Notes under the pieces: model-generated
What the model was told of the DNA's origin: nothing
The model's database searches: none
Seen by the model: only the letters and a program-made list of their open reading frames with translations
Shown: positions 1 to 64,000 of the stretch, one piece after another
How the letters are laid out: the number at the start of each line of letters is the position of its first letter
How positions within the stretch are numbered: position 1 is the stretch's first letter
Origin: Mycolicibacterium goodii
Lineage (GTDB): Bacteria > Actinomycetota > Actinomycetes > Mycobacteriales > Mycobacteriaceae
Direction: 5' to 3'
Assembly (NCBI RefSeq): GCF_001187505.1
Contig: NZ_CP012150.1
Span: 4,774,001-4,838,000, forward strand
Length of the DNA stretch: 64,000 nt
Made by a program: the position numbers and the translations under genes

Positions 1-20
1 TCATCTAATGCTGTTTCGGT

Positions 21-1181
21 TCATCTGGACGTCAATCCGGTGGCAATCAGCAGCGGGACCAGCTGTTCGGCGTCGGTGAGCGAGCCGTGATGACCGATGA
101 GCGACGACTCCATCGGCTCGGCCGTCCGGCGCACCAGGGTGGCCGATCCGCGGGCGGCCGCGACCACGTCGCCGATTCGTCCGCGCACGTCGTCGCGCAC
201 CCGGTCACCGAACCAGCCCGCCGAGATCGCCTCCTCCCGCGACAGTACCCACGCGGCCTGGCCGAGCGTGTCGCGCCAGGCCGCCAGCACCGCGTCCGCC
301 GCGCCGTCCGCGGTGTAGACGTGGCGGGCGCGCGGTTCGCCGCCGATCGCGTCGACACCGTCGTCCAGCGGCTCGCAGGCATCGAGGTCGACCGCCGCGT
401 CGGGATCCGCCGTCACCATGCCGTGGTCGGCGACGACGGCGAGCAGACCGTCGCGGGGCAGGGCCTCCACGATCGATTCGACGAGACGATCCACCTGCCG
501 CAGCTGCATGACCCACGCCCGCGAGCCCGGCCCGTGCAGATGACCGACGAGGTCCAGTTGGCTGTGGTAGCCCCAGCAGAAGCCGCCGGTGGCCACGACG
601 TCGGCCACGGCCGCGGCCAGGTCGCCGATCGCGTGCACGCCGATGTAGTTCCCGCCCCGCAGCACAGCACGGGTCAGGCCCGAGTCCGCGAACTCGGCAC
701 CGGATACCACGCTCACCGCGACACCGGCCTCGGCGGCGCGCTGGAAAGTGGTCGGCAACGGTTGAACGGTCTCAGGGTCGACGGTGTCGCGCAGATCCCG
801 GCCCCGCGGGTGCGGACGCCATCGCAGCGCGTTGATCACCCCGGCGTCGGGCACCCGGAACGTGTAGCCGACCATGCCGTGTTCGCCGGACCGGCAGCCG
901 GTTCCGATGGCGGCCAGCCCGGCCGCGGTGGTGGCCGGAAAGCCGACCTGAAGGTTCCGGTCGCGCAGGCCGGCCATCACCGGTGCCTCGGTGGCGTGGG
1001 CATCGAGCAGTTCCGCGCCGAGGCCGTCGATCAGCAGCACGCATGCCCCGCGGATGGGTGACGGCAGGTCGATGCGCCCGGTGCCGTCGGCGCCGAAGCC
1101 GTCGACACCGATCGCGGCCAGCACCGACGGGATCACCTCGGCCAGGTGGGGCAGAGCGGGATCGGGCTTCGGCACCTCCAC
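21..1181 (-). CDS. alkaline-phosphatase-superfamily phosphodiesterase / nucleotide pyrophosphatase
   Basis: A 386-residue member of the type I phosphodiesterase/nucleotide pyrophosphatase branch of the alkaline phosphatase fold, expected to hydrolyse phosphodiester or pyrophosphate bonds with two bound metals. Visible metal-site motifs are LIDGLG near the N-terminus (Asp), the nucleophile region FPATTAAGL (Thr), LDLVGHLHGPGS (Asp and His) and VVADHGMV (Asp-His). The open frame runs much further upstream, but that extension is Arg/Gly-rich shadow sequence overlapping the divergent exported-protein gene. I therefore start at the GTG just before the first family-like residues (VEVPKPDPALPHLAEV); a second GTG lies two codons inside. 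There is no signal peptide, so it is probably cytoplasmic. Substrate is unknown. Confidence 0.8.
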   Translation of the reverse strand: MEVPKPDPALPHLAEVIPSVLAAIGVDGFGADGTGRIDLPSPIRGACVLLIDGLGAELLDAHATEAPVMAGLRDRNLQVGFPATTAAGLAAIGTGCRSGEHGMVGYTFRVPDAGVINALRWRPHPRGRDLRDTVDPETVQPLPTTFQRAAEAGVAVSVVSGAEFADSGLTRAVLRGGNYIGVHAIGDLAAAVADVVATGGFCWGYHSQLDLVGHLHGPGSRAWVMQLRQVDRLVESIVEALPRDGLLAVVADHGMVTADPDAAVDLDACEPLDDGVDAIGGEPRARHVYTADGAADAVLAAWRDTLGQAAWVLSREEAISAGWFGDRVRDDVRGRIGDVVAAARGSATLVRRTAEPMESSLIGHHGSLTDAEQLVPLLIATGLTSR

Positions 1182-1250
1182 ATCGCGAGCCTGCCACAGC
1201 GCGGGTGAAGATTGTCCCGCAGCTTGCCACGGCCGGTACGCTGACGATTT

Positions 1251-1847
1251 ATGAAGCCGATCAAACCAGCTGTCCTCGTCGCCGCCCTGGCGGTGTCGGG
1301 AGGAATGCTCGGCGGTGTCACGTCGGCGGCGGCAAATGCCGAACCGACCACCCCGGCGCCGGCCCCCGCACCCGCGCCCGTTCCTGCACCCGTGCCTGCT
1401 CAGGGCGCCGGTACGGGTCCGGCCCCCGGCCCGGTGCCGGACGCGGCCGCCGCAGCTGCACCGGCCCCCGCGGCGGTCATGGATCACGACGGCACCTTCG
1501 TCGTCGGCACCGACATCCAGCCCGGCACGTACGCGACGGGCGGCCCTGCCGAAGGGGCCACCTGTTACTGGAAGCGCATGGCGGATCTGCACGGCGGGGA
1601 CATCATCGACAACGCCTTCACCAAGCAACCGGACGTCGTGACCATCGAAGCCACCGACAAGGCGTTCAAGACCAGCGGTTGCCAGCCCTGGACGCAGACC
1701 GACGCCGCGCCCACCGACACCCCCACCGGCGCGGGTGCGCCCGGCGATATCCCGGGGCTGATCGCCAAGGCCAAACTGCGCTCCTGGCTCGACTCCATCA
1801 ACGCCGGTGCCCGTCAGTTCGACGGCTCACAGGTACCCCTGCCCTGA
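1251..1847 (+). CDS. exported Ala/Pro-rich protein
   Basis: A 198-residue exported protein. Residues 1-30 form a classic Sec signal (Lys at the N-terminus, hydrophobic core, then SAAANAEP as the likely cleavage site). A long Pro-Ala low-complexity linker (residues 33-75) follows. The globular C-terminal half begins near MDHDGTFVVGTDIQPGTY; the V-G-x-D-I-x-P-G-T-Y pattern is typical of small actinobacterial secreted beta-rich proteins of unknown function. Two cysteines (CYWK and GCQPW) could form a disulfide. It is transcribed away from the phosphodiesterase and followed by a strong hairpin. A TACGCT -10-like hexamer lies 8 bases before the ATG, so the mRNA may be leaderless. Function unknown. 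Confidence 0.8.
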   Translation: MKPIKPAVLVAALAVSGGMLGGVTSAAANAEPTTPAPAPAPAPVPAPVPAQGAGTGPAPGPVPDAAAAAAPAPAAVMDHDGTFVVGTDIQPGTYATGGPAEGATCYWKRMADLHGGDIIDNAFTKQPDVVTIEATDKAFKTSGCQPWTQTDAAPTDTPTGAGAPGDIPGLIAKAKLRSWLDSINAGARQFDGSQVPLP

Positions 1848-1854
1848 CCCGCCC

Positions 1855-1886
1855 CGCAACGGGTGAAAGTCCCTTCACCCGTTGCG
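1855..1886 (+). terminator. 13-bp stem-loop terminator
   Basis: CGCAACGGGTGAA, a six-base loop and TTCACCCGTTGCG form a perfect 13-bp stem beginning eight bases after the stop codon of the exported protein. There is no T-tract, as is common for mycobacterial intrinsic terminators. The following stretch up to 2184 holds no gene I can support. Confidence 0.75.
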
Positions 1887-2184
1887 CATTGGCGTTCGGT
1901 CGGCCGGCTCTTCGCTGGTCCGTGCCGACACGCCGTAATGTTGCTGACAATGCGCCGCACGGGCGCTTGCGGGTGCGTCAATGTCTTTGCTGCCCAAAGT
2001 GTCCCGATGTCGCGCAGGTCATGCTCAGCGCTTGCACAGGCAGTGCGCAGGCGCGTGGACGCGCGTCGTGGGCGGCGACGCTGTTAGTCTGCGACAGCGG
2101 CGGAACGTCATGCGGAATGTCACGGCGTGCGGCCCGCCGGGCGAGTCGCGGCAGTGGCGGTAATGGCGCGCGGACGAACAACAC

Positions 2185-3423
2185 GTGGGTGGATACGGAA
2201 AGAGTGCAGTGCGCGGCGCAGAGATCAGAGCCCTGACGGGACTGCGCATCGTCGCTGCCGTGTGGGTTGTGCTGTTCCACTTCCGGCCGATCCTGTACCA
2301 GGCCGCGCCCACGTTCACCGAAACCCTTGCCCCTGTTCTCGACTGCGGCGCCCAGGGCGTCGACCTCTTCTTCATCCTCAGCGGTTTCGTGCTGACGTGG
2401 AACTACCTGGAGCGCATGGGCCCGGCATGGTCCACGCGCGCGACGCTGCACTTCCTGTGGCTGCGGTTGTCCCGGGTGTGGCCGGTGTACCTGGTGACCC
2501 TGCACCTGGCCGCGCTGTGGGTGATCTTCACGCTCAACGTCGGCCATGTGCCCGTCGAGGACACCAGCGGTTACAACGCCGTGAGCTATCTGCGGCAACT
2601 GTTCCTCGTGCAACTGTGGTTCGAGCCGTACTTCGACGGCACCAGCTGGGACGGCCCGGCCTGGTCGATCAGCGCGGAATGGTTGGCCTATCTGTTGTTC
2701 GGCGCGCTGGTCGTGGTGGTCTTCCGGATCGCGGGGGCCACGCGCGCCCGCAGCCTGGTGGTGCTCGCGGTCGCCGCGTCACTGCCGCCGGTGGTCCTGC
2801 TGATGATGACGGGACACTTCTACACACCGTGGAGTTGGCTGCCGCGCATCGTGATGCAGTTCACGGCCGGTGCGCTGGCATGCGCCGCGGTGCGCAAGTT
2901 GCAGCCGGGGGACGGTGCGCGGCGCGGCGCGGGATACCTGTCGGTGGCGCTCGTCGTCGTCATCGTCGTCGGGCTCTACTTCTTCGACGCCCACCCGCTC
3001 AACACCGTGGGTGACGCAGGCGGGCTGGTCGACATCCTGTTCGTGCCGCTGGTGGTCGCGCTGGCCATCGGGTCGGGGAGCCTGCCTGCACTGCTGTCCA
3101 CCCGCGTGCTGGTCTACGGCGGGCAGATCTCCTTCGGGCTCTACATGGTGCACGAACTGGTCCACACCGCCTGGATCTGGACCGTCAAGCAGTTCGAGCT
3201 CACGATGTCGCCGGATCTGTCCGGCAAGGCCACCCTGCTGGGCCTGCTTGCCATATCGGTGCTCGGGGCGGTGATTCTGTACCACGTCGTCGAGGAACCC
3301 GCGCGCCGATGGATGCGCAGGATGGTCGACATCCGGCCGGTGGAACCGAAGAACAGCCACCTGCACCGGGTCGACACCGAATCGGAGGGGCGGCCCGCGG
3401 CGGTCCCCGCGCGTGCGGGATAA
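2185..3423 (+). CDS. acyltransferase family 3 membrane protein (OafA/YrhL-like)
   Basis: A 412-residue polytopic membrane acyltransferase of the AT3 family, which moves acyl groups onto cell-surface sugars. The family start is clear (EIRALTGLRIVAAVWVVLFHF with the conserved Arg and His), followed by the GVDLFFILSGFVLTW loop and about ten hydrophobic helices ending near residue 375. The GTG at 2185 has GGACGA seven bases upstream; a second GTG at 2209 preceded by GGAAAG is equally possible. The protein lacks the SGNH domain that many OafA proteins carry at the C-terminus, yet the next gene downstream encodes a membrane-anchored SGNH hydrolase on the same strand. The two may act together on an envelope glycan or lipid. 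Confidence 0.85.
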   Translation: MGGYGKSAVRGAEIRALTGLRIVAAVWVVLFHFRPILYQAAPTFTETLAPVLDCGAQGVDLFFILSGFVLTWNYLERMGPAWSTRATLHFLWLRLSRVWPVYLVTLHLAALWVIFTLNVGHVPVEDTSGYNAVSYLRQLFLVQLWFEPYFDGTSWDGPAWSISAEWLAYLLFGALVVVVFRIAGATRARSLVVLAVAASLPPVVLLMMTGHFYTPWSWLPRIVMQFTAGALACAAVRKLQPGDGARRGAGYLSVALVVVIVVGLYFFDAHPLNTVGDAGGLVDILFVPLVVALAIGSGSLPALLSTRVLVYGGQISFGLYMVHELVHTAWIWTVKQFELTMSPDLSGKATLLGLLAISVLGAVILYHVVEEPARRWMRRMVDIRPVEPKNSHLHRVDTESEGRPAAVPARAG

Positions 3424-3554
3424 GCTTTGGGTCCCATCAATCTTGCTGCGGCACAGGTTGTTATGGGCCCGTTATCGCCGCGTCATCGTCGGCTGGGAGT
3501 CTGATCAGGGATTTTTGGAGAGGCGGCAGTGTCTCACCGGCAGTGGAGGTTTCA

Positions 3555-4241
3555 GTGAGTCGTCTGACCACCTTTCTGGTCGCGGTCGCACTTTTGGTGG
3601 GGTTGTACGTCAACGTGCCGACGCAGCGCTTCGTGACGTCCGGCCTGGACCCGAAGGTCTTCCACATCGCGGTGATCGGCGATTCGTACACGACCGGGGC
3701 CGCCGAGGGCGGGCAGGGCGCCAAGGGCTGGCCGACGCTGGCCTGGCAGGCGCTCGCCCGTAAGGGTGTGCAGATCAACGCCGATGTCGTGGCCGAAGGC
3801 GGCGCCGGTTACGTCGTGCGCGGTAACCGGGGCAGCATCTTCGCCGACCTGACGGCGCGCGCCGTCAAACCCGACGACTCGCTGGTGGTGTTCTACGGTT
3901 CCCGCAACGACAAGGACGCCGACCCGGCCGCCATCATCCGCATGAGCCACGACGCCCTGGCGATGGCGCAGCGGATGGCGCCGACGGCGCGCATGCTGGT
4001 CATCGGGCCGCCGTGGCCGACCGCCGACGTGCCGCTGTCGATGCTGCGTATCCGCGACATCCTGCGCGATCAGGCCGAGCAGGTGGGCGCGGTGTTCTAC
4101 GACCCGATCGCGGCGGGCTGGTTCGTCGGCCACCCGGAGCTGATCGGCGCCGACGGCATCCATCCCACCGACGCCGGACACGCCTACATGGCCGACAAGA
4201 TTTCCGCGCTCATCGGTGACGAACTTCCGCGCTGGGTCTGA
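3555..4241 (+). CDS. membrane-anchored SGNH/GDSL hydrolase
   Basis: A 228-residue SGNH-fold esterase or acyltransferase partner. Residues 5-22 form a signal-anchor helix, so the domain probably faces outward. Block I is AVIGDSYTTG (nucleophile Ser44), block III is FYGSRNDKD (the usual GxND Asn/Asp region) and block V is DGIHPTDAGH with the catalytic Asp and His. The GTG start at 3555 is fixed by a good ribosome site, GGAGG, at 3545-3549. It follows the AT3 acyltransferase after 131 bases without a hairpin. Known surface-glycan O-acetylation systems often pair AT3 with SGNH, either fused or split, and I infer that arrangement here. Confidence 0.85.
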   Translation: MSRLTTFLVAVALLVGLYVNVPTQRFVTSGLDPKVFHIAVIGDSYTTGAAEGGQGAKGWPTLAWQALARKGVQINADVVAEGGAGYVVRGNRGSIFADLTARAVKPDDSLVVFYGSRNDKDADPAAIIRMSHDALAMAQRMAPTARMLVIGPPWPTADVPLSMLRIRDILRDQAEQVGAVFYDPIAAGWFVGHPELIGADGIHPTDAGHAYMADKISALIGDELPRWV

Positions 4242-4245
4242 GGCG

Positions 4246-5256
4246 TCAGTTCCTCGCGGCGGTGCGGAAGCGGTCCCGGTAGGCCTTCGGCGACACCCCG
4301 AGATGCGTGACAAACACCCGGCGTAGGGTCTCGGCACTGCCGAAGCCGGCCTGCCGGGCGGTGTCGGTCACCGACAGTCCGGCGTCGAGTGCGGCGCGTG
4401 CCGCGTCGATGCGCACCATCTCGACGAACCGGGCCGGCGTGGTGCCGAGTTCGGACTGGAACAGCCGGGTCAGCTGACGGGTGCTCAGCGCGGCGACCTT
4501 GGCGAGGCTGCGCACGCTGTGGTCGGCGGCCGGGTCGGCCGCGACCGCGTCGGTGACGCGGCGCAGCGCCGACTGACGCGGGGCGTCGGCCTCGATCAGC
4601 GTGGAGAACTGGGACTGCCCGCCTGCGCGCTTGAGATAGACCACCAGCGAGCGGGCCACCTCGCGGACCAGATCGGACCCGTGGTCGAGTTCCACCAGCG
4701 CCAATGCCAGGTCGATTCCCGCCGACACCCCGGCCGATGTGTAGATGTCGCCGTCGCGCACGAAGATGGCGTCCGGCTCGACCGTCACATCGGGGTAGGC
4801 GCGCCTGAGCAGACCGGCATGGCGCCAATGCGTCGTCGCACGCCGTCCGTCGAGCAGACCGGCGTTCGCCAGGATGAACGACCCCGTGCAGATCGACGCC
4901 AGACGCCGTGTGCGTCCCGCGAGTTCACGCACCGCGGCGACCAGATCCGGATCGATCGGCAGCCCCACCAGGTTGTCACCACCGGAGACGAGCACGGTGT
5001 CGGCCTGCGAGATCGCCGAGATGGGTTCGTCCACAGGGAATCTCGTGCCGACCGAGGTGGTGACGTCGTCGCCGTCGGTCGAGGCGATCTTCAACAGGTA
5101 GTCGGCACCGAACCGGTTGGCCTCGGCGAAGACCTCCGCAGGGCCCGCGACGTCGAGAAGTTTCATCCCGTCGAAGACGACGATCACCACGGTGCGCGGG
5201 CTGCAAGCGTGTCCCATTTGCCCATTGTGTCGCTTCTTGTGGGATATGTGGCACAT
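4246..5256 (-). CDS. GlxA-family transcriptional regulator (DJ-1/PfpI plus AraC HTH)
   Basis: A 336-residue regulator. Residues about 20-190 are a DJ-1/PfpI-like domain ([21 protein letters not shown]; nucleophile-elbow region [15 protein letters not shown] with Cys). Residues about 230-335 are an AraC-type double helix-turn-helix ending in the signature [20 protein letters not shown]. Such proteins activate neighbouring genes in response to small metabolites or reactive species. The start at 5256 has GAGG eight bases upstream; Met14 at 5217 is an alternative. It is divergent from the HD-catalase-sigma-cupin operon and ends four bases from the SGNH hydrolase stop. Control of the divergent operon is plausible but not shown. 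Confidence 0.85.
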
Positions 5257-5456
5257 CGGCCATGCCTCGGGTCCGCCGCAGCGCCGCAGACTGACAGCAG
5301 ATCGCAGAACGGGAGGTGATCTTTCTCGACCGCGACGTCGTTACTGGGAGCAGAACGCAGTACTGCTGCACCACCGGCGAACGGCAGACCCGGCGAGGAG
5401 GTCACGACCTGCCACACGACTCGATCGACGAAGTTCGAACCAGAGGAGAATTCGCC

Positions 5457-6113
5457 ATGTCTGTGTCAATCGGTTCCGCCCAGGCCGCCGGTATCACGGT
5501 GCCCGATACGCCGTTGGTGCGAGAGGTCACCGAGTACATCCGCGACGTCGAGGACGACCTGCTGTTCCACCACTCCCGCCGGGTGTTCTTCTTCGGGGCG
5601 CTGCAGGGGCAACGACGCGGCCTGCAACCAGATCTGGAACTGCTCTACGTCGGGGCGATGTTCCACGACATCGGGCTGACCGAGCCCTACCGGTCCGGCT
5701 CGGCGCTGCGCTTCGAGGTCGACGGCGCCAATGCGGCACGAGACTTCCTGCTGCAGCGCGGATTCGGCGAGGAGGCCGCCCGCAAGGTCTGGCTGGGCAT
5801 CGCGCTGCACACCACGCCCGGTGTGCCCGAGTTCCTCGATCCCGAGATCGCGCTGGTGACCGCGGGCGTCGAAACCGACGTGCTCGGCATCGGGCGCGAC
5901 GATCTGCCCGAGGAGCAACTGGCCGCGGTGACCGCGATCCACCCCCGCCCCGACTTCAAGAACCGCATCCTGCGCGCGTTCAACGACGGTGTGCGGCAAC
6001 GTCCGCACTCGACCTTCGGCACCGTGAACGACGACGTGCTGGCGCATTTCGACCCGTCGTTCGAGCGGGAGAACTTCGTGAACATCATCCTGAGCAACAC
6101 CTGGCCCGAGTGA
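5457..6113 (+). CDS. HD-domain hydrolase, cyanamide-hydratase-like
   Basis: A 218-residue HD-superfamily protein. The metal-binding HD motif is [11 protein letters not shown] near residue 67, an upstream His lies in [11 protein letters not shown], and a later His is in [11 protein letters not shown], the ligand pattern seen in cyanamide hydratase and related actinobacterial HD proteins. The ATG at 5457 is preceded by AGAGGAGAA, which decides the start over upstream in-frame codons. It is the first gene of an operon with catalase (26-base gap), an ECF sigma factor and a cupin. The substrate is unknown; a small nitrogen- or aldehyde-containing compound formed under oxidative stress is only a guess. 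Confidence 0.8.
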
Positions 6114-6139
6114 CCACGGAATCGAGTAGGGAAATCGCC

Positions 6140-7603
6140 ATGACCACATCGAAACCCAGGCCCACGACCACCGACGCCGGTGCGCCCGTGTCCAGCGACA
6201 CCCATTCGCTAACAATCGGTCCCGACGGGCCGATCCTGCTGCACGATCATTACCTCATCGAGCAGATGGCCAACTTCAACCGGGAGCGGATCCCGGAGCG
6301 TCAGCCACATGCCAAGGGATCCGGCGCCTTCGGTCATTTCGAGGTGACCGGCGACGTGAGCCGCCACACGAGTGCCGCGGTGTTCCAACCCGGCGTGCGC
6401 ACCGAAACACTCATCCGGTTCTCCACCGTGGCAGGTGAGCGGGGGAGCCCCGACACCTGGCGCGATCCGCGCGGCTTCGCGCTGCGGTTCTACACCACCG
6501 CGGGCAATCTCGATATCGTCGGCAACAACACACCGGTCTTCTTCATCCGCGACGGCCTGAAGTTCCAGCACTTCATCCGGTCCCAGAAGCGCCGCGCCGA
6601 CACCGGTCTGCGCGACCACGACATGCAGTGGGACTTCTTCACCCTCACTCCGGAGTCCGCGCATCAGGTCGCGTGGCTGTTCGGTGACCGCGGCATCCCG
6701 CGGACCTGGCGGCACATGAACGGCTACGGCTCCCACACCTACAGCTGGATCAACGCCGAAGGCGAGATCCACTGGGTGAAATACCATTTCATCTCCGACC
6801 AGGGCGTCGAGAACCTCACCCAGGCCGAGGCCGACCGGTTGGCCGGCGTCGACGCGGATTTCCACCAGCGGGATCTGCACCAGGCGATCGGTCGCGGTGA
6901 GTACCCCAGTTGGACCCTGAAGGTCCAGCTGATGCCGTTCGACGACGCGAAGACCTACCGGATCAACCCGTTCGACCTGACCAAGGTGTGGCCGCACGCC
7001 GACTATCCGCTCATCGACGTCGGCAGGCTGGTGCTCGACCGCAACTTCACCGACCATCACACCGAGATCGAGCAGGCGGCCTTCGCGCCGAGCAACCAGG
7101 TGCCAGGAACCGGTCTGAGCCCGGACAAGATGCTGCAGGCCCGCACGTTCGCCTACGCCGATGCCGCCAGGGCCCGAATCGGGGTGAACTACAAGCAGAT
7201 TCCGGTCAACGCACCGAAGTCTGCGGTGCACAGCTACTCCAAGGACGGGGCGATGCGGGTCACCAACGTCTCCGATCCGGTGTACGCCCCGAACTCCTAC
7301 GGTGGGCCGCACGCGGACCCGCAGCAGACGAACGAGGCACTGTGGTACGCCGACGGCGACATGGTGCGCGCCGCCTACACGCTGCGGGCCGAGGACGACG
7401 ACTGGAGGCAGGCCGGCCGACTCGTGCGCGAGGTCATGGACGACGAGGAACGCGGCCGACTGGTCGGCAATGTCGCCGGGCACCTGGCCAACGGCGTCTC
7501 GGAACCGGTGTTGCAGAGGGCATTCGAGTACTGGCGCAACATCGACAAGCAGATCGGTGACCGGATCGAGGACGCCGTGCGCAAGGGCCAGGCTTCGAGA
7601 TGA
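6140..7603 (+). CDS. katA: monofunctional heme catalase (small-subunit, clade 3)
   Basis: A 487-residue catalase that dismutates hydrogen peroxide. The catalytic His is in [13 protein letters not shown] (His57), the distal Asn in [10 protein letters not shown] (about residue 129), and the proximal heme ligand in [14 protein letters not shown] (Tyr339). [20 protein letters not shown] matches the heme-binding core. Length fits the small-subunit type without a flavodoxin-like tail. The ATG at 6140 has TAGGGAAA upstream. Its stop overlaps the sigma-factor start (ATGA at 7600), so catalase and sigma factor are translationally coupled. This is a heme enzyme distinct from the KatG encoded at 28.4 kb. 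Confidence 0.95.
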
Positions 7604-8208
7604 TCTGCGACGCAGCGGCCGCACCGAAAGACGGTCCTGGCACCGAACTGAGCGCGCGTTTCGAACGCGACGTGGTGCCCCTGGTGGACCGACTCTACGG
7701 TGCGGCGCTGCGTCTGACGGCCGATCCGCAGGACGCCGAGGACCTGGTGCAGGAGACGGTGCTGCGGGCCTACCTCGGGTTCCACACCTTTCGCGAGGGT
7801 TCCAATCTCATGGCGTGGCTCTACCGCATCCTGCACAACACCTGGATCAACCTGTACCGAAAACGCAGGCGTCGTCCCATGGAGGTGTCGATGGAGGGCG
7901 TCACCGACCACGAGGTGCTGCGCTTTCGGCACGCCCTGCGTTCCGCGGAGGTCGCCGCGCTGGAAGCATTGCCCGACAACGAGATCAGGGAGGCGTTGAT
8001 GGACCTGCGCGAGCAGAACCGCATCGTGGTCTATTACGCCGACGTGGAAGGTCTGTCCTACAAGCAGATCGCCGAGATCACCGGGACCGCGCTCGGAACG
8101 GTCATGAGCCGGTTGCACCGCGGCCGACGGCAGTTGCGCACGGCGTTGCGCCATGTGGCCGAGCAGCGCGGTCTGGTATCCGAAGGCGTCCATGAGACGG
8201 ATCAATGA
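7600..8208 (+). CDS. ECF sigma factor, SigH/RpoE-like
   Basis: A 202-residue extracytoplasmic-function sigma factor. Region 2 spans roughly residues 20-90, with [17 protein letters not shown] (region 2.1-2.2) and [24 protein letters not shown] (2.3-2.4). Region 4 spans about 135-190, with [30 protein letters not shown] as the -35-binding helix-turn-helix. The sequence resembles the SigH oxidative-stress group. Its ATG overlaps the catalase stop and its stop overlaps the cupin start, both as ATGA. No zinc-binding anti-sigma factor with an HxxxCxxC motif follows; the cupin occupies that position. It may direct its own operon, but I could not find a convincing SigH-type promoter upstream of 5457. 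Confidence 0.9.
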
Positions 8209-8744
8209 GCGAGACGGGAAATCTCTTGACCGACGCCGGGATTCTCGCGAATCTTGCCGCCGGGGCCGGTCTTCCCGCCCTCGACGCGGCCGGACCCACC
8301 GTGGAGTTCGTGACGTTCAACGATGACGAACACAACCAGATCTGCGTTCTGCGTGCGGTCATCCCGCCCGGTGTGGCGGTTCCGCTGCACAGCCACAACG
8401 ACTTCGAGGACTTCTACATCCTGTCCGGACGGCACCAGGTGCTGATCCCGGGTGAGCACGGACTGCAGTGGCGCGACGTGCGGGCGGGGGATTACGTGCG
8501 GGTTCCGGGCGACGCACTACATGCGCACCGCAACATTTCCGACGAGCCCGCTGTCGACCTCGTCATCACCACGCCGCAAATCGGCCGGTTCTTCCGCGAG
8601 ATAGGCCGCCCGGCGGGTTCGCCACCGATGACACCGGCCGAACTCGGCCATTTTGTGGCGACGGCGCAACGCTACGGCTACCGCCTGGGAACTCCCGAGG
8701 AGAATGCCGCGGTCGGTATCACGTTGCCCAACTTCACCTCCTGA
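8205..8744 (+). CDS. cupin-domain protein coupled to an ECF sigma factor
   Basis: A 179-residue single-domain cupin. The first cupin motif is [17 protein letters not shown] (His, His and Glu in metal-ligand positions), and the second is [16 protein letters not shown] with a further His. It should form a small beta-barrel able to bind a metal or small ligand. The C-terminal third ([10 protein letters not shown] onward) is an alpha-helical tail. The ATG overlaps the sigma-factor stop (ATGA at 8205). By position it replaces the usual anti-sigma factor. ChrR-type anti-sigma factors in other bacteria carry a cupin domain, but the N-terminal zinc-binding domain of ChrR is not obvious here. It could be a sensor, an anti-sigma factor or a dioxygenase-like enzyme. 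Confidence 0.8.
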
Positions 8745-8745
8745 G

Positions 8746-9408
8746 TCACACCGCGCCGACGCGCCGGGAGGCGAGCTCCTTGAGTTCGGTGGCCAGCGCG
8801 TCGGCGCGCAGGATCTCCGGCAGCAGGTCCGGTTCGCCGGTGATGGCGCGGAACACGATGCCGATGGTGATGCCGTGATCCGGCCGGTCGACGATCTCGA
8901 CCGCGTCTCCGGCGCGCACCTGCCCGGGTTGCACCAGTCGCAGGTAGGCACCCGGATTCCCGGCCCTGGTAAAGGTTTTCATCAGTCCGTTGATGTCGAG
9001 GAACGCCGCGAAGGTTCGGCACGGCGTGCGGGGCCGGGTCACCTCGAGCTCCAGACCGCCGGTGCCGATGCGCCACCGTTCACCGATCACGGCATTGGTC
9101 ACGTCGATGCCCTCGGTGGTGAGGTTCTCGCCGAACATGCCGTTGGTGAGTTCGCGATCGAGTGTCACCTGCCAGTTGTCGAGATCCTCGCGCGCATAGG
9201 CGTACACGGCCTGATCGTCACCGCCGTGGTGCCTGGAGTTGCCGATGACATCGCCCACCAACCCGCTGCCGAGGCCACCGCGCCGCGGGCCGGGGGAGCG
9301 GACCTCGACCGCGCCGTCGACAGGGCGCTTGTCGATACCGGTGACGCGCTTCCCGTTGTCCGGGTTCGGACAGGGATGTGCCACGTTGACGGTGAGGACT
9401 CTGGGCAT
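8746..9408 (-). CDS. MOSC-domain protein (YiiM-like)
   Basis: A 220-residue MOSC-domain protein, the family whose members transfer sulfur to or use molybdenum cofactor; YiiM-type proteins reduce N-hydroxylated compounds. The core FGENLTTEGIDVTNAVIGERW (about residues 95-115) is characteristic, and TRPRTPCRTFAAFL carries the conserved Cys that would hold the cofactor. The ATG at 9408 gives the usual N-terminus (MPRVLTVNVAHP); longer in-frame extensions lack similarity. It converges on the cupin gene with only one base between the stops. No adjacent molybdenum-cofactor gene is present. Confidence 0.85.
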   Translation of the reverse strand: MPRVLTVNVAHPCPNPDNGKRVTGIDKRPVDGAVEVRSPGPRRGGLGSGLVGDVIGNSRHHGGDDQAVYAYAREDLDNWQVTLDRELTNGMFGENLTTEGIDVTNAVIGERWRIGTGGLELEVTRPRTPCRTFAAFLDINGLMKTFTRAGNPGAYLRLVQPGQVRAGDAVEIVDRPDHGITIGIVFRAITGEPDLLPEILRADALATELKELASRRVGAV

Positions 9409-9469
9409 GGCGGCCAGCCTAGTTGGCCACCGGCTCGGGCTCGAATCGAATATCGCGCGGGGTGAACAC

Positions 9470-9724
9470 CTACCCCGCGGGCGCAATGTTCGGCGGTGGT
9501 GGGGGCGGTGCGTCCTTGAGGCACAGACCGGTGGCGGTGTCGAGGTGCCTACCTGGGACGCAGAACGGGGCGCACCCGTTGGTCACGCCGGTCTCGCCGG
9601 GTTGGCATGCCGCGCTCACGGCCGGTGTCGCGATCGTCGTCACACCCATCGGGGCGGCGGCCAGCGCGGCGACCGACAATCCCCACAACGCCGTGCGCAC
9701 ACCCCGCCGAATCGTCCACGTCAT
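9470..9724 (-). CDS. small secreted cysteine-containing protein
   Basis: An 84-residue exported peptide. Residues 1-38 form a Sec signal (RRGVRTALWGLSVAALAAAP, with a likely cut after PAVSA). The mature part is about 46 residues and holds four cysteines (ACQPGETG, GCAPFC, GLCLKD), enough for two disulfides, then a Pro-rich tail. Mycobacteria encode several peptides of this size and style with unknown function. It is on the minus strand behind the MOSC gene and is transcribed toward it. Confidence 0.7.
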   Translation of the reverse strand: MTWTIRRGVRTALWGLSVAALAAAPMGVTTIATPAVSAACQPGETGVTNGCAPFCVPGRHLDTATGLCLKDAPPPPPPNIAPAG

Positions 9725-9828
9725 GTCGGCTCCTGTCCGAGTCGCTGCTGCCGCATTCTATGCACGCCATGTCGCCGCGGGTCATTACGGAGCGCTGCCG
9801 AGGCCCGTTCGGCTAGCGTCACCAACTT

Positions 9829-10836
9829 GTGCAGACCCTGATCGACTTCGAGCGTGCGCCGGCCTTCGCGATCGCGTTGACCGATCCGGTGGGCACCATG
9901 ACCGTGCGCGAAGGCCTGCTCATCGAGGGGCCGCAGGGGTGGGGTGAGTTCAGCCCGGCCGCCGGTGCTCCGCACACCGGCGGCGCCGCGTCGCACGAGG
10001 CGACGATCCGGTGGCTGACCGCGGCCATCGAACCCGGAACGGTCGGCTGGCCCGACCCGGTGCGCGGCCGGGTCCCGGTGGCAGTGTCGGTGCCCACGGT
10101 CGATGCGCGACGGGCCCGCGAGATCGCCGCCGGATCGCCGTGCCGCACGGCGTCGGTCGAGGTCGGTGTGGGCAGCCTCGATGAGGACGCGGCCAGGGTC
10201 GCCGCGGTGCGTGACGCGCTCGGTCCCGACGCGGCGCTGCGGTGCGACGCCAGGGGCCGATGGGACGTCGACACGGCCCGCACGGCCATCGCCGCACTCG
10301 ACGCCGCCGCCGGTGGCCTGGAGTTCGTCGAACGACCCTGTGCGACGCTCGCCGAACTGGTCCGGCTGCGCAGGCACAGCGACGTGCCCATCGCGGCGCA
10401 CGCGACCGCGCGGGACGCCGCGTCGGATCCGGGCACGCCGGTGGATCCGCTGCTGCGCGACGCCGCCGATGTCGTGGTGCTGGCGTGCGGACCTCTCGGT
10501 GGTGCGCGGCGAGCCCTTCGCGTGGCCGAGGCCGCGGGACTGCCGTGCGTGGTCACCTCGATGCTGGAGACCAGCGTCGGGTTGGCGGCCGGGCTCGCCG
10601 TGGCGGGCGCGCTGCCCGAGTTGCCGTTCGCCTGCCAGTTGGGCACCCGGCCGCTGCTGGCGGGTGATCTCGTCGTCGCCTCGCGCTCGCTCGTGGCCGA
10701 CGCCGACGGCCACCTGCCGGTCGCACCGATGCCACCGGCCCCGCAGCCCGAGCTGCTCGAGCAGTTCGCGATGAGCGATCCGGCCCGGCTGTCGTGGTGG
10801 CGCGAGTGTCTGCGTGCCGCCGTCGCGGCCAGCTGA
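9829..10836 (+). CDS. MenC-like enolase-superfamily protein lacking catalytic lysines
   Basis: A 335-residue protein with the fold and sequence pattern of o-succinylbenzoate synthase (MenC), including GWGEFSP, RCDARGRWD, EFVERP and GLPCVVTSMLETSVG. In MenC the catalytic bases are a KxK lysine pair and a second lysine opposite, with Asp, Glu and Asp/Glu binding magnesium. Here the KxK position reads Ser109-Val-Glu111, the opposite lysine is Ala219, and the third metal ligand is His191, while Asp140 and Glu168 remain. I find no lysine anywhere in the protein. It is therefore unlikely to make o-succinylbenzoate by the known mechanism and may be a diverged paralogue or a non-enzyme. The GTG start follows TAGCGT by nine bases. 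No other men gene is nearby. Confidence 0.8.
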   Translation: MQTLIDFERAPAFAIALTDPVGTMTVREGLLIEGPQGWGEFSPAAGAPHTGGAASHEATIRWLTAAIEPGTVGWPDPVRGRVPVAVSVPTVDARRAREIAAGSPCRTASVEVGVGSLDEDAARVAAVRDALGPDAALRCDARGRWDVDTARTAIAALDAAAGGLEFVERPCATLAELVRLRRHSDVPIAAHATARDAASDPGTPVDPLLRDAADVVVLACGPLGGARRALRVAEAAGLPCVVTSMLETSVGLAAGLAVAGALPELPFACQLGTRPLLAGDLVVASRSLVADADGHLPVAPMPPAPQPELLEQFAMSDPARLSWWRECLRAAVAAS

Positions 10837-10842
10837 GGGCGC

Positions 10843-11739
10843 TCAGTCTTGGACCGCCTTGGCGATCGCCACACAGATCGTGAGCCAGTGGGCGTCGGGT
10901 TCGGGTTGTTCGGTCAGTTCCCACATCGCGTTGTGCATCATCCGCACGATCACCCAGGCTCGGGCCCGGTCCGGGTCGAGTTCTGCCGCGTCGACCACGG
11001 CGTGGAACCGGCGCCGCACGCCCTCGCGCACGTATCCGGTCAGCTCGTCCCAGCGGTTCCACAGCATCGGGGCGACCTCGTAGTGCGGGTCGCCGTCGAA
11101 CGGCTTCGGGTCGATCGCCAGCCAGGTGTCGCCGTCGGGACCGGCGAGTACGTTCTCGTAGTGCAGATCGCCGTGGATGAGCACGCCGCCGCTGGCCCGG
11201 TCGGTGGCGAGGTCGTCACCGAGGGCGATCGCCTGCTCGACGAGCCTGCGCGGCACCGGCGCGCTGCGGGGCAACGCGGCCAGCCCCTCGGTCCAGCGGG
11301 TGACCGACCGGGGCAGCGAGCGCAGCTGCGGCAGCGCCGCCACATGCAGCGCCCGGTACAGGCCTGCAACGATCTCGCATGCCTCGATGTCCCAGAGCTC
11401 GTTGAGGTTTCGGTTGCCGAGCCGTTCGAGCAACTGGGCGCGGTGGTGGGGGTCGGCGCGCAGCAGCCGCACGGCGCCGCGACCGCCCCAGCGGCGCAGC
11501 GCGAGATGTTCGTGCGCGGTCTCGTCGTCGGGGAAGGCGATCTTCAGCACCGCCGACGCGGCGTCGCGGGTACGCACGGGCACGACGATCGAGCAGTACC
11601 CGTTCGTGACGTCCCCATCGGTGGTCAGTTCCCACTCGTCCAGCTGGGTGCGGACCTTTCTGGCCAGGCCGTCGACCCAGGCCTGCCACTGCGGGCCGCG
11701 CGCGGCCATGGCGCGTACCGCGTCGGGAAGCTCGATCAT
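10843..11739 (-). CDS. aminoglycoside/hydroxyurea phosphotransferase-family kinase
   Basis: A 298-residue small-molecule kinase of the streptomycin 6-kinase/hydroxyurea phosphotransferase family. The kinase catalytic loop is LIHGDLHYENVLAG (His-Gly-Asp with the following Asn), and the metal-binding Asp is in WLAIDPKPFDGD. An N-terminal Lys in SAVLKIAFPDDE should bind ATP phosphate. Such proteins phosphorylate hydroxyl groups of aminoglycosides or of unidentified cellular metabolites; resistance cannot be assumed. The ATG at 11739 gives the usual family length. Convergent with the MenC-like gene, divergent from tpx. Confidence 0.85.
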   Translation of the reverse strand: MIELPDAVRAMAARGPQWQAWVDGLARKVRTQLDEWELTTDGDVTNGYCSIVVPVRTRDAASAVLKIAFPDDETAHEHLALRRWGGRGAVRLLRADPHHRAQLLERLGNRNLNELWDIEACEIVAGLYRALHVAALPQLRSLPRSVTRWTEGLAALPRSAPVPRRLVEQAIALGDDLATDRASGGVLIHGDLHYENVLAGPDGDTWLAIDPKPFDGDPHYEVAPMLWNRWDELTGYVREGVRRRFHAVVDAAELDPDRARAWVIVRMMHNAMWELTEQPEPDAHWLTICVAIAKAVQD

Positions 11740-11826
11740 CGGAACCCATGATCCCCGCCGCCGCCGCGACCTGCCGTCGCACCCCGGACTGTTCGTACCG
11801 GCCCGAGTTTTGACAGACTGTTGCCC

Positions 11827-12321
11827 ATGGCACAGATAACCCTGCGTGGAAACCCCATCAACACCGTCGGCGAGCTGCCCGCGGTCGGCTCCGCGGCCCC
11901 GAGCTTCTCTCTCGTCGGCACCGACCTCGGCGCGGTCACCAGTGACCAGTTCAGCGGCAAGCCGGTCCTGCTGAACATCTTCCCGTCGGTCGATACGCCG
12001 GTCTGCGCCACCAGCGTCCGCACCTTCAACGAGAAGGCCGCGTCCAGCGGTGCCACCGTGCTGTGCGTGTCGAAGGATCTGCCGTTCGCGCAGAAGCGCT
12101 TCTGCGGTGCCGAGGGGATCGAGAACGTCACCACCGCGTCGGCGTTCCGTGACAGCTTCGGTGAGGACTTCGGCATCACGATCGCCGATGGGCCGATGGC
12201 CGGTCTGCTGGGCCGGGCGGTTGTCGTGCTCGGCGCCGACGGCAAGGTCGCGTACAGCGAACTGGTGCCGGAGATCGGGCAGGAACCCGACTACGATGCG
12301 GCGCTGAAAGCGCTCAGCTGA
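11827..12321 (+). CDS. tpx: thiol peroxidase (Tpx), atypical 2-Cys peroxiredoxin
   Basis: A 164-residue thioredoxin-dependent peroxidase that reduces hydroperoxides in the cytoplasm. The peroxidatic Cys60 is in SVDTPVCATS and the resolving Cys93 is in KRFCGAEG, the standard Tpx spacing; a third Cys80 lies between. Start at the ATG at 11827 gives MAQITLRGNPINTVGELP, the usual Tpx beginning. It is transcribed away from the kinase-like gene and ends at a strong shared terminator. Confidence 0.95.
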   Translation: MAQITLRGNPINTVGELPAVGSAAPSFSLVGTDLGAVTSDQFSGKPVLLNIFPSVDTPVCATSVRTFNEKAASSGATVLCVSKDLPFAQKRFCGAEGIENVTTASAFRDSFGEDFGITIADGPMAGLLGRAVVVLGADGKVAYSELVPEIGQEPDYDAALKALS

Positions 12322-12345
12322 CACGAGCTCTCGTATACCGACCGC

Positions 12346-12378
12346 AAACCCTCACCCGCGCCTCGCGGGTGAGGGTTT
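12346..12378. terminator. bidirectional 15-bp terminator between tpx and tenA
   Basis: AAACCCTCACCCGCG, a CCT loop and CGCGGGTGAGGGTTT form a perfect 15-bp stem between two convergent genes. It has A-rich and T-rich flanks, so it can serve both strands. Confidence 0.85.
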
Positions 12379-12400
12379 TCTCTTGTTCGGACCGGCTCGC

Positions 12401-13077
12401 TCAGACCGGCCACTGTTCGCGGCGGTACGCCGCGTCGAAGAACATCCATTCGTAGCGGGACGTGACGACGAAATGTCGCTGCGCTGCGGTCTGTTCGGCG
12501 TCGCTGAGGGTGAGGCCGAGCCGGTCGGTGAGCGCGAGCACCTCGGCGACGGTGGCCGCGAACTCCTCGCCGCCGTAGCTGGCGATCCAGCGCTGGTACC
12601 TCGGATCGGTCGATCCGCGCCGCATCAGTTCGGCGCCCACCCGCGCATAGATCCAGTAGCACGGCAGCACCGCGGCCAGACCGTCGGCGAAGCTGCCCGC
12701 GTAGGCCGTGGCGAGCAGATAGCTGGTGTAGGCCTGTGTGGTCGGGCTGACCGGTTCGGCGTCCAGGGCAGCAGGATCCAGCCCCAGTTCCGGAAGCAGT
12801 TCGTTGTGCAGTCCGAGTTCGACGTCGAAGACCTCGGCCGTGTGCCGGGCGAACATCGCGGTGTCGGCCAGGGTGGTGCCTTGGCCGCGACGATCGACAG
12901 CGCGCGGGCGTAGTCGCGCAGATAGTGCACGTCCTGGGCGACGTAGTGGGCGAACGTCTTCTCGTCGAGCGTGCCGTCGGTGAGGCCGGTGAGAAACGGA
13001 TGCGCGAGGATGTCCGCGTAGACCGGTTCGATCCCATGCCACAACCGGGTTGAGAAGGTGTGCGGGTTGGAGTGCAT
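12401..13077 (-). pseudogene. tenA: tenA (thiaminase II/aminopyrimidine aminohydrolase), single-base frameshift
   Basis: TenA salvages thiamin pyrimidine by hydrolysing aminopyrimidines. The N-terminal quarter (MHSNPHTFSTRLWHGIEPVY to DYARALSIVAAK) reads in one frame and the rest (GTTLADTAMFARHTAEVF to YRREQWPV) in another. Adding one C near 12879-12880 on the plus strand restores a continuous 225-residue TenA with the expected AAKGTTLADTAMF junction. The span is 677 bases, one short of a whole number of codons. Otherwise the sequence is intact, including the SYLLATAY and CYWIYARVG regions. This could be a recent mutation or a sequencing error in a GC-rich stretch. I found no TPP riboswitch upstream. 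Confidence 0.8.
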
Positions 13078-13429
13078 GTGCACATCCTGACAGTCGATCC
13101 GCACGCGCGTCGGCCTGGCCGCGCCGAACAGCGCGCCAGCAACCATTTTCCGCGGTGCCCGGCCGGGTTGTGACCGCGGCGGCACGGGCGGCGGTGATGT
13201 GACCGTGATGTCGCCCTCATGTGGCATCCGCACTGCGCGACGGCGGTGCCGGATCGCCCGGAAACCGCCCAGCGTCACCGTTCGGTCACGGTATTGCATC
13301 TGATCGACGTTGTGCCCCACAGAAATTGGGCAAACCGCCATGTCGCGGGGTAGAACTAATTGACGCTACTGGAGTCGACCAGCAGTCAGCGTCGTGTTTC
13401 ACCCTGAGGTCGAGAGAGTTGATGTTCGG
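13078..13429. other. divergent intergenic region tenA/ripD
   Basis: About 350 bases separating tenA from ripD. It contains a short tandem repeat (GTGATGTGACC then GTGATGTCGCC, near 13193-13215) and a more AT-rich part at 13310-13380 that could hold the ripD promoter. I see no conserved riboswitch or gene. Confidence 0.4.
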
Positions 13430-14101
13430 ATGAGACGCGCGTATGCCACCGTGGTTGGCGTTGTGGTGAGCTTTGCGGTCAGCACCGCCATGCTCGTGGG
13501 GACCCCCGCGATCGCCGGCGCCGCCCCGTATGACCGGCCGGCCGGCAATCAGAGATTCGTCGAAATCGTCATCACCAGGGCGCTTTCGCAGCGCGGCGTG
13601 CCCTTCGCCTATGGCGGCGGCGATGTCAACGGACCCACGCGCGGTGTTCCGCGCGAAATCCCGCCTGCCACAGCGGTTCCCGGCGCCGCCTATCCGGGTC
13701 TCGCACCGGCGGCGACACCCCAGGCGCTGACGCCGGGCCTGAACACGCCCGCGGTCACACCGGGCCTGACACCCGCGGTGACACCGGGTCTGCCTGCCCC
13801 GGTCGCGGCCCCGGTGCCCGACGTCGTCGGCTTCGACGCCTCAGGTCTGATCGTCTACGCGTTCGCCGGGGCGGGGGTGAAGATGCCGCGGTCCTCCGGC
13901 GAGCAGTACAAGGTGGGCCAGAAGGTGCTGCCGTCGCAGGCTCTGCCGGGCGATTTGATCTTCTACGGGCCGGAGGGCACCCAGAGCGTGGCGCTGTTCA
14001 TCGGCAACGGCCAGATGGTCGAGACCACCGACTCGGGCGTACAGGTCTCCCCGGTGCGCACCGAGAACATGACGCCGTATCTGGTGCGCATCATCGCCTG
14101 A
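13430..14101 (+). CDS. ripD: RipD-like non-catalytic NlpC/P60 protein
   Basis: A 223-residue exported peptidoglycan-associated protein. Residues 1-31 form a signal peptide (cut near AIAGAAPYD). Residues about 90-125 are a Pro-rich linker with repeated VTPGL-type units. The C-terminal half is an NlpC/P60 domain in which the catalytic Cys is replaced by Ala137 (GFDASGLIVYAF) and the catalytic His by Ser186 (GTQSVALFIG). These are the substitutions known for M. tuberculosis RipD, which binds but does not cut peptidoglycan. The ATG at 13430 is chosen because the ATG at 13422 hits a stop two codons later. The domain is otherwise well conserved, so this is a preserved pseudoenzyme. Confidence 0.85.
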   Translation: MRRAYATVVGVVVSFAVSTAMLVGTPAIAGAAPYDRPAGNQRFVEIVITRALSQRGVPFAYGGGDVNGPTRGVPREIPPATAVPGAAYPGLAPAATPQALTPGLNTPAVTPGLTPAVTPGLPAPVAAPVPDVVGFDASGLIVYAFAGAGVKMPRSSGEQYKVGQKVLPSQALPGDLIFYGPEGTQSVALFIGNGQMVETTDSGVQVSPVRTENMTPYLVRIIA

Positions 14102-14185
14102 CCGGTACACCACGGCAGAAAGTGTCACCGCCCCCGCCGCACCGTCCGTAGGGTTGACCTGCAGGCGTAGAAGGGGCGGTTCGGC

Positions 14186-15337
14186 ATGACTCAACCACCG
14201 GCGACGCAACCGTCGGCTCAGCCGACACGAAAGACGTTTCCCGGGATCAGTTCCCGGGCATGGGAGCATCCGGCCGACCGCACCGCGCTGACCGCGTTGC
14301 GCCGGCTCAAGGGTTTCGACCAGGTCCTCAAGGTGCTGTCCGGGATGCTGCGCGAACGGCAGCACCGCCTGTTGTACCTGGCCAGTTCGGCGCGGGTGGG
14401 CCCGCGCCAGTTCGCGGATCTGCACCAACTGCTCGACGACTGCGTGCAGGTGCTCGACGCGCCGGGGCGACCGGAGATGTTCGTGACGCAATCGCCGGTG
14501 GCCAACGCGTACACGATCGGCATGGACGAGCCGTTCATCGTGGTCACCTCCGGCATGTACGACCTCATGTCACCCGAGGAGATGCGTTTCGTCATCGGGC
14601 ACGAACTCGGCCACGCGCTCAGCGGCCACGCGGTGTACCGGACCATGCTGATGCATCTCATGCGGATCGCTTCGACGTTCGGGTTCGTCCCGGTCGGCGG
14701 GTGGGCGCTGCGCGCGATCGTGGCCGCGCTGATGGAATGGGAACGCAAATCCGAACTTTCGGGCGACCGGGCCGGGTTGCTGTGCGGTCAGGATCTCGAC
14801 TCCGCGATCCGGGTCGAGTTGAAGCTCGCGGCAGGGGCGCGCCTCGACAAGCTGGATTCGCAGGCGTTTCTCGCCCAGGCGCGCGAGTATGAGCGCACCG
14901 GCGACATGCGCGACGGTCTGCTCAAACTGCTCAACCTGGAACTCAAGACGCACCCGTTCTCGGTGCTGCGGGCCGCGGCGCTGACGCAGTGGGTCGACAC
15001 CGGCGGTTACGGCGCTGTCCTGGCGGGTGACTATCCGCGTCGGGAAGACGACGACAAAACCGCGTGGCGCGAGGACATCGGCGAGGCGGCCCGGCATTAC
15101 CGCGACGGTTTCGATCAATCGGACGATCCGCTGATCCGGGGGATCCGCGACGGCCTCGGCGGCATCGTCGACGGGGTGGGTCAGGCCGCGACGTCGGCGG
15201 CGGACACGGTGGGCCGCAAGATCTCCGAGTGGCGTCGCAACGTCAGGCGAGAGGCCTCCGGACCCGACAGTGGACCCGACAGCGAACCCGACGGACCCGG
15301 CGGCGGAGCGGATCGCGGCTCGGACACCGACCGCTGA
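14186..15337 (+). CDS. M48-family zinc metallopeptidase
   Basis: A 383-residue peptidase of the M48 group. The zinc-binding motif HELGH is at residues 139-143, with the third ligand region ELSGDRAG (Glu/Asp) about 45 residues later. A hydrophobic segment between them (FGFVPVGGWALRAIVAALM) may touch the membrane; there is no signal peptide. The C-terminus (about residues 340-383) is a charged Gly/Asp/Pro tail with repeated GPDS-type units. RBS AAGGGG precedes the ATG at 14186. Possibly linked with the membrane protein gene that follows after 80 bases. Confidence 0.85.
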   Translation: MTQPPATQPSAQPTRKTFPGISSRAWEHPADRTALTALRRLKGFDQVLKVLSGMLRERQHRLLYLASSARVGPRQFADLHQLLDDCVQVLDAPGRPEMFVTQSPVANAYTIGMDEPFIVVTSGMYDLMSPEEMRFVIGHELGHALSGHAVYRTMLMHLMRIASTFGFVPVGGWALRAIVAALMEWERKSELSGDRAGLLCGQDLDSAIRVELKLAAGARLDKLDSQAFLAQAREYERTGDMRDGLLKLLNLELKTHPFSVLRAAALTQWVDTGGYGAVLAGDYPRREDDDKTAWREDIGEAARHYRDGFDQSDDPLIRGIRDGLGGIVDGVGQAATSAADTVGRKISEWRRNVRREASGPDSGPDSEPDGPGGGADRGSDTDR

Positions 15338-15403
15338 CGGGGTGATCGCGACCGGCACCCGCGGCATGCCGTGATACTTGCCGAATTGCCAACGGTAAGT
15401 CCC

Positions 15404-15409
15404 TAGACT
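15404..15409 (+). promoter_or_regulatory. TAGACT -10 element, likely leaderless start
   Basis: TAGACT lies eight bases before the GTG start at 15418 and no ribosome site is visible, fitting a leaderless mycobacterial transcript. Confidence 0.45.
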
Positions 15410-15417
15410 GTGCCCTT

Positions 15418-16200
15418 GTGGGCCTACTGTTCGGTTTCGCGCCATGGATCATCTACTGGGTACTCGTCGGCAATGTCCCATTCCTGACCGCGGTGCTGGT
15501 CGCCCTCGCGACCGCCGTGGCCTCGTTCGTGATCAGCAGGCTGTCGGGCGGTCCGGGGCGGACGCTGGAGATCGGCGCCCTCGCGACGTTCGTGGTGCTG
15601 ACCGTTTTGACCCTGGTGCTCAGCCAGGACGCGATGGAGCGGTGGATGCAGCCGCTGAGCAATGCGGGCATCTTGCTCGTCGCACTCGTCGGCGCGCTGA
15701 TCGGCAAACCGTTCGTCAAGGAGTACGCCGAGGTCGGTCAGCCACCCGGGGTCGTCGAGAGCGATCTGTTCAAGCGCATCGTGGCGATCCTGACGTGGGT
15801 GTGGGTGGGCGCGTTCGCCGGGATGACGGTCTCCTCGGCGATCCCGCCGATCGTGCAGGGCGACGCCACGATCCTGGACACCAGGACACCGCTGTCGTTC
15901 GTGTGCTACTGGGTCATCCCGTTCGCGTTGCTCGGCGCGGCGGCGCTGGTGTCGCGGGTGCTACCGGACCGCATGATGGAGGGCATCAACGACGTCGTCC
16001 GCAAGACCACGTTCGTCGCCTACAGCGAGGCCGCCATCGACGAGCTGTACTACCTCGCGCAGGAGCACGCCAACCGTGAGGTCGGCCCCGGCCAGGAGGC
16101 GTACGACGTCCGGGTGGGTGGTTCGGGCACTCCGCTGGTGGGTGACGAGAGCCGCCTGTCGTGGCCGTCGACCTACAAGGTGCGCGACCGCAGCAGGTGA
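15418..16200 (+). CDS. integral membrane protein, unknown function
   Basis: A 260-residue protein with about six transmembrane helices: residues 5-20, 22-40, 53-70, 80-98, 125-145 and 165-190. A soluble C-terminal tail of about 70 residues ends in basic KVRDRSR. I recognise no catalytic motif. It resembles the actinobacterial proteins often annotated only as conserved membrane proteins. It sits on the same strand as the M48 peptidase, and its stop is seven bases from the convergent CPBP remnant. Confidence 0.75.
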   Translation: MGLLFGFAPWIIYWVLVGNVPFLTAVLVALATAVASFVISRLSGGPGRTLEIGALATFVVLTVLTLVLSQDAMERWMQPLSNAGILLVALVGALIGKPFVKEYAEVGQPPGVVESDLFKRIVAILTWVWVGAFAGMTVSSAIPPIVQGDATILDTRTPLSFVCYWVIPFALLGAAALVSRVLPDRMMEGINDVVRKTTFVAYSEAAIDELYYLAQEHANREVGPGQEAYDVRVGGSGTPLVGDESRLSWPSTYKVRDRSR

Positions 16201-16207
16201 GGCGGGT

Positions 16208-16647
16208 TCACCCGGCCGGTGTCATGCCCATCAGCCCGAACATGAGCACCAGTCCGGGCAGCAGGTTGGTGATTTGATGGGCGGCGATGCCTGCCAGCAG
16301 CCCGTCGGTGTACAGCCGCGCGAGGGCGATCGGGACCGCCACCACCAGGAGCAGCGGCGCCCGCACCGGCTCGAAATGGGCCAGCGCGAACACCACGGTT
16401 GACACCACGGCCGCGACGACGCGCCCCCAGCGCTGCTCCAGCGCACCCCACAGCAGGCCGCGATAGACGATCTCCTCGCACACCGGCGCGACGAACGTCA
16501 CCGTCACGAACACCGCGACCGCGAACGGCCACGCCGCACGCACACCCCGGACACCGCCAGATAGCCGACCTCGACGAGCACGAATGCGCCGAGACCCCAT
16601 CGGTGCAGTGGACGCGCGGGTCCGACATCCCTGGCCGCGATGCTCAT
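16208..16647 (-). pseudogene. CPBP-family intramembrane protease remnant, shortened and out of frame
   Basis: The C-terminal part reads as a CPBP (Abi) membrane protease: glutamate motif CEEIVYRG, then FALAHFEP and AHQITNLLPG carrying the conserved His and Asn. The N-terminal start (ATG at 16647, [20 protein letters not shown]) overlaps the upp stop as ATGA but is in a different frame. The switch falls near 16540-16550, where a TCCGGGGTG segment joins one short helix directly to VRAAWPFAVAVF. Full-length family members have several more helices before the glutamate motif. I infer an internal deletion with loss of frame; an assembly error is the alternative. Confidence 0.6.
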
Positions 16648-17273
16648 TTCGTGCCGAAGATCCGGTCACCGGCGTCGCCGAGTCCCGGCACGATATAGCC
16701 GTGCTCGTTGAGCGCGCGGTCCACCGCCGCGGTGTAGATCGTCACCTCGGGATGCGCGGCCTGGACCGCGGCGACACCTTCCGGGCAGGTCAGCAGGCAC
16801 ACGAACTTGATCGACCGGGGCCGGTACTCCTTGACCCGGTCGATGGCGGCGACCGCTGAGTTCCCGGTCGCCAGCATCGGGTCGACGACGACGACGTCGC
16901 GCTCGGCCACATCGTTGGGCAGCTTGAAGTAATACTCGACCGCCACAAGTGTTTTCGGGTCGCGGTACAGCCCGATGTGTCCCACGCGGGCGTTCGGCAC
17001 CACGCTCAGCATGCCGTCGAGGATGCCGTTGCCTGCCCGCAGGATCGACACGAACACCAGCTTCTTGCCGTCGACGACGGTACCGGTCATGGTCTCCAGC
17101 GGCGTCTGGATCTCGACCGGCTGCAACGGGAGGTCGCGCAGCACCTCGTAGGTCATCAGCATCGAGATCTCGTTCAACAGCTGACGGAAACCCTTGCTGG
17201 ACAGGTCTTTCTGCCGCATCAGGGTGAGCTTGTGCTGGACCAGGGGGTGGTCGATCAGGTGCAGGGTGCCCAT
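16644..17273 (-). CDS. upp: uracil phosphoribosyltransferase
   Basis: A 209-residue type I phosphoribosyltransferase making UMP from uracil and PRPP. The PRPP loop is [17 protein letters not shown], the N-terminal part has [13 protein letters not shown], and the uracil-binding end is [16 protein letters not shown]. The ATG at 17273 has a strong ribosome site, AGAGGAG. It lies ten bases downstream of the DUF1688 gene, itself overlapping the GTP-cyclohydrolase-II-like gene. In yeasts with the URC pathway a uracil phosphoribosyltransferase (URC6) works with URC1 and URC4, so this copy probably serves uracil breakdown as well as salvage. Confidence 0.95.
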
Positions 17274-17283
17274 CGGGTCTCCT

Positions 17284-18480
17284 CTAGAAGACGGTGCCGT
17301 CACTGTCGATGGAAAGCGGTGGTCGCCCGCCCCGCAGACGTTGTGCCAGAGCACGACCGGCGGCCCAGGTGCCGCCTTCGAGCACACACGCCAACGGCAG
17401 ATCCGGTGCGCCGAGCACGTCCCGTACGAGCGGGGCGACCTCGTCGAGGAGCGCCACGGTCAGTGCGCGCCACTCCACGATGAGCTCGTCACCCACCGAC
17501 CAGGTGCGTTCGACCAGGTTCGGGTCGCGCAACCGCAGCACGCCCGTGTCGAAAAACAGGCCGCCGTTGCGATATTCGGGCAGGCCGGTCAGATCGTCGA
17601 GTCCGGTCACCCGTACCCCGGCCCATTCGAACGGCTCCAGCAGCGAATACGTCAGCCACTGCGAGAGCTTGTGGAACGGCATCCAGCCGGCCGACGCGTC
17701 CGGGCCGGGTACCGCCCGGTGCGGCCAGCAGTCACCGAGCGGATGGTTCTCGATGACGCCGGGGGTCAACCAGATCCCGCTGAGCGAGGCCAGCAGCCGG
17801 TCGAGGATGTCATGTGCGGCGACCTGCCCGCCGGGATCGATGAGGTCGGCCAGCACGGTGCTCGGTCGCGCGTGTTGCCCGGTGAGTGCGTTCCCCAGTC
17901 GGTGCAGCAGGTGAACCCGTCCGTCCAGGCCCACCAGCGGGTTGTCCGGACCGGCCTGGAAAGCGCGGGCCAGCGCTTGGGTGTCGAGGCCGGTCAGGCC
18001 CGCAGCGTCCACCCGCAGCGGATCGCCAGGGTCGCTGGAGAACACGCCGCCGCAGAACGCGTGCCAACTGGCCACCCCGAGACCTTCGGACCGGGTGAGG
18101 GTCTGTCCGGTGTCGGGGTCGGTGTAGCGCCAGCGCGCTCCGGCACCCGCGTCGAGCAGCACACTGACCACGGTCAGGTCGATCATCGCGCGGCTGCGGG
18201 CATCCGGGTCGGGCAGGCGGGCGTCGATCTGCTGCCTGCGGTCGATCCCGCCGGCCTCGAAGTGCCGCCATCGGCTGTGGTACGGGATGTCCAGGTCCGG
18301 GTAGTTCTGCCGGGTGACCGCGGCGACCTCCGTCGCGGCGCGCTGCAGGGACCGGTCGTCGACGACGAACCACGACGATTCCGCGGCACGCGCGCGATCC
18401 AGCAGGAAACGGGCACGGTCGCGGATGGTCCGCGTGGAACGCAGCGTCGCCACCGCGGCCGGGACATCGGTGGGGCTCAT
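17284..18480 (-). CDS. DUF1688 protein, URC4-like (uracil catabolism)
   Basis: A 398-residue cytoplasmic protein of the DUF1688 family, the bacterial counterpart of fungal URC4, which is needed for growth on uracil as a nitrogen source. Recognisable blocks include [36 protein letters not shown] and [19 protein letters not shown] in the N-terminal half, and HPLGDCWPH and [23 protein letters not shown] further on. The biochemical reaction is not known to me. The ATG at 18480 overlaps the stop of the upstream gene by one base (TGATG), so the two are translationally coupled; upp follows after ten bases. Confidence 0.85.
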
Positions 18481-19760
18481 CAGGCGAGGCCGCGGCCTTT
18501 CGCGATCTTCAGTTCGTCGGCGTCGGGAACCGGTCCCGGGGTGAAATAGCCCGCGGCCATCTTCGCGTCGATCTCGACGCGGGCGTCGGCGGGGATCAGC
18601 TCGTCGGGGATGTTGATGCGCTCGCCGACCTCGATCCCCGAGCCCACGATCGCGTCGTACTTCATGTTGCTCATCGAGACCAGCCGGTGGATCTTGCGGA
18701 TCCCCAACCAGTGCAGCACATCTGGCATGAGCTCCTGGAACCTCATGTCCTGCACGCCCGCGACGCACTCGGTGCGGGCGAAATACTGATCGGCGGTGTC
18801 GCCGCCCTCCTGCCGCTTGCGGGCGTTGTAGACCAGGAACTTGGTCACCTCACCGAGCGCTCGGCCCTCCTTGCGCGAGTAGGCCACCAGTCCGACCCCG
18901 CCGCGCTGCGCGCCCTGGATGCACTCCTCGATCGCATGGGTGAGATAGGGCCTGCACGTGCAGATGTCGGACCCGAACACGTCGGAACCGTTGCATTCGT
19001 CGTGCACCCGGGCGGTCAGTTCCACCGACGGGTCGGCCAGGTCGCGGGCGGCGCCGAAGATGTAGAGGGTCTGACCGCCGATCGGGGGGAGGAACACCTC
19101 AAGATCGCTGCGGGTGACCAACTCCGGGTACATGCCGCCGGTCTCTTCGAACAGCACGCGGCGCAATGTCGTTTCGCTGCAGCCGAATCGCGCCGCGACA
19201 CCGGGTAGGTACCAGACGGGTTCGATGGCGGCCTTGGTCACCAGCGCCGCGCCGGTCGCCAGCAGGATCCGGCCGTCCGGCCGCAACCGGCCCTTGGCGA
19301 TGGCGTCGGCGATCTCGGGCAGGATCACGTGTGCCTTCGTGATCGCGATGGTGGGCCGGATGTCGAAACCGGCCGCCAGTTCTGCGGTGAAGGCCTCGGC
19401 CACCATGGCGCCCCACGGGTCGAGGCTCACGATCGCATTCGGATCGCTCCATTGTGGATAGGGGCCGATGACGTCGGTGGGTGCGGTGTTGGTCAGATCG
19501 GCGCGGTGCTCCGGTGACAGCGCGCCGGAGGCGACGGCCAGTGCCCGGTACACGCTGTAGGAACCGCTGTGGGTGCCGATCACGTTGCGGTGCGCGCGGG
19601 TGGTGGTGGTCCCGATCACCGGCCCGCGTTCGGCCGCGGTCGGCGCGCCCCAGCGGATGCTCAGCGCGCCTTCGGCGCCGTGGTGTGAGGTCAGGCGGAT
19701 GTGGCGGGCAGCGGGCCTGGCGTTCGCCGTGGGAGGAGCAGGGTTGGGTTCAGCGACCAT
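18480..19760 (-). CDS. GTP cyclohydrolase II-like protein, URC1-like
   Basis: A 426-residue protein whose C-terminal half is a GTP-cyclohydrolase-II domain. Its zinc cysteines are in RVHDECNGSDVFGSDICTC (Cys256, Cys267, Cys269), with the substrate-binding YSRKEGRALGEV segment after them. The N-terminal 200 residues are specific to the URC1 branch and absent from riboflavin-pathway RibA. No other rib gene is here; instead the gene heads an operon with DUF1688 and upp, the gene set of the URC uracil-catabolic route. The ATG at 19760 is set by AAGGAG about nine bases upstream. Best read as URC1, not as a riboflavin enzyme. Confidence 0.85.
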   Translation of the reverse strand: MVAEPNPAPPTANARPAARHIRLTSHHGAEGALSIRWGAPTAAERGPVIGTTTTRAHRNVIGTHSGSYSVYRALAVASGALSPEHRADLTNTAPTDVIGPYPQWSDPNAIVSLDPWGAMVAEAFTAELAAGFDIRPTIAITKAHVILPEIADAIAKGRLRPDGRILLATGAALVTKAAIEPVWYLPGVAARFGCSETTLRRVLFEETGGMYPELVTRSDLEVFLPPIGGQTLYIFGAARDLADPSVELTARVHDECNGSDVFGSDICTCRPYLTHAIEECIQGAQRGGVGLVAYSRKEGRALGEVTKFLVYNARKRQEGGDTADQYFARTECVAGVQDMRFQELMPDVLHWLGIRKIHRLVSMSNMKYDAIVGSGIEVGERINIPDELIPADARVEIDAKMAAGYFTPGPVPDADELKIAKGRGLA

Positions 19761-19841
19761 GGCGGTGCTCCTTCCCACGTGCGTGCGCCGGATGAGGCTT
19801 CCAGTGAACCTCGAATCGACGGACCGCGCAGCGATAGACGG

Positions 19842-20741
19842 TCAGCCTGTGACCGTCTCGAGACCGGGCTGGAAGTAATGCCCGGCATCCAGGTCGGCGA
19901 GCAGTCCCGGACCCGTGGGTTCCCACCCGAGCCGCTGCCTGGTCAGCGCGCCGGACACGTTGGCGTCCAGGGAGAAGAACGAGCCGATCCAGCCGAAGTG
20001 GGACGTCACGTCGGGTTGCGGAATCGATGCGACCGGTATGCCCAGATTGCGACCGATGGTCTCGGCGATCTCGCGCGCCGGGATGCCCTCCTCGGCCACC
20101 GCATGCCACCGCGAGCCGGCAGGGGTGTCTTCGAGCGCGCGCCGGAACACCCGGGCGGCGTCGGCGCGGTGCACTGCCGACCAGACGTTGGCGCCCTCGC
20201 CCGGATAGCCCGAGACGCCGCGCGTGCGCGCGACCGAGATCAGCTCGGGGACGAATCCGTAGTCGCCCGCGCCGTGCACCGACGGTGGCAGCCGCACCGC
20301 CGAGGCGCGCACACCCTTCGAAACCTGTTCCAGCACAGTGGGTTCGGAAAAACGCGGGTAACCGGGCGGTGTGGGGTCGTCCTCGGTGGTGCCGGCCGGC
20401 AGGCCGGCGATGCCCGCGGCGACGATCAGGGGCCGGTCCGACCCGGCCAGTGCGTCCCCGAGGGTTTCGATCGCGAGCCGGTCGGTCTGGGCGGACCCGG
20501 CGAAGTCGGCGAAGTCGTGCACGAACGCCAGGTGGATGACTCCGTCGGCGGCCGCGGCGCCCGAGCGCAGGCTGTCGAGATCGTTGAGGTCACCGCGGTG
20601 GACGCCGCGACCCGCCTTGGCCAGTGCCTGCGCCGACGCGTCGGATCGTGCCAGGCCGGTGACCTCGTGGCCTGCGGCGATGAGCTCGTCGCACACCGCC
20701 GTCCCGATGAAGCCGGACGCTCCGGTGACGAAAACGCGCAT
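19842..20741 (-). CDS. NAD(P)-dependent epimerase/SDR-like oxidoreductase
   Basis: A 299-residue extended-SDR protein. The nucleotide-binding motif is VFVTGASGFIGTAVCDEL at the N-terminus, followed by GVIHLAFVHD. The usual YxxxK pair is not clear, as in many atypical extended SDRs that act as reductases. The ATG at 20741 has AGGAGG upstream. It is divergent from a TetR gene, with a palindromic operator between them, so the TetR protein most likely represses this gene. Substrate unknown. Confidence 0.85.
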   Translation of the reverse strand: MRVFVTGASGFIGTAVCDELIAAGHEVTGLARSDASAQALAKAGRGVHRGDLNDLDSLRSGAAAADGVIHLAFVHDFADFAGSAQTDRLAIETLGDALAGSDRPLIVAAGIAGLPAGTTEDDPTPPGYPRFSEPTVLEQVSKGVRASAVRLPPSVHGAGDYGFVPELISVARTRGVSGYPGEGANVWSAVHRADAARVFRRALEDTPAGSRWHAVAEEGIPAREIAETIGRNLGIPVASIPQPDVTSHFGWIGSFFSLDANVSGALTRQRLGWEPTGPGLLADLDAGHYFQPGLETVTG

Positions 20742-20809
20742 GTGAAACCTCCTGATGGTGGTGGGCCGCACCCGTGCGGTGTCAGTCCCTGACATCACTA
20801 TGCAACATG

Positions 20810-20826
20810 ATGACAGTAACTGTCAT
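20810..20826. promoter_or_regulatory. TetR-type operator
   Basis: ATGACAGTAACTGTCAT has perfect 8-bp arms around one central base. It lies between the divergent epimerase and TetR genes, just upstream of the TetR -10 element, as expected for an autoregulatory repressor site. Confidence 0.75.
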
Positions 20827-20831
20827 TCCCC

Positions 20832-20837
20832 TAGGAT
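20832..20837 (+). promoter_or_regulatory. TAGGAT -10 element of the TetR gene
   Basis: TAGGAT is separated from the ATG at 20844 by six bases, which puts transcription start at or next to the start codon: a leaderless mRNA. The operator at 20810-20826 would block this promoter. Confidence 0.55.
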
Positions 20838-20843
20838 CGGCCC

Positions 20844-21410
20844 ATGAGCCGCTGGGAGCCCGACGCGCGGGGACGGTTGGAACGGGCCGCGCTCGAGCTG
20901 TACGCCGAGCGCGGGTTCGAGCAGACGACGGTCGCCGAGATCGCCGAGCGCGCCGGGCTCACCGAGCGGACCTTCTTCCGGTACTTCGCCGACAAGCGCG
21001 AGGTCCTGTTCGGCGGTGAGCACGTCCTGCAGGATCTGTTCGTCGACGCGGTCGCCGCGGCGCCCGCGGATGCCGGTGCGCTCGAGGCCGTCGCGGCGGG
21101 ACTCGAGGCCGTGGGGGAGATGTTCGTCGGCCGCCACCCGGTGGCGCGCCGGCGTCAGGCCGTCGTCGGCGCCAACACCGCCCTGCAGGAGCGCGAACTG
21201 ATCAAGCTCGCGGCGCTGGCGGCCGCGGTCGCGGCGGCGCTACGGGATCGCGGTGTGCCGCAACCGGCGGCGGACCTGGCCGGTGAAACCGGCATCGCGG
21301 TGTTCAAGGTGGCCTTCGAGCGGTGGATCGGCGAGGACCGCGAGACGGATCTGCGGATGGTCCTGCGTGAGGTCCTCGACGATCTGCGCGCCCTGGTCGC
21401 CGCGGGGTGA
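20844..21410 (+). CDS. TetR-family transcriptional regulator
   Basis: A 188-residue repressor. The N-terminal helix-turn-helix is AALELYAERGFEQTTVAEIAERAGLTERTFFRYFADKRE, cut here into its classic TetR parts (TTVAEIAERAG and TFFRYFADKRE). The C-terminal helical domain should bind an unknown ligand. The adjacent palindrome and divergent epimerase gene point to local control. The stop overlaps the GTG of the NYN-domain gene (GTGA at 21407), so the two are co-translated. Confidence 0.9.
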   Translation: MSRWEPDARGRLERAALELYAERGFEQTTVAEIAERAGLTERTFFRYFADKREVLFGGEHVLQDLFVDAVAAAPADAGALEAVAAGLEAVGEMFVGRHPVARRRQAVVGANTALQERELIKLAALAAAVAAALRDRGVPQPAADLAGETGIAVFKVAFERWIGEDRETDLRMVLREVLDDLRALVAAG

Positions 21411-21799
21411 GACCGGTGCACTGGATCGTCGACGGCATGAACGTGATCGGTTCACGCCCCGACGGCTGGTGGCGGGACCGCCGCGCCGCGATGGTGCAGT
21501 TGGTCGATCGGCTCGAGCGCTGGGCCTCGATCGAAAAGGTCCGCGTCACAGTGGTTTTCGAGGCGCCCACGACACCGCTGATCGAGTCGTCGATCATCGG
21601 CGTCACCCATGCACCCGAATCCGCACCGAACTCCGCCGACGACGAGATCATCCGGCTGCTCGACGGCGATCCCGACCCGAGCGGCGTCACTGTCGCGACC
21701 TCGGACCGCGGTCTCGCCGAACGGGTCCGCGCCACGGGTGCACACGTTCATCCCGCATCGGGTCTGCGTCACCTCCTCGACGACCTCGCCGGGCCGTGA
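21407..21799 (+). CDS. NYN/PIN-like domain protein (YacP-like)
   Basis: A 130-residue single-domain protein of the NYN family of PIN-like ribonucleases. The signature WIVDGMNVIGS holds the first catalytic Asp, and acidic residues follow in NSADDEIIRLLDG and ATSDRGLAERV, as in the four-acid PIN active site. The GTG start overlaps the TetR stop. It could be an RNA-cleaving or RNA-binding protein; its link to the TetR regulator is unclear. Confidence 0.8.
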   Translation: MRPVHWIVDGMNVIGSRPDGWWRDRRAAMVQLVDRLERWASIEKVRVTVVFEAPTTPLIESSIIGVTHAPESAPNSADDEIIRLLDGDPDPSGVTVATSDRGLAERVRATGAHVHPASGLRHLLDDLAGP

Positions 21800-21830
21800 C
21801 GGCCGGCGGCCCGGCGAATCGGCGGCGACC

Positions 21831-22598
21831 TTACCCGGAGATCGTCTCCGATCGTGCCGGTCGCGGATCGTGGGGATCGTCGGGATCGGGGTCACCGAAC
21901 CACCGTGACGACCGGTGCGCGGCGTAGGTGTCGTGCCAGGACCACCATTCGTACGGGCGGGTCTGCGGATAGCCGGCCGGGGAGTCCTCCCAGGTTTCCT
22001 GGCGGCCCAGCGCGGTCATGTCGAGGAAGTCCCAGGTGTTGACGAACGTCTCGTCGCCGCGGTTGTTGATGAAATAGGTGCGGTAGATGCGGTCGCCGTC
22101 GCGGATGAACGCGTTGGTGCCGTGCCACTGGTCGACGCCGAAGTCGACGTCGAACGCGCCGTCGTCGGTGGGGATGATCGTGTACCAGGGGTGGCGCCAT
22201 CCCATGCGGGTCTTGATTCGGCCGATGTCGGCCTGCGATCCGCGCGACAGGTAGACCAGCGTGGTGTCGCGCGCGTTCAGGTGTGCGAGGTTGCCGATGT
22301 GGTCGGCCATCAAAGAGCAACCGACACAACCATGTTCGGGCCAGCCGTGGACCCCGGGATCCAGGAACGCGCGGTAGGCGATCAGTTGACGGCGTCCCTC
22401 GAAGAGGTCCAGCAGGTTCACCCGTCCGCTCGGGCCCTCGAATGTGTACTGCTTGTCCACCTGGGTCCACGGCATACGTCTACGCAATGCCGCCAAGGAA
22501 TCCCTGGCACGGGTGAACTCCTTCTCCTTGACGAGCATCTGCGCGAGTGCGGCCTGCCATTCGGCCGGTGACACGACGTCGTGAGCGGGGGTGGTCAT
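21831..22598 (-). CDS. DUF899 thioredoxin-fold family protein
   Basis: A 255-residue protein of the DUF899 family, which has a thioredoxin-like fold. The CxxC-like motif GCVGCSLMADHIGNL lies near residue 100, after FLDPGVHGWPEH. ATG at 22598 with AGAGGAAC upstream. It is divergent from an ArsR-SRPBCC pair, and two inverted repeats of TCAAC/GTTGA type sit between. This trio is a recurrent actinobacterial neighbourhood. Enzymatic activity is unknown. Confidence 0.85.
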   Translation of the reverse strand: MTTPAHDVVSPAEWQAALAQMLVKEKEFTRARDSLAALRRRMPWTQVDKQYTFEGPSGRVNLLDLFEGRRQLIAYRAFLDPGVHGWPEHGCVGCSLMADHIGNLAHLNARDTTLVYLSRGSQADIGRIKTRMGWRHPWYTIIPTDDGAFDVDFGVDQWHGTNAFIRDGDRIYRTYFINNRGDETFVNTWDFLDMTALGRQETWEDSPAGYPQTRPYEWWSWHDTYAAHRSSRWFGDPDPDDPHDPRPARSETISG

Positions 22599-22622
22599 AT
22601 CCGTTCCTCTCGGTTCCGAACA

Positions 22623-22640
22623 TTCAACAGATTTGTTGAA
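22623..22640. promoter_or_regulatory. ArsR-type operator 1
   Basis: TTCAACA-GATT-TGTTGAA is a perfect inverted repeat with 7-bp arms in the intergenic region between DUF899 and arsR. It is the best candidate binding site of the adjacent ArsR protein. Confidence 0.7.
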
Positions 22641-22674
22641 CATATGCTTCAGCACACCACCGCCGACGGATATA

Positions 22675-22692
22675 GTCAACAATGTGGTTGAA
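22675..22692. promoter_or_regulatory. ArsR-type operator 2, overlapping the arsR start
   Basis: GTCAAC-AATGTG-GTTGAA repeats the TCAAC/GTTGA half-sites of operator 1 and covers the ArsR start codon. It suggests autorepression by roadblock or by start-site occlusion. Confidence 0.5.
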
Positions 22693-23016
22693 GATCAGCG
22701 GCTGGACCGGACCTACGCGGCGCTCGCCGACCCGACACGTCGCCGGCTGCTGGAGACCCTGCGGGCCGGCGACGCGAGGATCAGCGATCTGGCCGCCCCG
22801 CTGCCGATGACCTTCGCCGGGGTGTCGCGCCATGTCGGCGTGCTCGAATCGGCCGGGCTGGTGCGCCGGGAGATCCGTGGGCGCGAGCACTGGTTGTCAC
22901 TCAACCCCGACGGATTGAGCGACGCGCAGCAATGGATCAACGAGCAGTCCGAGTTCTGGTCGGTGCGCGCCGACGCGCTCGCCGAGCGTCTGCGCCGGAA
23001 GCGGACCGATCGATGA
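22684..23016 (+). CDS. ArsR-family transcriptional regulator
   Basis: A winged-helix regulator of about 110 residues (VVEDQRLDRTYAALADPTRRRLLETL, then the recognition region MTFAGVSRHVGVLESAGLV). It lacks the metal-binding CxC of classical ArsR and belongs to the subgroup paired with SRPBCC proteins. GTG at 22684 is chosen because upstream codons have no similarity and run over the operator. Its stop overlaps the next ATG (ATGA at 23013). Confidence 0.85.
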   Translation: MVEDQRLDRTYAALADPTRRRLLETLRAGDARISDLAAPLPMTFAGVSRHVGVLESAGLVRREIRGREHWLSLNPDGLSDAQQWINEQSEFWSVRADALAERLRRKRTDR

Positions 23017-23453
23017 CCGAGTCGCCCACCGTCCGCGTGCGGCGGGTGATGCCCGCCGCGCCCGAGGTGGTATTCGACGAATGGCTCGATCCGGACGCGC
23101 TGATGGACTGGATGTGCCCACGGCCGGTGCGCTGCGTGGCGGTCACCGTGGAGCCCCGCGTCGGTGGACGCCTGAGATTCGACGTCGACGACACCGTTGC
23201 GACGGTCCTCATCACCGGTCAGTTCCTGACGATCGAGCGGCCCCGGCTGTTGCGGTTCACCTGGAGCAACTCGGACTGGGCCGACCCGTCACGGGTGAGC
23301 GTCGTGCAGGTCGAGTTCGAAAGCACAGGCGACGGCGAAACCCTGATGTCCATCGAACATTCGCTGCTGCCACCCGAGGAATACGACGGGTTCCATCACG
23401 GCTGGATCCGCACCTTCGAACAACTCGACGGCAAACTCCGGCGCGCGCTGTGA
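23013..23453 (+). CDS. SRPBCC (AHSA1-like) domain protein
   Basis: A 146-residue SRPBCC-fold protein with a hydrophobic ligand cavity. It begins VRVRRVMPAAPEVVFDEWLDPDAL and ends HHGWIRTFEQLDGKLRRAL, the standard AHSA1 boundaries. It is translationally coupled to ArsR and may bind or modify the inducer. No catalytic residue can be assigned. Confidence 0.85.
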   Translation: MTESPTVRVRRVMPAAPEVVFDEWLDPDALMDWMCPRPVRCVAVTVEPRVGGRLRFDVDDTVATVLITGQFLTIERPRLLRFTWSNSDWADPSRVSVVQVEFESTGDGETLMSIEHSLLPPEEYDGFHHGWIRTFEQLDGKLRRAL

Positions 23454-23515
23454 CCCGCGAAGGAGATGTCCCTCACGCTCGGCGGCGGGGGCGGCGATCG
23501 GCGCCCGGCGACACC

Positions 23516-23521
23516 TAGACT
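23516..23521 (+). promoter_or_regulatory. TAGACT -10 element of the acyl-AMP ligase gene
   Basis: TAGACT followed by six bases and the ATG at 23528, with no ribosome site: the expected arrangement of a leaderless mycobacterial gene. Confidence 0.6.
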
Positions 23522-23527
23522 GCGGTC

Positions 23528-25387
23528 ATGGACAGCGGCTTGCGGGCTCAATACGAGGCTCCCACCGGTCTCCTGCGGATCGAGGACTGCCTCGACGCCG
23601 ACGGTGGCATCGTGCTGCCGCCCGGCACCACCCTGATATCGCTCATCGACCGCAACATCGCCAACGTCGGGGACTCGGTGGCCTACCGGTTTCTGGACTA
23701 CAGCCACGGGGAACGCCAGGTTGCCGAGCTGACATGGACCCAACTCGGGGTCCGGTTGGGTGCGGTCGGCGCCGCCGTGCAACGCGTCGCGACCCGGGGT
23801 GACCGGGTGGCGATCCTGGCGCCGCAGGGCCTCGACTATGTGATCGGGTTCTTCGCGGCGATCAAGGCAGGCACCGTCGCGGTGCCGCTGTTCGCCCCGG
23901 AGCTGCAGGGGCACGCCGAGCGTCTCGACACCGCCCTCGGCGACGCGCGACCCAGCACCGTGCTGACCACGACCGCGGCCGAGGACGCCGTCCGCAGTTT
24001 CCTGGACAAGCTTCCCGGCAAACAACCGCACGTCCTCGTCATCGACGAGGTGCCCGACTCGGCGGGCTCCGAATTCGTCCCTGTCGCCGTCGATGTCGAC
24101 GACGTGTCGCATCTGCAGTACACCTCGGGGTCGACGCGCCCTCCGGTCGGTGTGGAGATCACCCACCGCGCGGTCGGCACCAACCTGCTGCAGATGATCC
24201 TGTCGATCGACCTGCTGAACCGGAACACCCACGGCATGAGCTGGCTGCCGCTCTACCACGACATGGGCCTGTCGATGATCGGCTTCCCGGCCGTCTACGG
24301 CGGTCACTCGACCCTGATGTCGCCGACGGCGTTCATCCGTCGCCCGCAGCGGTGGATCCAGGCGCTGTCGGACGAATCGCGGCACGGCAGGGTCATCACG
24401 GCCGCACCCAATTTCGCCTACGAATGGACTGCCCAGCGCGGCGTCCCCGACGATGAAGACCAGATCGACCTGAGCAACGTCGTGCTCATCATCGGATCCG
24501 AACCGGTGAGCCCGTCGGCGATCGAGGACTTCAACAAGGCGTTCGCGCCGTACGGGCTGCCGCCGACGGCGTTCAAACCGTCCTACGGCATCGCCGAGGC
24601 GACGTTGTTCGTCTCGACCGTCGCGCCCACGGCGCAGGCATCGGTGAACTACTTCGACCGCGACGAGCTGGCCCGCGGCCGCGCGGTCCCGGTCGCGGCC
24701 GACGCCGTCGGTGCGGTCGCGCACGTGTCGTGCGGTCAGGTCGCACGCAGCCTGCGGGCGATGATCGTAAACCCCGACACCGCAGCGGAACTGGCCGACG
24801 GCACGGTCGGCGAGATCTGGCTGCACGGCGACAACATCGGCCGCGCCTACTGGAACCTGCCCGAGCAGACACGCGCGACGTTCGGTGCGAGGCTGCGGAC
24901 ACGGCTGCGGGCCGGCGGACACACCGACGGCGCGCCCGCCGATGCGAGGTGGCTGCGCACCGGCGACCTCGGTGTCTACCGCGACGGCGAGCTGTACGTC
25001 ACCGGCCGGATCGCCGATCTCATCGTGATCGACGGGCGCAGCCACTATCCCCACGACATCGAGGCGACCGTCGCCGACGCGTCACCGCTGGTGCGGCGCG
25101 GTCACGTCACCGCGTTTTCCGTTGCGGTCCAAGATATTCCGGATGCATCCGCCGATGGGCCTGCCGACCGGCTGGTGGTGATCGCCGAACGGGCGGTCGG
25201 AACCGCCCGCACCGATCCGCAACCGGGCATCGACGCGGTCCGCGCTGCGGTTGCCAGCAGGCACGGTCTGACCCCCGCCGATGTCCGCTTCGTGCCGGCC
25301 GGGGCCATTCCGCGGACCACCAGCGGCAAGCTGGCTCGTCGCGCGTGCCGGGCACAATACCTCGACGGCAGACTCGGCGCACACTGA
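23528..25387 (+). CDS. long-chain fatty-acyl-AMP ligase (FadD32-like FAAL)
   Basis: A 619-residue adenylating enzyme. The ATP-binding P-loop reads YTSGSTRPPVGVEI, followed by SWLPLYHDMGL, PSYGIAEATLFVS, the hinge Asp region WLRTGDLGVYRDGELYVTGR, and the C-terminal catalytic Lys in PRTTSGKLARR. It closely follows FadD32 in wording (RVAILAPQGLDYVIGFFAAI, VPLFAPEL). FAALs activate fatty acids to acyl-AMP for loading onto polyketide synthases. No polyketide synthase is adjacent, so the partner must be elsewhere. It is followed by a zinc alcohol dehydrogenase on the same strand after about 80 bases. Confidence 0.9.
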   Translation: MDSGLRAQYEAPTGLLRIEDCLDADGGIVLPPGTTLISLIDRNIANVGDSVAYRFLDYSHGERQVAELTWTQLGVRLGAVGAAVQRVATRGDRVAILAPQGLDYVIGFFAAIKAGTVAVPLFAPELQGHAERLDTALGDARPSTVLTTTAAEDAVRSFLDKLPGKQPHVLVIDEVPDSAGSEFVPVAVDVDDVSHLQYTSGSTRPPVGVEITHRAVGTNLLQMILSIDLLNRNTHGMSWLPLYHDMGLSMIGFPAVYGGHSTLMSPTAFIRRPQRWIQALSDESRHGRVITAAPNFAYEWTAQRGVPDDEDQIDLSNVVLIIGSEPVSPSAIEDFNKAFAPYGLPPTAFKPSYGIAEATLFVSTVAPTAQASVNYFDRDELARGRAVPVAADAVGAVAHVSCGQVARSLRAMIVNPDTAAELADGTVGEIWLHGDNIGRAYWNLPEQTRATFGARLRTRLRAGGHTDGAPADARWLRTGDLGVYRDGELYVTGRIADLIVIDGRSHYPHDIEATVADASPLVRRGHVTAFSVAVQDIPDASADGPADRLVVIAERAVGTARTDPQPGIDAVRAAVASRHGLTPADVRFVPAGAIPRTTSGKLARRACRAQYLDGRLGAH

Positions 25388-25466
25388 GCGGTTCGGCGGA
25401 TCGGGTAGCGGGCACCGGGCTTTTCATTTCGCTGAGAAGGACCGCTTCGGCGTGTTCAATCACAGC

Positions 25467-26480
25467 ATGTCCACTCATCGAGCCGTACAAGTGAAATCAA
25501 CGGGCGGTCCCCTGGAACTCGCCGAGGTCGAAACCCCGCCACCCCAAAAGGGCCAGGTCAGGATCGACGTCGCGGCGTGCGGCGTCTGCGGCACCGACAA
25601 AGGGATCGCCAACGGGTTCTTCCCGGTTTCATGGCCGTTGACGCTCGGACACGAGATCGCGGGCACCGTCGCCGAACTGGGACCCGGTGTCGAGGATTTC
25701 GCGGTCGGAGACCGCGTCGCGATCGGCTGGTTCGGCGGCCACTGCGGCGTGTGTGTGCCGTGCCGGAAAGGGTTGTTCATCCACTGTGTCAACGGACAGG
25801 TGCCCAGCCTCAGTTACCCCGGTGGATACGCCGAATCGGTGACCGCGCCGGCGAACGCACTGGCCCGCATCCCCGACGAGCTGACCTTCGCCGAGGCCGC
25901 ACCGATGGGATGCGCCGGGGTCACCGTCTACAACGCGCTTCGCCACACCCGCGCCGTCGCAGGCGATGTCGTCGCCGTACAGGGTCTCGGTGGACTCGGT
26001 CACCTCGGGGTACAGTTCGCTGCCGCAATGGGATTCGACACCGTCGTGATCGCAAGGGGCCGCGGCGACCGGGAGCGGGACGCACGCGCCCTCGGTGCCC
26101 GGCACTACATCGACTCCACGTCCGAGGATGTCGCGGCGGCACTGCAGGATCTCGGCGGCGCCGCAGTGGTCCTCGGCGCCGCGGGCAACGCACAGGCCAT
26201 GGCCGACACCGTCGGCGGGCTCGCACCGCGCGGTGAACTTGTCGTGGTCGGCGTCACCGCCGAGCCCCTTGGCATCAGCCCTGCGCAACTGATCCAGCCC
26301 GCGATCAGCGTGTCCGGCCATCCGTCGGGGACCGCGCGCGACGTCGAGGAGACAATGCACTTCGCGGTGGTGTCCGGTGTCCGCGCCAGGATCGAGGAAC
26401 GCCCGCTCGCCGAGGCGGCCGAGGCCTTCGCGGCGATGGCCGAATCGCGGGCGCGGTATCGCATGGTGTTGACCGTCTGA
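25467..26480 (+). CDS. zinc-dependent alcohol dehydrogenase (MDR family)
   Basis: A 337-residue medium-chain dehydrogenase. The catalytic zinc site is CGVCGTDKG with GHEIAGTV, and the structural zinc loop is HCGVCVPCRKGLFIHC (four Cys). The nucleotide-binding motif is VQGLGGLGHLGVQFAA. It resembles mycobacterial AdhA-type enzymes that reduce aldehydes or ketones with NAD(P)H. ATG at 25467 is used; an in-frame GTG at 25452 is an alternative because GAGAAGGA lies about 12 bases before it. Confidence 0.9.
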   Translation: MSTHRAVQVKSTGGPLELAEVETPPPQKGQVRIDVAACGVCGTDKGIANGFFPVSWPLTLGHEIAGTVAELGPGVEDFAVGDRVAIGWFGGHCGVCVPCRKGLFIHCVNGQVPSLSYPGGYAESVTAPANALARIPDELTFAEAAPMGCAGVTVYNALRHTRAVAGDVVAVQGLGGLGHLGVQFAAAMGFDTVVIARGRGDRERDARALGARHYIDSTSEDVAAALQDLGGAAVVLGAAGNAQAMADTVGGLAPRGELVVVGVTAEPLGISPAQLIQPAISVSGHPSGTARDVEETMHFAVVSGVRARIEERPLAEAAEAFAAMAESRARYRMVLTV

Positions 26481-26608
26481 TCGCGTGGGCGGCCGACGCC
26501 CGGTGACACCGAAGCTGCCCATGAGCCGAATCCCGCGATCACGACATCTCGCGCGACGGATCGGGGTAGCGTCGGATTTTCGTTTGCTGGTCGATTCGTG
26601 GGGGAGCG

Positions 26609-27553
26609 ATGGCTCAAGCGTCGACGACGCGCATTCTTCGGGTGGTGACGAGTCTGCTGCTGGGCGCGGCCACCGTGCTCGGCCTCGGGACGGCACCAGG
26701 TCACGCCGACCCGTTGGGTTCGATACCGGCTGCTCAGATCGATTTCGGCGGGATGATCCGCACCTACCAGCTGCATCTGCCGCCCGGTGTGGACAAGCCG
26801 ACCGGTCTGGTCGTCAATCTTCACGCGGCCGGCCTGACCGGTGCCGACCAGGCCGCGTTGACGCACTACGATTCGGTCGCTGACGCACACGGTTTCGCCG
26901 TGGTGTATCCCGACGGTATCGACCGCAGTTGGGCCGACGGTCGCGGTGCCTCGGTGCCCGATCGGCAGGGCGTCGACGACGTCGGGTTCATCTCGGCGCT
27001 GGTCGACCGGCTCGTCACCGACTTCGGTATTCCGCGTGGCCGGGTGTTCGCCACCGGACTGTCGGCGGGTGCCTTCATGGCGAACCGGTTGGCGTGTCAG
27101 CGCGCCGATCTGTTCGCGGCCATCGCGCCGGTCGCAGGCACACTCGGCGCCAACGTGGGATGCAGTCCGTCGCAACCGGTTTCGGTTCTGGCGATGTACG
27201 GCACCGCCGATCCGATCGTCCCGTTCGGTGGGGGAGTCATGAACGGACGCGGCGGTACCAGCACGGTGCTCTCGGCCACCCAACTGGTGGATCGCTGGCG
27301 CGGTCTGGACGGATGCTCGAACGATCCTGCGGCGCAGACCCTTCCGGCGGTCGGTGATGGGACGACGACCGAGCAGCTCACCTACGCGCCGTGCGCCGCG
27401 GGGACTGCGGTGGTGTTCATGCGCGTCGACAACGGCGGGCACACCTGGCCCGGCGCCCCGGAGGTGCTGCCGGCCCAACAAGTCGGTCTGGCGATCCGGG
27501 GATTCGACGCGTCGCAGTCGTCGATGCAGTTCTTCGAGGCGCACGCGCGATAG
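26609..27553 (+). CDS. secreted esterase, polyhydroxybutyrate depolymerase/feruloyl-esterase-like
   Basis: A 314-residue exported alpha/beta hydrolase. Residues 1-33 form a signal peptide (cut near GHADP). The catalytic triad is visible: GLSAGAFMANRLAC (nucleophile Ser), GTADPIVPFGG (Asp) and NGGHTWPG (His). The family includes LpqC-like esterases and extracellular PHB depolymerases; the true substrate is unknown. Cysteines (LACQ, NVGCSP, DGCSND, APCA) could form two disulfides. Confidence 0.85.
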   Translation: MAQASTTRILRVVTSLLLGAATVLGLGTAPGHADPLGSIPAAQIDFGGMIRTYQLHLPPGVDKPTGLVVNLHAAGLTGADQAALTHYDSVADAHGFAVVYPDGIDRSWADGRGASVPDRQGVDDVGFISALVDRLVTDFGIPRGRVFATGLSAGAFMANRLACQRADLFAAIAPVAGTLGANVGCSPSQPVSVLAMYGTADPIVPFGGGVMNGRGGTSTVLSATQLVDRWRGLDGCSNDPAAQTLPAVGDGTTTEQLTYAPCAAGTAVVFMRVDNGGHTWPGAPEVLPAQQVGLAIRGFDASQSSMQFFEAHAR

Positions 27554-27561
27554 CCCGGCGG

Positions 27562-28227
27562 CTACTCGACGAACGTCACCGTCTCCTCCAGCGGGGCACG
27601 GCCGGTCCGGATGTACCCCACGGCAGGATCCTCGTAGCCGATCGACATACCGCAGAACAGCATGAGCTCGGGCGGCGGTGAGACGGCGTCGGCCACGGTG
27701 TTCCGCACCTGCGACCACGCCATCTGCGGGCAGCTGTGCAGGCCCTCCGCGCGCAGCAGCAACATGACGGTCTGCAGGTACATGCCGAGATCGGCCCACT
27801 GCGCGGGGCCGAGCCTGCGGTCGATGTAGCAGAACAGGGCGGCGGGGGCGCCGAAGCAGTCCCAGTTGGCGATGGCGGCGCGCTGCCGGGCCTCCCAGTC
27901 GTCACGGGCGATGCCGAGCGCGCTGTACCGCTCCTTGCCGAACGCCGCTCGTCGATCGAGATACGGCGCGGTCATGGTGGCCGGGTACATCTCGTACTCC
28001 CGCTCATCCCACGGAACGCCGGTGGCGACCCGCTCGGTGGCCTTCTTCTTCAGCTCGGCCAGCGCATCGCCGGTGACCACGTAGATGTTCCACGGCTGCG
28101 TGTTCGACCCGGACGGCGCCCACGCGGCGGCGGCGAGCACCCGCTCCAGCACCTCCTTCGGCACGGGACGATCGGTGAAGCCGCGCACCGCTCGGCGGCT
28201 GATGACTGCTTCGTAGACGTCCGACAT
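27562..28227 (-). CDS. nitroreductase-family FMN oxidoreductase
   Basis: A 221-residue nitroreductase. It has the FMN phosphate-binding RRAVRGFTDRPVP at the start, APSGSNTQPWNIYVV and the later GYEDPAVGYIRTGRAPLEE. Members reduce nitro groups, quinones or enones with NAD(P)H. The ATG at 28227 is followed at once by MSDVYEAVISRRAVRGF, the standard family start. Convergent with the esterase gene eight bases away. Confidence 0.9.
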   Translation of the reverse strand: MSDVYEAVISRRAVRGFTDRPVPKEVLERVLAAAAWAPSGSNTQPWNIYVVTGDALAELKKKATERVATGVPWDEREYEMYPATMTAPYLDRRAAFGKERYSALGIARDDWEARQRAAIANWDCFGAPAALFCYIDRRLGPAQWADLGMYLQTVMLLLRAEGLHSCPQMAWSQVRNTVADAVSPPPELMLFCGMSIGYEDPAVGYIRTGRAPLEETVTFVE

Positions 28228-28368
28228 TTTCTGGCCTCCGATTTCTCTTACATATCCAGGGTGACGGTGGCGCGCCGGGAGCGGACCCTCAGAATCTCGT
28301 GGTCCGGCTGGACCCTTGGTTCCGCCGACCCTGGATTCGGTCGACGCGATTCGGACGCGCCTGGACGC

Positions 28369-28402
28369 GACGAGGCCCGCGGGTGTGCCCGCGGGCCTCG
28401 TC
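28369..28402 (-). terminator. katG terminator
   Basis: GACGAGGCCCGCGGG, a TGTG loop and CCCGCGGGCCTCGTC form a perfect 15-bp stem 15 bases after the katG stop on the minus strand. Confidence 0.8.
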
Positions 28403-28416
28403 CGGTGTGTGGTGGA

Positions 28417-30699
<2,283 letters not shown>

Positions 30700-31140
30700 T
30701 CAGGGGCCGTCCGCCGAGCAGTCCCGGCACCGACCCCAATAGATGACCTCGGCTTCGTCGAGCAGAAAGCCATCCAGTGCGTGGTTGTCGTTCGAAGGCG
30801 TCAGGCACGGTGCCTCGCCGACCGCACAGTCGATGTCGGCGATGGAGCCGCATTCCCGGCACACGACGTGGTGATGGTTGTCGCCGACGCGCGCCTCGTA
30901 CCGCGCGGTGGCACCCGACGGCTGGATGCGCCGAACCAGGTTCGCCGCGGTCAGGGCATGCAGGACGTCGTACACCGCCTGTCGGGAAACGGTTGGCAGA
31001 GAATCCCGCACCACCGAGAAGATCGTCTCGGTGTCGGCGTGCGGATTTGCGTGTACCGCTTCCATGACAGCGATCCGTGGGCGGGTGACCCGAAGGTCCG
31101 TCATCCGCAGTTGGGCTTCGAACTCCGCCCGAGTGGGCAT
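30700..31140 (-). CDS. furA: FurA, peroxide/iron-responsive repressor
   Basis: A 146-residue Fur-family repressor. The N-terminal winged helix ends in VSRQAVYDVLHALTAANLV. The metal-binding hinge is DNHHHVVCRECGSIADI (His cluster and CxxC), and a second Cys pair, GRCRDC, sits at the C-terminus. It is upstream of katG with a 39-base gap, the conserved mycobacterial furA-katG unit. The ATG at 31140 gives MPTRAEFEAQLR. There is no strong ribosome site, in keeping with the leaderless furA transcript known in mycobacteria. Confidence 0.93.
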   Translation of the reverse strand: MPTRAEFEAQLRMTDLRVTRPRIAVMEAVHANPHADTETIFSVVRDSLPTVSRQAVYDVLHALTAANLVRRIQPSGATARYEARVGDNHHHVVCRECGSIADIDCAVGEAPCLTPSNDNHALDGFLLDEAEVIYWGRCRDCSADGP

Positions 31141-31147
31141 GCCGCCC

Positions 31148-31176
31148 ACATTGCTCGCCCGATTGGATGCAGTCAA
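31148..31176 (-). promoter_or_regulatory. candidate furA promoter
   Basis: On the minus strand TTGACT (31176-31171) is followed after 17 bases by CAATGT (31153-31148), seven bases before the furA ATG. A good -35 with a weak -10 resembles the known furA promoter region, where FurA binds near the -35. The 332 bases up to the thrE start also hold a run of seven T at 31334-31340 and no gene. Confidence 0.45.
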
Positions 31177-31472
31177 GTCTTTCTTGGATTCCGGTTCCGG
31201 GAGCGCTTCTCGATGTTGCGGGTGTCGGCGCAGTACTGATTCGCGCTCGGCAAAGTTCGGCCGAGCGCTTCGACGCGCAGTCATGTCGCGGCGGTTACCC
31301 CGATGCGGCCTGCGCTATACCTTCGACAACAAGATTTTTTTGCAGTGTTGGTTTGCAACGCTTTTCGCGGCATCGCGCGAGCCCCGGCGGCGGTGTCTGC
31401 GGCGGGGTCTGCCATTGAGTGGTGGGTGTCGATCGATCGGTTTCCAGCGCTGCCTCAGTATCGTGCTTGGCG

Positions 31473-33056
31473 ATGGCGCAAGAAGGATCGGAAGGGGCGG
31501 CGCGCCTGCGCCGCGGGCTGCGGCGGGTGGCGATGCGCGGGCACCGCGACCCGGCTCCCGTCGCGGGGCAACGCAGCCGGAGCTCGGGCGGGATGGGGGA
31601 TGTACACACCCGCAAGGTGCTGGATCTCGTCATCCGCCTGGCCGAGGTCATGTTGTCGTCGGGCTCGGGTACGGCCGACGTGGTGGCGACCGCACAGGAT
31701 GTGGCACAGGCCTACCGGCTCACCGACTGCGTCGTCGACATCACGTTCACCACGATCATCGTCTCCGCGCTGCCCACGGCGGACAGTCCACCGGTGACGA
31801 TCATGCGCGCCGTGCGGACGCGGTCGACCGACTACACGCGCCTGGCCGAACTCGACGCGTTGATCCGCGACATCACTTCGGGTGGTGTGTCCGTCGATCA
31901 GGCGCACGCGGCCATGGACGTGGTGACCGAGCGGCCGCACCCGTATCCGCGTTGGCTGGCCACCGCCGGGTGGGCGGGGTTCGCGTTCGGCATTGCGATG
32001 CTGCTCGGTGGCAGTTGGTTGACGTGTCTGGTGGCCGCGTTCACCTCGGCCGCGATCGACCGGACCGGCCGGGTGCTCAACCGGATCGGCACCCCGTTCT
32101 TCTTCCAGAACGTGGTGGGCGCGTCGATCGCCACACTGGTCGCGGTCGCCGCCTATCTGGTGACCGGGCAGGGCCTGACCGCGCTCGTCGCCACCGGCAT
32201 CGTCATGTTGCTGTCCGGCCTGACCCTGGTCGGTTCGGTGCAGGACGCGATCACCGGTCACATGATCACCGCGGGGGCCCGGCTCAGCGAGGCGCTGTTC
32301 ATGACCGCGGGCATCGTCGTCGGCGTCCTCGCCGGACTGCAGGTCGCCACCGTCGCCGGGGTGAAGATCGAGTTGAACATCGACGCGACGCAGGGTTTCG
32401 TGACGCCGTATCGACCGGGTCCGATCGTGGTCGCGGTGATCGGCGCGGCGCTGGCCAGCGTGTGTCTGACCATCGCGAGCTACGCGCCATGGCGCTCGCT
32501 GCTCCCGGCCGGGCTGGCGGCTGGCTTCGCCGAGGTGGTGCTCGTCGGACTGGGCTGGGCGGGTTTCGGGCAGGTCGTCGCCACCGGTGTGGCCGCGGTC
32601 GGGGTGGGTCTCTTCGCGACGCTGCTGTCGATCCGCCGTCAGGCGCCCGCCCTGGTGACATCCACCGCGGGGATCACCCCGATGCTTCCCGGTATGGCGG
32701 TGTTCCGCGCGGTGTACTTCTTCGCGGTCGAGGATCGGTTCAACGACGGTCTGGCCCAACTGCTGGCCGCGGGCGCCACGGCGCTGGCGCTAGGGGCGGG
32801 CGTGGTGCTGGGTGAGTTCCTCGGGTCGCCGCTGCGCTACCGCGCCGGGCGGGTGGGCGACTTCTTCCGGATCGAGGGACCACCTGGGCTGCGTCGTGCC
32901 GTGGGCCGCGTCGTGCGGCTGCGCCCTGCCGAGGACGCGCCGACCACCGGCCCGATGCGAAGGCCCATCCAGAGCGTCGCCCTCGAGCCGGAACCGCCGC
33001 AGAGTGGCGACCCCGACGATACCGAGGACCCGGCGCATCACGAGGGCGACGGCTGA
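31473..33056 (+). CDS. thrE: ThrE-like threonine/serine exporter
   Basis: A 527-residue inner-membrane exporter of the ThrE family. The N-terminal cytosolic domain (residues about 40-165, VLDLVIRLAEVMLSSGSGTADV) is followed by roughly ten helices. The typical GIAMLLGG, PFFFQNVVGASIAT and TSTAGITPMLPGMAVFRA segments are present. The last 60 residues are a charged Pro/Asp/Glu-rich tail. ATG at 31473 is preferred over a GTG at 31419 because both lack a strong ribosome site and similarity begins later. Neighbour genes give no clue to its control. Confidence 0.85.
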   Translation: MAQEGSEGAARLRRGLRRVAMRGHRDPAPVAGQRSRSSGGMGDVHTRKVLDLVIRLAEVMLSSGSGTADVVATAQDVAQAYRLTDCVVDITFTTIIVSALPTADSPPVTIMRAVRTRSTDYTRLAELDALIRDITSGGVSVDQAHAAMDVVTERPHPYPRWLATAGWAGFAFGIAMLLGGSWLTCLVAAFTSAAIDRTGRVLNRIGTPFFFQNVVGASIATLVAVAAYLVTGQGLTALVATGIVMLLSGLTLVGSVQDAITGHMITAGARLSEALFMTAGIVVGVLAGLQVATVAGVKIELNIDATQGFVTPYRPGPIVVAVIGAALASVCLTIASYAPWRSLLPAGLAAGFAEVVLVGLGWAGFGQVVATGVAAVGVGLFATLLSIRRQAPALVTSTAGITPMLPGMAVFRAVYFFAVEDRFNDGLAQLLAAGATALALGAGVVLGEFLGSPLRYRAGRVGDFFRIEGPPGLRRAVGRVVRLRPAEDAPTTGPMRRPIQSVALEPEPPQSGDPDDTEDPAHHEGDG

Positions 33057-33234
33057 GGGCTGCGACCTTTTCACCCACCGCGGATGAAAATTCGCCCGTC
33101 GACGGTCCGCTGACGCTGGTTCGTTCGAAATGCGTTGCAACACAGCATTGATCACGGCAGTTCCGGGCAGCGGCGGAGCGTCGCCCGCCGCGGTGGGCCT
33201 GCGCACGCCCACGCGACGCCGCGACAGGCGCACC

Positions 33235-33240
33235 TATGGT
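33235..33240 (+). promoter_or_regulatory. TATGGT -10 element, leaderless methyltransferase gene
   Basis: TATGGT, six bases, then GTG at 33247 with no ribosome site; consistent with a leaderless start. Confidence 0.5.
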
Positions 33241-33246
33241 GTTGGC

Positions 33247-33903
33247 GTGGACTGGCACACCTGGCATGCGGACTACGACCGGCCCGATTCGGCATTGTCG
33301 CGGCGGCTGAGCGCCGTGCAGAAGATCATCAAAGATGCGTTGAATGAGGCTCCGCCCGGCCCGCTGCGCATCCTCAGCCTGTGCGCGGGGCAGGGTCGTG
33401 ACCTGATACCGGTGCTCGCCGAGCATCCCCGCCGCGACGATGTCCGTGCGCGCCTGGTCGAACTGGACCCGCGCAACACCGCCGTCGCCGCCGCGGCCGC
33501 GCAGGCCGCGGGCCTGGCCGATGTGGTGGTGGTGACCGGCGATGCCGCCCTGACCGACCATTACTCGGATCTGGTGCCCGCGCACATCGTGCTGGCCTGC
33601 GGAATCTTCGGCAACATCACCGACGCCGACGTCGAACGCACCATCGGCGTCCTCGACCAGTTCACCGCCACCGGTGGGGTGGTGGTCTGGACCCGGCATC
33701 GGGAGGCGCCGGATCTGGTGCCGCAGATCGGTGCGTGGTTCTGCGACAACGGGTTCGACCAGATCTGGGTGTCCGAACCCGGCGTCGGATTCGGCGTCGG
33801 GGCGCACCGGTTCACCGGGGCTCCACGCCCCCTGGTCACCGGCGCGCAACTGTTCACGTTCGTCGGCTCGGAGGTGTTGCGCGGCCGCGCCGTCGCCAAC
33901 TGA
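33247..33903 (+). CDS. class I SAM-dependent methyltransferase-like protein
   Basis: A 218-residue Rossmann-fold protein. Motif I is RILSLCAGQGRDLIPVL, the adenosine-ribose Asp/Glu is in RLVELDPRN, and motif IV-like VLACGIFGNITDADVERT follows. The target is unknown. Start at the GTG at 33247 (VDWHTWHADYDRP) because the upstream in-frame stretch is Arg-rich without family character and a promoter-like hexamer lies six bases before. Confidence 0.75.
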   Translation: MDWHTWHADYDRPDSALSRRLSAVQKIIKDALNEAPPGPLRILSLCAGQGRDLIPVLAEHPRRDDVRARLVELDPRNTAVAAAAAQAAGLADVVVVTGDAALTDHYSDLVPAHIVLACGIFGNITDADVERTIGVLDQFTATGGVVVWTRHREAPDLVPQIGAWFCDNGFDQIWVSEPGVGFGVGAHRFTGAPRPLVTGAQLFTFVGSEVLRGRAVAN

Positions 33904-33968
33904 CGCCGCGTTCCCGCGACACGACGGGGCGTTCGTCGACGCCGACCACGCACTGACTTCGAGCAGGC

Positions 33969-33974
33969 TAGCCT
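33969..33974 (+). promoter_or_regulatory. TAGCCT -10 element of the NADH dehydrogenase gene
   Basis: TAGCCT is seven bases before the ATG at 33982 and there is no ribosome site; probable leaderless transcript. Confidence 0.5.
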
Positions 33975-33981
33975 CGTAGCG

Positions 33982-35355
33982 ATGAACAACAACGGTCGCT
34001 TGAAGGTGCTGATCATCGGCGGAGGATTCGGCGGTCTGTTCTGCGCTCGGCGGTTGGGTCGTCTCGACGTCGACGTGACCCTGATCGACCGCGCCGCAGG
34101 GCACCTGTTCCAGCCGCTGCTGTATCAGTGCGCCACCGGGACGTTGAGCATCGGCCACATCAGCCGGCCGCTGCGTGAGGAGCTCGCGAGGTTCAGCAAC
34201 GTCAAACCACTTCTGGGAGAAGCGGTTCGGGTCGATCCGGACCGGCGCCAGGTGGATTGCCTGCGACCGGACGAGACCACGTTCACGCTGGATTACGACG
34301 TGCTCGTGATCGCCGCGGGTATGCGACAGTCGTACATGGGCAACGAGCGCTTCGCCGAGTGGGCACCCGGTATGAAGACCCTCGACGACGCGCTGAGCAT
34401 CCGGCAGCGGGTGTTCACCGCGTTCGAGATCGCCGAGACCCTGCCGCCGGGACCCGAACGTGACGCGTGGCTGACCTTCGCCGTGGCGGGGGGCGGTCCC
34501 ACCGGTGTGGAGTTGGCCGGGCAGATCAGGGAGATGGCGACCAGGACCCTGGCGAACGAGTTCCACAGCATTGAACCCGAAGAGGCCCGGGTGCTGCTGT
34601 TCGACGGCGGCGAGCGCGTGTTGAAGAGTTTCGCGCCGGACCTCGCCGAACGCGCGGCCGAATCGCTGAGCGCGCTCGGCGTCGAACTGAGGATGGGCGT
34701 GCACGTCACCGATGTGCGCCGTGACGGCGTGACCGTCACCCCCAAGAACGGCGACCCGGCCGAGGAGTACGCGACCCGCACCGTGCTGTGGACCGCGGGC
34801 GTCGAGGCCGTGCCGTTCGCGCGGCACGTCGCCGAGGTGCTCGGGGCGACGACCGACCGCGCCGGCCGCATCGAGGTCGAACCGGACCTCACCGTCCCCG
34901 GGCATCCGGAGGTCTTCGTCGTCGGTGACCTCGTCGGCAGAGACAAGCTGCCCGGGGTCGCCGAGAACGCCATGCAAGGTGGTCTGCACGTCGCCCGGTG
35001 CATCCGGCGCGACCTCGCCGGGAAGCCGAGGCGACCGTACCGTTACCACGACCTCGGTTCGGCGGCCTACATCCGCCGCGGCGACGCACTGCTGCAGGTT
35101 CACCGGGTGCGCATCTCCGGGTTCATGGGATGGCTCGCGTGGGGGTTCATCCACATCGCGTTCCTGACCGGTGTGCGCAACCGCGTCAGCACCGTCATCA
35201 CCTGGATGGCGACGATCGCCCGTGCGAGCCGCTACCACCGCGCCTTCATGCTCGGCGATCCCACCAAACTCGAACAGGAGCGCTACACGTGGTCGCGGTG
35301 GGATCAGGAGTCACCGCGGCCGGAATCGTGGCCGCCGCCGAGCGTCGAGACCTGA
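33982..35355 (+). CDS. type II NADH dehydrogenase-like flavoprotein
   Basis: A 457-residue FAD enzyme of the NDH-2 family, which moves electrons from NADH to quinone without pumping protons. The FAD motif is VLIIGGGFGGLFCARRL, the NADH-binding motif is FAVAGGGPTGVELAGQI, and the FAD/quinone part is VFVVGDLVGR and GVAENAMQGG. A C-terminal amphipathic region (ISGFMGWLAWGFIHIAFL) should attach it to the membrane. Mycobacterial NDH-2 proteins are about this length; I cannot tell whether this is the main Ndh or a paralogue. Confidence 0.88.
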   Translation: MNNNGRLKVLIIGGGFGGLFCARRLGRLDVDVTLIDRAAGHLFQPLLYQCATGTLSIGHISRPLREELARFSNVKPLLGEAVRVDPDRRQVDCLRPDETTFTLDYDVLVIAAGMRQSYMGNERFAEWAPGMKTLDDALSIRQRVFTAFEIAETLPPGPERDAWLTFAVAGGGPTGVELAGQIREMATRTLANEFHSIEPEEARVLLFDGGERVLKSFAPDLAERAAESLSALGVELRMGVHVTDVRRDGVTVTPKNGDPAEEYATRTVLWTAGVEAVPFARHVAEVLGATTDRAGRIEVEPDLTVPGHPEVFVVGDLVGRDKLPGVAENAMQGGLHVARCIRRDLAGKPRRPYRYHDLGSAAYIRRGDALLQVHRVRISGFMGWLAWGFIHIAFLTGVRNRVSTVITWMATIARASRYHRAFMLGDPTKLEQERYTWSRWDQESPRPESWPPPSVET

Positions 35356-35376
35356 GCGGATCCCGACCGGATCCGC
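35356..35376 (+). terminator. 8-bp stem-loop after the NADH dehydrogenase gene
   Basis: GCGGATCC, five-base loop, GGATCCGC begins immediately after the stop codon at 35355. Short but perfect; probable terminator. Confidence 0.5.
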
Positions 35377-35443
35377 CTGCGGTGGTGAATCCCATTCTGT
35401 CGCAGGGGCATCCGCAGCCACGGGCCGCGCCAGGCGCGCTGCG

Positions 35444-35809
35444 TCAGCCCTGGCCCGAACGCCACTTGTCGAGCATGCGGCGGTCACGCTTGGTGGGCCG
35501 CCCGGCTCCGCGGTCGCGGACCGCCACCGGTATCGCGGCCACCGGCGGTGGCGGGGGTGTGCGGTCGAGATAACAGGTGACCGCGTCGGCGGCACCGACC
35601 CGCTTCTGGATCACCCGCACGACCTCGACGATTCGGGTGCGTTCACCGAGTTTGGCGCGTACCTCGTCGCCGGGAACCACGCTCGTCGACGGTTTCGCCA
35701 CGCGGTCGTTGACGCGCACGTGGCCACCGCGGCACGCCGCCGCTGCATCGGGCCGTGTCTTGGCCAGCCGCACCGACCACAACCACCGGTCAATGCGTGT
35801 GGATTCCAT
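35444..35809 (-). CDS. S4-domain RNA-binding protein (Hsp15/HslR-like)
   Basis: A 121-residue basic protein with an N-terminal S4 domain: RIDRWLWSVRLAKTRPDAAAACRGGHVRVNDRVAKPS. The E. coli relative Hsp15 binds stalled 50S subunits carrying nascent chains. The C-terminal 40 residues are Pro-rich then strongly basic (RPTKRDRRMLDKWRSGQ). The small exported-protein gene lies upstream on the same strand, 21 bases away. Confidence 0.88.
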   Translation of the reverse strand: MESTRIDRWLWSVRLAKTRPDAAAACRGGHVRVNDRVAKPSTSVVPGDEVRAKLGERTRIVEVVRVIQKRVGAADAVTCYLDRTPPPPPVAAIPVAVRDRGAGRPTKRDRRMLDKWRSGQG

Positions 35810-35830
35810 GGCGTCGGTACCCGCTGACGG

Positions 35831-36073
35831 TCAGGTGAAGGGGAGGAAGTCTCCGTTGATCCACACGCCCCAGTGGCCGCCCGCGGGCAGCTGTGCCCAC
35901 ACCATCGGCTGCCCGTGCCAGGTTTCGGCCGGCTTCTTCGGCGCGTTCGGCGGCACCGGGGGTCCGGGTGGCGGCGGCACCGGATCGGCGCTCGCGGTGG
36001 CCAGGCCCATTGCTCCTCCGAGGACCACGCCTGCGGCTGCGACGCCGGCCAAAGCCGCCCTGATCAAGATCAT
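35831..36073 (-). CDS. small exported protein
   Basis: An 80-residue exported peptide: signal sequence at residues 1-29 (ALAGVAAAGVVLGGAMGLATASADP), a short Pro-rich stretch, then a Trp-rich mature end (WHGQPMVWAQLPAGGHWGVWINGDF). The ATG at 36073 has GAGGTGA eight bases upstream; a GTG ten codons earlier has no such site. Function unknown. Confidence 0.75.
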   Translation of the reverse strand: MILIRAALAGVAAAGVVLGGAMGLATASADPVPPPPGPPVPPNAPKKPAETWHGQPMVWAQLPAGGHWGVWINGDFLPFT

Positions 36074-36209
36074 GTATGTCACCTCGGTGTTCGGGTCGGA
36101 CACGTTTCCCCCAAAGCTTAGCCAATCGAAACGATCGATGCCCGACCGGTGTTGACACAGGACGCACGTCCGTTGAGCCGGTCACGTGAACGCGGTCAGC
36201 CGAACCCCT

Positions 36210-36905
36210 TCAGTTGAAACCCGCGTCGGCGAGCAGCCGCGCCAGCTCGTGCAGGTCGCCTGCGGAGACGTCCGCCTTGCGGTCGGACCGTTTCGGGGTG
36301 GCCGGTCCGTGCTCCAGGGGACGGTCGATGAAGGCGGTGCGCAGCCCGCCGGCGCGGGCGCCCGCGAGATCGGACGGGTGCGCGGCGACCAGCATCACTT
36401 CCGAGGGGTCGACGTCGAGAAGGTGTGCCGCGGTCAGGTACGTCTGGGGTGCGGGTTTGTAGGCGTGCGCCAGTTCGGCCGAGAGTATGCAGTCGAACCG
36501 CAGGTCGCCGTGGCGGGCGAGGTCGACGACCAGCCTCACGTGCCCGTTGGACAACGGTGCGGTGAGGAAATCACTGCGCAACAGTTCGAGGCCATCCCGG
36601 ACATCCGGCCACGGGTCGAGCCGGTGCCACGCCTGCACAAGAGAGTTCAACTGATCCGGCGGTAACGCAATCTCCCGCTCGCTGAGCACATCCTGAAGCG
36701 TCGCCAGGTGAAGCTCGTCGAAGTTGCCCCATGGCCGCAGACCGTCGTTGACCTCGTCGAGGATCGGGCGATACCGGGCCCGCCACGCGTCGGCGAGTTC
36801 CTCCGGGTCGCCCGCCGTACCGGCGGACCGGAATGCGTCGGCGACACCCGAGCGCCAGTCCACGAGGGTCCCGAAGACGTCGAAAACCAGTGCGCGTAGA
36901 GCCAT
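36210..36905 (-). CDS. HAD-superfamily hydrolase, haloacid dehalogenase type II-like
   Basis: A 231-residue HAD hydrolase. Motif I is LVFDVFGTLVDWR (nucleophile Asp), motif II is TAPLSNGH, motif III Lys is in AHAYKPAPQTY, and motif IV is VMLVAAHPSDLAGA. The wording fits L-2-haloacid dehalogenase-like proteins. The ATG at 36905 is preceded by a TACCGT hexamer at leaderless distance. Confidence 0.88.
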   Translation of the reverse strand: MALRALVFDVFGTLVDWRSGVADAFRSAGTAGDPEELADAWRARYRPILDEVNDGLRPWGNFDELHLATLQDVLSEREIALPPDQLNSLVQAWHRLDPWPDVRDGLELLRSDFLTAPLSNGHVRLVVDLARHGDLRFDCILSAELAHAYKPAPQTYLTAAHLLDVDPSEVMLVAAHPSDLAGARAGGLRTAFIDRPLEHGPATPKRSDRKADVSAGDLHELARLLADAGFN

Positions 36906-36911
36906 GAATCG

Positions 36912-36917
36912 ACGGTA
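36912..36917 (-). promoter_or_regulatory. TACCGT -10 element of the HAD hydrolase gene
   Basis: On the minus strand TACCGT, six bases, then ATG at 36905; probable leaderless start. Confidence 0.45.
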
Positions 36918-37016
36918 CTCTCCGGCTTGTGGTTGCCGGCTCTGACGAACCAGGTCGATGAGTTTCGTCGCGTCCCAGGGTCTACAGCGTGTCGGGCAAT
37001 CAACCAGGAGGAACGC

Positions 37017-37664
37017 GTGGCCCAGCTGCTGAAGGTGCAGAACTTCAACGTGTCGCAGGACGGTTTCGGCGCCGCCGACAACCAGTGCTTCGAACGCCCA
37101 TTCGGTGACGTCGATCCGGGCATGATGTTTGCGTGGGCCGGGGCCACCGCGAGCTGGCCGAACCGCACCGACCCAGGCGGCAACCGCGGCCTCGATGACT
37201 ACTTCACGCGCGACTTCGCGAACAACATCGGCGCGGAAATCATGGGACGCAACAAGTTCAGCCCGTATCGAGGCCCGTGGGAAGAACACGATTGGCAGGG
37301 CTGGTGGGGCGACGAGCCGCCCTTCCATACCCCGGTTTTCGTCCTGACCCATCATCCGCGACTGTCGTTCACGTTGTCGGACACGACGTTTCATTTCATC
37401 GACGCCGATCCACACACCGCGCTGCACCTGGCGCGGGAGGCGGCGCAGGGCAAAGACGTCCGACTCGGTGGCGGCGCGACCACGGTTCGTGAGTTCCTCG
37501 ACGCCGATTTGATCGACACGCTCCACGTCGCGGTGTCGCCGACGGTCACCATCGGATCCGGGTCGCGGCTCTGGGAATCACCCGAGGAGTTGCTCGACCG
37601 GTACCACCTCGAGGTGGTGCCGAGTTCCAGCGGCGTCCTGCACCACCTGTTCTGGCGTCGCTGA
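37017..37664 (+). CDS. dihydrofolate-reductase-fold protein (RibD C-terminal family)
   Basis: A 215-residue protein of the DHFR/RibD C-terminal family. Features are an N-terminal strand (LLKVQNFNVSQDGFGA), NIGAEIMGRNKFSP, PVFVLTHHPR, and the NADPH-binding-like VRLGGGATTVREFLDADLIDTLHV. Such proteins are NADPH reductases of unknown substrate. The GTG at 37017 is decided by AGGAGG at 37006-37011. Confidence 0.88.
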   Translation: MAQLLKVQNFNVSQDGFGAADNQCFERPFGDVDPGMMFAWAGATASWPNRTDPGGNRGLDDYFTRDFANNIGAEIMGRNKFSPYRGPWEEHDWQGWWGDEPPFHTPVFVLTHHPRLSFTLSDTTFHFIDADPHTALHLAREAAQGKDVRLGGGATTVREFLDADLIDTLHVAVSPTVTIGSGSRLWESPEELLDRYHLEVVPSSSGVLHHLFWRR

Positions 37665-37671
37665 GAAGTGG

Positions 37672-37830
37672 TCAGTCCTCGTCGTCGGACTCGACGAGTT
37701 CAGGAGTCACCTCGCGGGTGGCCATGCCTCCTTCGCGGCCGTGATCGGTGGGTCCCGGCGGGGGATTGTCGGCGGGGTCGGTCTTCCCGCCGTTGCCCTT
37801 TGCCGCCTTGTCTGTCGAATCCTTCGCCAT
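37672..37830 (-). CDS. small hydrophilic protein, 52 residues
   Basis: A short gene on the minus strand. It starts MAKDSTDKAAKGNGGK and ends in the acidic VESDDED; the middle is Asp/Pro/Gly-rich (DPADNPPPGPTDHG). It is basic at one end and acidic at the other and is likely disordered. A good ribosome site, AGAAGGAG, lies nine bases before the ATG at 37830. No family recognised. Confidence 0.6.
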   Translation of the reverse strand: MAKDSTDKAAKGNGGKTDPADNPPPGPTDHGREGGMATREVTPELVESDDED

Positions 37831-37911
37831 GACCGCCACTCCTTCTCGCACCGATGTCGACCGTGCGAACCGCAGAATAGCCTCTGCGGTGCTCGAGCAA
37901 ACGCGATCGCA

Positions 37912-38718
37912 TCACGGTCCGACGACGCGTCCCAGCCACTTCTGGCAGATCCGGTCATATGTGCCGTCGTGTTGGGTGATGTTGAGCCACTGGTCGACCC
38001 ACCGGGCGGTATCGGTCGCCGCGGCAGGCAGAAGGTACGCCTTCTGCTCGAACGTGAACGGTTGATCGGTGGACACACCGCACAACGTGTGGTCCTGTGC
38101 GGTCTGGAACCGAATCTCGCTGGCGTCGGTGATCATCGCGTCCGCGTTTCCGGCGCTGATCTCGCCGAAGATGGTGTTGTTGTCGGGATGTTCGATGATC
38201 GTGGCCTGTTTGAGGTTGCCCTTCGCGAACTCCTCGTTGGTGCCACCGGGATTGACGACGACCCGTATCCCGGCCCGATCTATGTCCTGCAGCGAACGGA
38301 ATCGTGATGCGTCGGCACAGCGCACGATGGCGGCTTTGCCGTCGCGCAGGTACGGCGCGGAGTACACCGCGTCCTGCGCGCGTTTCAACGTGATGCTGAT
38401 GCCCCCCATCGCGATGTCGCACCGGTCGTCGAGATCGTCGACGAGTTTTGCCCACGATGTCTGCACCATCTCGACCTGGACGCCGAGCCGGCGCGCCATG
38501 TCTTCCGCGAGGTCGATGTCCATCCCGCTCCAGGTTCCTTGCGGGTCATGGAAGGTGAACGGGCGGTAGTCGCCGGTGCTACAGACTCTCAGGGTTCTCG
38601 ATTCGGTGATGTGCCGCAGGGGACTGGGACTCGGAGTCGATTCCGATGCGCATCCTGCCGGCAGTGTGGACAGCGACAGCAGGGCGGCACAGAAAATGGT
38701 CGCTTGTCTGAGGCGCAC
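37912..38718 (-). CDS. periplasmic-type cyclohexadienyl/arogenate dehydratase-like lipoprotein (PheC-like)
   Basis: A 268-residue solute-binding-fold protein with a lipobox (LPAGC, Cys23), so it is anchored outside the membrane. The sequence follows Pseudomonas PheC much more closely than amino-acid binding proteins: CSTGDYRPFTFHDP, CDIAMGGISITLKRAQ, VVNPGGTNEEFAKGNLK, EHPDNNTIFGEI and TFEQKAYLLP. PheC turns prephenate into phenylpyruvate or arogenate into phenylalanine. The Glu after ITDAS and the Asn in HPDN, positions I associate with PheC catalysis, are present. The GTG start is at 38718. A plain ABC-transporter binding protein is the alternative, but no permease gene is adjacent. Confidence 0.75.
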   Translation of the reverse strand: MRLRQATIFCAALLSLSTLPAGCASESTPSPSPLRHITESRTLRVCSTGDYRPFTFHDPQGTWSGMDIDLAEDMARRLGVQVEMVQTSWAKLVDDLDDRCDIAMGGISITLKRAQDAVYSAPYLRDGKAAIVRCADASRFRSLQDIDRAGIRVVVNPGGTNEEFAKGNLKQATIIEHPDNNTIFGEISAGNADAMITDASEIRFQTAQDHTLCGVSTDQPFTFEQKAYLLPAAATDTARWVDQWLNITQHDGTYDRICQKWLGRVVGP

Positions 38719-38877
38719 TGGGTCAGGCTCTCACGACTGCCTGGGTGGACGCTGTGCCGACGCAGGACAGCGCGACCTGTGGGCACGGGCGAAGCGAATG
38801 TGCGACGATGCCCAGGTGCCCAGCCGCGCAGGTTGCGGTACGCCACGACACCGACAGCAGAGAGGACGGCCGGATAC

Positions 38878-39444
38878 ATGACCGTAAGGCGTGGTCGCGG
38901 GCGGTCCCGCAGCGCGGCCCCACTGGCGATCGCCGGATTCTCCATCGTCGGTCTCGTGATGGCGGCACCTGCTGTGGCTGATCCGGTACCGGATCCTGCT
39001 CCGCCGGGCCCCGCTGTCGCGGCGCCGGGTCAACCGGTTGTCGAGCCTGCCGAGGGTCCCGCACCACCGCCCGCGCCGCCTCCGATCGGTGCTCCGCCGG
39101 TGCCTGAGATGGCGAACCCCGTGTACGGCTCGGGCCAGTCGGGTTCCGGTCCGTTGGGCACGCTGCGGGATCTGTGGCACCAGGCCCGCGATCCCGGCGG
39201 CATGCAGTTGGCCCCCACGGGTGGCGTCGCGCCACCGCCCGGGGCCGGCGCGCCTCCGCCGCTGCCGCCCGGATACGTCTCGATCAACGCTCCCGGTTCC
39301 GAGACGCCGGTGACCGAGGACCCGGCTGCGAATGCCGGTGGTCCGCCGCTGCCGCCTGGCTATTACCCGCTGGACGGCCCGCCGCCGCCGGGGTATGAGT
39401 TCAACTCACCGGCTCCGGCTCCTGCGGCCCCGCCGGTTCCTTAG
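38878..39444 (+). CDS. exported Pro-rich protein
   Basis: A 188-residue exported protein. A twin-arginine-like N-terminus (MTVRRGRGRSRS) leads into a hydrophobic core and VADPVPDP cut region (about residue 38). Nearly all of the mature chain is Pro/Ala/Gly low complexity, with repeated PPLPPGY units; a short ordered island is GTLRDLWHQARDPGGMQ. AGAGAGGA lies upstream of the ATG. Function unknown; such proteins are usually cell-wall associated. Confidence 0.75.
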   Translation: MTVRRGRGRSRSAAPLAIAGFSIVGLVMAAPAVADPVPDPAPPGPAVAAPGQPVVEPAEGPAPPPAPPPIGAPPVPEMANPVYGSGQSGSGPLGTLRDLWHQARDPGGMQLAPTGGVAPPPGAGAPPPLPPGYVSINAPGSETPVTEDPAANAGGPPLPPGYYPLDGPPPPGYEFNSPAPAPAAPPVP

Positions 39445-39488
39445 GCCTCGATTCACCCGTCGCCGGTCGGTGACGTCGTCGCGATGTC

Positions 39489-40877
39489 TCAGCACTCCAC
39501 GACGTTCACCGGCACGGCCGTGGCCAGACCGCCGGTCGAGGTCTCCTTGTACTTGGCACTCATGTCCCGCCCGGTGCTGCGCATCGTCTCAATCACCTGA
39601 TCGAGGCTCACGCGGTGAGTTCCGTCGCCGCGCAACGCCATTCGCGCCGCGTTGATCGCCTTGCCCGCCGAGATGGCGTTGCGTTCGATACATGGGATCT
39701 GCACCAGGCCGCCGATCGGGTCGCAGGTCAGCCCGAGGCTGTGTTCCATGGCGATCTCGGCGGCGTTCTCGACTTGCGCCGATGTCCCTCCGAGAACTTC
39801 GGCCAGCCCGGCGGCCGCCATCGAGGCCGCTGAACCGACCTCGCCCTGGCATCCCACCTCTGCGCCCGAGATCGAAGCGCGTTCTTTGTACAACGATCCG
39901 ATCGCCCCCGCGGTCAGCAGGAACCGGACGGTGGCGTCGTCGGGGTCCGCCGTGCCCCGTGGCGTGTAGTGCAGTGCGTAGTACAGGACGGCGGGGATGA
40001 TCCCGGCGGCGCCGTTGGTGGGCGCGGTGACGATGCGGCCGCCGGACGCGTTCTCCTCGTTGACCGCCAGCGCGACGAGGTTCACCCAGTCCTCGGCGTA
40101 GACGGGGTCACGGTCGGGATCGTCGGCGAGTAGCCGCCGGTACCACTCGCGTGCCCGCCGCCGCACCCGTAGCGTGCCGGGGAGGAATCCGTCGCGGGTG
40201 ATGCCGTGCTCCATGCATTCGAACATCACGTCGCGGATGTGCAGCAGACGCGACCTGATCTCACCCTCGGTTCTGGTTGCGGTTTCGAACGCGAGCATGA
40301 CGGAACTGATGGAGGAGTCGAATTTGTCGGCCAGAGCCAGCAATTCGGCAGCGGAGCTGAAGGTGATGTCACCGTCTCCGGATCCGTGACTTTGCTCTGG
40401 TCCATCGGCACCTTCGGTGACGACGAATCCTCCGCCGACCGAGAAGTAGGTCTGCGAATGCAGCAGGCGGCCATCGGATCCGGCGGCGGATAACCGCATA
40501 CCGTTGGAATGCGTGGGCAGCACCGTCTCAGGGTGTAACCGGATGTCGTCCTCGGAGAGCGCGATCTCGACACGTCCGCCCACCCGGATGCGGCCGTCGG
40601 CACGCATTTGCCCGATCCGCCGGTCCTTGACGTCGGACTCGATGGTCTCGGGGCGAAAACCTTCCAGACCCAACAGGATTGCCGACATGGTCCCGTGGCC
40701 GGCGCCGGTCGCGGCCAGCGATCCGTACAGGTCGACGTCAATGGTTGCGACCGCGTCGAGCAATCCGTGGTTTGCGAGGTCGTCGGCAAACCGCGCGGCC
40801 GCCCGCATGGGCCCCACGGTGTGCGAACTGGAGGGACCGATGCCGACGCTGAACAGATCGAACACGCTGACGGTCAT
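39489..40877 (-). CDS. sdaA: L-serine ammonia-lyase (single-chain, iron-sulfur)
   Basis: A 462-residue L-serine dehydratase converting serine to pyruvate and ammonia. The N-terminal beta domain begins [21 protein letters not shown], and the C-terminal alpha domain has the [4Fe-4S] cysteines in [28 protein letters not shown] and QIPCIERNA. Length fits the fused type found in E. coli and mycobacteria. No adjacent glycine-cleavage gene. Confidence 0.95.
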
Positions 40878-41036
40878 CGGATGCCGGACCTCAGGTCAAG
40901 GCCCAGACAAAACATTGCCGGCACTCCGTCCTCTCGCCACGACTCAGAGCTGGCGTTCTGCCAGTCCACTCCAGGCTAGTCCGAAGAACCGGTGGACCGT
41001 CGGGGCATCGAAGCCACGGCGGGAAGGTCCTGCTGA

Positions 41037-41072
41037 GACACGCAGCGCCGCACCGCCGCGGCGCTGCGTGTC
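41037..41072. terminator. 15-bp stem-loop
   Basis: GACACGCAGCGCCGC, six-base loop, GCGGCGCTGCGTGTC: a perfect 15-bp stem just past the stop of the 51-residue membrane peptide gene on the minus strand. Probable terminator. Confidence 0.7.
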
Positions 41073-41076
41073 CGGA

Positions 41077-41232
41077 TCAGAACCAGACTTTTCGTCCGCC
41101 GACGGGGCGCCCGACGGCACCGAGGATCCACAGGATGACGCCGACGACGATCAGGATGCCGCCAATGGTGTACAGGATCGACAGGCTCGTGAAGTAGCCG
41201 ATCAACAGAAGGATGATGCCGAGGACAATCAT
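41077..41232 (-). CDS. 51-residue membrane peptide (DUF6131-like)
   Basis: A very small gene with two hydrophobic helices: MIVLGIILLLIGYF and TIGGILIVVGVILWILGAVG, then a short basic end (GRPVGGRKVWF). It matches the tiny conserved actinobacterial membrane peptides I know as DUF6131. Often several copies exist per genome and some respond to envelope stress. A terminator-like hairpin follows the stop. The 312 bases upstream (41233-41544) hold no gene, only a low-GC stretch probably containing promoters for this gene and for the SDR. Confidence 0.75.
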   Translation of the reverse strand: MIVLGIILLLIGYFTSLSILYTIGGILIVVGVILWILGAVGRPVGGRKVWF

Positions 41233-41544
41233 TGCTGAATCCGATCTGACTCGTGGTGATCCGGTTGGGCGGATAAATTGACGTCAACAGAATTGCCGTT
41301 TCGGCGCCGATTCAAACAGCAAATTTTCCCGCCGTTCTTGCGAAGCCTGACCGACTCTTTGCTGTAGCCGTCTTTTCGCACGTCGCCCCGTCTTGAACGG
41401 TCGTGCAGAAGGTCGGGGCGTCCACCACTTCGTCACCGATGGCGAGATTCGGCGAAATTTAACGATCTTGGTAATAATCTCCCGTAGGGTTGACGGGCAG
41501 CACGGACCCGCATCTCGGGACCGCGGCGCGGAAGGGAAACAGCC

Positions 41545-42387
41545 ATGGCGGATGCGTTCGGCGGCAAGGTCGCCGTCATCACCGGTGCAGGTTCGGGAAT
41601 CGGCCGGGCGCTCTCACTGGCTCTCGCGCGGTCGGGGGCGCGGGTGGCCATCAGCGATGTCGATGCGGCGGGCCTGGTCGATACCGAGAAGCAACTGCGC
41701 GGTTTCGGCGCCGACATCAGGAGCGACCGGTTGGACGTCACCGATCAGCAGGCGTTCATGGAGTATGCGGGTCTGGTCAGAGACCACTTCGGCGCGGTGA
41801 ACCAGGTCTACAACAACGCCGGAATAGCGTTTGCCGGCGGCGTGGAGAACTCTGAGGTCGCCGACATCGAACGCGTGATGAACGTGAACTTCTGGGGTGT
41901 CGTCCACGGCACCAAGGCGTTTCTTCCCCATCTCATCGAGTCGGGCGACGGGCACGTCGTGAACATCTCCAGTCTTTTCGGGTTGCTCGCGGCACCCGGG
42001 CAGGTCGGCTACGTCGCGGCGAAGTTCGCGGTGCGCGGGTTCACCGAGGCACTGCGTCAGGAGATGATGATCGCCGGTCATCCGGTGAAGGTGACCGCCG
42101 TGCATCCGGGCGGGGTGCGGACATCGCTCGCCCAGAATGCAACGGGGTTCGCCGGTTTCGACAAGGCTGCGAGCATCGAGATCTTCAACAAGTCGTCCAT
42201 CACCTCGCCGGAGAAGGCGGCACGAACCATCTTGCGGGGCGTGCGCAGGAACAAGGCACGTGTGCTGGTCGGGCCGGACGCGATGGCCGTCGATGCCTTG
42301 GTGCGGTTGACGGGACCGGGTTACCAGAATCTGCTGACCCGATACCAGGTCTGGAGTGCCGGCCGTCGGGCTCTCTCGAAGGTCTGA
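41545..42387 (+). CDS. short-chain dehydrogenase/reductase
   Basis: A 280-residue classical SDR. The NAD(P)-binding motif is VITGAGSGIGRALSLAL, then YNNAGIAFAGG, the catalytic Ser in VVNISSLFGLLA and the YxxxK pair in GYVAAKFAVRG. The C-terminal extension of about 50 residues resembles the mycobacterial SadH/MymA-operon SDRs. RBS GGAAGGGAAAC precedes the ATG at 41545. Confidence 0.9.
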   Translation: MADAFGGKVAVITGAGSGIGRALSLALARSGARVAISDVDAAGLVDTEKQLRGFGADIRSDRLDVTDQQAFMEYAGLVRDHFGAVNQVYNNAGIAFAGGVENSEVADIERVMNVNFWGVVHGTKAFLPHLIESGDGHVVNISSLFGLLAAPGQVGYVAAKFAVRGFTEALRQEMMIAGHPVKVTAVHPGGVRTSLAQNATGFAGFDKAASIEIFNKSSITSPEKAARTILRGVRRNKARVLVGPDAMAVDALVRLTGPGYQNLLTRYQVWSAGRRALSKV

Positions 42388-42486
42388 CGTGGAGCCGCAT
42401 CGATGCGGCGGTGTGCGACAAATGCTTTGAAAGACGGGAGGTTCACCTCTCCTCAGCCTAGACTCGTGGGCGCCAGACGAATCGGC

Positions 42487-42506
42487 AGTGTCGTTAATTC
42501 GACACT
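42487..42506. promoter_or_regulatory. inverted repeat before the LysM-esterase gene
   Basis: AGTGTCG-TTAATT-CGACACT: perfect 7-bp arms with an AT spacer, ending one base before the GAGGAGGG ribosome site. It could be a repressor operator or a 5'-leader hairpin. It does not match the mycobacterial LexA box. Confidence 0.5.
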
Positions 42507-42520
42507 TGAGGAGGGGGCGT

Positions 42521-43873
42521 ATGGTCAGGACGCACACGGTGGCCGCGGGGGAGACGTTGTCCGGCTTGGCGTTGCGGTTCTACGGCGACGCGGAGCTGTA
42601 TCCGCTGATTGCGACAGCCAGTGGGATCCCGGATCCCGGCGTCATCGCGGTGGGGCAGAAGCTCATCTTTCCGGACTTCGTGCGGCACACGGTGGTCGCC
42701 GGGGAGACGTTGTCGGAGGTGGCTTCGCGGTTCTACGGTGACGCGGGCCTGGCCCCGCTGATCGCCGCTGCGAGCGGGATCGCCGCGACCGCAGATGCCG
42801 AGCCCGGGCAACGGCTCGCCATCCCGGACATCACGCGGTATCCGGTGGTTGCCGGTGACACGCTGTCGGGATTGGCCATGCGGTTCTATGGGGATTCGGC
42901 GTTCTACCCGCTGATCGCCGCCGTCAACGGAATCCCGAACCCGAACCTCATCGAAGTCGGCCGGGTGCTACTGATATTCGCCGGACGTAGTGACGGATTC
43001 GGGCTGCGCATCGTCGACCGCAACGAAAGCGATCCTCGGCTGTGGTACTACCGCTTCCAGACCGCGGCGATCGGTTGGAACCCGGGCATCAACGTCCTGC
43101 TGCCGGACGACTATCGCACCAGCGGGAAGACCTACCCGGTGCTCTACCTCCTCCACGGGGGCGGGGACCAGGATTTCCGCACATTCGACTTCCTCGGTGT
43201 CAGGAACTGGACCGCAGGCAAGCCCATCATCGTGGTCATGCCGGACGGCGGGCACGCCGGCTGGTACTCGAATCCGGTCGCATCCTTTGTCGGACCGCGC
43301 AACTGGGAGACCTTCCACATCGCGCAGTTGCTGCCCTGGATCGAGGCGAACTTTCGCACATACGCCGAATACGACGGCCGCGCGGTGGCAGGGTTCTCGA
43401 TGGGCGGGTTCGGCGCACTGAAGTATGCCGCGAAGTACTACGGCCATTTCGCCTCGGTGAGCAGCCATTCCGGGCCGGCGAGTCTGCGGCGCGACTTCGG
43501 CCTGGTGGTCCACTGGGCGAATCTGACCTCGGCGGTGCTGGATCTCGGCGGCGGGACGGTTTACGGTGCGCCGCTGTGGGACCAGGCGCGGGTGAGCGCG
43601 GACAATCCGGTGGAACGGATCGAGAGTTACCGGAACAAGCGGGTGTTCCTCGTGGCCGGGACCAGCCCGGACCCACTCAACTGGTTCGACAGCGTCAACG
43701 AGACCCAGGTGCTCGCCGGCCAGCGCGAATTCCGTGAACGCCTGAGGGCCGCGGGCATTCCGCACGAGGCCCACGAGGTACCCGGCGGGCACATCTTCCG
43801 GCCCGAGATGTTCATACGGGATCTCGACGGGATCATCGCCCGCCTGCGTCCCGCCGCGACCATCGAAGTGTGA
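42521..43873 (+). CDS. three-LysM plus esterase-D-like alpha/beta hydrolase fusion
   Basis: A 450-residue two-part protein. Residues 1-153 contain three LysM-type repeats (about 4-51, 56-102, 107-153), each beginning with a VVAGDTLSGLAMRFYGD-like segment. Residues about 155-440 are an alpha/beta hydrolase of the esterase D/antigen 85-like type: YPVLYLLHGGGDQDF oxyanion strand, nucleophile Ser293 in AGFSMGGFGAL, and His in VPGGHIF. LysM normally binds peptidoglycan, yet the chain begins directly with the first repeat and has no signal peptide or anchor. The ATG at 42521 is set by GAGGAGGGG. An upstream GTG at 42488 would add only eleven basic residues. Confidence 0.85.
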   Translation: MVRTHTVAAGETLSGLALRFYGDAELYPLIATASGIPDPGVIAVGQKLIFPDFVRHTVVAGETLSEVASRFYGDAGLAPLIAAASGIAATADAEPGQRLAIPDITRYPVVAGDTLSGLAMRFYGDSAFYPLIAAVNGIPNPNLIEVGRVLLIFAGRSDGFGLRIVDRNESDPRLWYYRFQTAAIGWNPGINVLLPDDYRTSGKTYPVLYLLHGGGDQDFRTFDFLGVRNWTAGKPIIVVMPDGGHAGWYSNPVASFVGPRNWETFHIAQLLPWIEANFRTYAEYDGRAVAGFSMGGFGALKYAAKYYGHFASVSSHSGPASLRRDFGLVVHWANLTSAVLDLGGGTVYGAPLWDQARVSADNPVERIESYRNKRVFLVAGTSPDPLNWFDSVNETQVLAGQREFRERLRAAGIPHEAHEVPGGHIFRPEMFIRDLDGIIARLRPAATIEV

Positions 43874-44002
43874 ACGGCGCCAACCTCATCGGGTCACCGT
43901 GAGGTGAGCACTCGGTGTCATGCGGGCCGGGTCCGGTTACCGACAACGAATTCTCTGGCGAGTGGGCCAAAGTCGTCGGTGGCGGCATTTGGCTCAAGGG
44001 CG

Positions 44003-44644
44003 CTAGTTGGCGGCGTCGAGAATCTTGATCGCGAAGATGAGCGAGTCACCCGGCTCGATGCCCGCGGCCGGCTGACCGTTCGGATATCCGTCCTGTGAGG
44101 TCATCGCCACGGCGACGGTGGATCCGACCGTCTGGCCCGCGATCGCCTTCTGGAATCCGGCCACCACGCCGTTCAACGGGAAGTCGACCGGCGCGCCGCG
44201 CTCATAGCTGCTGTCGAACACCTTACCGTCGCGACCGTTGACTCCCATGTAGCAGACCAGGACGGTGGCATTGTCCGCGACGACGGGTCCGTCGCCGGGC
44301 TGCAGCGTCTTGACCTGGGTTTCGGTCACGCTGAACGGCCCGTTGACGTTGACCACCGGTGCCGCGGCGTCGGTCGACCCGGTGACCTCGATGCTGCCGG
44401 TGGCTCCGGACAGGGCCCATTCCGGAACGGCGGCGCCCTGGGGCGCGGCGGTCGGGCAGGTGCTCGCCGCGGGCGCCGCGGTCTCGGTCGAGGTGGAGGT
44501 GAGAGCCTCGACATTGGTCGACGAACTGGCCGGCGACGAGCTTGACGACGCGGTGTCCGAGTCGGAGCCACAAGCGACGAGGGTCAAGGCGAGCGAGGCG
44601 GCGCAGGCCGCGATGGCGACGGAGGAAGACACGCGAGAGTTCAC
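44003..44644 (-). CDS. FKBP-type peptidyl-prolyl isomerase lipoprotein
   Basis: A lipoprotein of about 213 residues: signal and lipobox LTLVAC, a Ser/Thr/Ala linker, then an FKBP domain of about 110 residues (VLVCYMGVNGRDGKVFDSSYERGAPVDFPL, and GVVAGFQKAIAGQTVGSTVAVAM). It should catalyse proline isomerisation of exported proteins. I use the GTG at 44644, which leaves a normal-length signal; an ATG at 44695 is also in frame. A Cys pair (STCPTAAP and LVCYMG) flanks the domain. Lies behind a methyltransferase gene on the same strand. Confidence 0.8.
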   Translation of the reverse strand: MNSRVSSSVAIAACAASLALTLVACGSDSDTASSSSSPASSSTNVEALTSTSTETAAPAASTCPTAAPQGAAVPEWALSGATGSIEVTGSTDAAAPVVNVNGPFSVTETQVKTLQPGDGPVVADNATVLVCYMGVNGRDGKVFDSSYERGAPVDFPLNGVVAGFQKAIAGQTVGSTVAVAMTSQDGYPNGQPAAGIEPGDSLIFAIKILDAAN

Positions 44645-44719
44645 CGCCGATACGCTACAGCCGCATGTGCCTGCCTGTGCCGTTACCCCGGTCACCGGCC
44701 GGCTAGCTCACGGACGTCC

Positions 44720-45325
44720 CTACGCGGAACGCAGGATCGCGACGAGGAAATCGGAATCGTCGGTGAACGGGCGCACATCCCAGGTGGACAGCAGCTGGTC
44801 GGGGATGAACCCGGCTTCTTTCGCGTCGGCGAGAAACTCGCCGAACTCGTAGTCGCGGCCCGCGCCGAAACCGATGACGGCGCGTCCGTTGCCGGCCAGG
44901 TGGACGCGAAGTCGGGACAGCACCCGGACCCGGGTGCTCGGCGCGAGGAAGGTCATCACGTTGCCGGCGGAGACGATGATGTCGAACGGTTCGGTGATGC
45001 CGCGCGCCGGTAGGTCGAGTTCGGCGAGGTCACCGACCAGCCAATGCGGCCCCGGGTGGTCCTCCTCGGCGGCGGCGATCAGGGCCGGGTCGACGTCGAC
45101 ACCGACCACGCGGTGCCCTACGCCTGCCAGGTATCCGCCCAGCCGACCGGGTCCGCAGCCCGCGTCGAGGATGTGGGCGCCCCGGGGTGCCATGGCATCC
45201 ACGAGGCGGGCCTCGCCGAACAGGTCTTCACCGGCGCGCGCCAGGGAGCGGAAGCGCTCGATGTACCACCGCGAATGCCCCGGGTCAGCCGCCACCTTCT
45301 GCATCCACAGACTCTGCTCGACCAT
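44720..45325 (-). CDS. class I SAM-dependent methyltransferase
   Basis: A 201-residue methyltransferase. Motif I is HILDAGCGPGRLGGYLAGVG, the ribose-binding Asp is in VVGVDVDPAL, motif II-like HWLVGDLAELDLP follows, and then IIVSAGNVMTF. Substrate unknown. It is followed on the same strand by the FKBP lipoprotein and preceded by acyltransferase-3. Confidence 0.85.
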   Translation of the reverse strand: MVEQSLWMQKVAADPGHSRWYIERFRSLARAGEDLFGEARLVDAMAPRGAHILDAGCGPGRLGGYLAGVGHRVVGVDVDPALIAAAEEDHPGPHWLVGDLAELDLPARGITEPFDIIVSAGNVMTFLAPSTRVRVLSRLRVHLAGNGRAVIGFGAGRDYEFGEFLADAKEAGFIPDQLLSTWDVRPFTDDSDFLVAILRSA

Positions 45326-45382
45326 CCCGGCATTGTCTCAGCTCGGCTGTTCGCCGGCGCGAGCGGCCGACGTCACGGTTGC

Positions 45383-46453
45383 TCAACTACCGGTCTTCAC
45401 CGCCGCCTCCGAATGCGCTTCAGCTGTGACCGGTTTGGCGGACTTGCGGAAGATTCGGTTCTTCAGGTTCGACGCCCGCTTCTCCACCAGGAACCAGCTC
45501 CCGGCTGCCACCGGCATGACCGCCGCGGTCGACAGGCCGAAGAACAGGAACGGGTTGAGTGCGGCCATGCCTATGGTGGCCAGTAACTGCTGAACCGGGA
45601 ATGCGTAGATGTAGACCCCGTATGAGAGGTCGTTGCGCAGCCGCGAGCGCTTCACCAGCGCGCCCGACACGATGATCGCGTACGCCAGCGGCAGGGCACC
45701 GATGACGCGGTTGTTGTGGGTGAACGATGAGGCCACGACGATCGCGGCAGCCAGGGCCACCAGCCACCAGTTCGCCGGGATCCTGTGCTGGAACCGATAG
45801 AACATCGCGCCGGCCAGGAACACGACGGCAAACCTTGCCAGCATCTGGGCCATGCTGTAACCGGGGGGTGTGTAGGAGACGTAGCCGCACCAGCACACCG
45901 CGGCGACGAACAAGATGGGAATCGTCCAGCGCCGCTTCAGCAATCCGACGAAGCCGAGCACAGACACCATGAGGTCGCAGAGAAGTACGAAGAACAGTGT
46001 CCAGATCGAGCCGTTCCACACCCCCGGGTACGGCACGTCGATGGGTGTTCCGTCGATGTTCATGTAGGCGATGTTCAGCACCGCATTGTTCAGGAAGTAT
46101 CCGATCTCGGAGGACAGGGTCACCGTGCTGTGGGTGAGTTTGGCCGCGAACGGCGCGGCGACGAAGGCGACCACCGCCAGGCAGACCCACAGGCCGGGGA
46201 AGATGCGCAGGAAGCGCGAGGCCCAATACTCCTTCAGGTAGGGACGACGCAGCCACGCCGCCGTGATGAGGAACCCCGAGATGATGAAGAACCCGTCAGC
46301 GAACATGTCGCTGAGCAATCGAACCGCGGGCGCGTAGTCGATCGCGCGCCCGGTGAGTGGCCACGAGTGCCAGAAGACCACTCCGATCGCCAGGAAGAGT
46401 CGCCACAACGTCAGCGCATTGCGTCGTCGATCGAATACCTGTGCAAGAGTCAT
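45383..46453 (-). CDS. acyltransferase family 3 membrane protein
   Basis: A 356-residue AT3 protein, a second copy in this window. It starts NALTLWRLFLAIGVVFWHSWPL (conserved Arg and His), then DMFADGFFIISGFLITAAWL, and has about ten helices to residue 330 followed by a basic cytoplasmic tail. Wording is closer to polysaccharide O-acetyltransferases than to the copy at 2.2 kb. The ATG at 46453 is preceded by GGGGGGA; an ATG at 46486 adds eleven residues without similarity. Confidence 0.88.
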   Translation of the reverse strand: MTLAQVFDRRRNALTLWRLFLAIGVVFWHSWPLTGRAIDYAPAVRLLSDMFADGFFIISGFLITAAWLRRPYLKEYWASRFLRIFPGLWVCLAVVAFVAAPFAAKLTHSTVTLSSEIGYFLNNAVLNIAYMNIDGTPIDVPYPGVWNGSIWTLFFVLLCDLMVSVLGFVGLLKRRWTIPILFVAAVCWCGYVSYTPPGYSMAQMLARFAVVFLAGAMFYRFQHRIPANWWLVALAAAIVVASSFTHNNRVIGALPLAYAIIVSGALVKRSRLRNDLSYGVYIYAFPVQQLLATIGMAALNPFLFFGLSTAAVMPVAAGSWFLVEKRASNLKNRIFRKSAKPVTAEAHSEAAVKTGS

Positions 46454-46828
46454 GATCACCGTCCCCCCCAGGTCGGAAATAATCATTCAGCAACTAGATC
46501 GTTGCATAACGAGAATGCGTATTCACCTCCCGTCCCCTCGTCAAATGACGTTATCACCCCGACTTTCGGATTTCCCGGCAGGCCGTGAAATTTGCTGCCA
46601 ATGGAGGGGATTCCTGCTGCGCCGCAGGCATCTACCGCAATTCAAGATCATTTTCTACAGCGTCAGTTTTTACCGGCATTGTCGACTGGGCTCATCGCTG
46701 CCTGGAACGATCAGACGCAGGCGTCGGTGATTCTGTGATTCACATGGCGAACGAAATTCGGCCGTCGGGAGCTCGATTTGGCATTCTGCGATGAGCGCTG
46801 CCAATGAGTGATCCCGGAGACTCCAACC
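46454..46828. other. 375-base low-GC intergenic region
   Basis: Clearly lower in GC than its surroundings, with runs such as CATTTTCTACAG. It separates the acyltransferase (which is transcribed away from here) from the end of the response-regulator gene. I see no coding frame with mycobacterial codon use. It may contain the acyltransferase promoter or be imported DNA. Confidence 0.4.
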
Positions 46829-46850
46829 CCTGACGGCATCCGCCGTCAGG
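46829..46850 (-). terminator. terminator of the two-component operon
   Basis: CCTGACGGC, four-base loop, GCCGTCAGG: 9-bp stem located 15 bases past the response-regulator stop on the minus strand. Confidence 0.6.
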
Positions 46851-46864
46851 AATCGTCGGTCAGC

Positions 46865-47548
46865 TCAGCGTGCCGGGCGACCTGTCGGTTTCTGAACCGC
46901 GAAGAACTCCTGCTCGGGACGCCCGGTGGTGCCGTAGCGAAGTTGGATCTTGACGTCGCCGGAGTTGGCCAGGGTGGAAAGATAGCGCTGCGCCGTGGCC
47001 CTCGACACTCCGATCTCCGCGGAGACCTCGGCCGAGGACATCGGCCGCCCGGAGGCCCGGAGTGCTTCCAGGACCAACTGCTTCGTGGGGTTGGCGACGG
47101 CGGTCGGCGACTGTTGCGGGGTGACGCGCGGCCGCAGCGCATCCAACGCCGAATCCACATCGCCGGCACCGAGGTTCGTACCCGACAGGATGCGGCGGTA
47201 CCGTGCGTATCCCGACAGCCGCGCCGCCAGGTCGGTCGGCGCGAACGGCTTCACCAGGTACGACAATGCGCCCGCGGCGATCGCCGCCCGTATCGTCGGC
47301 GCGTCGGTGGCCGCACTCAGCACCATGCTGTCGCACTGCAGGCCGCGGACGAAGTCGATGCCCGACCCGTCGGGCAGGTACACGTCCACCAGCGCCAGGT
47401 CCACCGGCGCGGCCTTGTGCGCCGCGGCCAGCGTGGTCACGGTATCGGTCACGGTGAACCCCGGGACCGCGTTGACGATGCCCGCGTGCATGTTCGCGAC
47501 GCGGAAGTCGTCGTCGACGACGAGCACCTTCAGTTCTGCGCCACCCAT
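46865..47548 (-). CDS. response regulator, DcuR/CitB family
   Basis: A 227-residue response regulator. The receiver domain has the acidic pair in VLVVDDDFRV, the phospho-acceptor Asp in LALVDVYLPDGSG and the conserved Lys in YLVKPFAP. The C-terminal helix-turn-helix (PMSSAEVSAEIGVSRATAQRYL) is of the DcuR/CitB type. RBS GAGGAGG precedes the ATG. It overlaps the histidine-kinase gene by 19 bases. In most bacteria these systems control carboxylate uptake. Confidence 0.92.
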   Translation of the reverse strand: MGGAELKVLVVDDDFRVANMHAGIVNAVPGFTVTDTVTTLAAAHKAAPVDLALVDVYLPDGSGIDFVRGLQCDSMVLSAATDAPTIRAAIAAGALSYLVKPFAPTDLAARLSGYARYRRILSGTNLGAGDVDSALDALRPRVTPQQSPTAVANPTKQLVLEALRASGRPMSSAEVSAEIGVSRATAQRYLSTLANSGDVKIQLRYGTTGRPEQEFFAVQKPTGRPAR

Positions 47549-49218
47549 TGCGCGTCCTCCTCAACCATCACACCCGGCATCCGGGCGATGAACTCTGCGC
47601 CACACAACCGGGCTCCGGGATCACCGGGGCTCGACAACCGGATGTCACCCCCGAGCGCTCGGCTGATCTGTCGGGACAGGGCCATCCCGATGCCGCGCCC
47701 GCCGGGTATGCCGGAATCCGGCTTGGTCGACTTGCCTTCGGTGAAGACGTGCTCGGTGAATTCCGGCGACACTCCGTCGCCGGTGTCGCCCACCGTTATG
47801 TGCAACGTCGAACCATCCTGCAGAAGTTCGACTTCGACCACCCGATCATCGCTTGCGCCGGTGCGAGCGGCGTCGATCGCGTTGTCGAGCAGGTTGCCCA
47901 GCACGGTCGTGACGTCGACCGGAAGCCCGAGCCGACCTGGCACCCAGGTGTTCTCGCCGATGGTGAGGGTCACACCCGCCTCCCGTGCCGCGGCGCCTTT
48001 GGCGGCGAGGAAGGCTTGCAGGAATGCGTCACGGATGGTGTCGATACCGGGCAGCGCCGAGCCGAGGGGGCCTGATCCCAGCAGTTCCTCCACGTACTGT
48101 TTGGCCTCGTCGACGTGGTTGGCGTGCAGTAGTCCGTTCAGCAGATGCAAGCGGTTGGCGAACTCGTGGCGTTGCGCTCGCAGCACCGTGCTCATCAACT
48201 GAACGGCATCGAGTTGACGGGTCAGCGATTCAACGTCGGTCCGGTCGCGCACCACGAGCACGGTTCCCAGTTCGCGGTCATCCCGCGTGACGTGACGCGC
48301 CGACACCACGACGATCCGGTCGCCGACGGTGGCCAGTGCCGGCGTGGCATCTGCTTCCCGGAACACCTCCAGTACCCGCGGGGTCAGGCCGATCTCGCCG
48401 ACCGGTCGGCCCAGTCGGTCCTCGACATCGAGAAGCTTGCGGGCCTTGTCGTTGACGAACGTGGTGCGCCACTCGGTGTCGACGGCCAGCACGCCTTCGT
48501 CGATCCCATGCAGCACCGCGGCCTGGGTGCGGATCAACTCGGCCATCTCCGACGGTTGCAGGCCCATGGTCAACCCGCGCCATCGTCGCGCGATGAGCAG
48601 TGATCCGATGACCCCGAGGACCAGTGCACCACCGACCAGCCAGGCGGCTGTGCGCACATCTGTCAGCAACTGGTGTCCCACAGCCGAAGTCGACACACCG
48701 ACGCTGACCATGCCGATCACCCGGCGTGAGTCAGGTGCGTAGATCGGTACTTTCGCGCCCACCGAACGCCCAAGGGTTCCGTCTTCGGTGAGGATGACGT
48801 CGTGGCCGGCCAGTGCCTCGCTCGGATCGACACTGACATGCTTACCCAGCTCGGACGGATTCGGGTGGGACAGCCGGATGCCCTGGTCGTCGGTGATCAC
48901 CACGAACAGCACACCAGTGTGCTCCTGGATCTCGCTCGCCAGCTCCTGCAGCGGACCCTTCGCCAGTTCGGCGGTGAGTTCCGGGCTGGGCTTCAGTCGC
49001 CGCTCGTCGTAGCGGTTGACGTCGGCGCGCACCGCGGGTGCGAAGGCGACGGCCCGCGCCATGTCCAGCGAGCGGGTCTCGTATTGCCCGACGAGGCGTT
49101 GATGGCTCAAGTAGGTGACCAGGACGCCGGCCAACCCGAGAGTCAGCGCCACCACGACAACCTGTAGCACCAGTACCTGGGTGGCAAGGCGCAAATCGAC
49201 GCGGGGCCGTCTGATCAT
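47530..49218 (-). CDS. sensor histidine kinase, CitA/DcuS family
   Basis: A 562-residue membrane sensor. Helix 1 is at residues 14-36, the extracytoplasmic PAS-like domain at about 37-190, and helix 2 at about 191-211. A cytoplasmic PAS domain lies around 225-325, then the histidine box RAQRHEFANRLHLLNGLL (phospho-accepting His351) and the ATPase domain with DNAIDAARTG and GIPGGRGIGMAL. The extracytoplasmic domain has VFVVITDDQGIRLSHPNPSE-like wording, as in citrate/C4-dicarboxylate sensors. The ATG at 49218 gives the canonical start. No transporter is adjacent, which is unusual. Confidence 0.9.
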   Translation of the reverse strand: MIRRPRVDLRLATQVLVLQVVVVALTLGLAGVLVTYLSHQRLVGQYETRSLDMARAVAFAPAVRADVNRYDERRLKPSPELTAELAKGPLQELASEIQEHTGVLFVVITDDQGIRLSHPNPSELGKHVSVDPSEALAGHDVILTEDGTLGRSVGAKVPIYAPDSRRVIGMVSVGVSTSAVGHQLLTDVRTAAWLVGGALVLGVIGSLLIARRWRGLTMGLQPSEMAELIRTQAAVLHGIDEGVLAVDTEWRTTFVNDKARKLLDVEDRLGRPVGEIGLTPRVLEVFREADATPALATVGDRIVVVSARHVTRDDRELGTVLVVRDRTDVESLTRQLDAVQLMSTVLRAQRHEFANRLHLLNGLLHANHVDEAKQYVEELLGSGPLGSALPGIDTIRDAFLQAFLAAKGAAAREAGVTLTIGENTWVPGRLGLPVDVTTVLGNLLDNAIDAARTGASDDRVVEVELLQDGSTLHITVGDTGDGVSPEFTEHVFTEGKSTKPDSGIPGGRGIGMALSRQISRALGGDIRLSSPGDPGARLCGAEFIARMPGVMVEEDAQWVAQN

Positions 49219-49284
49219 GGGCGCAGCGTACTCGCGACACGTGAGCGAAATGCGCAGAAGTCGTAATTCGATCGGTTGTGCGGG

Positions 49285-49296
49285 TTGTGCGCACAA
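49285..49296. promoter_or_regulatory. TTGTGCGCACAA palindrome
   Basis: A perfect 12-bp palindrome between the divergent histidine-kinase and alpha/beta-hydrolase genes; GCACAAGCGAG starts inside it at 49291. The same GCACAAGCGAG recurs at 50443-50453 before the second hydrolase. It is a candidate shared operator, possibly for the adjacent response regulator. Confidence 0.5.
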
Positions 49297-49391
49297 GCGA
49301 GCCTGCGCACGCATGCGCGCCATACCTTCGGGCGCAGCACCGCGTCGCGGGATCATCCCCCGACATCCGCCACTCCCACCAAGGAGACGTC

Positions 49392-50390
49392 ATGTCGCAT
49401 TCTTTAGCGCTGGCCCGCAACGCGTTTCGCGGTGGGGTCGCAGATGACATCTGCCGCGTCGAACATGCGGTGACGACACGCGACGGTGTTCGGCTCGCGG
49501 TGACGGACCATCGGTCGCAGCACGCCGACGCACCGACGGTCGTTCTGCTGCATGGGTTGTTGCTTGCGCAAGAGTGTTGGGACGCGCAGGTACGCCAGTT
49601 GCGATCCCGTTACGGCGGCCGCATCCGGATCATCACCTACGACCATCGCGGTCATGGCCGATCCACCGCAGCGTCGATGTGGACATACGATGTCGCACAA
49701 TTGGCGTCGGATCTGTCCGACGTGCTGGTCGCCATGGACGTGAGCGGTCCGCTCACGCTGGCCGGCCATTCGATGGGCGGCATGACCGCGCTCGCGTACT
49801 TCGCGCTGCCCGCCGCGAGACGTCCTGTCGACCCGCAGGCCCTGGTGCTCGTGGGCACCGCCGCAGGGCGTATCGCCGAGCGTGGAATCGCACGCCTGCT
49901 GGCGACACCGGCCACCGGCGCCGTATACGGGGCGGTGCAACATCTGCCGCAGCGGGCGGCGGACAGGGCCGTCGCGTCGATCGTCCGTCCGCTCGGTGGC
50001 GTCCTGGGAAGATTCTGCGGCGACGGCACCGCCGGCGGTGCGGTCGCCAACGTCTCCATGCGCAACCCGGCGGTGACGACTGCGGTCGGATTCCTTGCGG
50101 GTCTCAAGCGATACGACGTGAGCCACGTCCTCCCGTCGATCACTGCCGAGACGTTCGTCATCAGTGGTGCGAACGACGTGCTGACGCCGCCGTCCCATTC
50201 GCGTGACCTCGCCGCGGCGATCCCCGGTGCGCTGCATCTGCACCATCCCACCGCTGGCCACATGCTGCTGCAGGACGCCGCCGACTGCGTCACCGACACC
50301 ATCGCCCGCGCCATGGGGTTGACACATCGGCGCCGGGCCCGCACCGGCACATCACGTTCGGCCGCGCGACTGGCCGTGGTGGTGTCCTGA
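49392..50390 (+). CDS. alpha/beta hydrolase 1
   Basis: A 332-residue serine hydrolase. The oxyanion His-Gly is in VVLLHGLLLAQECWD, the nucleophile in LAGHSMGGMTALAYF, the acid in ISGANDVLTPPSH, and His in PTAGHMLLQDA. No signal peptide; a basic C-terminal tail (HRRRARTGTSRS). AAGGAGACGTC precedes the ATG at 49392. It is divergent from the sensor kinase and is followed by a second hydrolase after 128 bases. Substrate unknown. Confidence 0.88.
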   Translation: MSHSLALARNAFRGGVADDICRVEHAVTTRDGVRLAVTDHRSQHADAPTVVLLHGLLLAQECWDAQVRQLRSRYGGRIRIITYDHRGHGRSTAASMWTYDVAQLASDLSDVLVAMDVSGPLTLAGHSMGGMTALAYFALPAARRPVDPQALVLVGTAAGRIAERGIARLLATPATGAVYGAVQHLPQRAADRAVASIVRPLGGVLGRFCGDGTAGGAVANVSMRNPAVTTAVGFLAGLKRYDVSHVLPSITAETFVISGANDVLTPPSHSRDLAAAIPGALHLHHPTAGHMLLQDAADCVTDTIARAMGLTHRRRARTGTSRSAARLAVVVS

Positions 50391-50422
50391 CGCTGAGAAG
50401 TATGCGCACAACGCCTGGATCG

Positions 50423-50452
50423 TCGCTTGTGTCGCGTAGTGAGCACAAGCGA
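50423..50452. promoter_or_regulatory. TCGCTTGTG/CACAAGCGA inverted repeat
   Basis: Perfect 9-bp arms with a 12-base spacer upstream of the second hydrolase gene. The right arm repeats the CACAAGCGA found at 49285-49301 upstream of the first hydrolase. Confidence 0.55.
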
Positions 50453-50474
50453 GACCCGTTGACAGACAGTACAT

Positions 50475-50492
50475 AACGTTGCCGCCAACGTT
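50475..50492. promoter_or_regulatory. AACGTT-GCCGCC-AACGTT repeat
   Basis: Two AACGTT hexamers (each self-palindromic) six bases apart, lying 27 bases before the ATG of the second hydrolase. Possible dimer-binding site or promoter part. Confidence 0.35.
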
Positions 50493-50518
50493 CGATGATC
50501 AGACCCGGAGCAACCGCC

Positions 50519-51466
50519 ATGAATGCCATGAAGAACCTGTTGGTCGGTGCCGTCGCCTGCGCAGCCGTGGTGGCCGCCCCGGCGGTGACCCGCCCACGAT
50601 CCGAGGTGACGGTCGCGCACACCGGAGCGCACCTCAAGTCCGTCACGCTGGGTCGTGACCGAGTCGCGTATCGCGACGAGGGCACCGGCGACGAGATCGT
50701 TCTTCTGGTGCACGGTATGGGCGGAAGCTCGGCCACCTGGCAGGACGTGATTCCGCTGTTGTCGCAGAGGTATCGCGTCATCGCGCCGGATCTGCTGGGC
50801 CACGGGCAATCCGACACGCCACGAGGGGACTACTCGGTCGGGGCGTTCGCGGTGCTGCTGCGTGACTTCCTCGACGTCCTCGGGATCACCCGGGTCACGG
50901 TCGTCGGCCACTCACTGGGCGGCGGCATCGCCATGCAGTTCTCGCATCAGCACCGTCAGTACTGCAAGCGGCTCGTCCTCATCAGCAGCGGCGGTTTCGG
51001 CGACGACGTCGGCCGGGTTCTGCGTCTGCTGTCGCTGCCGGGATCCGAACTGGTGCTCCCCGTTGTCACCTCGCGGCCCGCGGTCCTGGTGGGCAATGCG
51101 GTGCGTGCGCTGACGGGTTCCACGCACCGCTTCACGGTGCGCCCGTCACTGGCCGACCGCGACCACCGGCAGGCCTTCCTGCGGACTCTGCGTGCCGTTG
51201 TCGACTTCCGTGGCCAGGCGGTGTGCGCTCGAAACCGGTTGCGCGCGGAGGAATCTCTGCCGGCCCTGATCATCAGCGGCGATGCGGACCGGGTGATCCC
51301 GGTCGAGCATGCCCACGCCGCGCATCGGCTCCTGCCGAACAGCCGCCTGCACATCCTGGAGGGTGTGCAGCATCACCCGCCGACCGAACGCCCCGAAACC
51401 GTTGCCCGGTTGATCGACGATTTCGTGGCGTCGGCGGAGATGGGTAATTCGGTGCGCGCCGCCTGA
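50519..51466 (+). CDS. alpha/beta hydrolase 2 (exported or membrane-anchored)
   Basis: A 315-residue alpha/beta hydrolase. Residues 5-24 are a hydrophobic signal or anchor (LLVGAVACAAVVAAPAV). The oxyanion region is LLVHGMGGSSATWQD, the nucleophile VVGHSLGGGIAMQFS, the acid ISGDADRVIPVEHA and His EGVQHHPPTERP. The pattern resembles mycobacterial lipase/epoxide-hydrolase-like proteins. CCGGAG precedes the ATG at 50519. Same strand as hydrolase 1, with an inverted repeat between. Confidence 0.88.
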   Translation: MNAMKNLLVGAVACAAVVAAPAVTRPRSEVTVAHTGAHLKSVTLGRDRVAYRDEGTGDEIVLLVHGMGGSSATWQDVIPLLSQRYRVIAPDLLGHGQSDTPRGDYSVGAFAVLLRDFLDVLGITRVTVVGHSLGGGIAMQFSHQHRQYCKRLVLISSGGFGDDVGRVLRLLSLPGSELVLPVVTSRPAVLVGNAVRALTGSTHRFTVRPSLADRDHRQAFLRTLRAVVDFRGQAVCARNRLRAEESLPALIISGDADRVIPVEHAHAAHRLLPNSRLHILEGVQHHPPTERPETVARLIDDFVASAEMGNSVRAA

Positions 51467-51494
51467 CCGTGCGAATAAACCATCCCACGAAGTT

Positions 51495-51665
51495 GCCTTG
51501 GCTCAGTACGTTACCGTGGGACCGCGCTGAGACTCCCGGTGATTCGGCGTCGCGAATCACCTCGGCACCGCGATCGGCGCTGCGGCGTGCACCACGATCT
51601 CGGCGCCCAGCACGGCCAACTGCCGTGCGACAGCACGACCGAATCCGAGGTGGAGCCTGTCGCGC
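51495..51665 (-). pseudogene. decayed short-chain dehydrogenase fragment
   Basis: Three adjacent pieces in different minus-strand frames join into an SDR N-terminus: ATGSTSD (the TGxxxGxG start), then LGFGRAVARQLAVLGAEIVVHAA, then RSADRGAEVIRDAESPGVSARSHG. The order and spacing match a Rossmann-fold SDR, but nothing of the catalytic part remains. I read it as a broken remnant in a degraded intergenic area. Confidence 0.5.
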
Positions 51666-51689
51666 CGACGTGCCGAACAAGGCTGATCG

Positions 51690-51893
51690 TCAGTTGTGGA
51701 ATATCAATGCGTTCATGGCTCCGCCGAAGGGGAGCTGCAGTTGGCCGGCGTGGCGCGCAGTTGCGCCTGGGGTTGCGACGATCTGTGCGTTGCCGGGATT
51801 CTGTTGCACGACGATTTCTGCGGCGGCAAGTGGTGCGAATCCGATTGCTGTCGCGGTGACCGCACCGGCAAGTGCGATAATTCGTAGTTTCAT
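51690..51893 (-). CDS. small exported protein, 67 residues
   Basis: An exported peptide with a signal at residues 1-25 (IIALAGAVTATAIGFAPLAAAE) and a mature part of about 42 residues (IVVQQNPGNAQIVATPGATA to AMNALIFHN). No cysteines. It lies just upstream (on the minus strand) of the SDR remnant. Function unknown. Confidence 0.6.
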   Translation of the reverse strand: MKLRIIALAGAVTATAIGFAPLAAAEIVVQQNPGNAQIVATPGATARHAGQLQLPFGGAMNALIFHN

Positions 51894-51955
51894 TGTCCGG
51901 TCCTATCTTTGGGTTGACGCACGCCGGCGGTCGGCGGTGTTGTGGGTGGGAACCT

Positions 51956-51982
51956 GGCGGGGCCGGAACGGCCGGCCCCGCC
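51956..51982 (-). terminator. 11-bp stem-loop downstream of the DUF417 gene
   Basis: GGCGGGGCCGG, five-base loop, CCGGCCCCGCC, about 110 bases past the DUF417 stop on the minus strand and before the small exported-protein gene. Probable terminator. Confidence 0.5.
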
Positions 51983-52092
51983 GCGTCCCGGTGGCTGACC
52001 AAGGTGTTCAGTCTCGGCATCGAGGCTGATGGCGACCGACGTGAGCGGGGAAGACGACGTGCCGCCGATCCTGGTCTGCAGCTGTGTGCTGC

Positions 52093-52590
52093 CTAGCCAC
52101 GACGTTGCTGGCTGGCGCGCAGGGCGTCAGACAGTGTCCAGAACGACAAACCCAGCAGCGGAATGTCTTTGAGCAGAAACTCGGCGGTCAGGGAGATGGC
52201 GGGGAATCCTCCGCCGGCCGGTTCACTGACGCCGGGGGTGCTGAACAGGAAGCTGACGGTGAAGACGAACAACACGATCGCCATCAGGCTTCCGAGGATG
52301 GACAGCCTCGGTGCGATCGGCTTGATGGCCAGCAGCACCGCCGCGGTCACCTCGAAGACCCCGAGCAGCGCAGAGAACGTGTACACCGGCAAGAAGTTGT
52401 ACAGCCAGCCCATGAAGGGGCTGTTGGCCACCAGCGGTTGGATCTGGTGGGCCTCGAAGTTCGCGAACTTCAAGGCACCGATCCATCCGATGACGATCAC
52501 CAGGCCGTAGCGGCCCAGGATCGCCGCGATTCTGTCCGATGCCGACAGCGGCAGTGCGCGTTCGATGACTGAGGAGGCGGACATTGTCAT
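52093..52590 (-). CDS. DUF417 (YkgB/RclC-like) membrane protein
   Basis: A 165-residue membrane protein with four helices (about residues 25-45, 68-90, 95-120, 140-158). GWIGALKFANFEAHQIQPLVANSPFMGWLY is the DUF417 hallmark region, shown here over its middle motif. The E. coli relative RclC belongs to a reactive-chlorine response operon. ATG at 52590 with GAGGAC six bases upstream. It is divergent from a CGNR regulator, with two copies of an inverted repeat in the shared region. Confidence 0.85.
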   Translation of the reverse strand: MTMSASSVIERALPLSASDRIAAILGRYGLVIVIGWIGALKFANFEAHQIQPLVANSPFMGWLYNFLPVYTFSALLGVFEVTAAVLLAIKPIAPRLSILGSLMAIVLFVFTVSFLFSTPGVSEPAGGGFPAISLTAEFLLKDIPLLGLSFWTLSDALRASQQRRG

Positions 52591-52636
52591 GGTTTGTCCT
52601 CACGGGAGTTGGTGAGTCGACGATCCTTCGACCTTC

Positions 52637-52669
52637 GACTAATGGATAGTAAGACGAGAACCATTAGTC
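52637..52669. promoter_or_regulatory. GACTAATGG/CCATTAGTC inverted repeat (site 1)
   Basis: Perfect 9-bp arms separated by 15 bases, 47 bases upstream of the DUF417 start. A second, similar site lies at 52858-52888. Candidate binding sites for the CGNR regulator. Confidence 0.65.
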
Positions 52670-52857
52670 AAACGATGCGCAACAAGCGGGCCGTTTCGAC
52701 ACCGTTTTGCCCCCCCGATCGGGCCGCCAAGCCCAGGGGCGAACTGGCCCCGGCCGACGACCGCGGTGAGCCTGTGTCCAGGCTGCGGGCCGCGTCTGGG
52801 TGCTGATGCGTGCCCGTCATCCAGGGTTTATGTCCCGCGCCCACCGGCGCCGACGCC

Positions 52858-52888
52858 CTAATGGCGTGCACGGGGTGTAAGCATTAGT
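52858..52888. promoter_or_regulatory. CTAATGG/GCATTAG inverted repeat (site 2)
   Basis: CTAATGG then, after 16 bases, GCATTAGT; one arm is imperfect compared with site 1. It lies 47 bases upstream of the CGNR regulator start, at the same distance as site 1 from DUF417. The stretch between the two sites holds no gene. Confidence 0.55.
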
Positions 52889-52934
52889 ATCGGGGTATGG
52901 GTGACACGCTACGGCCCGACAGGGCGAGGGCCTC

Positions 52935-53546
52935 GTGACAGTGGTCGCGCCTGCGCCGCGCGTGGACGAACCCGCCCCGCTTGCGCTGGCCAATACACTC
53001 TCGATTGATCGACACGGCGTGCACGATGCGCTTGCCGAACCGGATTACGTCCACACATGGATACGCGCAGTCGGAAGGCGGCTGGAGATGAGGCCGGCGC
53101 CCGGTTCCACCGACGGGTTGCGCCCCGAGACGGCTGGGCGCCTGATCGTTGTGCGTGACGCGTTCCGACGTCTGGCGGCAGAGGCCACCGGGGACAGTCG
53201 GGAACTGGTGGTCTCTCCGGTGCCCGACGTGGCCACGGCGGTGTCGTTGATCAATGCGGCTTCCGCGGCCGAAACCGTCTGGCCCGAACTGCGAATGCAT
53301 CGTCGTCGCACACTCACCCGTCAGGACGCATGGTCGGGAGAGGCGTTCTCCGACGCGGTGATCACGGTGATCGCCAGGCAGGCCATCGAACTCGTCACCA
53401 GCCCTCGCTGGGAAATGCTGCGCGCGTGTGAGGCGCCGGCGTGTGCCCACTTCTTCATCAAAGAGCATCGCCGAGAATGGTGTTCGGCACTGTGCGGTAA
53501 TCGTGCCCGCGTCGCACGCCATGCCCAACGCCAGCACAACCGCTGA
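52935..53546 (+). CDS. CGNR zinc-finger (ABATE-domain) transcriptional regulator
   Basis: A 203-residue protein of the CGNR family. The N-terminal about 140 residues are the ABATE ligand domain (LALANTLSIDRHG, then AGRLIVVRDAFRRLAAEA). The C-terminal zinc finger is CEAPACAHFFIKEHRREWC followed by SALCGNRARVARHAQR, with four cysteines and the CGNR tetrad. Such proteins are predicted stress or metabolite-responsive regulators. It is divergent from the DUF417 gene and flanked by matching inverted repeats. Confidence 0.85.
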   Translation: MTVVAPAPRVDEPAPLALANTLSIDRHGVHDALAEPDYVHTWIRAVGRRLEMRPAPGSTDGLRPETAGRLIVVRDAFRRLAAEATGDSRELVVSPVPDVATAVSLINAASAAETVWPELRMHRRRTLTRQDAWSGEAFSDAVITVIARQAIELVTSPRWEMLRACEAPACAHFFIKEHRREWCSALCGNRARVARHAQRQHNR

Positions 53547-53896
53547 CAGAGGTTTACCGCGATCAGGCCCGGGTGCGGCCTCCAGGCCGGCCCGAGCCGC
53601 ATCGACCACGCTGCCGGGTACGACAGCCCCACCCACGAGTGGGATTGTTCGGTGCTGCAGGGCGGTAGGGGACCAGCGACTGCGCGATTGGGCTGGGCCG
53701 CATCGAGGTGAGACCAAGGCGTGCCGACCGAGCGGCGCAGCGGATGTGCGGAGCCGACTCCTGCCACTGACCGATCAATTGCCGCCAGCTGAAATTATGG
53801 CCCGCGCGGGGTGGTTCAAGCTGACAGACCGGCGCGAACGGTTTCACCACCGGCCGGTAGTGCGTTCCACGATTGCACCCAAAGGAAGTGATCCTC
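53547..53896. other. 350-base region without a recognisable gene
   Basis: Between the CGNR regulator and the next small exported-protein gene. Several frames stay open by GC bias, but none shows a family motif. I see no hairpin longer than eight base pairs. Confidence 0.35.
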
Positions 53897-54118
53897 ATGA
53901 AGAAGTTCGGAGTCGCCACCATGATTGCCAGTGGCGCCGTAGGCGCGGTGGTGGGGTTGGCCGCTCCCGCTGCGGCCGCCACCTCCGACCAGACCCCCAC
54001 GGGGATCTCTTCGGTCACCATTGCGGCCGACCACCACCGCAACTGGATCTGGATCTTCCCGATCCAACCGCGCGTGTACGTCCCGCACGTCAGCACCGAG
54101 GTCCACCAGAGCCGCTGA
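53897..54118 (+). CDS. small exported protein, 73 residues
   Basis: Signal at residues 1-28 (MKKFGVATMIASGAVGAVVG, cut near AAAATSD) and a mature part of about 45 residues rich in aromatic residues (HHRNWIWIFPIQPRVYVP). RBS AAAGGAAGTG is upstream. It ends before a strong terminator. Function unknown. Confidence 0.65.
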   Translation: MKKFGVATMIASGAVGAVVGLAAPAAAATSDQTPTGISSVTIAADHHRNWIWIFPIQPRVYVPHVSTEVHQSR

Positions 54119-54132
54119 ATAGGCCTGCCAAT

Positions 54133-54169
54133 ACCACGAGAGGGGCCCGCAACCGTCCCCTCTCGTGGT
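54133..54169 (+). terminator. 13-bp stem-loop terminator
   Basis: ACCACGAGAGGGG, eleven-base loop, CCCCTCTCGTGGT: perfect 13-bp stem 14 bases after the small exported-protein gene. Confidence 0.8.
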
Positions 54170-54211
54170 GCGCAGACAACCCGAGATCAACGACAGCCAC
54201 CGGCACCGAAG

Positions 54212-54240
54212 AGGAGGGCCGCCACGTGGGCGGCCCTCCT
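54212..54240 (-). terminator. 12-bp stem-loop, terminator of the mmpL operon
   Basis: AGGAGGGCCGCC, ACGTG loop, GGCGGCCCTCCT: perfect 12-bp stem 13 bases past the mmpL stop on the minus strand. With the previous hairpin it insulates the two convergent units. Confidence 0.8.
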
Positions 54241-54253
54241 TATGTCATGCGGC

Positions 54254-57220
54254 TTACGCACTCAGGGCGATCACCTCCGTTCGGCACGCAGAAGCCAGGG
54301 GAGTTTCGGAAGCCTTGGGAGCCTTGGCCGGCCACCAGTTCGCCGGTCCCAGTAGCGCCACCAGGGCCGGGACCGTGATGGTCCGCACCACGAATGTGTC
54401 GATGAGCAGACCGACGCCGATGATGAACCCGGTCTGCACCATCGTGGTCAGGCTGCCGAACAGCAGGCCGAACATCGATGCCGCGAAGATGATCCCGGCC
54501 GAGGTGATCACGCCGCCCGTGGAACGGATCGCCCGGATGATGCCGGTCCTGATGCCACGGCCCGACTCTTCCCGTATCCGGGTGATCAGCAGCAGGTTGT
54601 AATCGGCCCCGACGGCGACCAGCACGATGAACGCGGTTGCGGCCACACTCCAGTGAATGGGCTGGCCCAGCAGCATCTGGAACACCAGCACGCCGGTGCC
54701 CATCGCGGACAGGAACGACAGCACCACCGACACGATCAGATACAGCGGCGCCACCAGCGCTCGCAGCAGCAATACCAGGATGATGAAGACGACGGCCAGA
54801 GTCAGCGCGACGATCAACTCGACGTCACGGTAGTAGTCGGTGCGCAGTGTGCTGTACATCGGGGTGGTGCCGACCATCGAGATCGTCGCATCGGCCAGTG
54901 ACGTGTTCGGTTGCGCCCCGTGCGCGGTGTCCAGAATCGACGACACCTGATCCATCGCATCGGTGCTGAACGGATCGGCCTTGGTCTCCACCAGGTAGCG
55001 GGCGGAGTGCCCATCGGGGGAGATGAACAGGCGCGCAGCCTTTTTGAAATCGTCGGAATTGAGCACCTGTTGAGGCACGAACATGCCGGCCATCGACGGT
55101 GACGACGCACCCTGCTTCATCGACACCAGGAGGTCCGACGCCTGGCTCAGGCCGGCACCCATCTTCTTGGTCTGGTCGACCAGCAGGTGCACACCCGCGG
55201 CCAGTCGCGCACTACCGTCGGCAAGTTGGTCGGCGCCGCTCTGCACACGGGCGATCTGCGAGGAAATACCGGCGGCACCCCCGCCCGTCACGTTGCGCAG
55301 CGTGTCGATGGCGTTCTGCAGCTGGCCGCCCAGGTTCTGCACCGTGGACAGCACGTTCGGGCCCGACGCCGGTCCGGCCTGCACCATGTGGGCCAACTGG
55401 ATGCGCCCGGCGCTGCACAGCGGATTGCCCTCGCACAGCGGGCCGTTCAGCGGCCCGTTGAGGGCAGACTGCACCTGACCCACCACACCGGACGCCTGGG
55501 TGATCGCGGGCGCGCTGGTGTTGGTGATGGTGCGGATCGAACCGACCAGGGCCGCGGCGCTGTTGAGTTGTCCCTGCACCTGGTTGAGCGTGCTGGTCAA
55601 CCCACTGACCGATCCGCCGGCGCTGTGAATCTGGTCGCGCACCATGGCCAGTGTCGAGGCCAGCTTGTCGGCGCCCGCGGTCAACGCATCCAGATCATCG
55701 GTCTTGTCGGCGATCTGGGCGGAGGCACCGTGCAGCGCGTCACCGACCTGCCCGGCCTGATAGCTCAGCTTGGCCTGCTCCAGCGTGTGACCGTCCGGCC
55801 TGGTGATGCCGCGCACCGTGGCGACGCCCGGCAGTTGCGAAATCCGCTGCGCCATCTGGTCCATGTCGGCCAGGCTGGGTGCGGTCCGCAGATCGTGAGG
55901 GGAGCGGATGTAGACGTATTGGGGCAGCAGGGCGCCGGTCGAGAAGTGGTCCTGCATCGCGGTGAAGCCGACGTTGCTCTCCGACGCCGAGGGCAATTGC
56001 ATGCGGTCGTTGAAGGTGGGCCGCAGGAACGCCGCGCAGCCGGCCAACGCGATGAGCACCGCCATGCTGACCGCCAGGTGTGCCTTGGGCCGGCGCACGA
56101 TGTGCACGGCCGAGCGTTGCCACAGCCGTCCCGTGACGGGCGGTCGCGGCTTCACCCACCCGCGTCGACCGGCGAGGACCAGAACCGCGGGCAGTAACGT
56201 GATGGCCGCCAGCAGCGCGACGGCGATCGAGATCGCCAGCGCGGGGCCGACACTGGAAAACCACGGCAGCCGGGCGAAGATCATGCCGAAGAAGGTGACC
56301 GCGACCGTGGCGGCCGACGCGGCGATCACCTTGCCGATGGAGCCCAGGGCCTTCTGCACCGCGGCGTCGGAATCCATCCCGTCACCGATGTACTCGTGAT
56401 ACCGGCTGATCAAGAAGACCGCGTAATCCGTTCCGGCGCCGGCGATCATCGTCGTCATCAACACCATCGTCAGCAGCGACACACTCAGTCCGAGATGGGT
56501 CAGTGCCGAGACGACGCCTTCCGCCGCGACCACCGACACGCCGATCGTGATCAACGGCAGCAGAACCGTCACCGGCCGCCGGTAGATGATCAGCAGGATG
56601 GTCAGCACGAGCACCAGCGTCGCCAGTTCGATCATGTGCATGTCGTGCTCACCGATGATCGCCAGGTCACCCATCATCGCGGCCTGGCCGGTGACGGCGG
56701 CGTGCAGACCGGAACCGTCGGTGGTGTGCATGACCGTGTCGGTGATCTGTTGGTAGGCCGCCGACGACTCGGGTGTGCCGGCCGCCGCCTTGAGCGTCAC
56801 CGCCAGGTAGAACGCCTTGTTGTCCTTGCTGACCATCAGCTGGCGCAGCGGCGGTGTGCTGAGGAAGTCCTGCACGGACGCCACCCGGGCGGTGTCCGCG
56901 CGCAGGGTGTCGGCCACCCGGCGGTACACGCCGTCGTCGGCGGGACTCAGCCCGTGGTCGTCGGTGAGGACGACGACCAGTATGTTCTGCGCGGACTCAC
57001 CGAAGTCCTTGGCCATCTGGTTGGTCGCGGCCATCGCTGCGGGTCGCAGCGGCTGAACCTGCTGGTTCTGGACCACCTTGGTGAGCGGCGTGCAGGCCAC
57101 GCTGAGGACGAGAAGCAACGCCACCCAGGCGCCGATCATCACCCAGGGCGCACGGACGACGAAGCGTCCCAGTGCGCCGAATGTGTCAGAGGAACGCGGC
57201 GTTGCGGACTTGGTGAACAC
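54254..57220 (-). CDS. MmpL-family RND transporter
   Basis: A 988-residue membrane transporter that exports lipids of the mycobacterial envelope. Twelve helices are expected: helix 1 near residue 30, a first periplasmic loop of about 160 residues, then five helices to about 350, a long second loop, and the last six helices. The proton-relay Asp-Tyr pairs are GAGTDYAVFLISRYHEY and VGADYNLLLITRIREE. The second loop holds a coiled-coil-like stretch (DALTAGADKLASTLAMVRDQ). GTG start with GGAGGGT upstream. It is the last gene of the operon beginning in the PapA/acyltransferase genes, so it probably exports their product. No MmpS gene is adjacent. Confidence 0.93.
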   Translation of the reverse strand: MFTKSATPRSSDTFGALGRFVVRAPWVMIGAWVALLLVLSVACTPLTKVVQNQQVQPLRPAAMAATNQMAKDFGESAQNILVVVLTDDHGLSPADDGVYRRVADTLRADTARVASVQDFLSTPPLRQLMVSKDNKAFYLAVTLKAAAGTPESSAAYQQITDTVMHTTDGSGLHAAVTGQAAMMGDLAIIGEHDMHMIELATLVLVLTILLIIYRRPVTVLLPLITIGVSVVAAEGVVSALTHLGLSVSLLTMVLMTTMIAGAGTDYAVFLISRYHEYIGDGMDSDAAVQKALGSIGKVIAASAATVAVTFFGMIFARLPWFSSVGPALAISIAVALLAAITLLPAVLVLAGRRGWVKPRPPVTGRLWQRSAVHIVRRPKAHLAVSMAVLIALAGCAAFLRPTFNDRMQLPSASESNVGFTAMQDHFSTGALLPQYVYIRSPHDLRTAPSLADMDQMAQRISQLPGVATVRGITRPDGHTLEQAKLSYQAGQVGDALHGASAQIADKTDDLDALTAGADKLASTLAMVRDQIHSAGGSVSGLTSTLNQVQGQLNSAAALVGSIRTITNTSAPAITQASGVVGQVQSALNGPLNGPLCEGNPLCSAGRIQLAHMVQAGPASGPNVLSTVQNLGGQLQNAIDTLRNVTGGGAAGISSQIARVQSGADQLADGSARLAAGVHLLVDQTKKMGAGLSQASDLLVSMKQGASSPSMAGMFVPQQVLNSDDFKKAARLFISPDGHSARYLVETKADPFSTDAMDQVSSILDTAHGAQPNTSLADATISMVGTTPMYSTLRTDYYRDVELIVALTLAVVFIILVLLLRALVAPLYLIVSVVLSFLSAMGTGVLVFQMLLGQPIHWSVAATAFIVLVAVGADYNLLLITRIREESGRGIRTGIIRAIRSTGGVITSAGIIFAASMFGLLFGSLTTMVQTGFIIGVGLLIDTFVVRTITVPALVALLGPANWWPAKAPKASETPLASACRTEVIALSA

Positions 57221-57426
57221 GGTGTGTGACCCTCCATGCGTCTGTGGTGTCGAACCCGCGAGATGCGCGGGGCCTCATGCGGTCGCTCGATGTGTGAGGC
57301 GGTTCGATCGGTGGTGAAAACCTATGGCGCGGAAGGTCGGCGGGTCGCGTTTGTGAGCGAAAGCGGTGGAAAGCCGCGATTCGGCAGTTCTGCGCGTTGT
57401 GCTCAGCGTCGCGGCTCAGCGGTCGG

Positions 57427-58809
57427 CTACCGCGGAACGCCCGGCAGCGCACCGGTGGGCCAGGCGGCACGTGCGGTGAGCGAGAACTCCCCGAGTGTGT
57501 CCGTCAGGTCATCACGCAGCTGCGCGGCGGAGTTCGACGCGCCGGGTTGGTAGGCGGCGACCGAGACGAAGAAGTCGCCACCGACGCGGCCCGCCAATGT
57601 GGCCATCAGCCCTCCGGTGCGGTACATGAGGGACTTGGTGATGCCCGTGCAGGACGACTTCACCGAGAAGGACGCGGCCTCGGTGCCATCCGGACGGTAG
57701 ACGGCGGGGGAGACCACACCGAGGTTGGAGGCCACGACACCGGTGGGGGTGCCCGCGGCCACGCCGGCCAGACGCCTGAGCAGCCACCGCGGGATGAGGG
57801 GGACGAGCGGCAACAGGACCCACCGCTCGTCGGGGTTCTGGTCACGCCGAAGGATGGCCTCTTTGGTCGCAGAACGGATCTCACGAAGGTCGATCCGCGC
57901 GAGCGCCGCGTCGACCGGGATGTCGACGTTGGTCACGGCGTTGGCGCGGGTGTCGTCGGGTGTGCGCTCGTTGACCGGCATACCGACCGCGACCACGCCG
58001 GCGGTGCTGACCCGTCCCGCGCGTTGGCCCAGACGCGCCGCCAGTGCCGCCAGCAGGCTGTTGGGGGTGCCGCCGAGCGACGCGGCGCGGGCATCCCACG
58101 CCTCGCCGTCGACGAACACCGTCGCCGTCGACGGGGTGATGATCTCGTCGGGCCCGGAGAATTTCGCCCTGGATTTTTCTGGGGACGTCCCGGTGGACTT
58201 GCCGGGGTTGGCCGAGCCGGCGCCGACGCCGCGACGGACCATCCGCGCGGCCATGGCGACCGCGCGGCCCACCTCGGGTAGGTCTCGCAGGGTTTGACGG
58301 GCGTCTTCGCGAATGGCCTGCCACCGGCCCCGTCCGCCGGGTTCGGGCCAGCTGATCGGATCGTCGCGCCCGCAGGTGGCATCCGCCAGCGCCGCGCACA
58401 GGCCGACGCCGTCGGTGAGGCTGTGGGAGATGACCAGGCTGATACCCGCGCCGCCGTCGGTGAACGGCAGCACCGCCAGGTGCCAGGCGGGTCCGTGTTC
58501 AGGATCGAGCGGGGTCCCGGCCTGTTCGGCCAGCCACGCGTCGAACTCGTCGCGGGCTCTCGGGGCTTCGGCGATGTGCAGATCGGTGTGCCGGCGGGCG
58601 CTGACCCACCGGTGGCGCCCGAACGGCAGCGGCGACCGTTCGATGCAGCGGGACAACCGGCCGCGTTGCAGATGACGGTGGAAGCGCCGCAAGCCATCGA
58701 GGTCGACGGCGTGGTCGTAGAGCCACACGCACTGCAGCAGCCCGGATGCGCCGGTAACGTCCTCGCCGGTGTAGAAGGCCTGATCGAACAGGCCGAGCAC
58801 GTTGTCCAT
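57427..58809 (-). CDS. HxxxD acyltransferase, tandem copy 1 (WS/DGAT- or PapA-like)
   Basis: A 460-residue acyltransferase of the condensation-domain/WS-DGAT superfamily. The N-terminal block MDNVLGLFDQ is shared by copies 2 and 4. The active-site HxxxD is VISHSLTDGVG (His129, Asp133), one residue short of the usual double His (Ser-His). The C-terminal half has SLGGTPNSLLAALAARLGQ and VASNLGVVSPAVYRPDG, the solvent-channel motif region. It likely moves an acyl chain from a CoA or carrier to a hydroxyl group on a sugar lipid. Three bases separate it from copy 2. Nearest the MmpL gene. Confidence 0.8.
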   Translation of the reverse strand: MDNVLGLFDQAFYTGEDVTGASGLLQCVWLYDHAVDLDGLRRFHRHLQRGRLSRCIERSPLPFGRHRWVSARRHTDLHIAEAPRARDEFDAWLAEQAGTPLDPEHGPAWHLAVLPFTDGGAGISLVISHSLTDGVGLCAALADATCGRDDPISWPEPGGRGRWQAIREDARQTLRDLPEVGRAVAMAARMVRRGVGAGSANPGKSTGTSPEKSRAKFSGPDEIITPSTATVFVDGEAWDARAASLGGTPNSLLAALAARLGQRAGRVSTAGVVAVGMPVNERTPDDTRANAVTNVDIPVDAALARIDLREIRSATKEAILRRDQNPDERWVLLPLVPLIPRWLLRRLAGVAAGTPTGVVASNLGVVSPAVYRPDGTEAASFSVKSSCTGITKSLMYRTGGLMATLAGRVGGDFFVSVAAYQPGASNSAAQLRDDLTDTLGEFSLTARAAWPTGALPGVPR

Positions 58810-58812
58810 GTC

Positions 58813-60174
58813 TCAATTCCTTGTCTGGGTTGCGGTTTCGACGGCGGGCCAGCCGATGGTGGCGGGCAGGTTGAAGTCCGTCATGACCTCGGAAAGCGTC
58901 TGCACGAGTTCGGTTTTGGACGTGATGCTGTCCGGCTGGTAGGCGAGCACGGAGACGAACACGCGTCCGTTGACCTCCGCGGAGATCAACCCCATCAGGC
59001 CGTTGGACAGCTGCACGGTCGCCTTGGTCAGGCCCGGGCACACCGACAGCAGCGAGATGTAGTCGGCGTCGGTGCCGTCGGGGCGGTTCACGATCGCCGG
59101 GGCGCAACCCAACTGGGACGACGCGACGCTGGTGGTGCTGGGCGTGTAGACGTTGACCCACTTGCGTACGAGTCGCTTGGGCAGCAACGGGACCAGCGGC
59201 AGCAGTGCCATCCGCTCGTCGGGAACCTGATCGCGGTGGATCAGGGCCTGCTTGGTCGCCGACCGGATGGGGCGTAGGTCCGTGGTGGCGCGGGTCGCGT
59301 CGACGGTGACGTCGACGTTGGTGACCGCGTTGGCCCGGGTGTCATCGGCGGTGCGGGTGTTGACCGGGATGCCCAGGGTCACCGACCCGTTGGGAGTCAC
59401 CCGTCCGGCCCGGTCGGCGAGACGCGCGGCCACTCCGGCCAGCAGCGAGTTGCCGGTGCCGCCCAACCGTTCGGCCTGCGCGGTCCAGGCGTCGGCGTCG
59501 ATGAAGACGGTCGCGGTCGGCAATGTGACGGGTTCGTCGCCGTCGCCCGCAGCGGCCTGTGAGGTGACCTGTGACGCAACCGGTTTCGTGCCGCGCCGAC
59601 CACCGCGGGCCGATTTCGCCGCGGCCGCAAGGGCGCGCCGGATCGCCGGGATGTCGCGAAGGAACTGGCGGCTGTCTCGGCGCACCGCCCGCCACCGTCG
59701 CCGGGAGTCAGCGGACGGAACAGCGATCGCGTCGTCGTAGCCGGCGGCGGCTTCGGCCACCGCCAGACATCCACCCATGCCGTCGGCGACGGTGTGGGAG
59801 GCCACCAGACTCACACCTGCGCCGCCGTCGGTGAACGGCAGGACCGCAAGATGCCAGGGGGAGCCGTGTTCGACGTCGAGGGGCCGGTTCGCCTGCTCGG
59901 ACAGCCAGCCGTCGAACTCGTCGCGCGGTCGTGGGGTGGCGATCTCGAAATCGTCGGGTTCGCTTGTCACCCAACGGTGCCGGCCGAACGGCAGCGGTGA
60001 GCGCTCGATCCTGCGGGACAGCCGGCCGCGCTGCAAATGGTGATGGAAGCGTCGTAGACCGTCGAGGTCCACCGCACGGTTGTAGATCCACACCACCTGT
60101 CCGCGGCTGTTCGCGCCGGTGGCGTGTTCGAAATCGAAGACCGCTTGGTCGATCAGATCCAGTACATTGTCCAT
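58813..60174 (-). CDS. HxxxD acyltransferase, tandem copy 2
   Basis: A 453-residue paralogue of copy 1 with the same order of motifs: MDNVLDLIDQAVFDFE, RRIERSPLPFGRHRWV, and the active site VASHTVADGMGG (His-Thr-Val-Ala-Asp). Then RLGGTGNSLLAGVAARLAD and ASSQLGCAPAIVNRPDGTD. The HxxxD is intact, but the flanking residues differ from the other copies, hinting at a different acceptor or acyl chain. 24 bases separate it from copy 3. Confidence 0.8.
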   Translation of the reverse strand: MDNVLDLIDQAVFDFEHATGANSRGQVVWIYNRAVDLDGLRRFHHHLQRGRLSRRIERSPLPFGRHRWVTSEPDDFEIATPRPRDEFDGWLSEQANRPLDVEHGSPWHLAVLPFTDGGAGVSLVASHTVADGMGGCLAVAEAAAGYDDAIAVPSADSRRRWRAVRRDSRQFLRDIPAIRRALAAAAKSARGGRRGTKPVASQVTSQAAAGDGDEPVTLPTATVFIDADAWTAQAERLGGTGNSLLAGVAARLADRAGRVTPNGSVTLGIPVNTRTADDTRANAVTNVDVTVDATRATTDLRPIRSATKQALIHRDQVPDERMALLPLVPLLPKRLVRKWVNVYTPSTTSVASSQLGCAPAIVNRPDGTDADYISLLSVCPGLTKATVQLSNGLMGLISAEVNGRVFVSVLAYQPDSITSKTELVQTLSEVMTDFNLPATIGWPAVETATQTRN

Positions 60175-60198
60175 GGTCGATTCCTGTCTGAAGGGTGG

Positions 60199-61551
60199 TC
60201 AGCTCGCCGCGACGACGGGTGCGCGCCAACCAGTGGATGCGGGTAGCGAAAAGTCCGCGAGTGTGCGTGAAATCTGCTGATGCAGAGCATTGTTGGTGTT
60301 GACGCCGCCCGGCTGGTAGGAGAGCACCGAGACGAAGACCTGCTGCTCGACGCGACCGGACAGCAGCACCAGCAGCCCGCCCAGCCGGTTCATGACCTCC
60401 TCGGTCACGCCCTTTCCGAGCGACCTGATGACGAAGGTGTCGGCTGCGGTACCGTCCGGGCGGAAGGCGCCGGGTTCGACCTCGCCCAGGTTGGATGACA
60501 CCACGCTGGTCGTGCTGCTCGCCGAAACGCTCACGACCCGCCGGACCAGCCAGTTGGGCAGCAGGGGCACCAGCGGCAGCAGGGCGAACCGCTCGTTGAC
60601 CGTCGCGTTGGAGCGGATCAGCGCCTGTTTGATCGAAGCGCGTGTCGCGCGCAGGTCTGTGCTCACCGGGGTCGGGTCGACGCTGAAGTCGACGTTGGTG
60701 ATGGCGTTGGCGCGGGTGTCCCCGGCGGTGCGCTCGTTGACCGGCAGCGTCAGGTCGACGGCACCGTCGGCGGTGACCCGGCCCATGTGCTGGGCGAGAC
60801 GTGCGGCGAACCCGGCGAGCAGGCCGTTGTTGGTGCCCCCGAGGGATCGGGCGCGGGTCTCCCAGTCCTCGGCGTCGACGAAGAACGTCGTGCGGGCGAA
60901 GGTGACGGGGTCACTGCGCCGCGTCGTGGCGCCCGCGGTGGCGACCGCAGGCGCGGCCGGTGTGGCGCCCCGATTCCGGCGCAGGAAGCGAGCCGCGGAG
61001 ATCACCGCACGGCCGATCGCGGGAGCGTCGCGGACGGTCTGGACGGTGTCGGCGACCGCGGTGCTCCAGGTCGAGCGCGATCCGGCGGCGGACCAGCGGA
61101 CCGGGTCGCGACGACCGGCAGACGCGTCCGCGAGAGCTTCACACAGCCCGACACCGTCGGTGAGGCAGTGCGAGATGACCAGGCTCACCCCGGCGCCGCC
61201 GTCGGTGAACGGCAGCACCGCGAGGTGCCATTCCGGGCCGGCCTCGGCGTCGACGGCCACAGCGGTCTGCTCGTCTAGCCAGGAGTCGAACCGGTCGCGG
61301 GGACGCGTTTCGGCGATCTCCAGGGCGCACCGGCCGCTGCCCGCGACCCAGCGATGGCGGCCGAACGGCAACGGTGAGCGCTCGATGCGGCGGGACAGCC
61401 GGCCCTGCAGGAGGTGCCGGTGGAACCGCCGCAAACCCTCGAGATCGACACCGCGGTCGTACACCCATATGCACTGCAGCAGGTTGGTGGTGCCGGTTGC
61501 GCGTTCTCCGACGAAGGTGGACTGATCGTACAGATCGAGAACGTCGGTCAT
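60199..61551 (-). CDS. HxxxD acyltransferase, tandem copy 3
   Basis: A 450-residue paralogue: MTDVLDLYDQSTFVGE, LPFGRHRWVAGSG, active site VISHCLTDGVG, SLGGTNNGLLAGFAARLAQ and VSSNLGEVEPGAFRPDG. It has the same DTRANAITNVDFSVD block as its neighbours. The 131 bases between it and copy 4 hold no gene and include a TAGGTT hexamer on the minus strand that could be an internal promoter. Confidence 0.8.
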   Translation of the reverse strand: MTDVLDLYDQSTFVGERATGTTNLLQCIWVYDRGVDLEGLRRFHRHLLQGRLSRRIERSPLPFGRHRWVAGSGRCALEIAETRPRDRFDSWLDEQTAVAVDAEAGPEWHLAVLPFTDGGAGVSLVISHCLTDGVGLCEALADASAGRRDPVRWSAAGSRSTWSTAVADTVQTVRDAPAIGRAVISAARFLRRNRGATPAAPAVATAGATTRRSDPVTFARTTFFVDAEDWETRARSLGGTNNGLLAGFAARLAQHMGRVTADGAVDLTLPVNERTAGDTRANAITNVDFSVDPTPVSTDLRATRASIKQALIRSNATVNERFALLPLVPLLPNWLVRRVVSVSASSTTSVVSSNLGEVEPGAFRPDGTAADTFVIRSLGKGVTEEVMNRLGGLLVLLSGRVEQQVFVSVLSYQPGGVNTNNALHQQISRTLADFSLPASTGWRAPVVAAS

Positions 61552-61682
61552 CTTTCATGCTCTTCCACTGGTGCCAATTCCTCAGTGCGCCAGTACTTCC
61601 TGGTCGGCGCTTCATCAACTGGGATCGAACCTAGGGTGACGATCCCGCAGTGTCGCGGTTGTCGTCGATAGACGGGGTTAGA

Positions 61683-63062
61683 TCAGGATTTGCCGGTTGT
61701 GCGCATTGTGCTCAGCGAATCCGCGGTGCTGCCGACCACGGTCAACGCGAAGTCATCCAACGATTCTGAAAGGCATTGCCGGAGAGCGTCTTCGGACTGC
61801 AGAGACCCTGGCTGCCAGCCGGTGACGCTGAGGAAGACCGCACCGTGTGCCAGACCCGACAGCACCGACAACAGACCGCCCTGCCGGTGCCGCATCTGCG
61901 GCGTCAGACCCGAGACCACCGATCGCATGGCGAATCGGTCCGCATCAAAGCCGTCGATCCGCAGCACGGCCGCGGGGATGGTTCCGACGTTGGATGCACC
62001 CACGCTTGCCGCGCTGTTGGTCGCCGTATCGGCCCACTGCCTGCGCACGCCCGCCGGGGCCAACGGCACCAGGGGGAGCAGCGTCCAGCGCTCGTCCGGC
62101 TGCTCCTGGGCCCGGCTCAGCGCGCTCTTGGTGGCGGCGCGGATCGTCCGCAGGTCCGAGGTCGTGGGGGTGACCGTGATGTCGACGTTGGTGATGGCGT
62201 TGGCGCGGGTGTCGCCGTCGCGCCGTTGGCTGATGGGCATCGTCAGCGTGGCGGTGCCGTCGTCGGCGACCCGGCCGATGCGCTGGGCCAGGCGGGCGGC
62301 CACCGCGGCCAGCAGCGTGTTGCTGGTGCCGCCGAGGGTCGCGGCGCGGGATTCCCATTCCGCGGCATCGACGAACACCGTGACGGTCGGGTTGGTGTCG
62401 GGGTCCCGCGGTGCCGAGGACATCGGCGTGAGTAGCGTGGCGGACCGGGTTGACGGGGCCGATGCCGCGCTGTTGCGCCGGACGAAACGCGCCGCCGCCA
62501 CGGCCGCGCGGCCGATGTCTGGGATGTCCCGCAACGTCCGGCAGATGTCCTCGCCGAGCCCGCGCAGCTTGCCGCGGGTTCCTGCCGCCGGCCAGGTGGG
62601 ACCCGCGCCGTCCCCGCATGCAGCGCCGGAGACGGCGTCGGCCAGGGCCTGGCACAGGCCGACCGCGTCGGTGACGCAATGTGACGCGACGAGGCTGATC
62701 CCGGCGCCCCCGTCGGTGAACGGCAGCACGGCCAGATGCCACCCGGGTCCGCGTTCGGCGTCCAGTGGGGTGGCGGCCTGCTCCTCCAACCAGGCGTCGA
62801 AATCCGCACGCGGACGCGCTGCCCCCAGCTCGAGCGGGGTGGTGGTTTCCGCGGTGACCCAGCGATGCCGACCGAACGGCAAGGCCGACAACTCGATTCG
62901 GCGGGCGAGCCTGCCGCGTTGCAGACGCGCGTGGAACTGTCGCAGGGCCGCCAGGTCGATCGTGCGGTCGTACATCCAGATGCCTTGGATCAGGCTCGTC
63001 GTGCCTGCGGCCCGCTCGAGACTGAAGATGGTGTGGTCGACGAGATCGAGAACGTTGTCCAT
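61683..63062 (-). CDS. HxxxD acyltransferase, tandem copy 4
   Basis: A 459-residue paralogue: MDNVLDLVDHTIFSLE, LPFGRHRWVTAET, active site VASHCVTDAVG (His and Asp kept, but Asp-Ala in place of the usual Asp-Gly), TLGGTSNTLLAAVAARLAQ and GASNVGTIPAAVLRIDG. ATG at 63062. It follows the PapA gene after 19 bases and is probably co-transcribed with it. Confidence 0.8.
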   Translation of the reverse strand: MDNVLDLVDHTIFSLERAAGTTSLIQGIWMYDRTIDLAALRQFHARLQRGRLARRIELSALPFGRHRWVTAETTTPLELGAARPRADFDAWLEEQAATPLDAERGPGWHLAVLPFTDGGAGISLVASHCVTDAVGLCQALADAVSGAACGDGAGPTWPAAGTRGKLRGLGEDICRTLRDIPDIGRAAVAAARFVRRNSAASAPSTRSATLLTPMSSAPRDPDTNPTVTVFVDAAEWESRAATLGGTSNTLLAAVAARLAQRIGRVADDGTATLTMPISQRRDGDTRANAITNVDITVTPTTSDLRTIRAATKSALSRAQEQPDERWTLLPLVPLAPAGVRRQWADTATNSAASVGASNVGTIPAAVLRIDGFDADRFAMRSVVSGLTPQMRHRQGGLLSVLSGLAHGAVFLSVTGWQPGSLQSEDALRQCLSESLDDFALTVVGSTADSLSTMRTTGKS

Positions 63063-63081
63063 GTCTGTGTCCCTTGCGCTT

Positions 63082-64000
63082 TCAGTCGGTGGCCACGCAC
63101 ACTGCGCAGGAGTCACTGATCATGGCGCGGTGGGCGAGTTCCTCGATCCAGTCCGTGGTCGTCTGGGCCACGTCGGCGAAGACCTTGCCGAGGGTCGCGA
63201 TGTAGCGATGCACCGATTTGCGGGCCACGGCGTTGTCCGGATACGAGATGGTGATGGTGGTCTTCGTGGCGTGCCGGTTGACCCAGACATTGATCTCGCC
63301 CATGTTCAGGTTGTCGCCGAAGGTACCGAAGTTGGTGTCCTCCCACAGCGTCGAGACGGGGATCTTGCGGAAATCGATGTAGGACAACATCATCGCGGGA
63401 CGGGACGGCTCTGGGATGGCGATACCAGCGGTATCCGCCAGTTCGCGCACCCGGTCGATCGGCATCGCGGCGAGGTGCTTCGACGCGTCGAACGACCGCT
63501 GTGCGGCGCGTGCCGCATCGGGAAAGGACCCTCCGCGGGTGGGTACGGTGACCGGGAACAGGCTGGCGAACCAGCCGACCGTCATCGCGTCGACACTCGG
63601 CGTCCGCGTGTCCAACGGTGTCAGCCCGTGGTAGAGCTCGGTGCCGGTCAACTCGCGTTCGGCGAGTGCGGCGCAGGCGATCACCCCGCCGACAAAGCGC
63701 ACGCCCGCCGAGAAGCAGGCGGCTTCGAACGCCTCGGTGGCGTCGCCGTCGAGGAGGTCGACGGTGACGAAGGCGCCCCTGGTGTCGGCAGAGGTGTCAC
63801 CGATCGGGAGCGCAAACCCTGGCCAGTCACGGCCTGCGTCTTGCGCGAAATCGATCCACTGCCGCACGGCGGGGGTGGACGGCGTCGTCTGGGCGATCAT
63901 GTCGTGCTGCCGGACGGCGAAATCGCGGTAGCTGCTGACCGGTGCCAGCATGTCCTGGGTTTCCTGAGTCCCACTGGTGGTCAGGTGGTGGTACAGCAGG
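63082..64000 (-). CDS. PapA-family polyketide-associated acyltransferase, partial (5' end outside window)
   Basis: The last 305 residues of a PapA-type acyltransferase; the frame stays open to the window edge, so the N-terminal part with HxxxDG is missing. Recognisable blocks are SSYRDFAVRQHDMIAQ, VRQWIDFAQDAGRDWPGF, GGVIACAALAERELTG, GWFASLFPVTVPTRGGSF and MMLSYIDFRKIPVSTLWED. PapA1/PapA3 proteins attach long acyl chains to trehalose or similar sugars. It heads the operon reading toward the four paralogues and MmpL. The C-terminus has an odd Cys pair (DSCAVCVATD). Confidence 0.85.
   Translation of the reverse strand, partial: LLYHHLTTSGTQETQDMLAPVSSYRDFAVRQHDMIAQTTPSTPAVRQWIDFAQDAGRDWPGFALPIGDTSADTRGAFVTVDLLDGDATEAFEAACFSAGVRFVGGVIACAALAERELTGTELYHGLTPLDTRTPSVDAMTVGWFASLFPVTVPTRGGSFPDAARAAQRSFDASKHLAAMPIDRVRELADTAGIAIPEPSRPAMMLSYIDFRKIPVSTLWEDTNFGTFGDNLNMGEINVWVNRHATKTTITISYPDNAVARKSVHRYIATLGKVFADVAQTTTDWIEELAHRAMISDSCAVCVATD

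Follow-up and report, generated by a model that had tools for sequence, protein, structure and literature searches.

Results

The MenC2 Gene and Its Product

The analyzed window is a stretch of 64,000 nucleotides from the genome of Mycolicibacterium goodii (7.1 Mb, a single contig). A pseudo-MenC gene, named MenC2 here, occupies positions 9829–10836 of the forward strand; it starts with GTG, ends with a stop codon at 10834–10836, and encodes 335 amino acids. Both the enolase C-terminal and the enolase N-terminal-like domains of Pfam match the protein, which has the two parts of the enolase superfamily fold, a capping domain and a (beta/alpha) barrel, the latter predicted to be well formed. The closest solved structures are those of the MenC proteins 2opj and 2qvh. 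The MenC equivalog model of NCBIfam (NF002782) gives the window protein 271.3 bits, below the cut-off of 288. Among five further MenC2 proteins scored singly, P0012 passes with 330 bits, while P0005 (273), P0090 (282), and the short forms P0132 (129) and P0166 (124), described below, do not. In databases most named relatives of MenC2 are called o-succinylbenzoate synthase, and a few are named "enolase C-terminal domain-like" or "hypothetical".

When aligned with 45 canonical MenC proteins, the window protein shows the residues listed in the preliminary description of the locus, namely Ser109/Glu111, Ala219, His191, and the absence of any lysine from the 335 residues. All 45 canonical proteins carry K109, K111, D140, N142, E168, D191, E192, and K219, whereas the window protein has S109, E111, D140, R142, E168, H191, A192, and A219. 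On the forward strand, Ser-Val-Glu (residues 109–111; 10153–10161) stands where the KxK lysines of barrel strand 2 were lost. The equivalents of the first and second metal ligands, Asp140 (10246–10248) and Glu168 (10330–10332), are retained, His191 (10399–10401) replaces the third ligand Asp, and Ala219 (10483–10485) replaces the opposite catalytic lysine. Compared with actinobacterial MenC (NF002782; 2opj, 2qvh), other residues stand in MenC2 at the three catalytic lysines and at one metal ligand. The window protein departs from MenC in the NF002782 score, the KxK motif, Lys219, and the Asp/Glu/Asp metal triad. Because the catalytic lysines are absent, MenC2 is predicted, very likely correctly, to have no MenC activity. 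The lysine-free state itself is unremarkable: 26 of the 105 MenC2 members read contain no lysine, the mean being 1.03 per protein, and canonical MenC has on average 1.6 non-catalytic lysines. A sequencing error was rejected as the source of the lost lysines: a protein from another species, 82% identical to that of the window (L033), carries the same S/E/H/A residues, and no member has either K109 or K111.

The preliminary description treated the gene as a paralogue and proposed a search for the canonical MenC elsewhere in the genome. Such a gene, MenC1, is present at G000:C1:7093385-7094344, 3.1 kb from menD, with all eight catalytic positions intact (K/K/D/N/E/D/E/K) and an NF002782 score of 504.3 bits, which rules out MenC2 as the only MenC of the genome. 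MenC1 is homologous to MenC2 (45% identity) and differs from it in its full catalytic set and in having the barrel as the more constrained half. The distance from MenC2 to MenC1 and menD is 2.3 Mb.

Gene Neighborhood

Three main arrangements of MenC2 are seen among the loci compared. The window type consists of a MOSC-domain gene (8746–9486, reverse strand), which is a shared neighbor in this arrangement, an 84-residue open reading frame divergent from MenC2 (9470–9724, reverse strand), MenC2 itself, a kinase-like gene, a thiol peroxidase-like gene (Redoxin; 11821–12321, forward strand), TenA, and NlpC/P60. The 84-residue frame matches no Pfam family and is conserved in window-type loci; it has a hydrophobic start and a Cys/Pro-rich end, and it lies at 91–140 bp in 17 loci and at 638–643 bp in 3 (the window included). 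In the second type, furA-katG and a mycobacterial methylenetetrahydrofolate reductase (MTHFR) gene, the latter directly upstream, accompany MenC2. The third type, with an overlapping gene upstream and a cytochrome P450 gene downstream, accounts for 9 of 80 loci. Farther upstream in the window, at 6137–8744, genes for a catalase (PF00199), an ECF sigma factor, and a cupin follow one another, flanked by the HD-domain and MOSC genes; among 81 neighbor loci the catalase occurs in the window only, and the sigma factor with the cupin in one other (L119).

The MTHFR gene, assigned to MTHFR_2 (PF19345) by a scan of one representative and by clustering for the other loci, immediately precedes MenC2 in 30 of 80 loci, all within the range L085–L139, and in 24 of these 30 the two genes overlap, as judged by estimated starts. 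Of 20 genomes checked, 4 have no MTHFR_2 gene other than the one beside MenC2. One more MTHFR_2 copy, interrupted by an internal stop and by a frame break, is present in a genome closely related to that of the window (G218:C1:3486879-3487756).

In 81 loci the sequence extends 5 kb or more to each side of MenC2. Genes for KatG/Fur, thiol peroxidase (Tpx), or catalase lie within 5 kb of MenC2 in 67 of these, the thiol peroxidase-like gene in 38. Both furA-katG and tpx, one on either side of MenC2, are found in several scattered branches (L093, L095, L207, L211). This suggests one old locus among peroxide-defense genes; the arrangement is inherited and no more than hints at a function. No single operon partner conserved across the clade was seen, the MTHFR, P450, cutinase, and MOSC neighbors each being limited to parts of the tree.

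Distribution and Phylogeny

A search with the window protein finds MenC2 in 67 of 198 genomes of the genus (a hand count of listed matches down to E 3e-64, of which 53 were read as proteins), and each of the 67 genomes has at least one further MenC homologue. Of 396 genomes searched within the genus, 161 have a match below E 1e-15 to a query made of 72 capping-domain residues; this number is a hand count of the 184 matches at E 1e-8 minus 23 whose E values are weak (1e-8 to 8.7e-12). These 23 are presumed to be of the MenC1 type, although they include G286, which carries a MenC2 cut by a contig end. The other 235 genomes have no match to this query below E 1e-15, and therefore most mycobacteria seem to manage without MenC2.

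A tree built from 138 distinct proteins places MenC2 in a single clade (support 100) separate from mycobacterial MenC1; canonical MenC proteins from other genera of the family and order lie next to it (support 81). These are quick trees with SH-aLRT support only, built from columns that include the catalytic ones, and the placement of the long rows L211 and L209 is unsure. The 93 rows first labeled as paralogues for lacking Lys at both 109 and 111 then fell into this one clade without exception. The clade as read is limited to Mycobacterium in the wide sense, and all 42 distinct proteins read from outside the genus are canonical MenC with an intact catalytic set. The simplest history would be a single loss of the lysines, on the stem leading to the mycobacterial clade. 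Since the clade adjoins canonical MenC from genera of the same family and order, a horizontal gain from outside the order is unneeded.

Contigs with MenC2 from metagenome bins assigned to Bifidobacterium, Acidobacteria, or unnamed actinomycetes (L086, L093, L103, L122) group inside the mycobacterial clade and look mis-binned. Genome G159 has two intact canonical MenC copies (L220, L232), from either assembly contamination or duplication. A MenC1-type gene cut by a contig end in the fragmented assembly G289 (L230) reads Arg-Val-Lys at KxK, a lone deviation.

Variation at the Former Catalytic Positions

The set of 105 MenC2 members includes L138, cut by a contig end (225 residues), and two proteins of 297–298 residues. 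A phylogeny had been proposed as a check on whether the substitutions are common to the branch, and the loss of KxK is: neither lysine occurs in any member. The residues that replace the catalytic ones are not common to the branch. The usual residues are A, D, E, S, or T at position 109, E, R, T, V, or A at 111, and A, R, T, D, S, or H at 219, where Lys occurs in 1 of the 105. A residue other than Asp is found at position 140 in 47 members, Glu is found at 168 in 39, and position 191 is His in 9 and Asp in 44. Only L033 has the same S/E/H/A combination as the window protein. The Asp/Glu/Asp triad as a whole is kept in 14 members, so some lineages might still bind a metal, and this state changes at least nine times on the tree. 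The entropy of the eight catalytic positions ranks at the 80th–99th percentile of the protein in MenC2 and is zero in canonical MenC. A new conserved catalytic set, sought by column conservation at the pocket positions of the MenC2 clade, was not found. Because relatives should share such a set, Ser/Glu/His would not be one, and the "rebuilt active site" of the preliminary description gives way to a pocket with varying replacements.

Selection on MenC2

Within 19 genomes that have both copies, MenC2 shows an omega of 0.102 and MenC1 one of 0.053; on fixed trees the estimates are 0.119 and 0.062. Because synonymous sites are heavily diverged these values are rough, and their direction is clear. 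Forcing omega to 1 on MenC2 costs about 970 log-likelihood units. There is no internal stop in 67 MenC2 matches from 198 genomes of the genus, and 42 columns are invariant across 74 MenC2 sequences. Thus, judging from these alignments, MenC2 is under purifying selection. The earlier suggestion of a kept, changed function and not random decay holds for the keeping, given an omega of about 0.10; the rebuilt active site is not supported, no pocket set being shared. With the catalytic motif of the parent missing and the gene kept by selection, MenC2 has the features of a pseudoenzyme.

Shift of Constraint to the Capping Domain

The borders of the capping domain (residues 1–80 and 278–335) were taken from predicted secondary structure. 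Positions were scored as newly conserved or released at thresholds of our choosing (95%/70% and 95%/60%, respectively). Of 25 newly fixed positions, conserved in the clade and not in canonical MenC, 20 belong to the capping domain. Of 27 released positions, which canonical MenC conserves and the clade does not, 22 are in the barrel and 5 (positions 21, 22, 27, 44, and 54) in the 20s and 50s loops. These loops cover the active site in the enolase superfamily, and the loss of conservation at these five positions is a further difference of the clade from actinobacterial MenC. The shift between cap and barrel has a Fisher p of 1.8e-5; other domain borders give 6.8e-5 or 1.8e-3.

Omega values by domain point the same way. 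They are 0.086 for the cap and 0.049 for the barrel in MenC1, and 0.095 and 0.133 in MenC2. Thus, by codon comparison, the MenC2 cap is more constrained than the barrel, the reverse of MenC1. The barrel is relaxed, not free of function, because an omega of 0.13 still means purifying selection.

Three stretches of the capping domain, all on the forward strand, carry the signatures of the clade. Residues 28–41 (9910–9951) correspond to EGLLIEGPQGWGEF, with E33 and Q36 invariant in all 105 members, and residues 61–81 (10009–10071) to RWLTAAxExGTVGWPDxxRGR, with T71 and G80 likewise invariant. Residues 280–300 (10666–10728), at the C-terminal return to the capping domain, have the signature DxVxxxRxLxPxxGxLPVAP, in which R286, P297, and P300 are found in 104 of 105.

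In one subclade, to which M. vaccae and M. chubuense belong among others, an in-frame deletion has removed the barrel segment alpha1-beta2-alpha2 and left the cap in place. These short MenC2 forms (L233, L234, and L236–L245) are in frame, 256–292 residues long, and devoid of the barrel part around the KxK strand. The N-terminal capping domain of most is 60–67% identical to that of the window protein (55% in G190). Their omega is 0.081 in the cap and 0.161 in the barrel.

Discussion

Since all three catalytic lysines are missing and the sequence is nonetheless preserved beside a normal MenC, MenC2 is likely a binding protein and not an enzyme. We put a probability of about 0.66 on MenC2 being a binding protein without catalysis, for which the capping domain is the predicted site of action; that its function is non-catalytic we infer from the shift of constraint to the cap. 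A natural scenario is that the menaquinone step passed to the second MenC, encoded near menD, and that the MenC2 copy was thereby freed; this copy would have lost its lysines once on the stem and then, in many lineages, its metal site. The cap may have become a binding surface for a partner, which would account for the survival of the gene, and the barrel may now mainly hold the cap and be in the course of being dismantled in some lineages. In its fullest form this scenario is of an enzyme turned inside out, in which the nearly invariant cap does the work and the barrel is physically taken apart, as where the M. vaccae and M. chubuense types have lost strand 2 with its helices; the odds for this full form appear evenly balanced. 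The candidate partners would be, by neighborhood, peroxide-defense proteins or MTHFR and, by precedent, MenC1. The newly fixed cap residues, several of them Arg, Asp, or Glu, could alternatively constitute an internal salt-bridge network that stabilizes the fold and not an interface.

Four other explanations were weighed. In the first, Ser, Glu, and His in the old pocket would run a changed enolase-superfamily reaction. The predicted well-formed barrel and the position of Asp140, Glu168, and His191 at ligand sites speak for it; however, the pocket positions rank among the most variable of the clade, and fairly close relatives differ at them (A/E/D/K/T/G/A in the M. peregrinum group, against S/E/D/R/E/H/A in the window protein). 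With the KxK strand also deleted from a subclade, such an enzyme is very improbable. Loss of catalytic residues, erosion of barrel segments, and absence of the gene from many species would also be seen in a decaying pseudogene whose frames are still open by chance. This is hardly credible in view of the omega of about 0.10, the rejection of omega = 1 by the codon model (unless saturation misleads), the uninterrupted frames and invariant columns described above, and the omega of 0.087 in the short forms.

The two remaining explanations concern the identity of a partner. MenC2 may be a regulatory or stabilizing subunit of active MenC1, in a heteromer like that of GlucDRP with glucarate dehydratase (GlucD). 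All 67 carriers have a further MenC homologue by match counts, MenC1 is intact in all 19 aligned genomes, and passages of PMC10211241 describe pseudoenzymes that serve their active relatives as allosteric partners. A precedent within the superfamily is the GlucD–GlucDRP heterotetramer (PDB 4gyp, by its entry title). Like MenC2, GlucDRP (PDB 4gyp, 4il0) is an enolase-superfamily paralogue, and it was found in a heteromer with its active relative; however, it belongs to a different family (18–19% identity), and for MenC2 such a heteromer would be a prediction. Given that MenC2 lies 2.3 Mb from menD and MenC1 in the window's genome, that 235 of 396 genomes of the genus have no cap match below E 1e-15, and that short forms devoid of part of the barrel would need the same interface, we consider a MenC1 subunit rather unlikely. 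A role as partner of the adjoining MTHFR or peroxide-defense genes is in keeping with the MTHFR_2 gene upstream in 30 of 80 loci, sole of its kind in four genomes of that type, and with the peroxide-defense neighbors of 67 of 81 loci. We regard this role as improbable: the MTHFR linkage counts as approximately one event because it is essentially found in one clade, both MTHFR_2 genes of the window's genome are unlinked to MenC2, 14 of the 81 loci have no peroxide genes within 5 kb, and the neighborhood is shared by descent.

Pseudoenzymes are well known as a class, as passages of PMC10211241 set out. The nearest described likeness to MenC2 is AAZ54998, an OSBS-like protein annotated as OSBS and judged not to be one, in which the general-base lysine K166 is replaced by His (PMC2781113). 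It is, however, a single sequence in which one residue is replaced and further motifs are changed, and the available passages of PMC2781113 contain no clade, capping-domain takeover, or barrel deletion. Titles and opening lines of abstracts in the open-access literature likewise gave no description of the MenC2 clade, of constraint shifted to the cap, or of a shrinking barrel.

Because databases call most named MenC2 relatives o-succinylbenzoate synthase, MenC copy counts in mycobacterial metabolic models and target lists would be wrong where MenC2 is present. The MenC2 proteins and their kin provide a series from intact relatives through loss of the lysines and of the metal site to deletion of a barrel segment, that is, a TIM barrel losing its chemistry while another domain takes over. 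If an enzyme was indeed turned inside out here, the cap would be a new binding module that evolved from an enzyme lid, and its partner would be a testable new piece of mycobacterial physiology.
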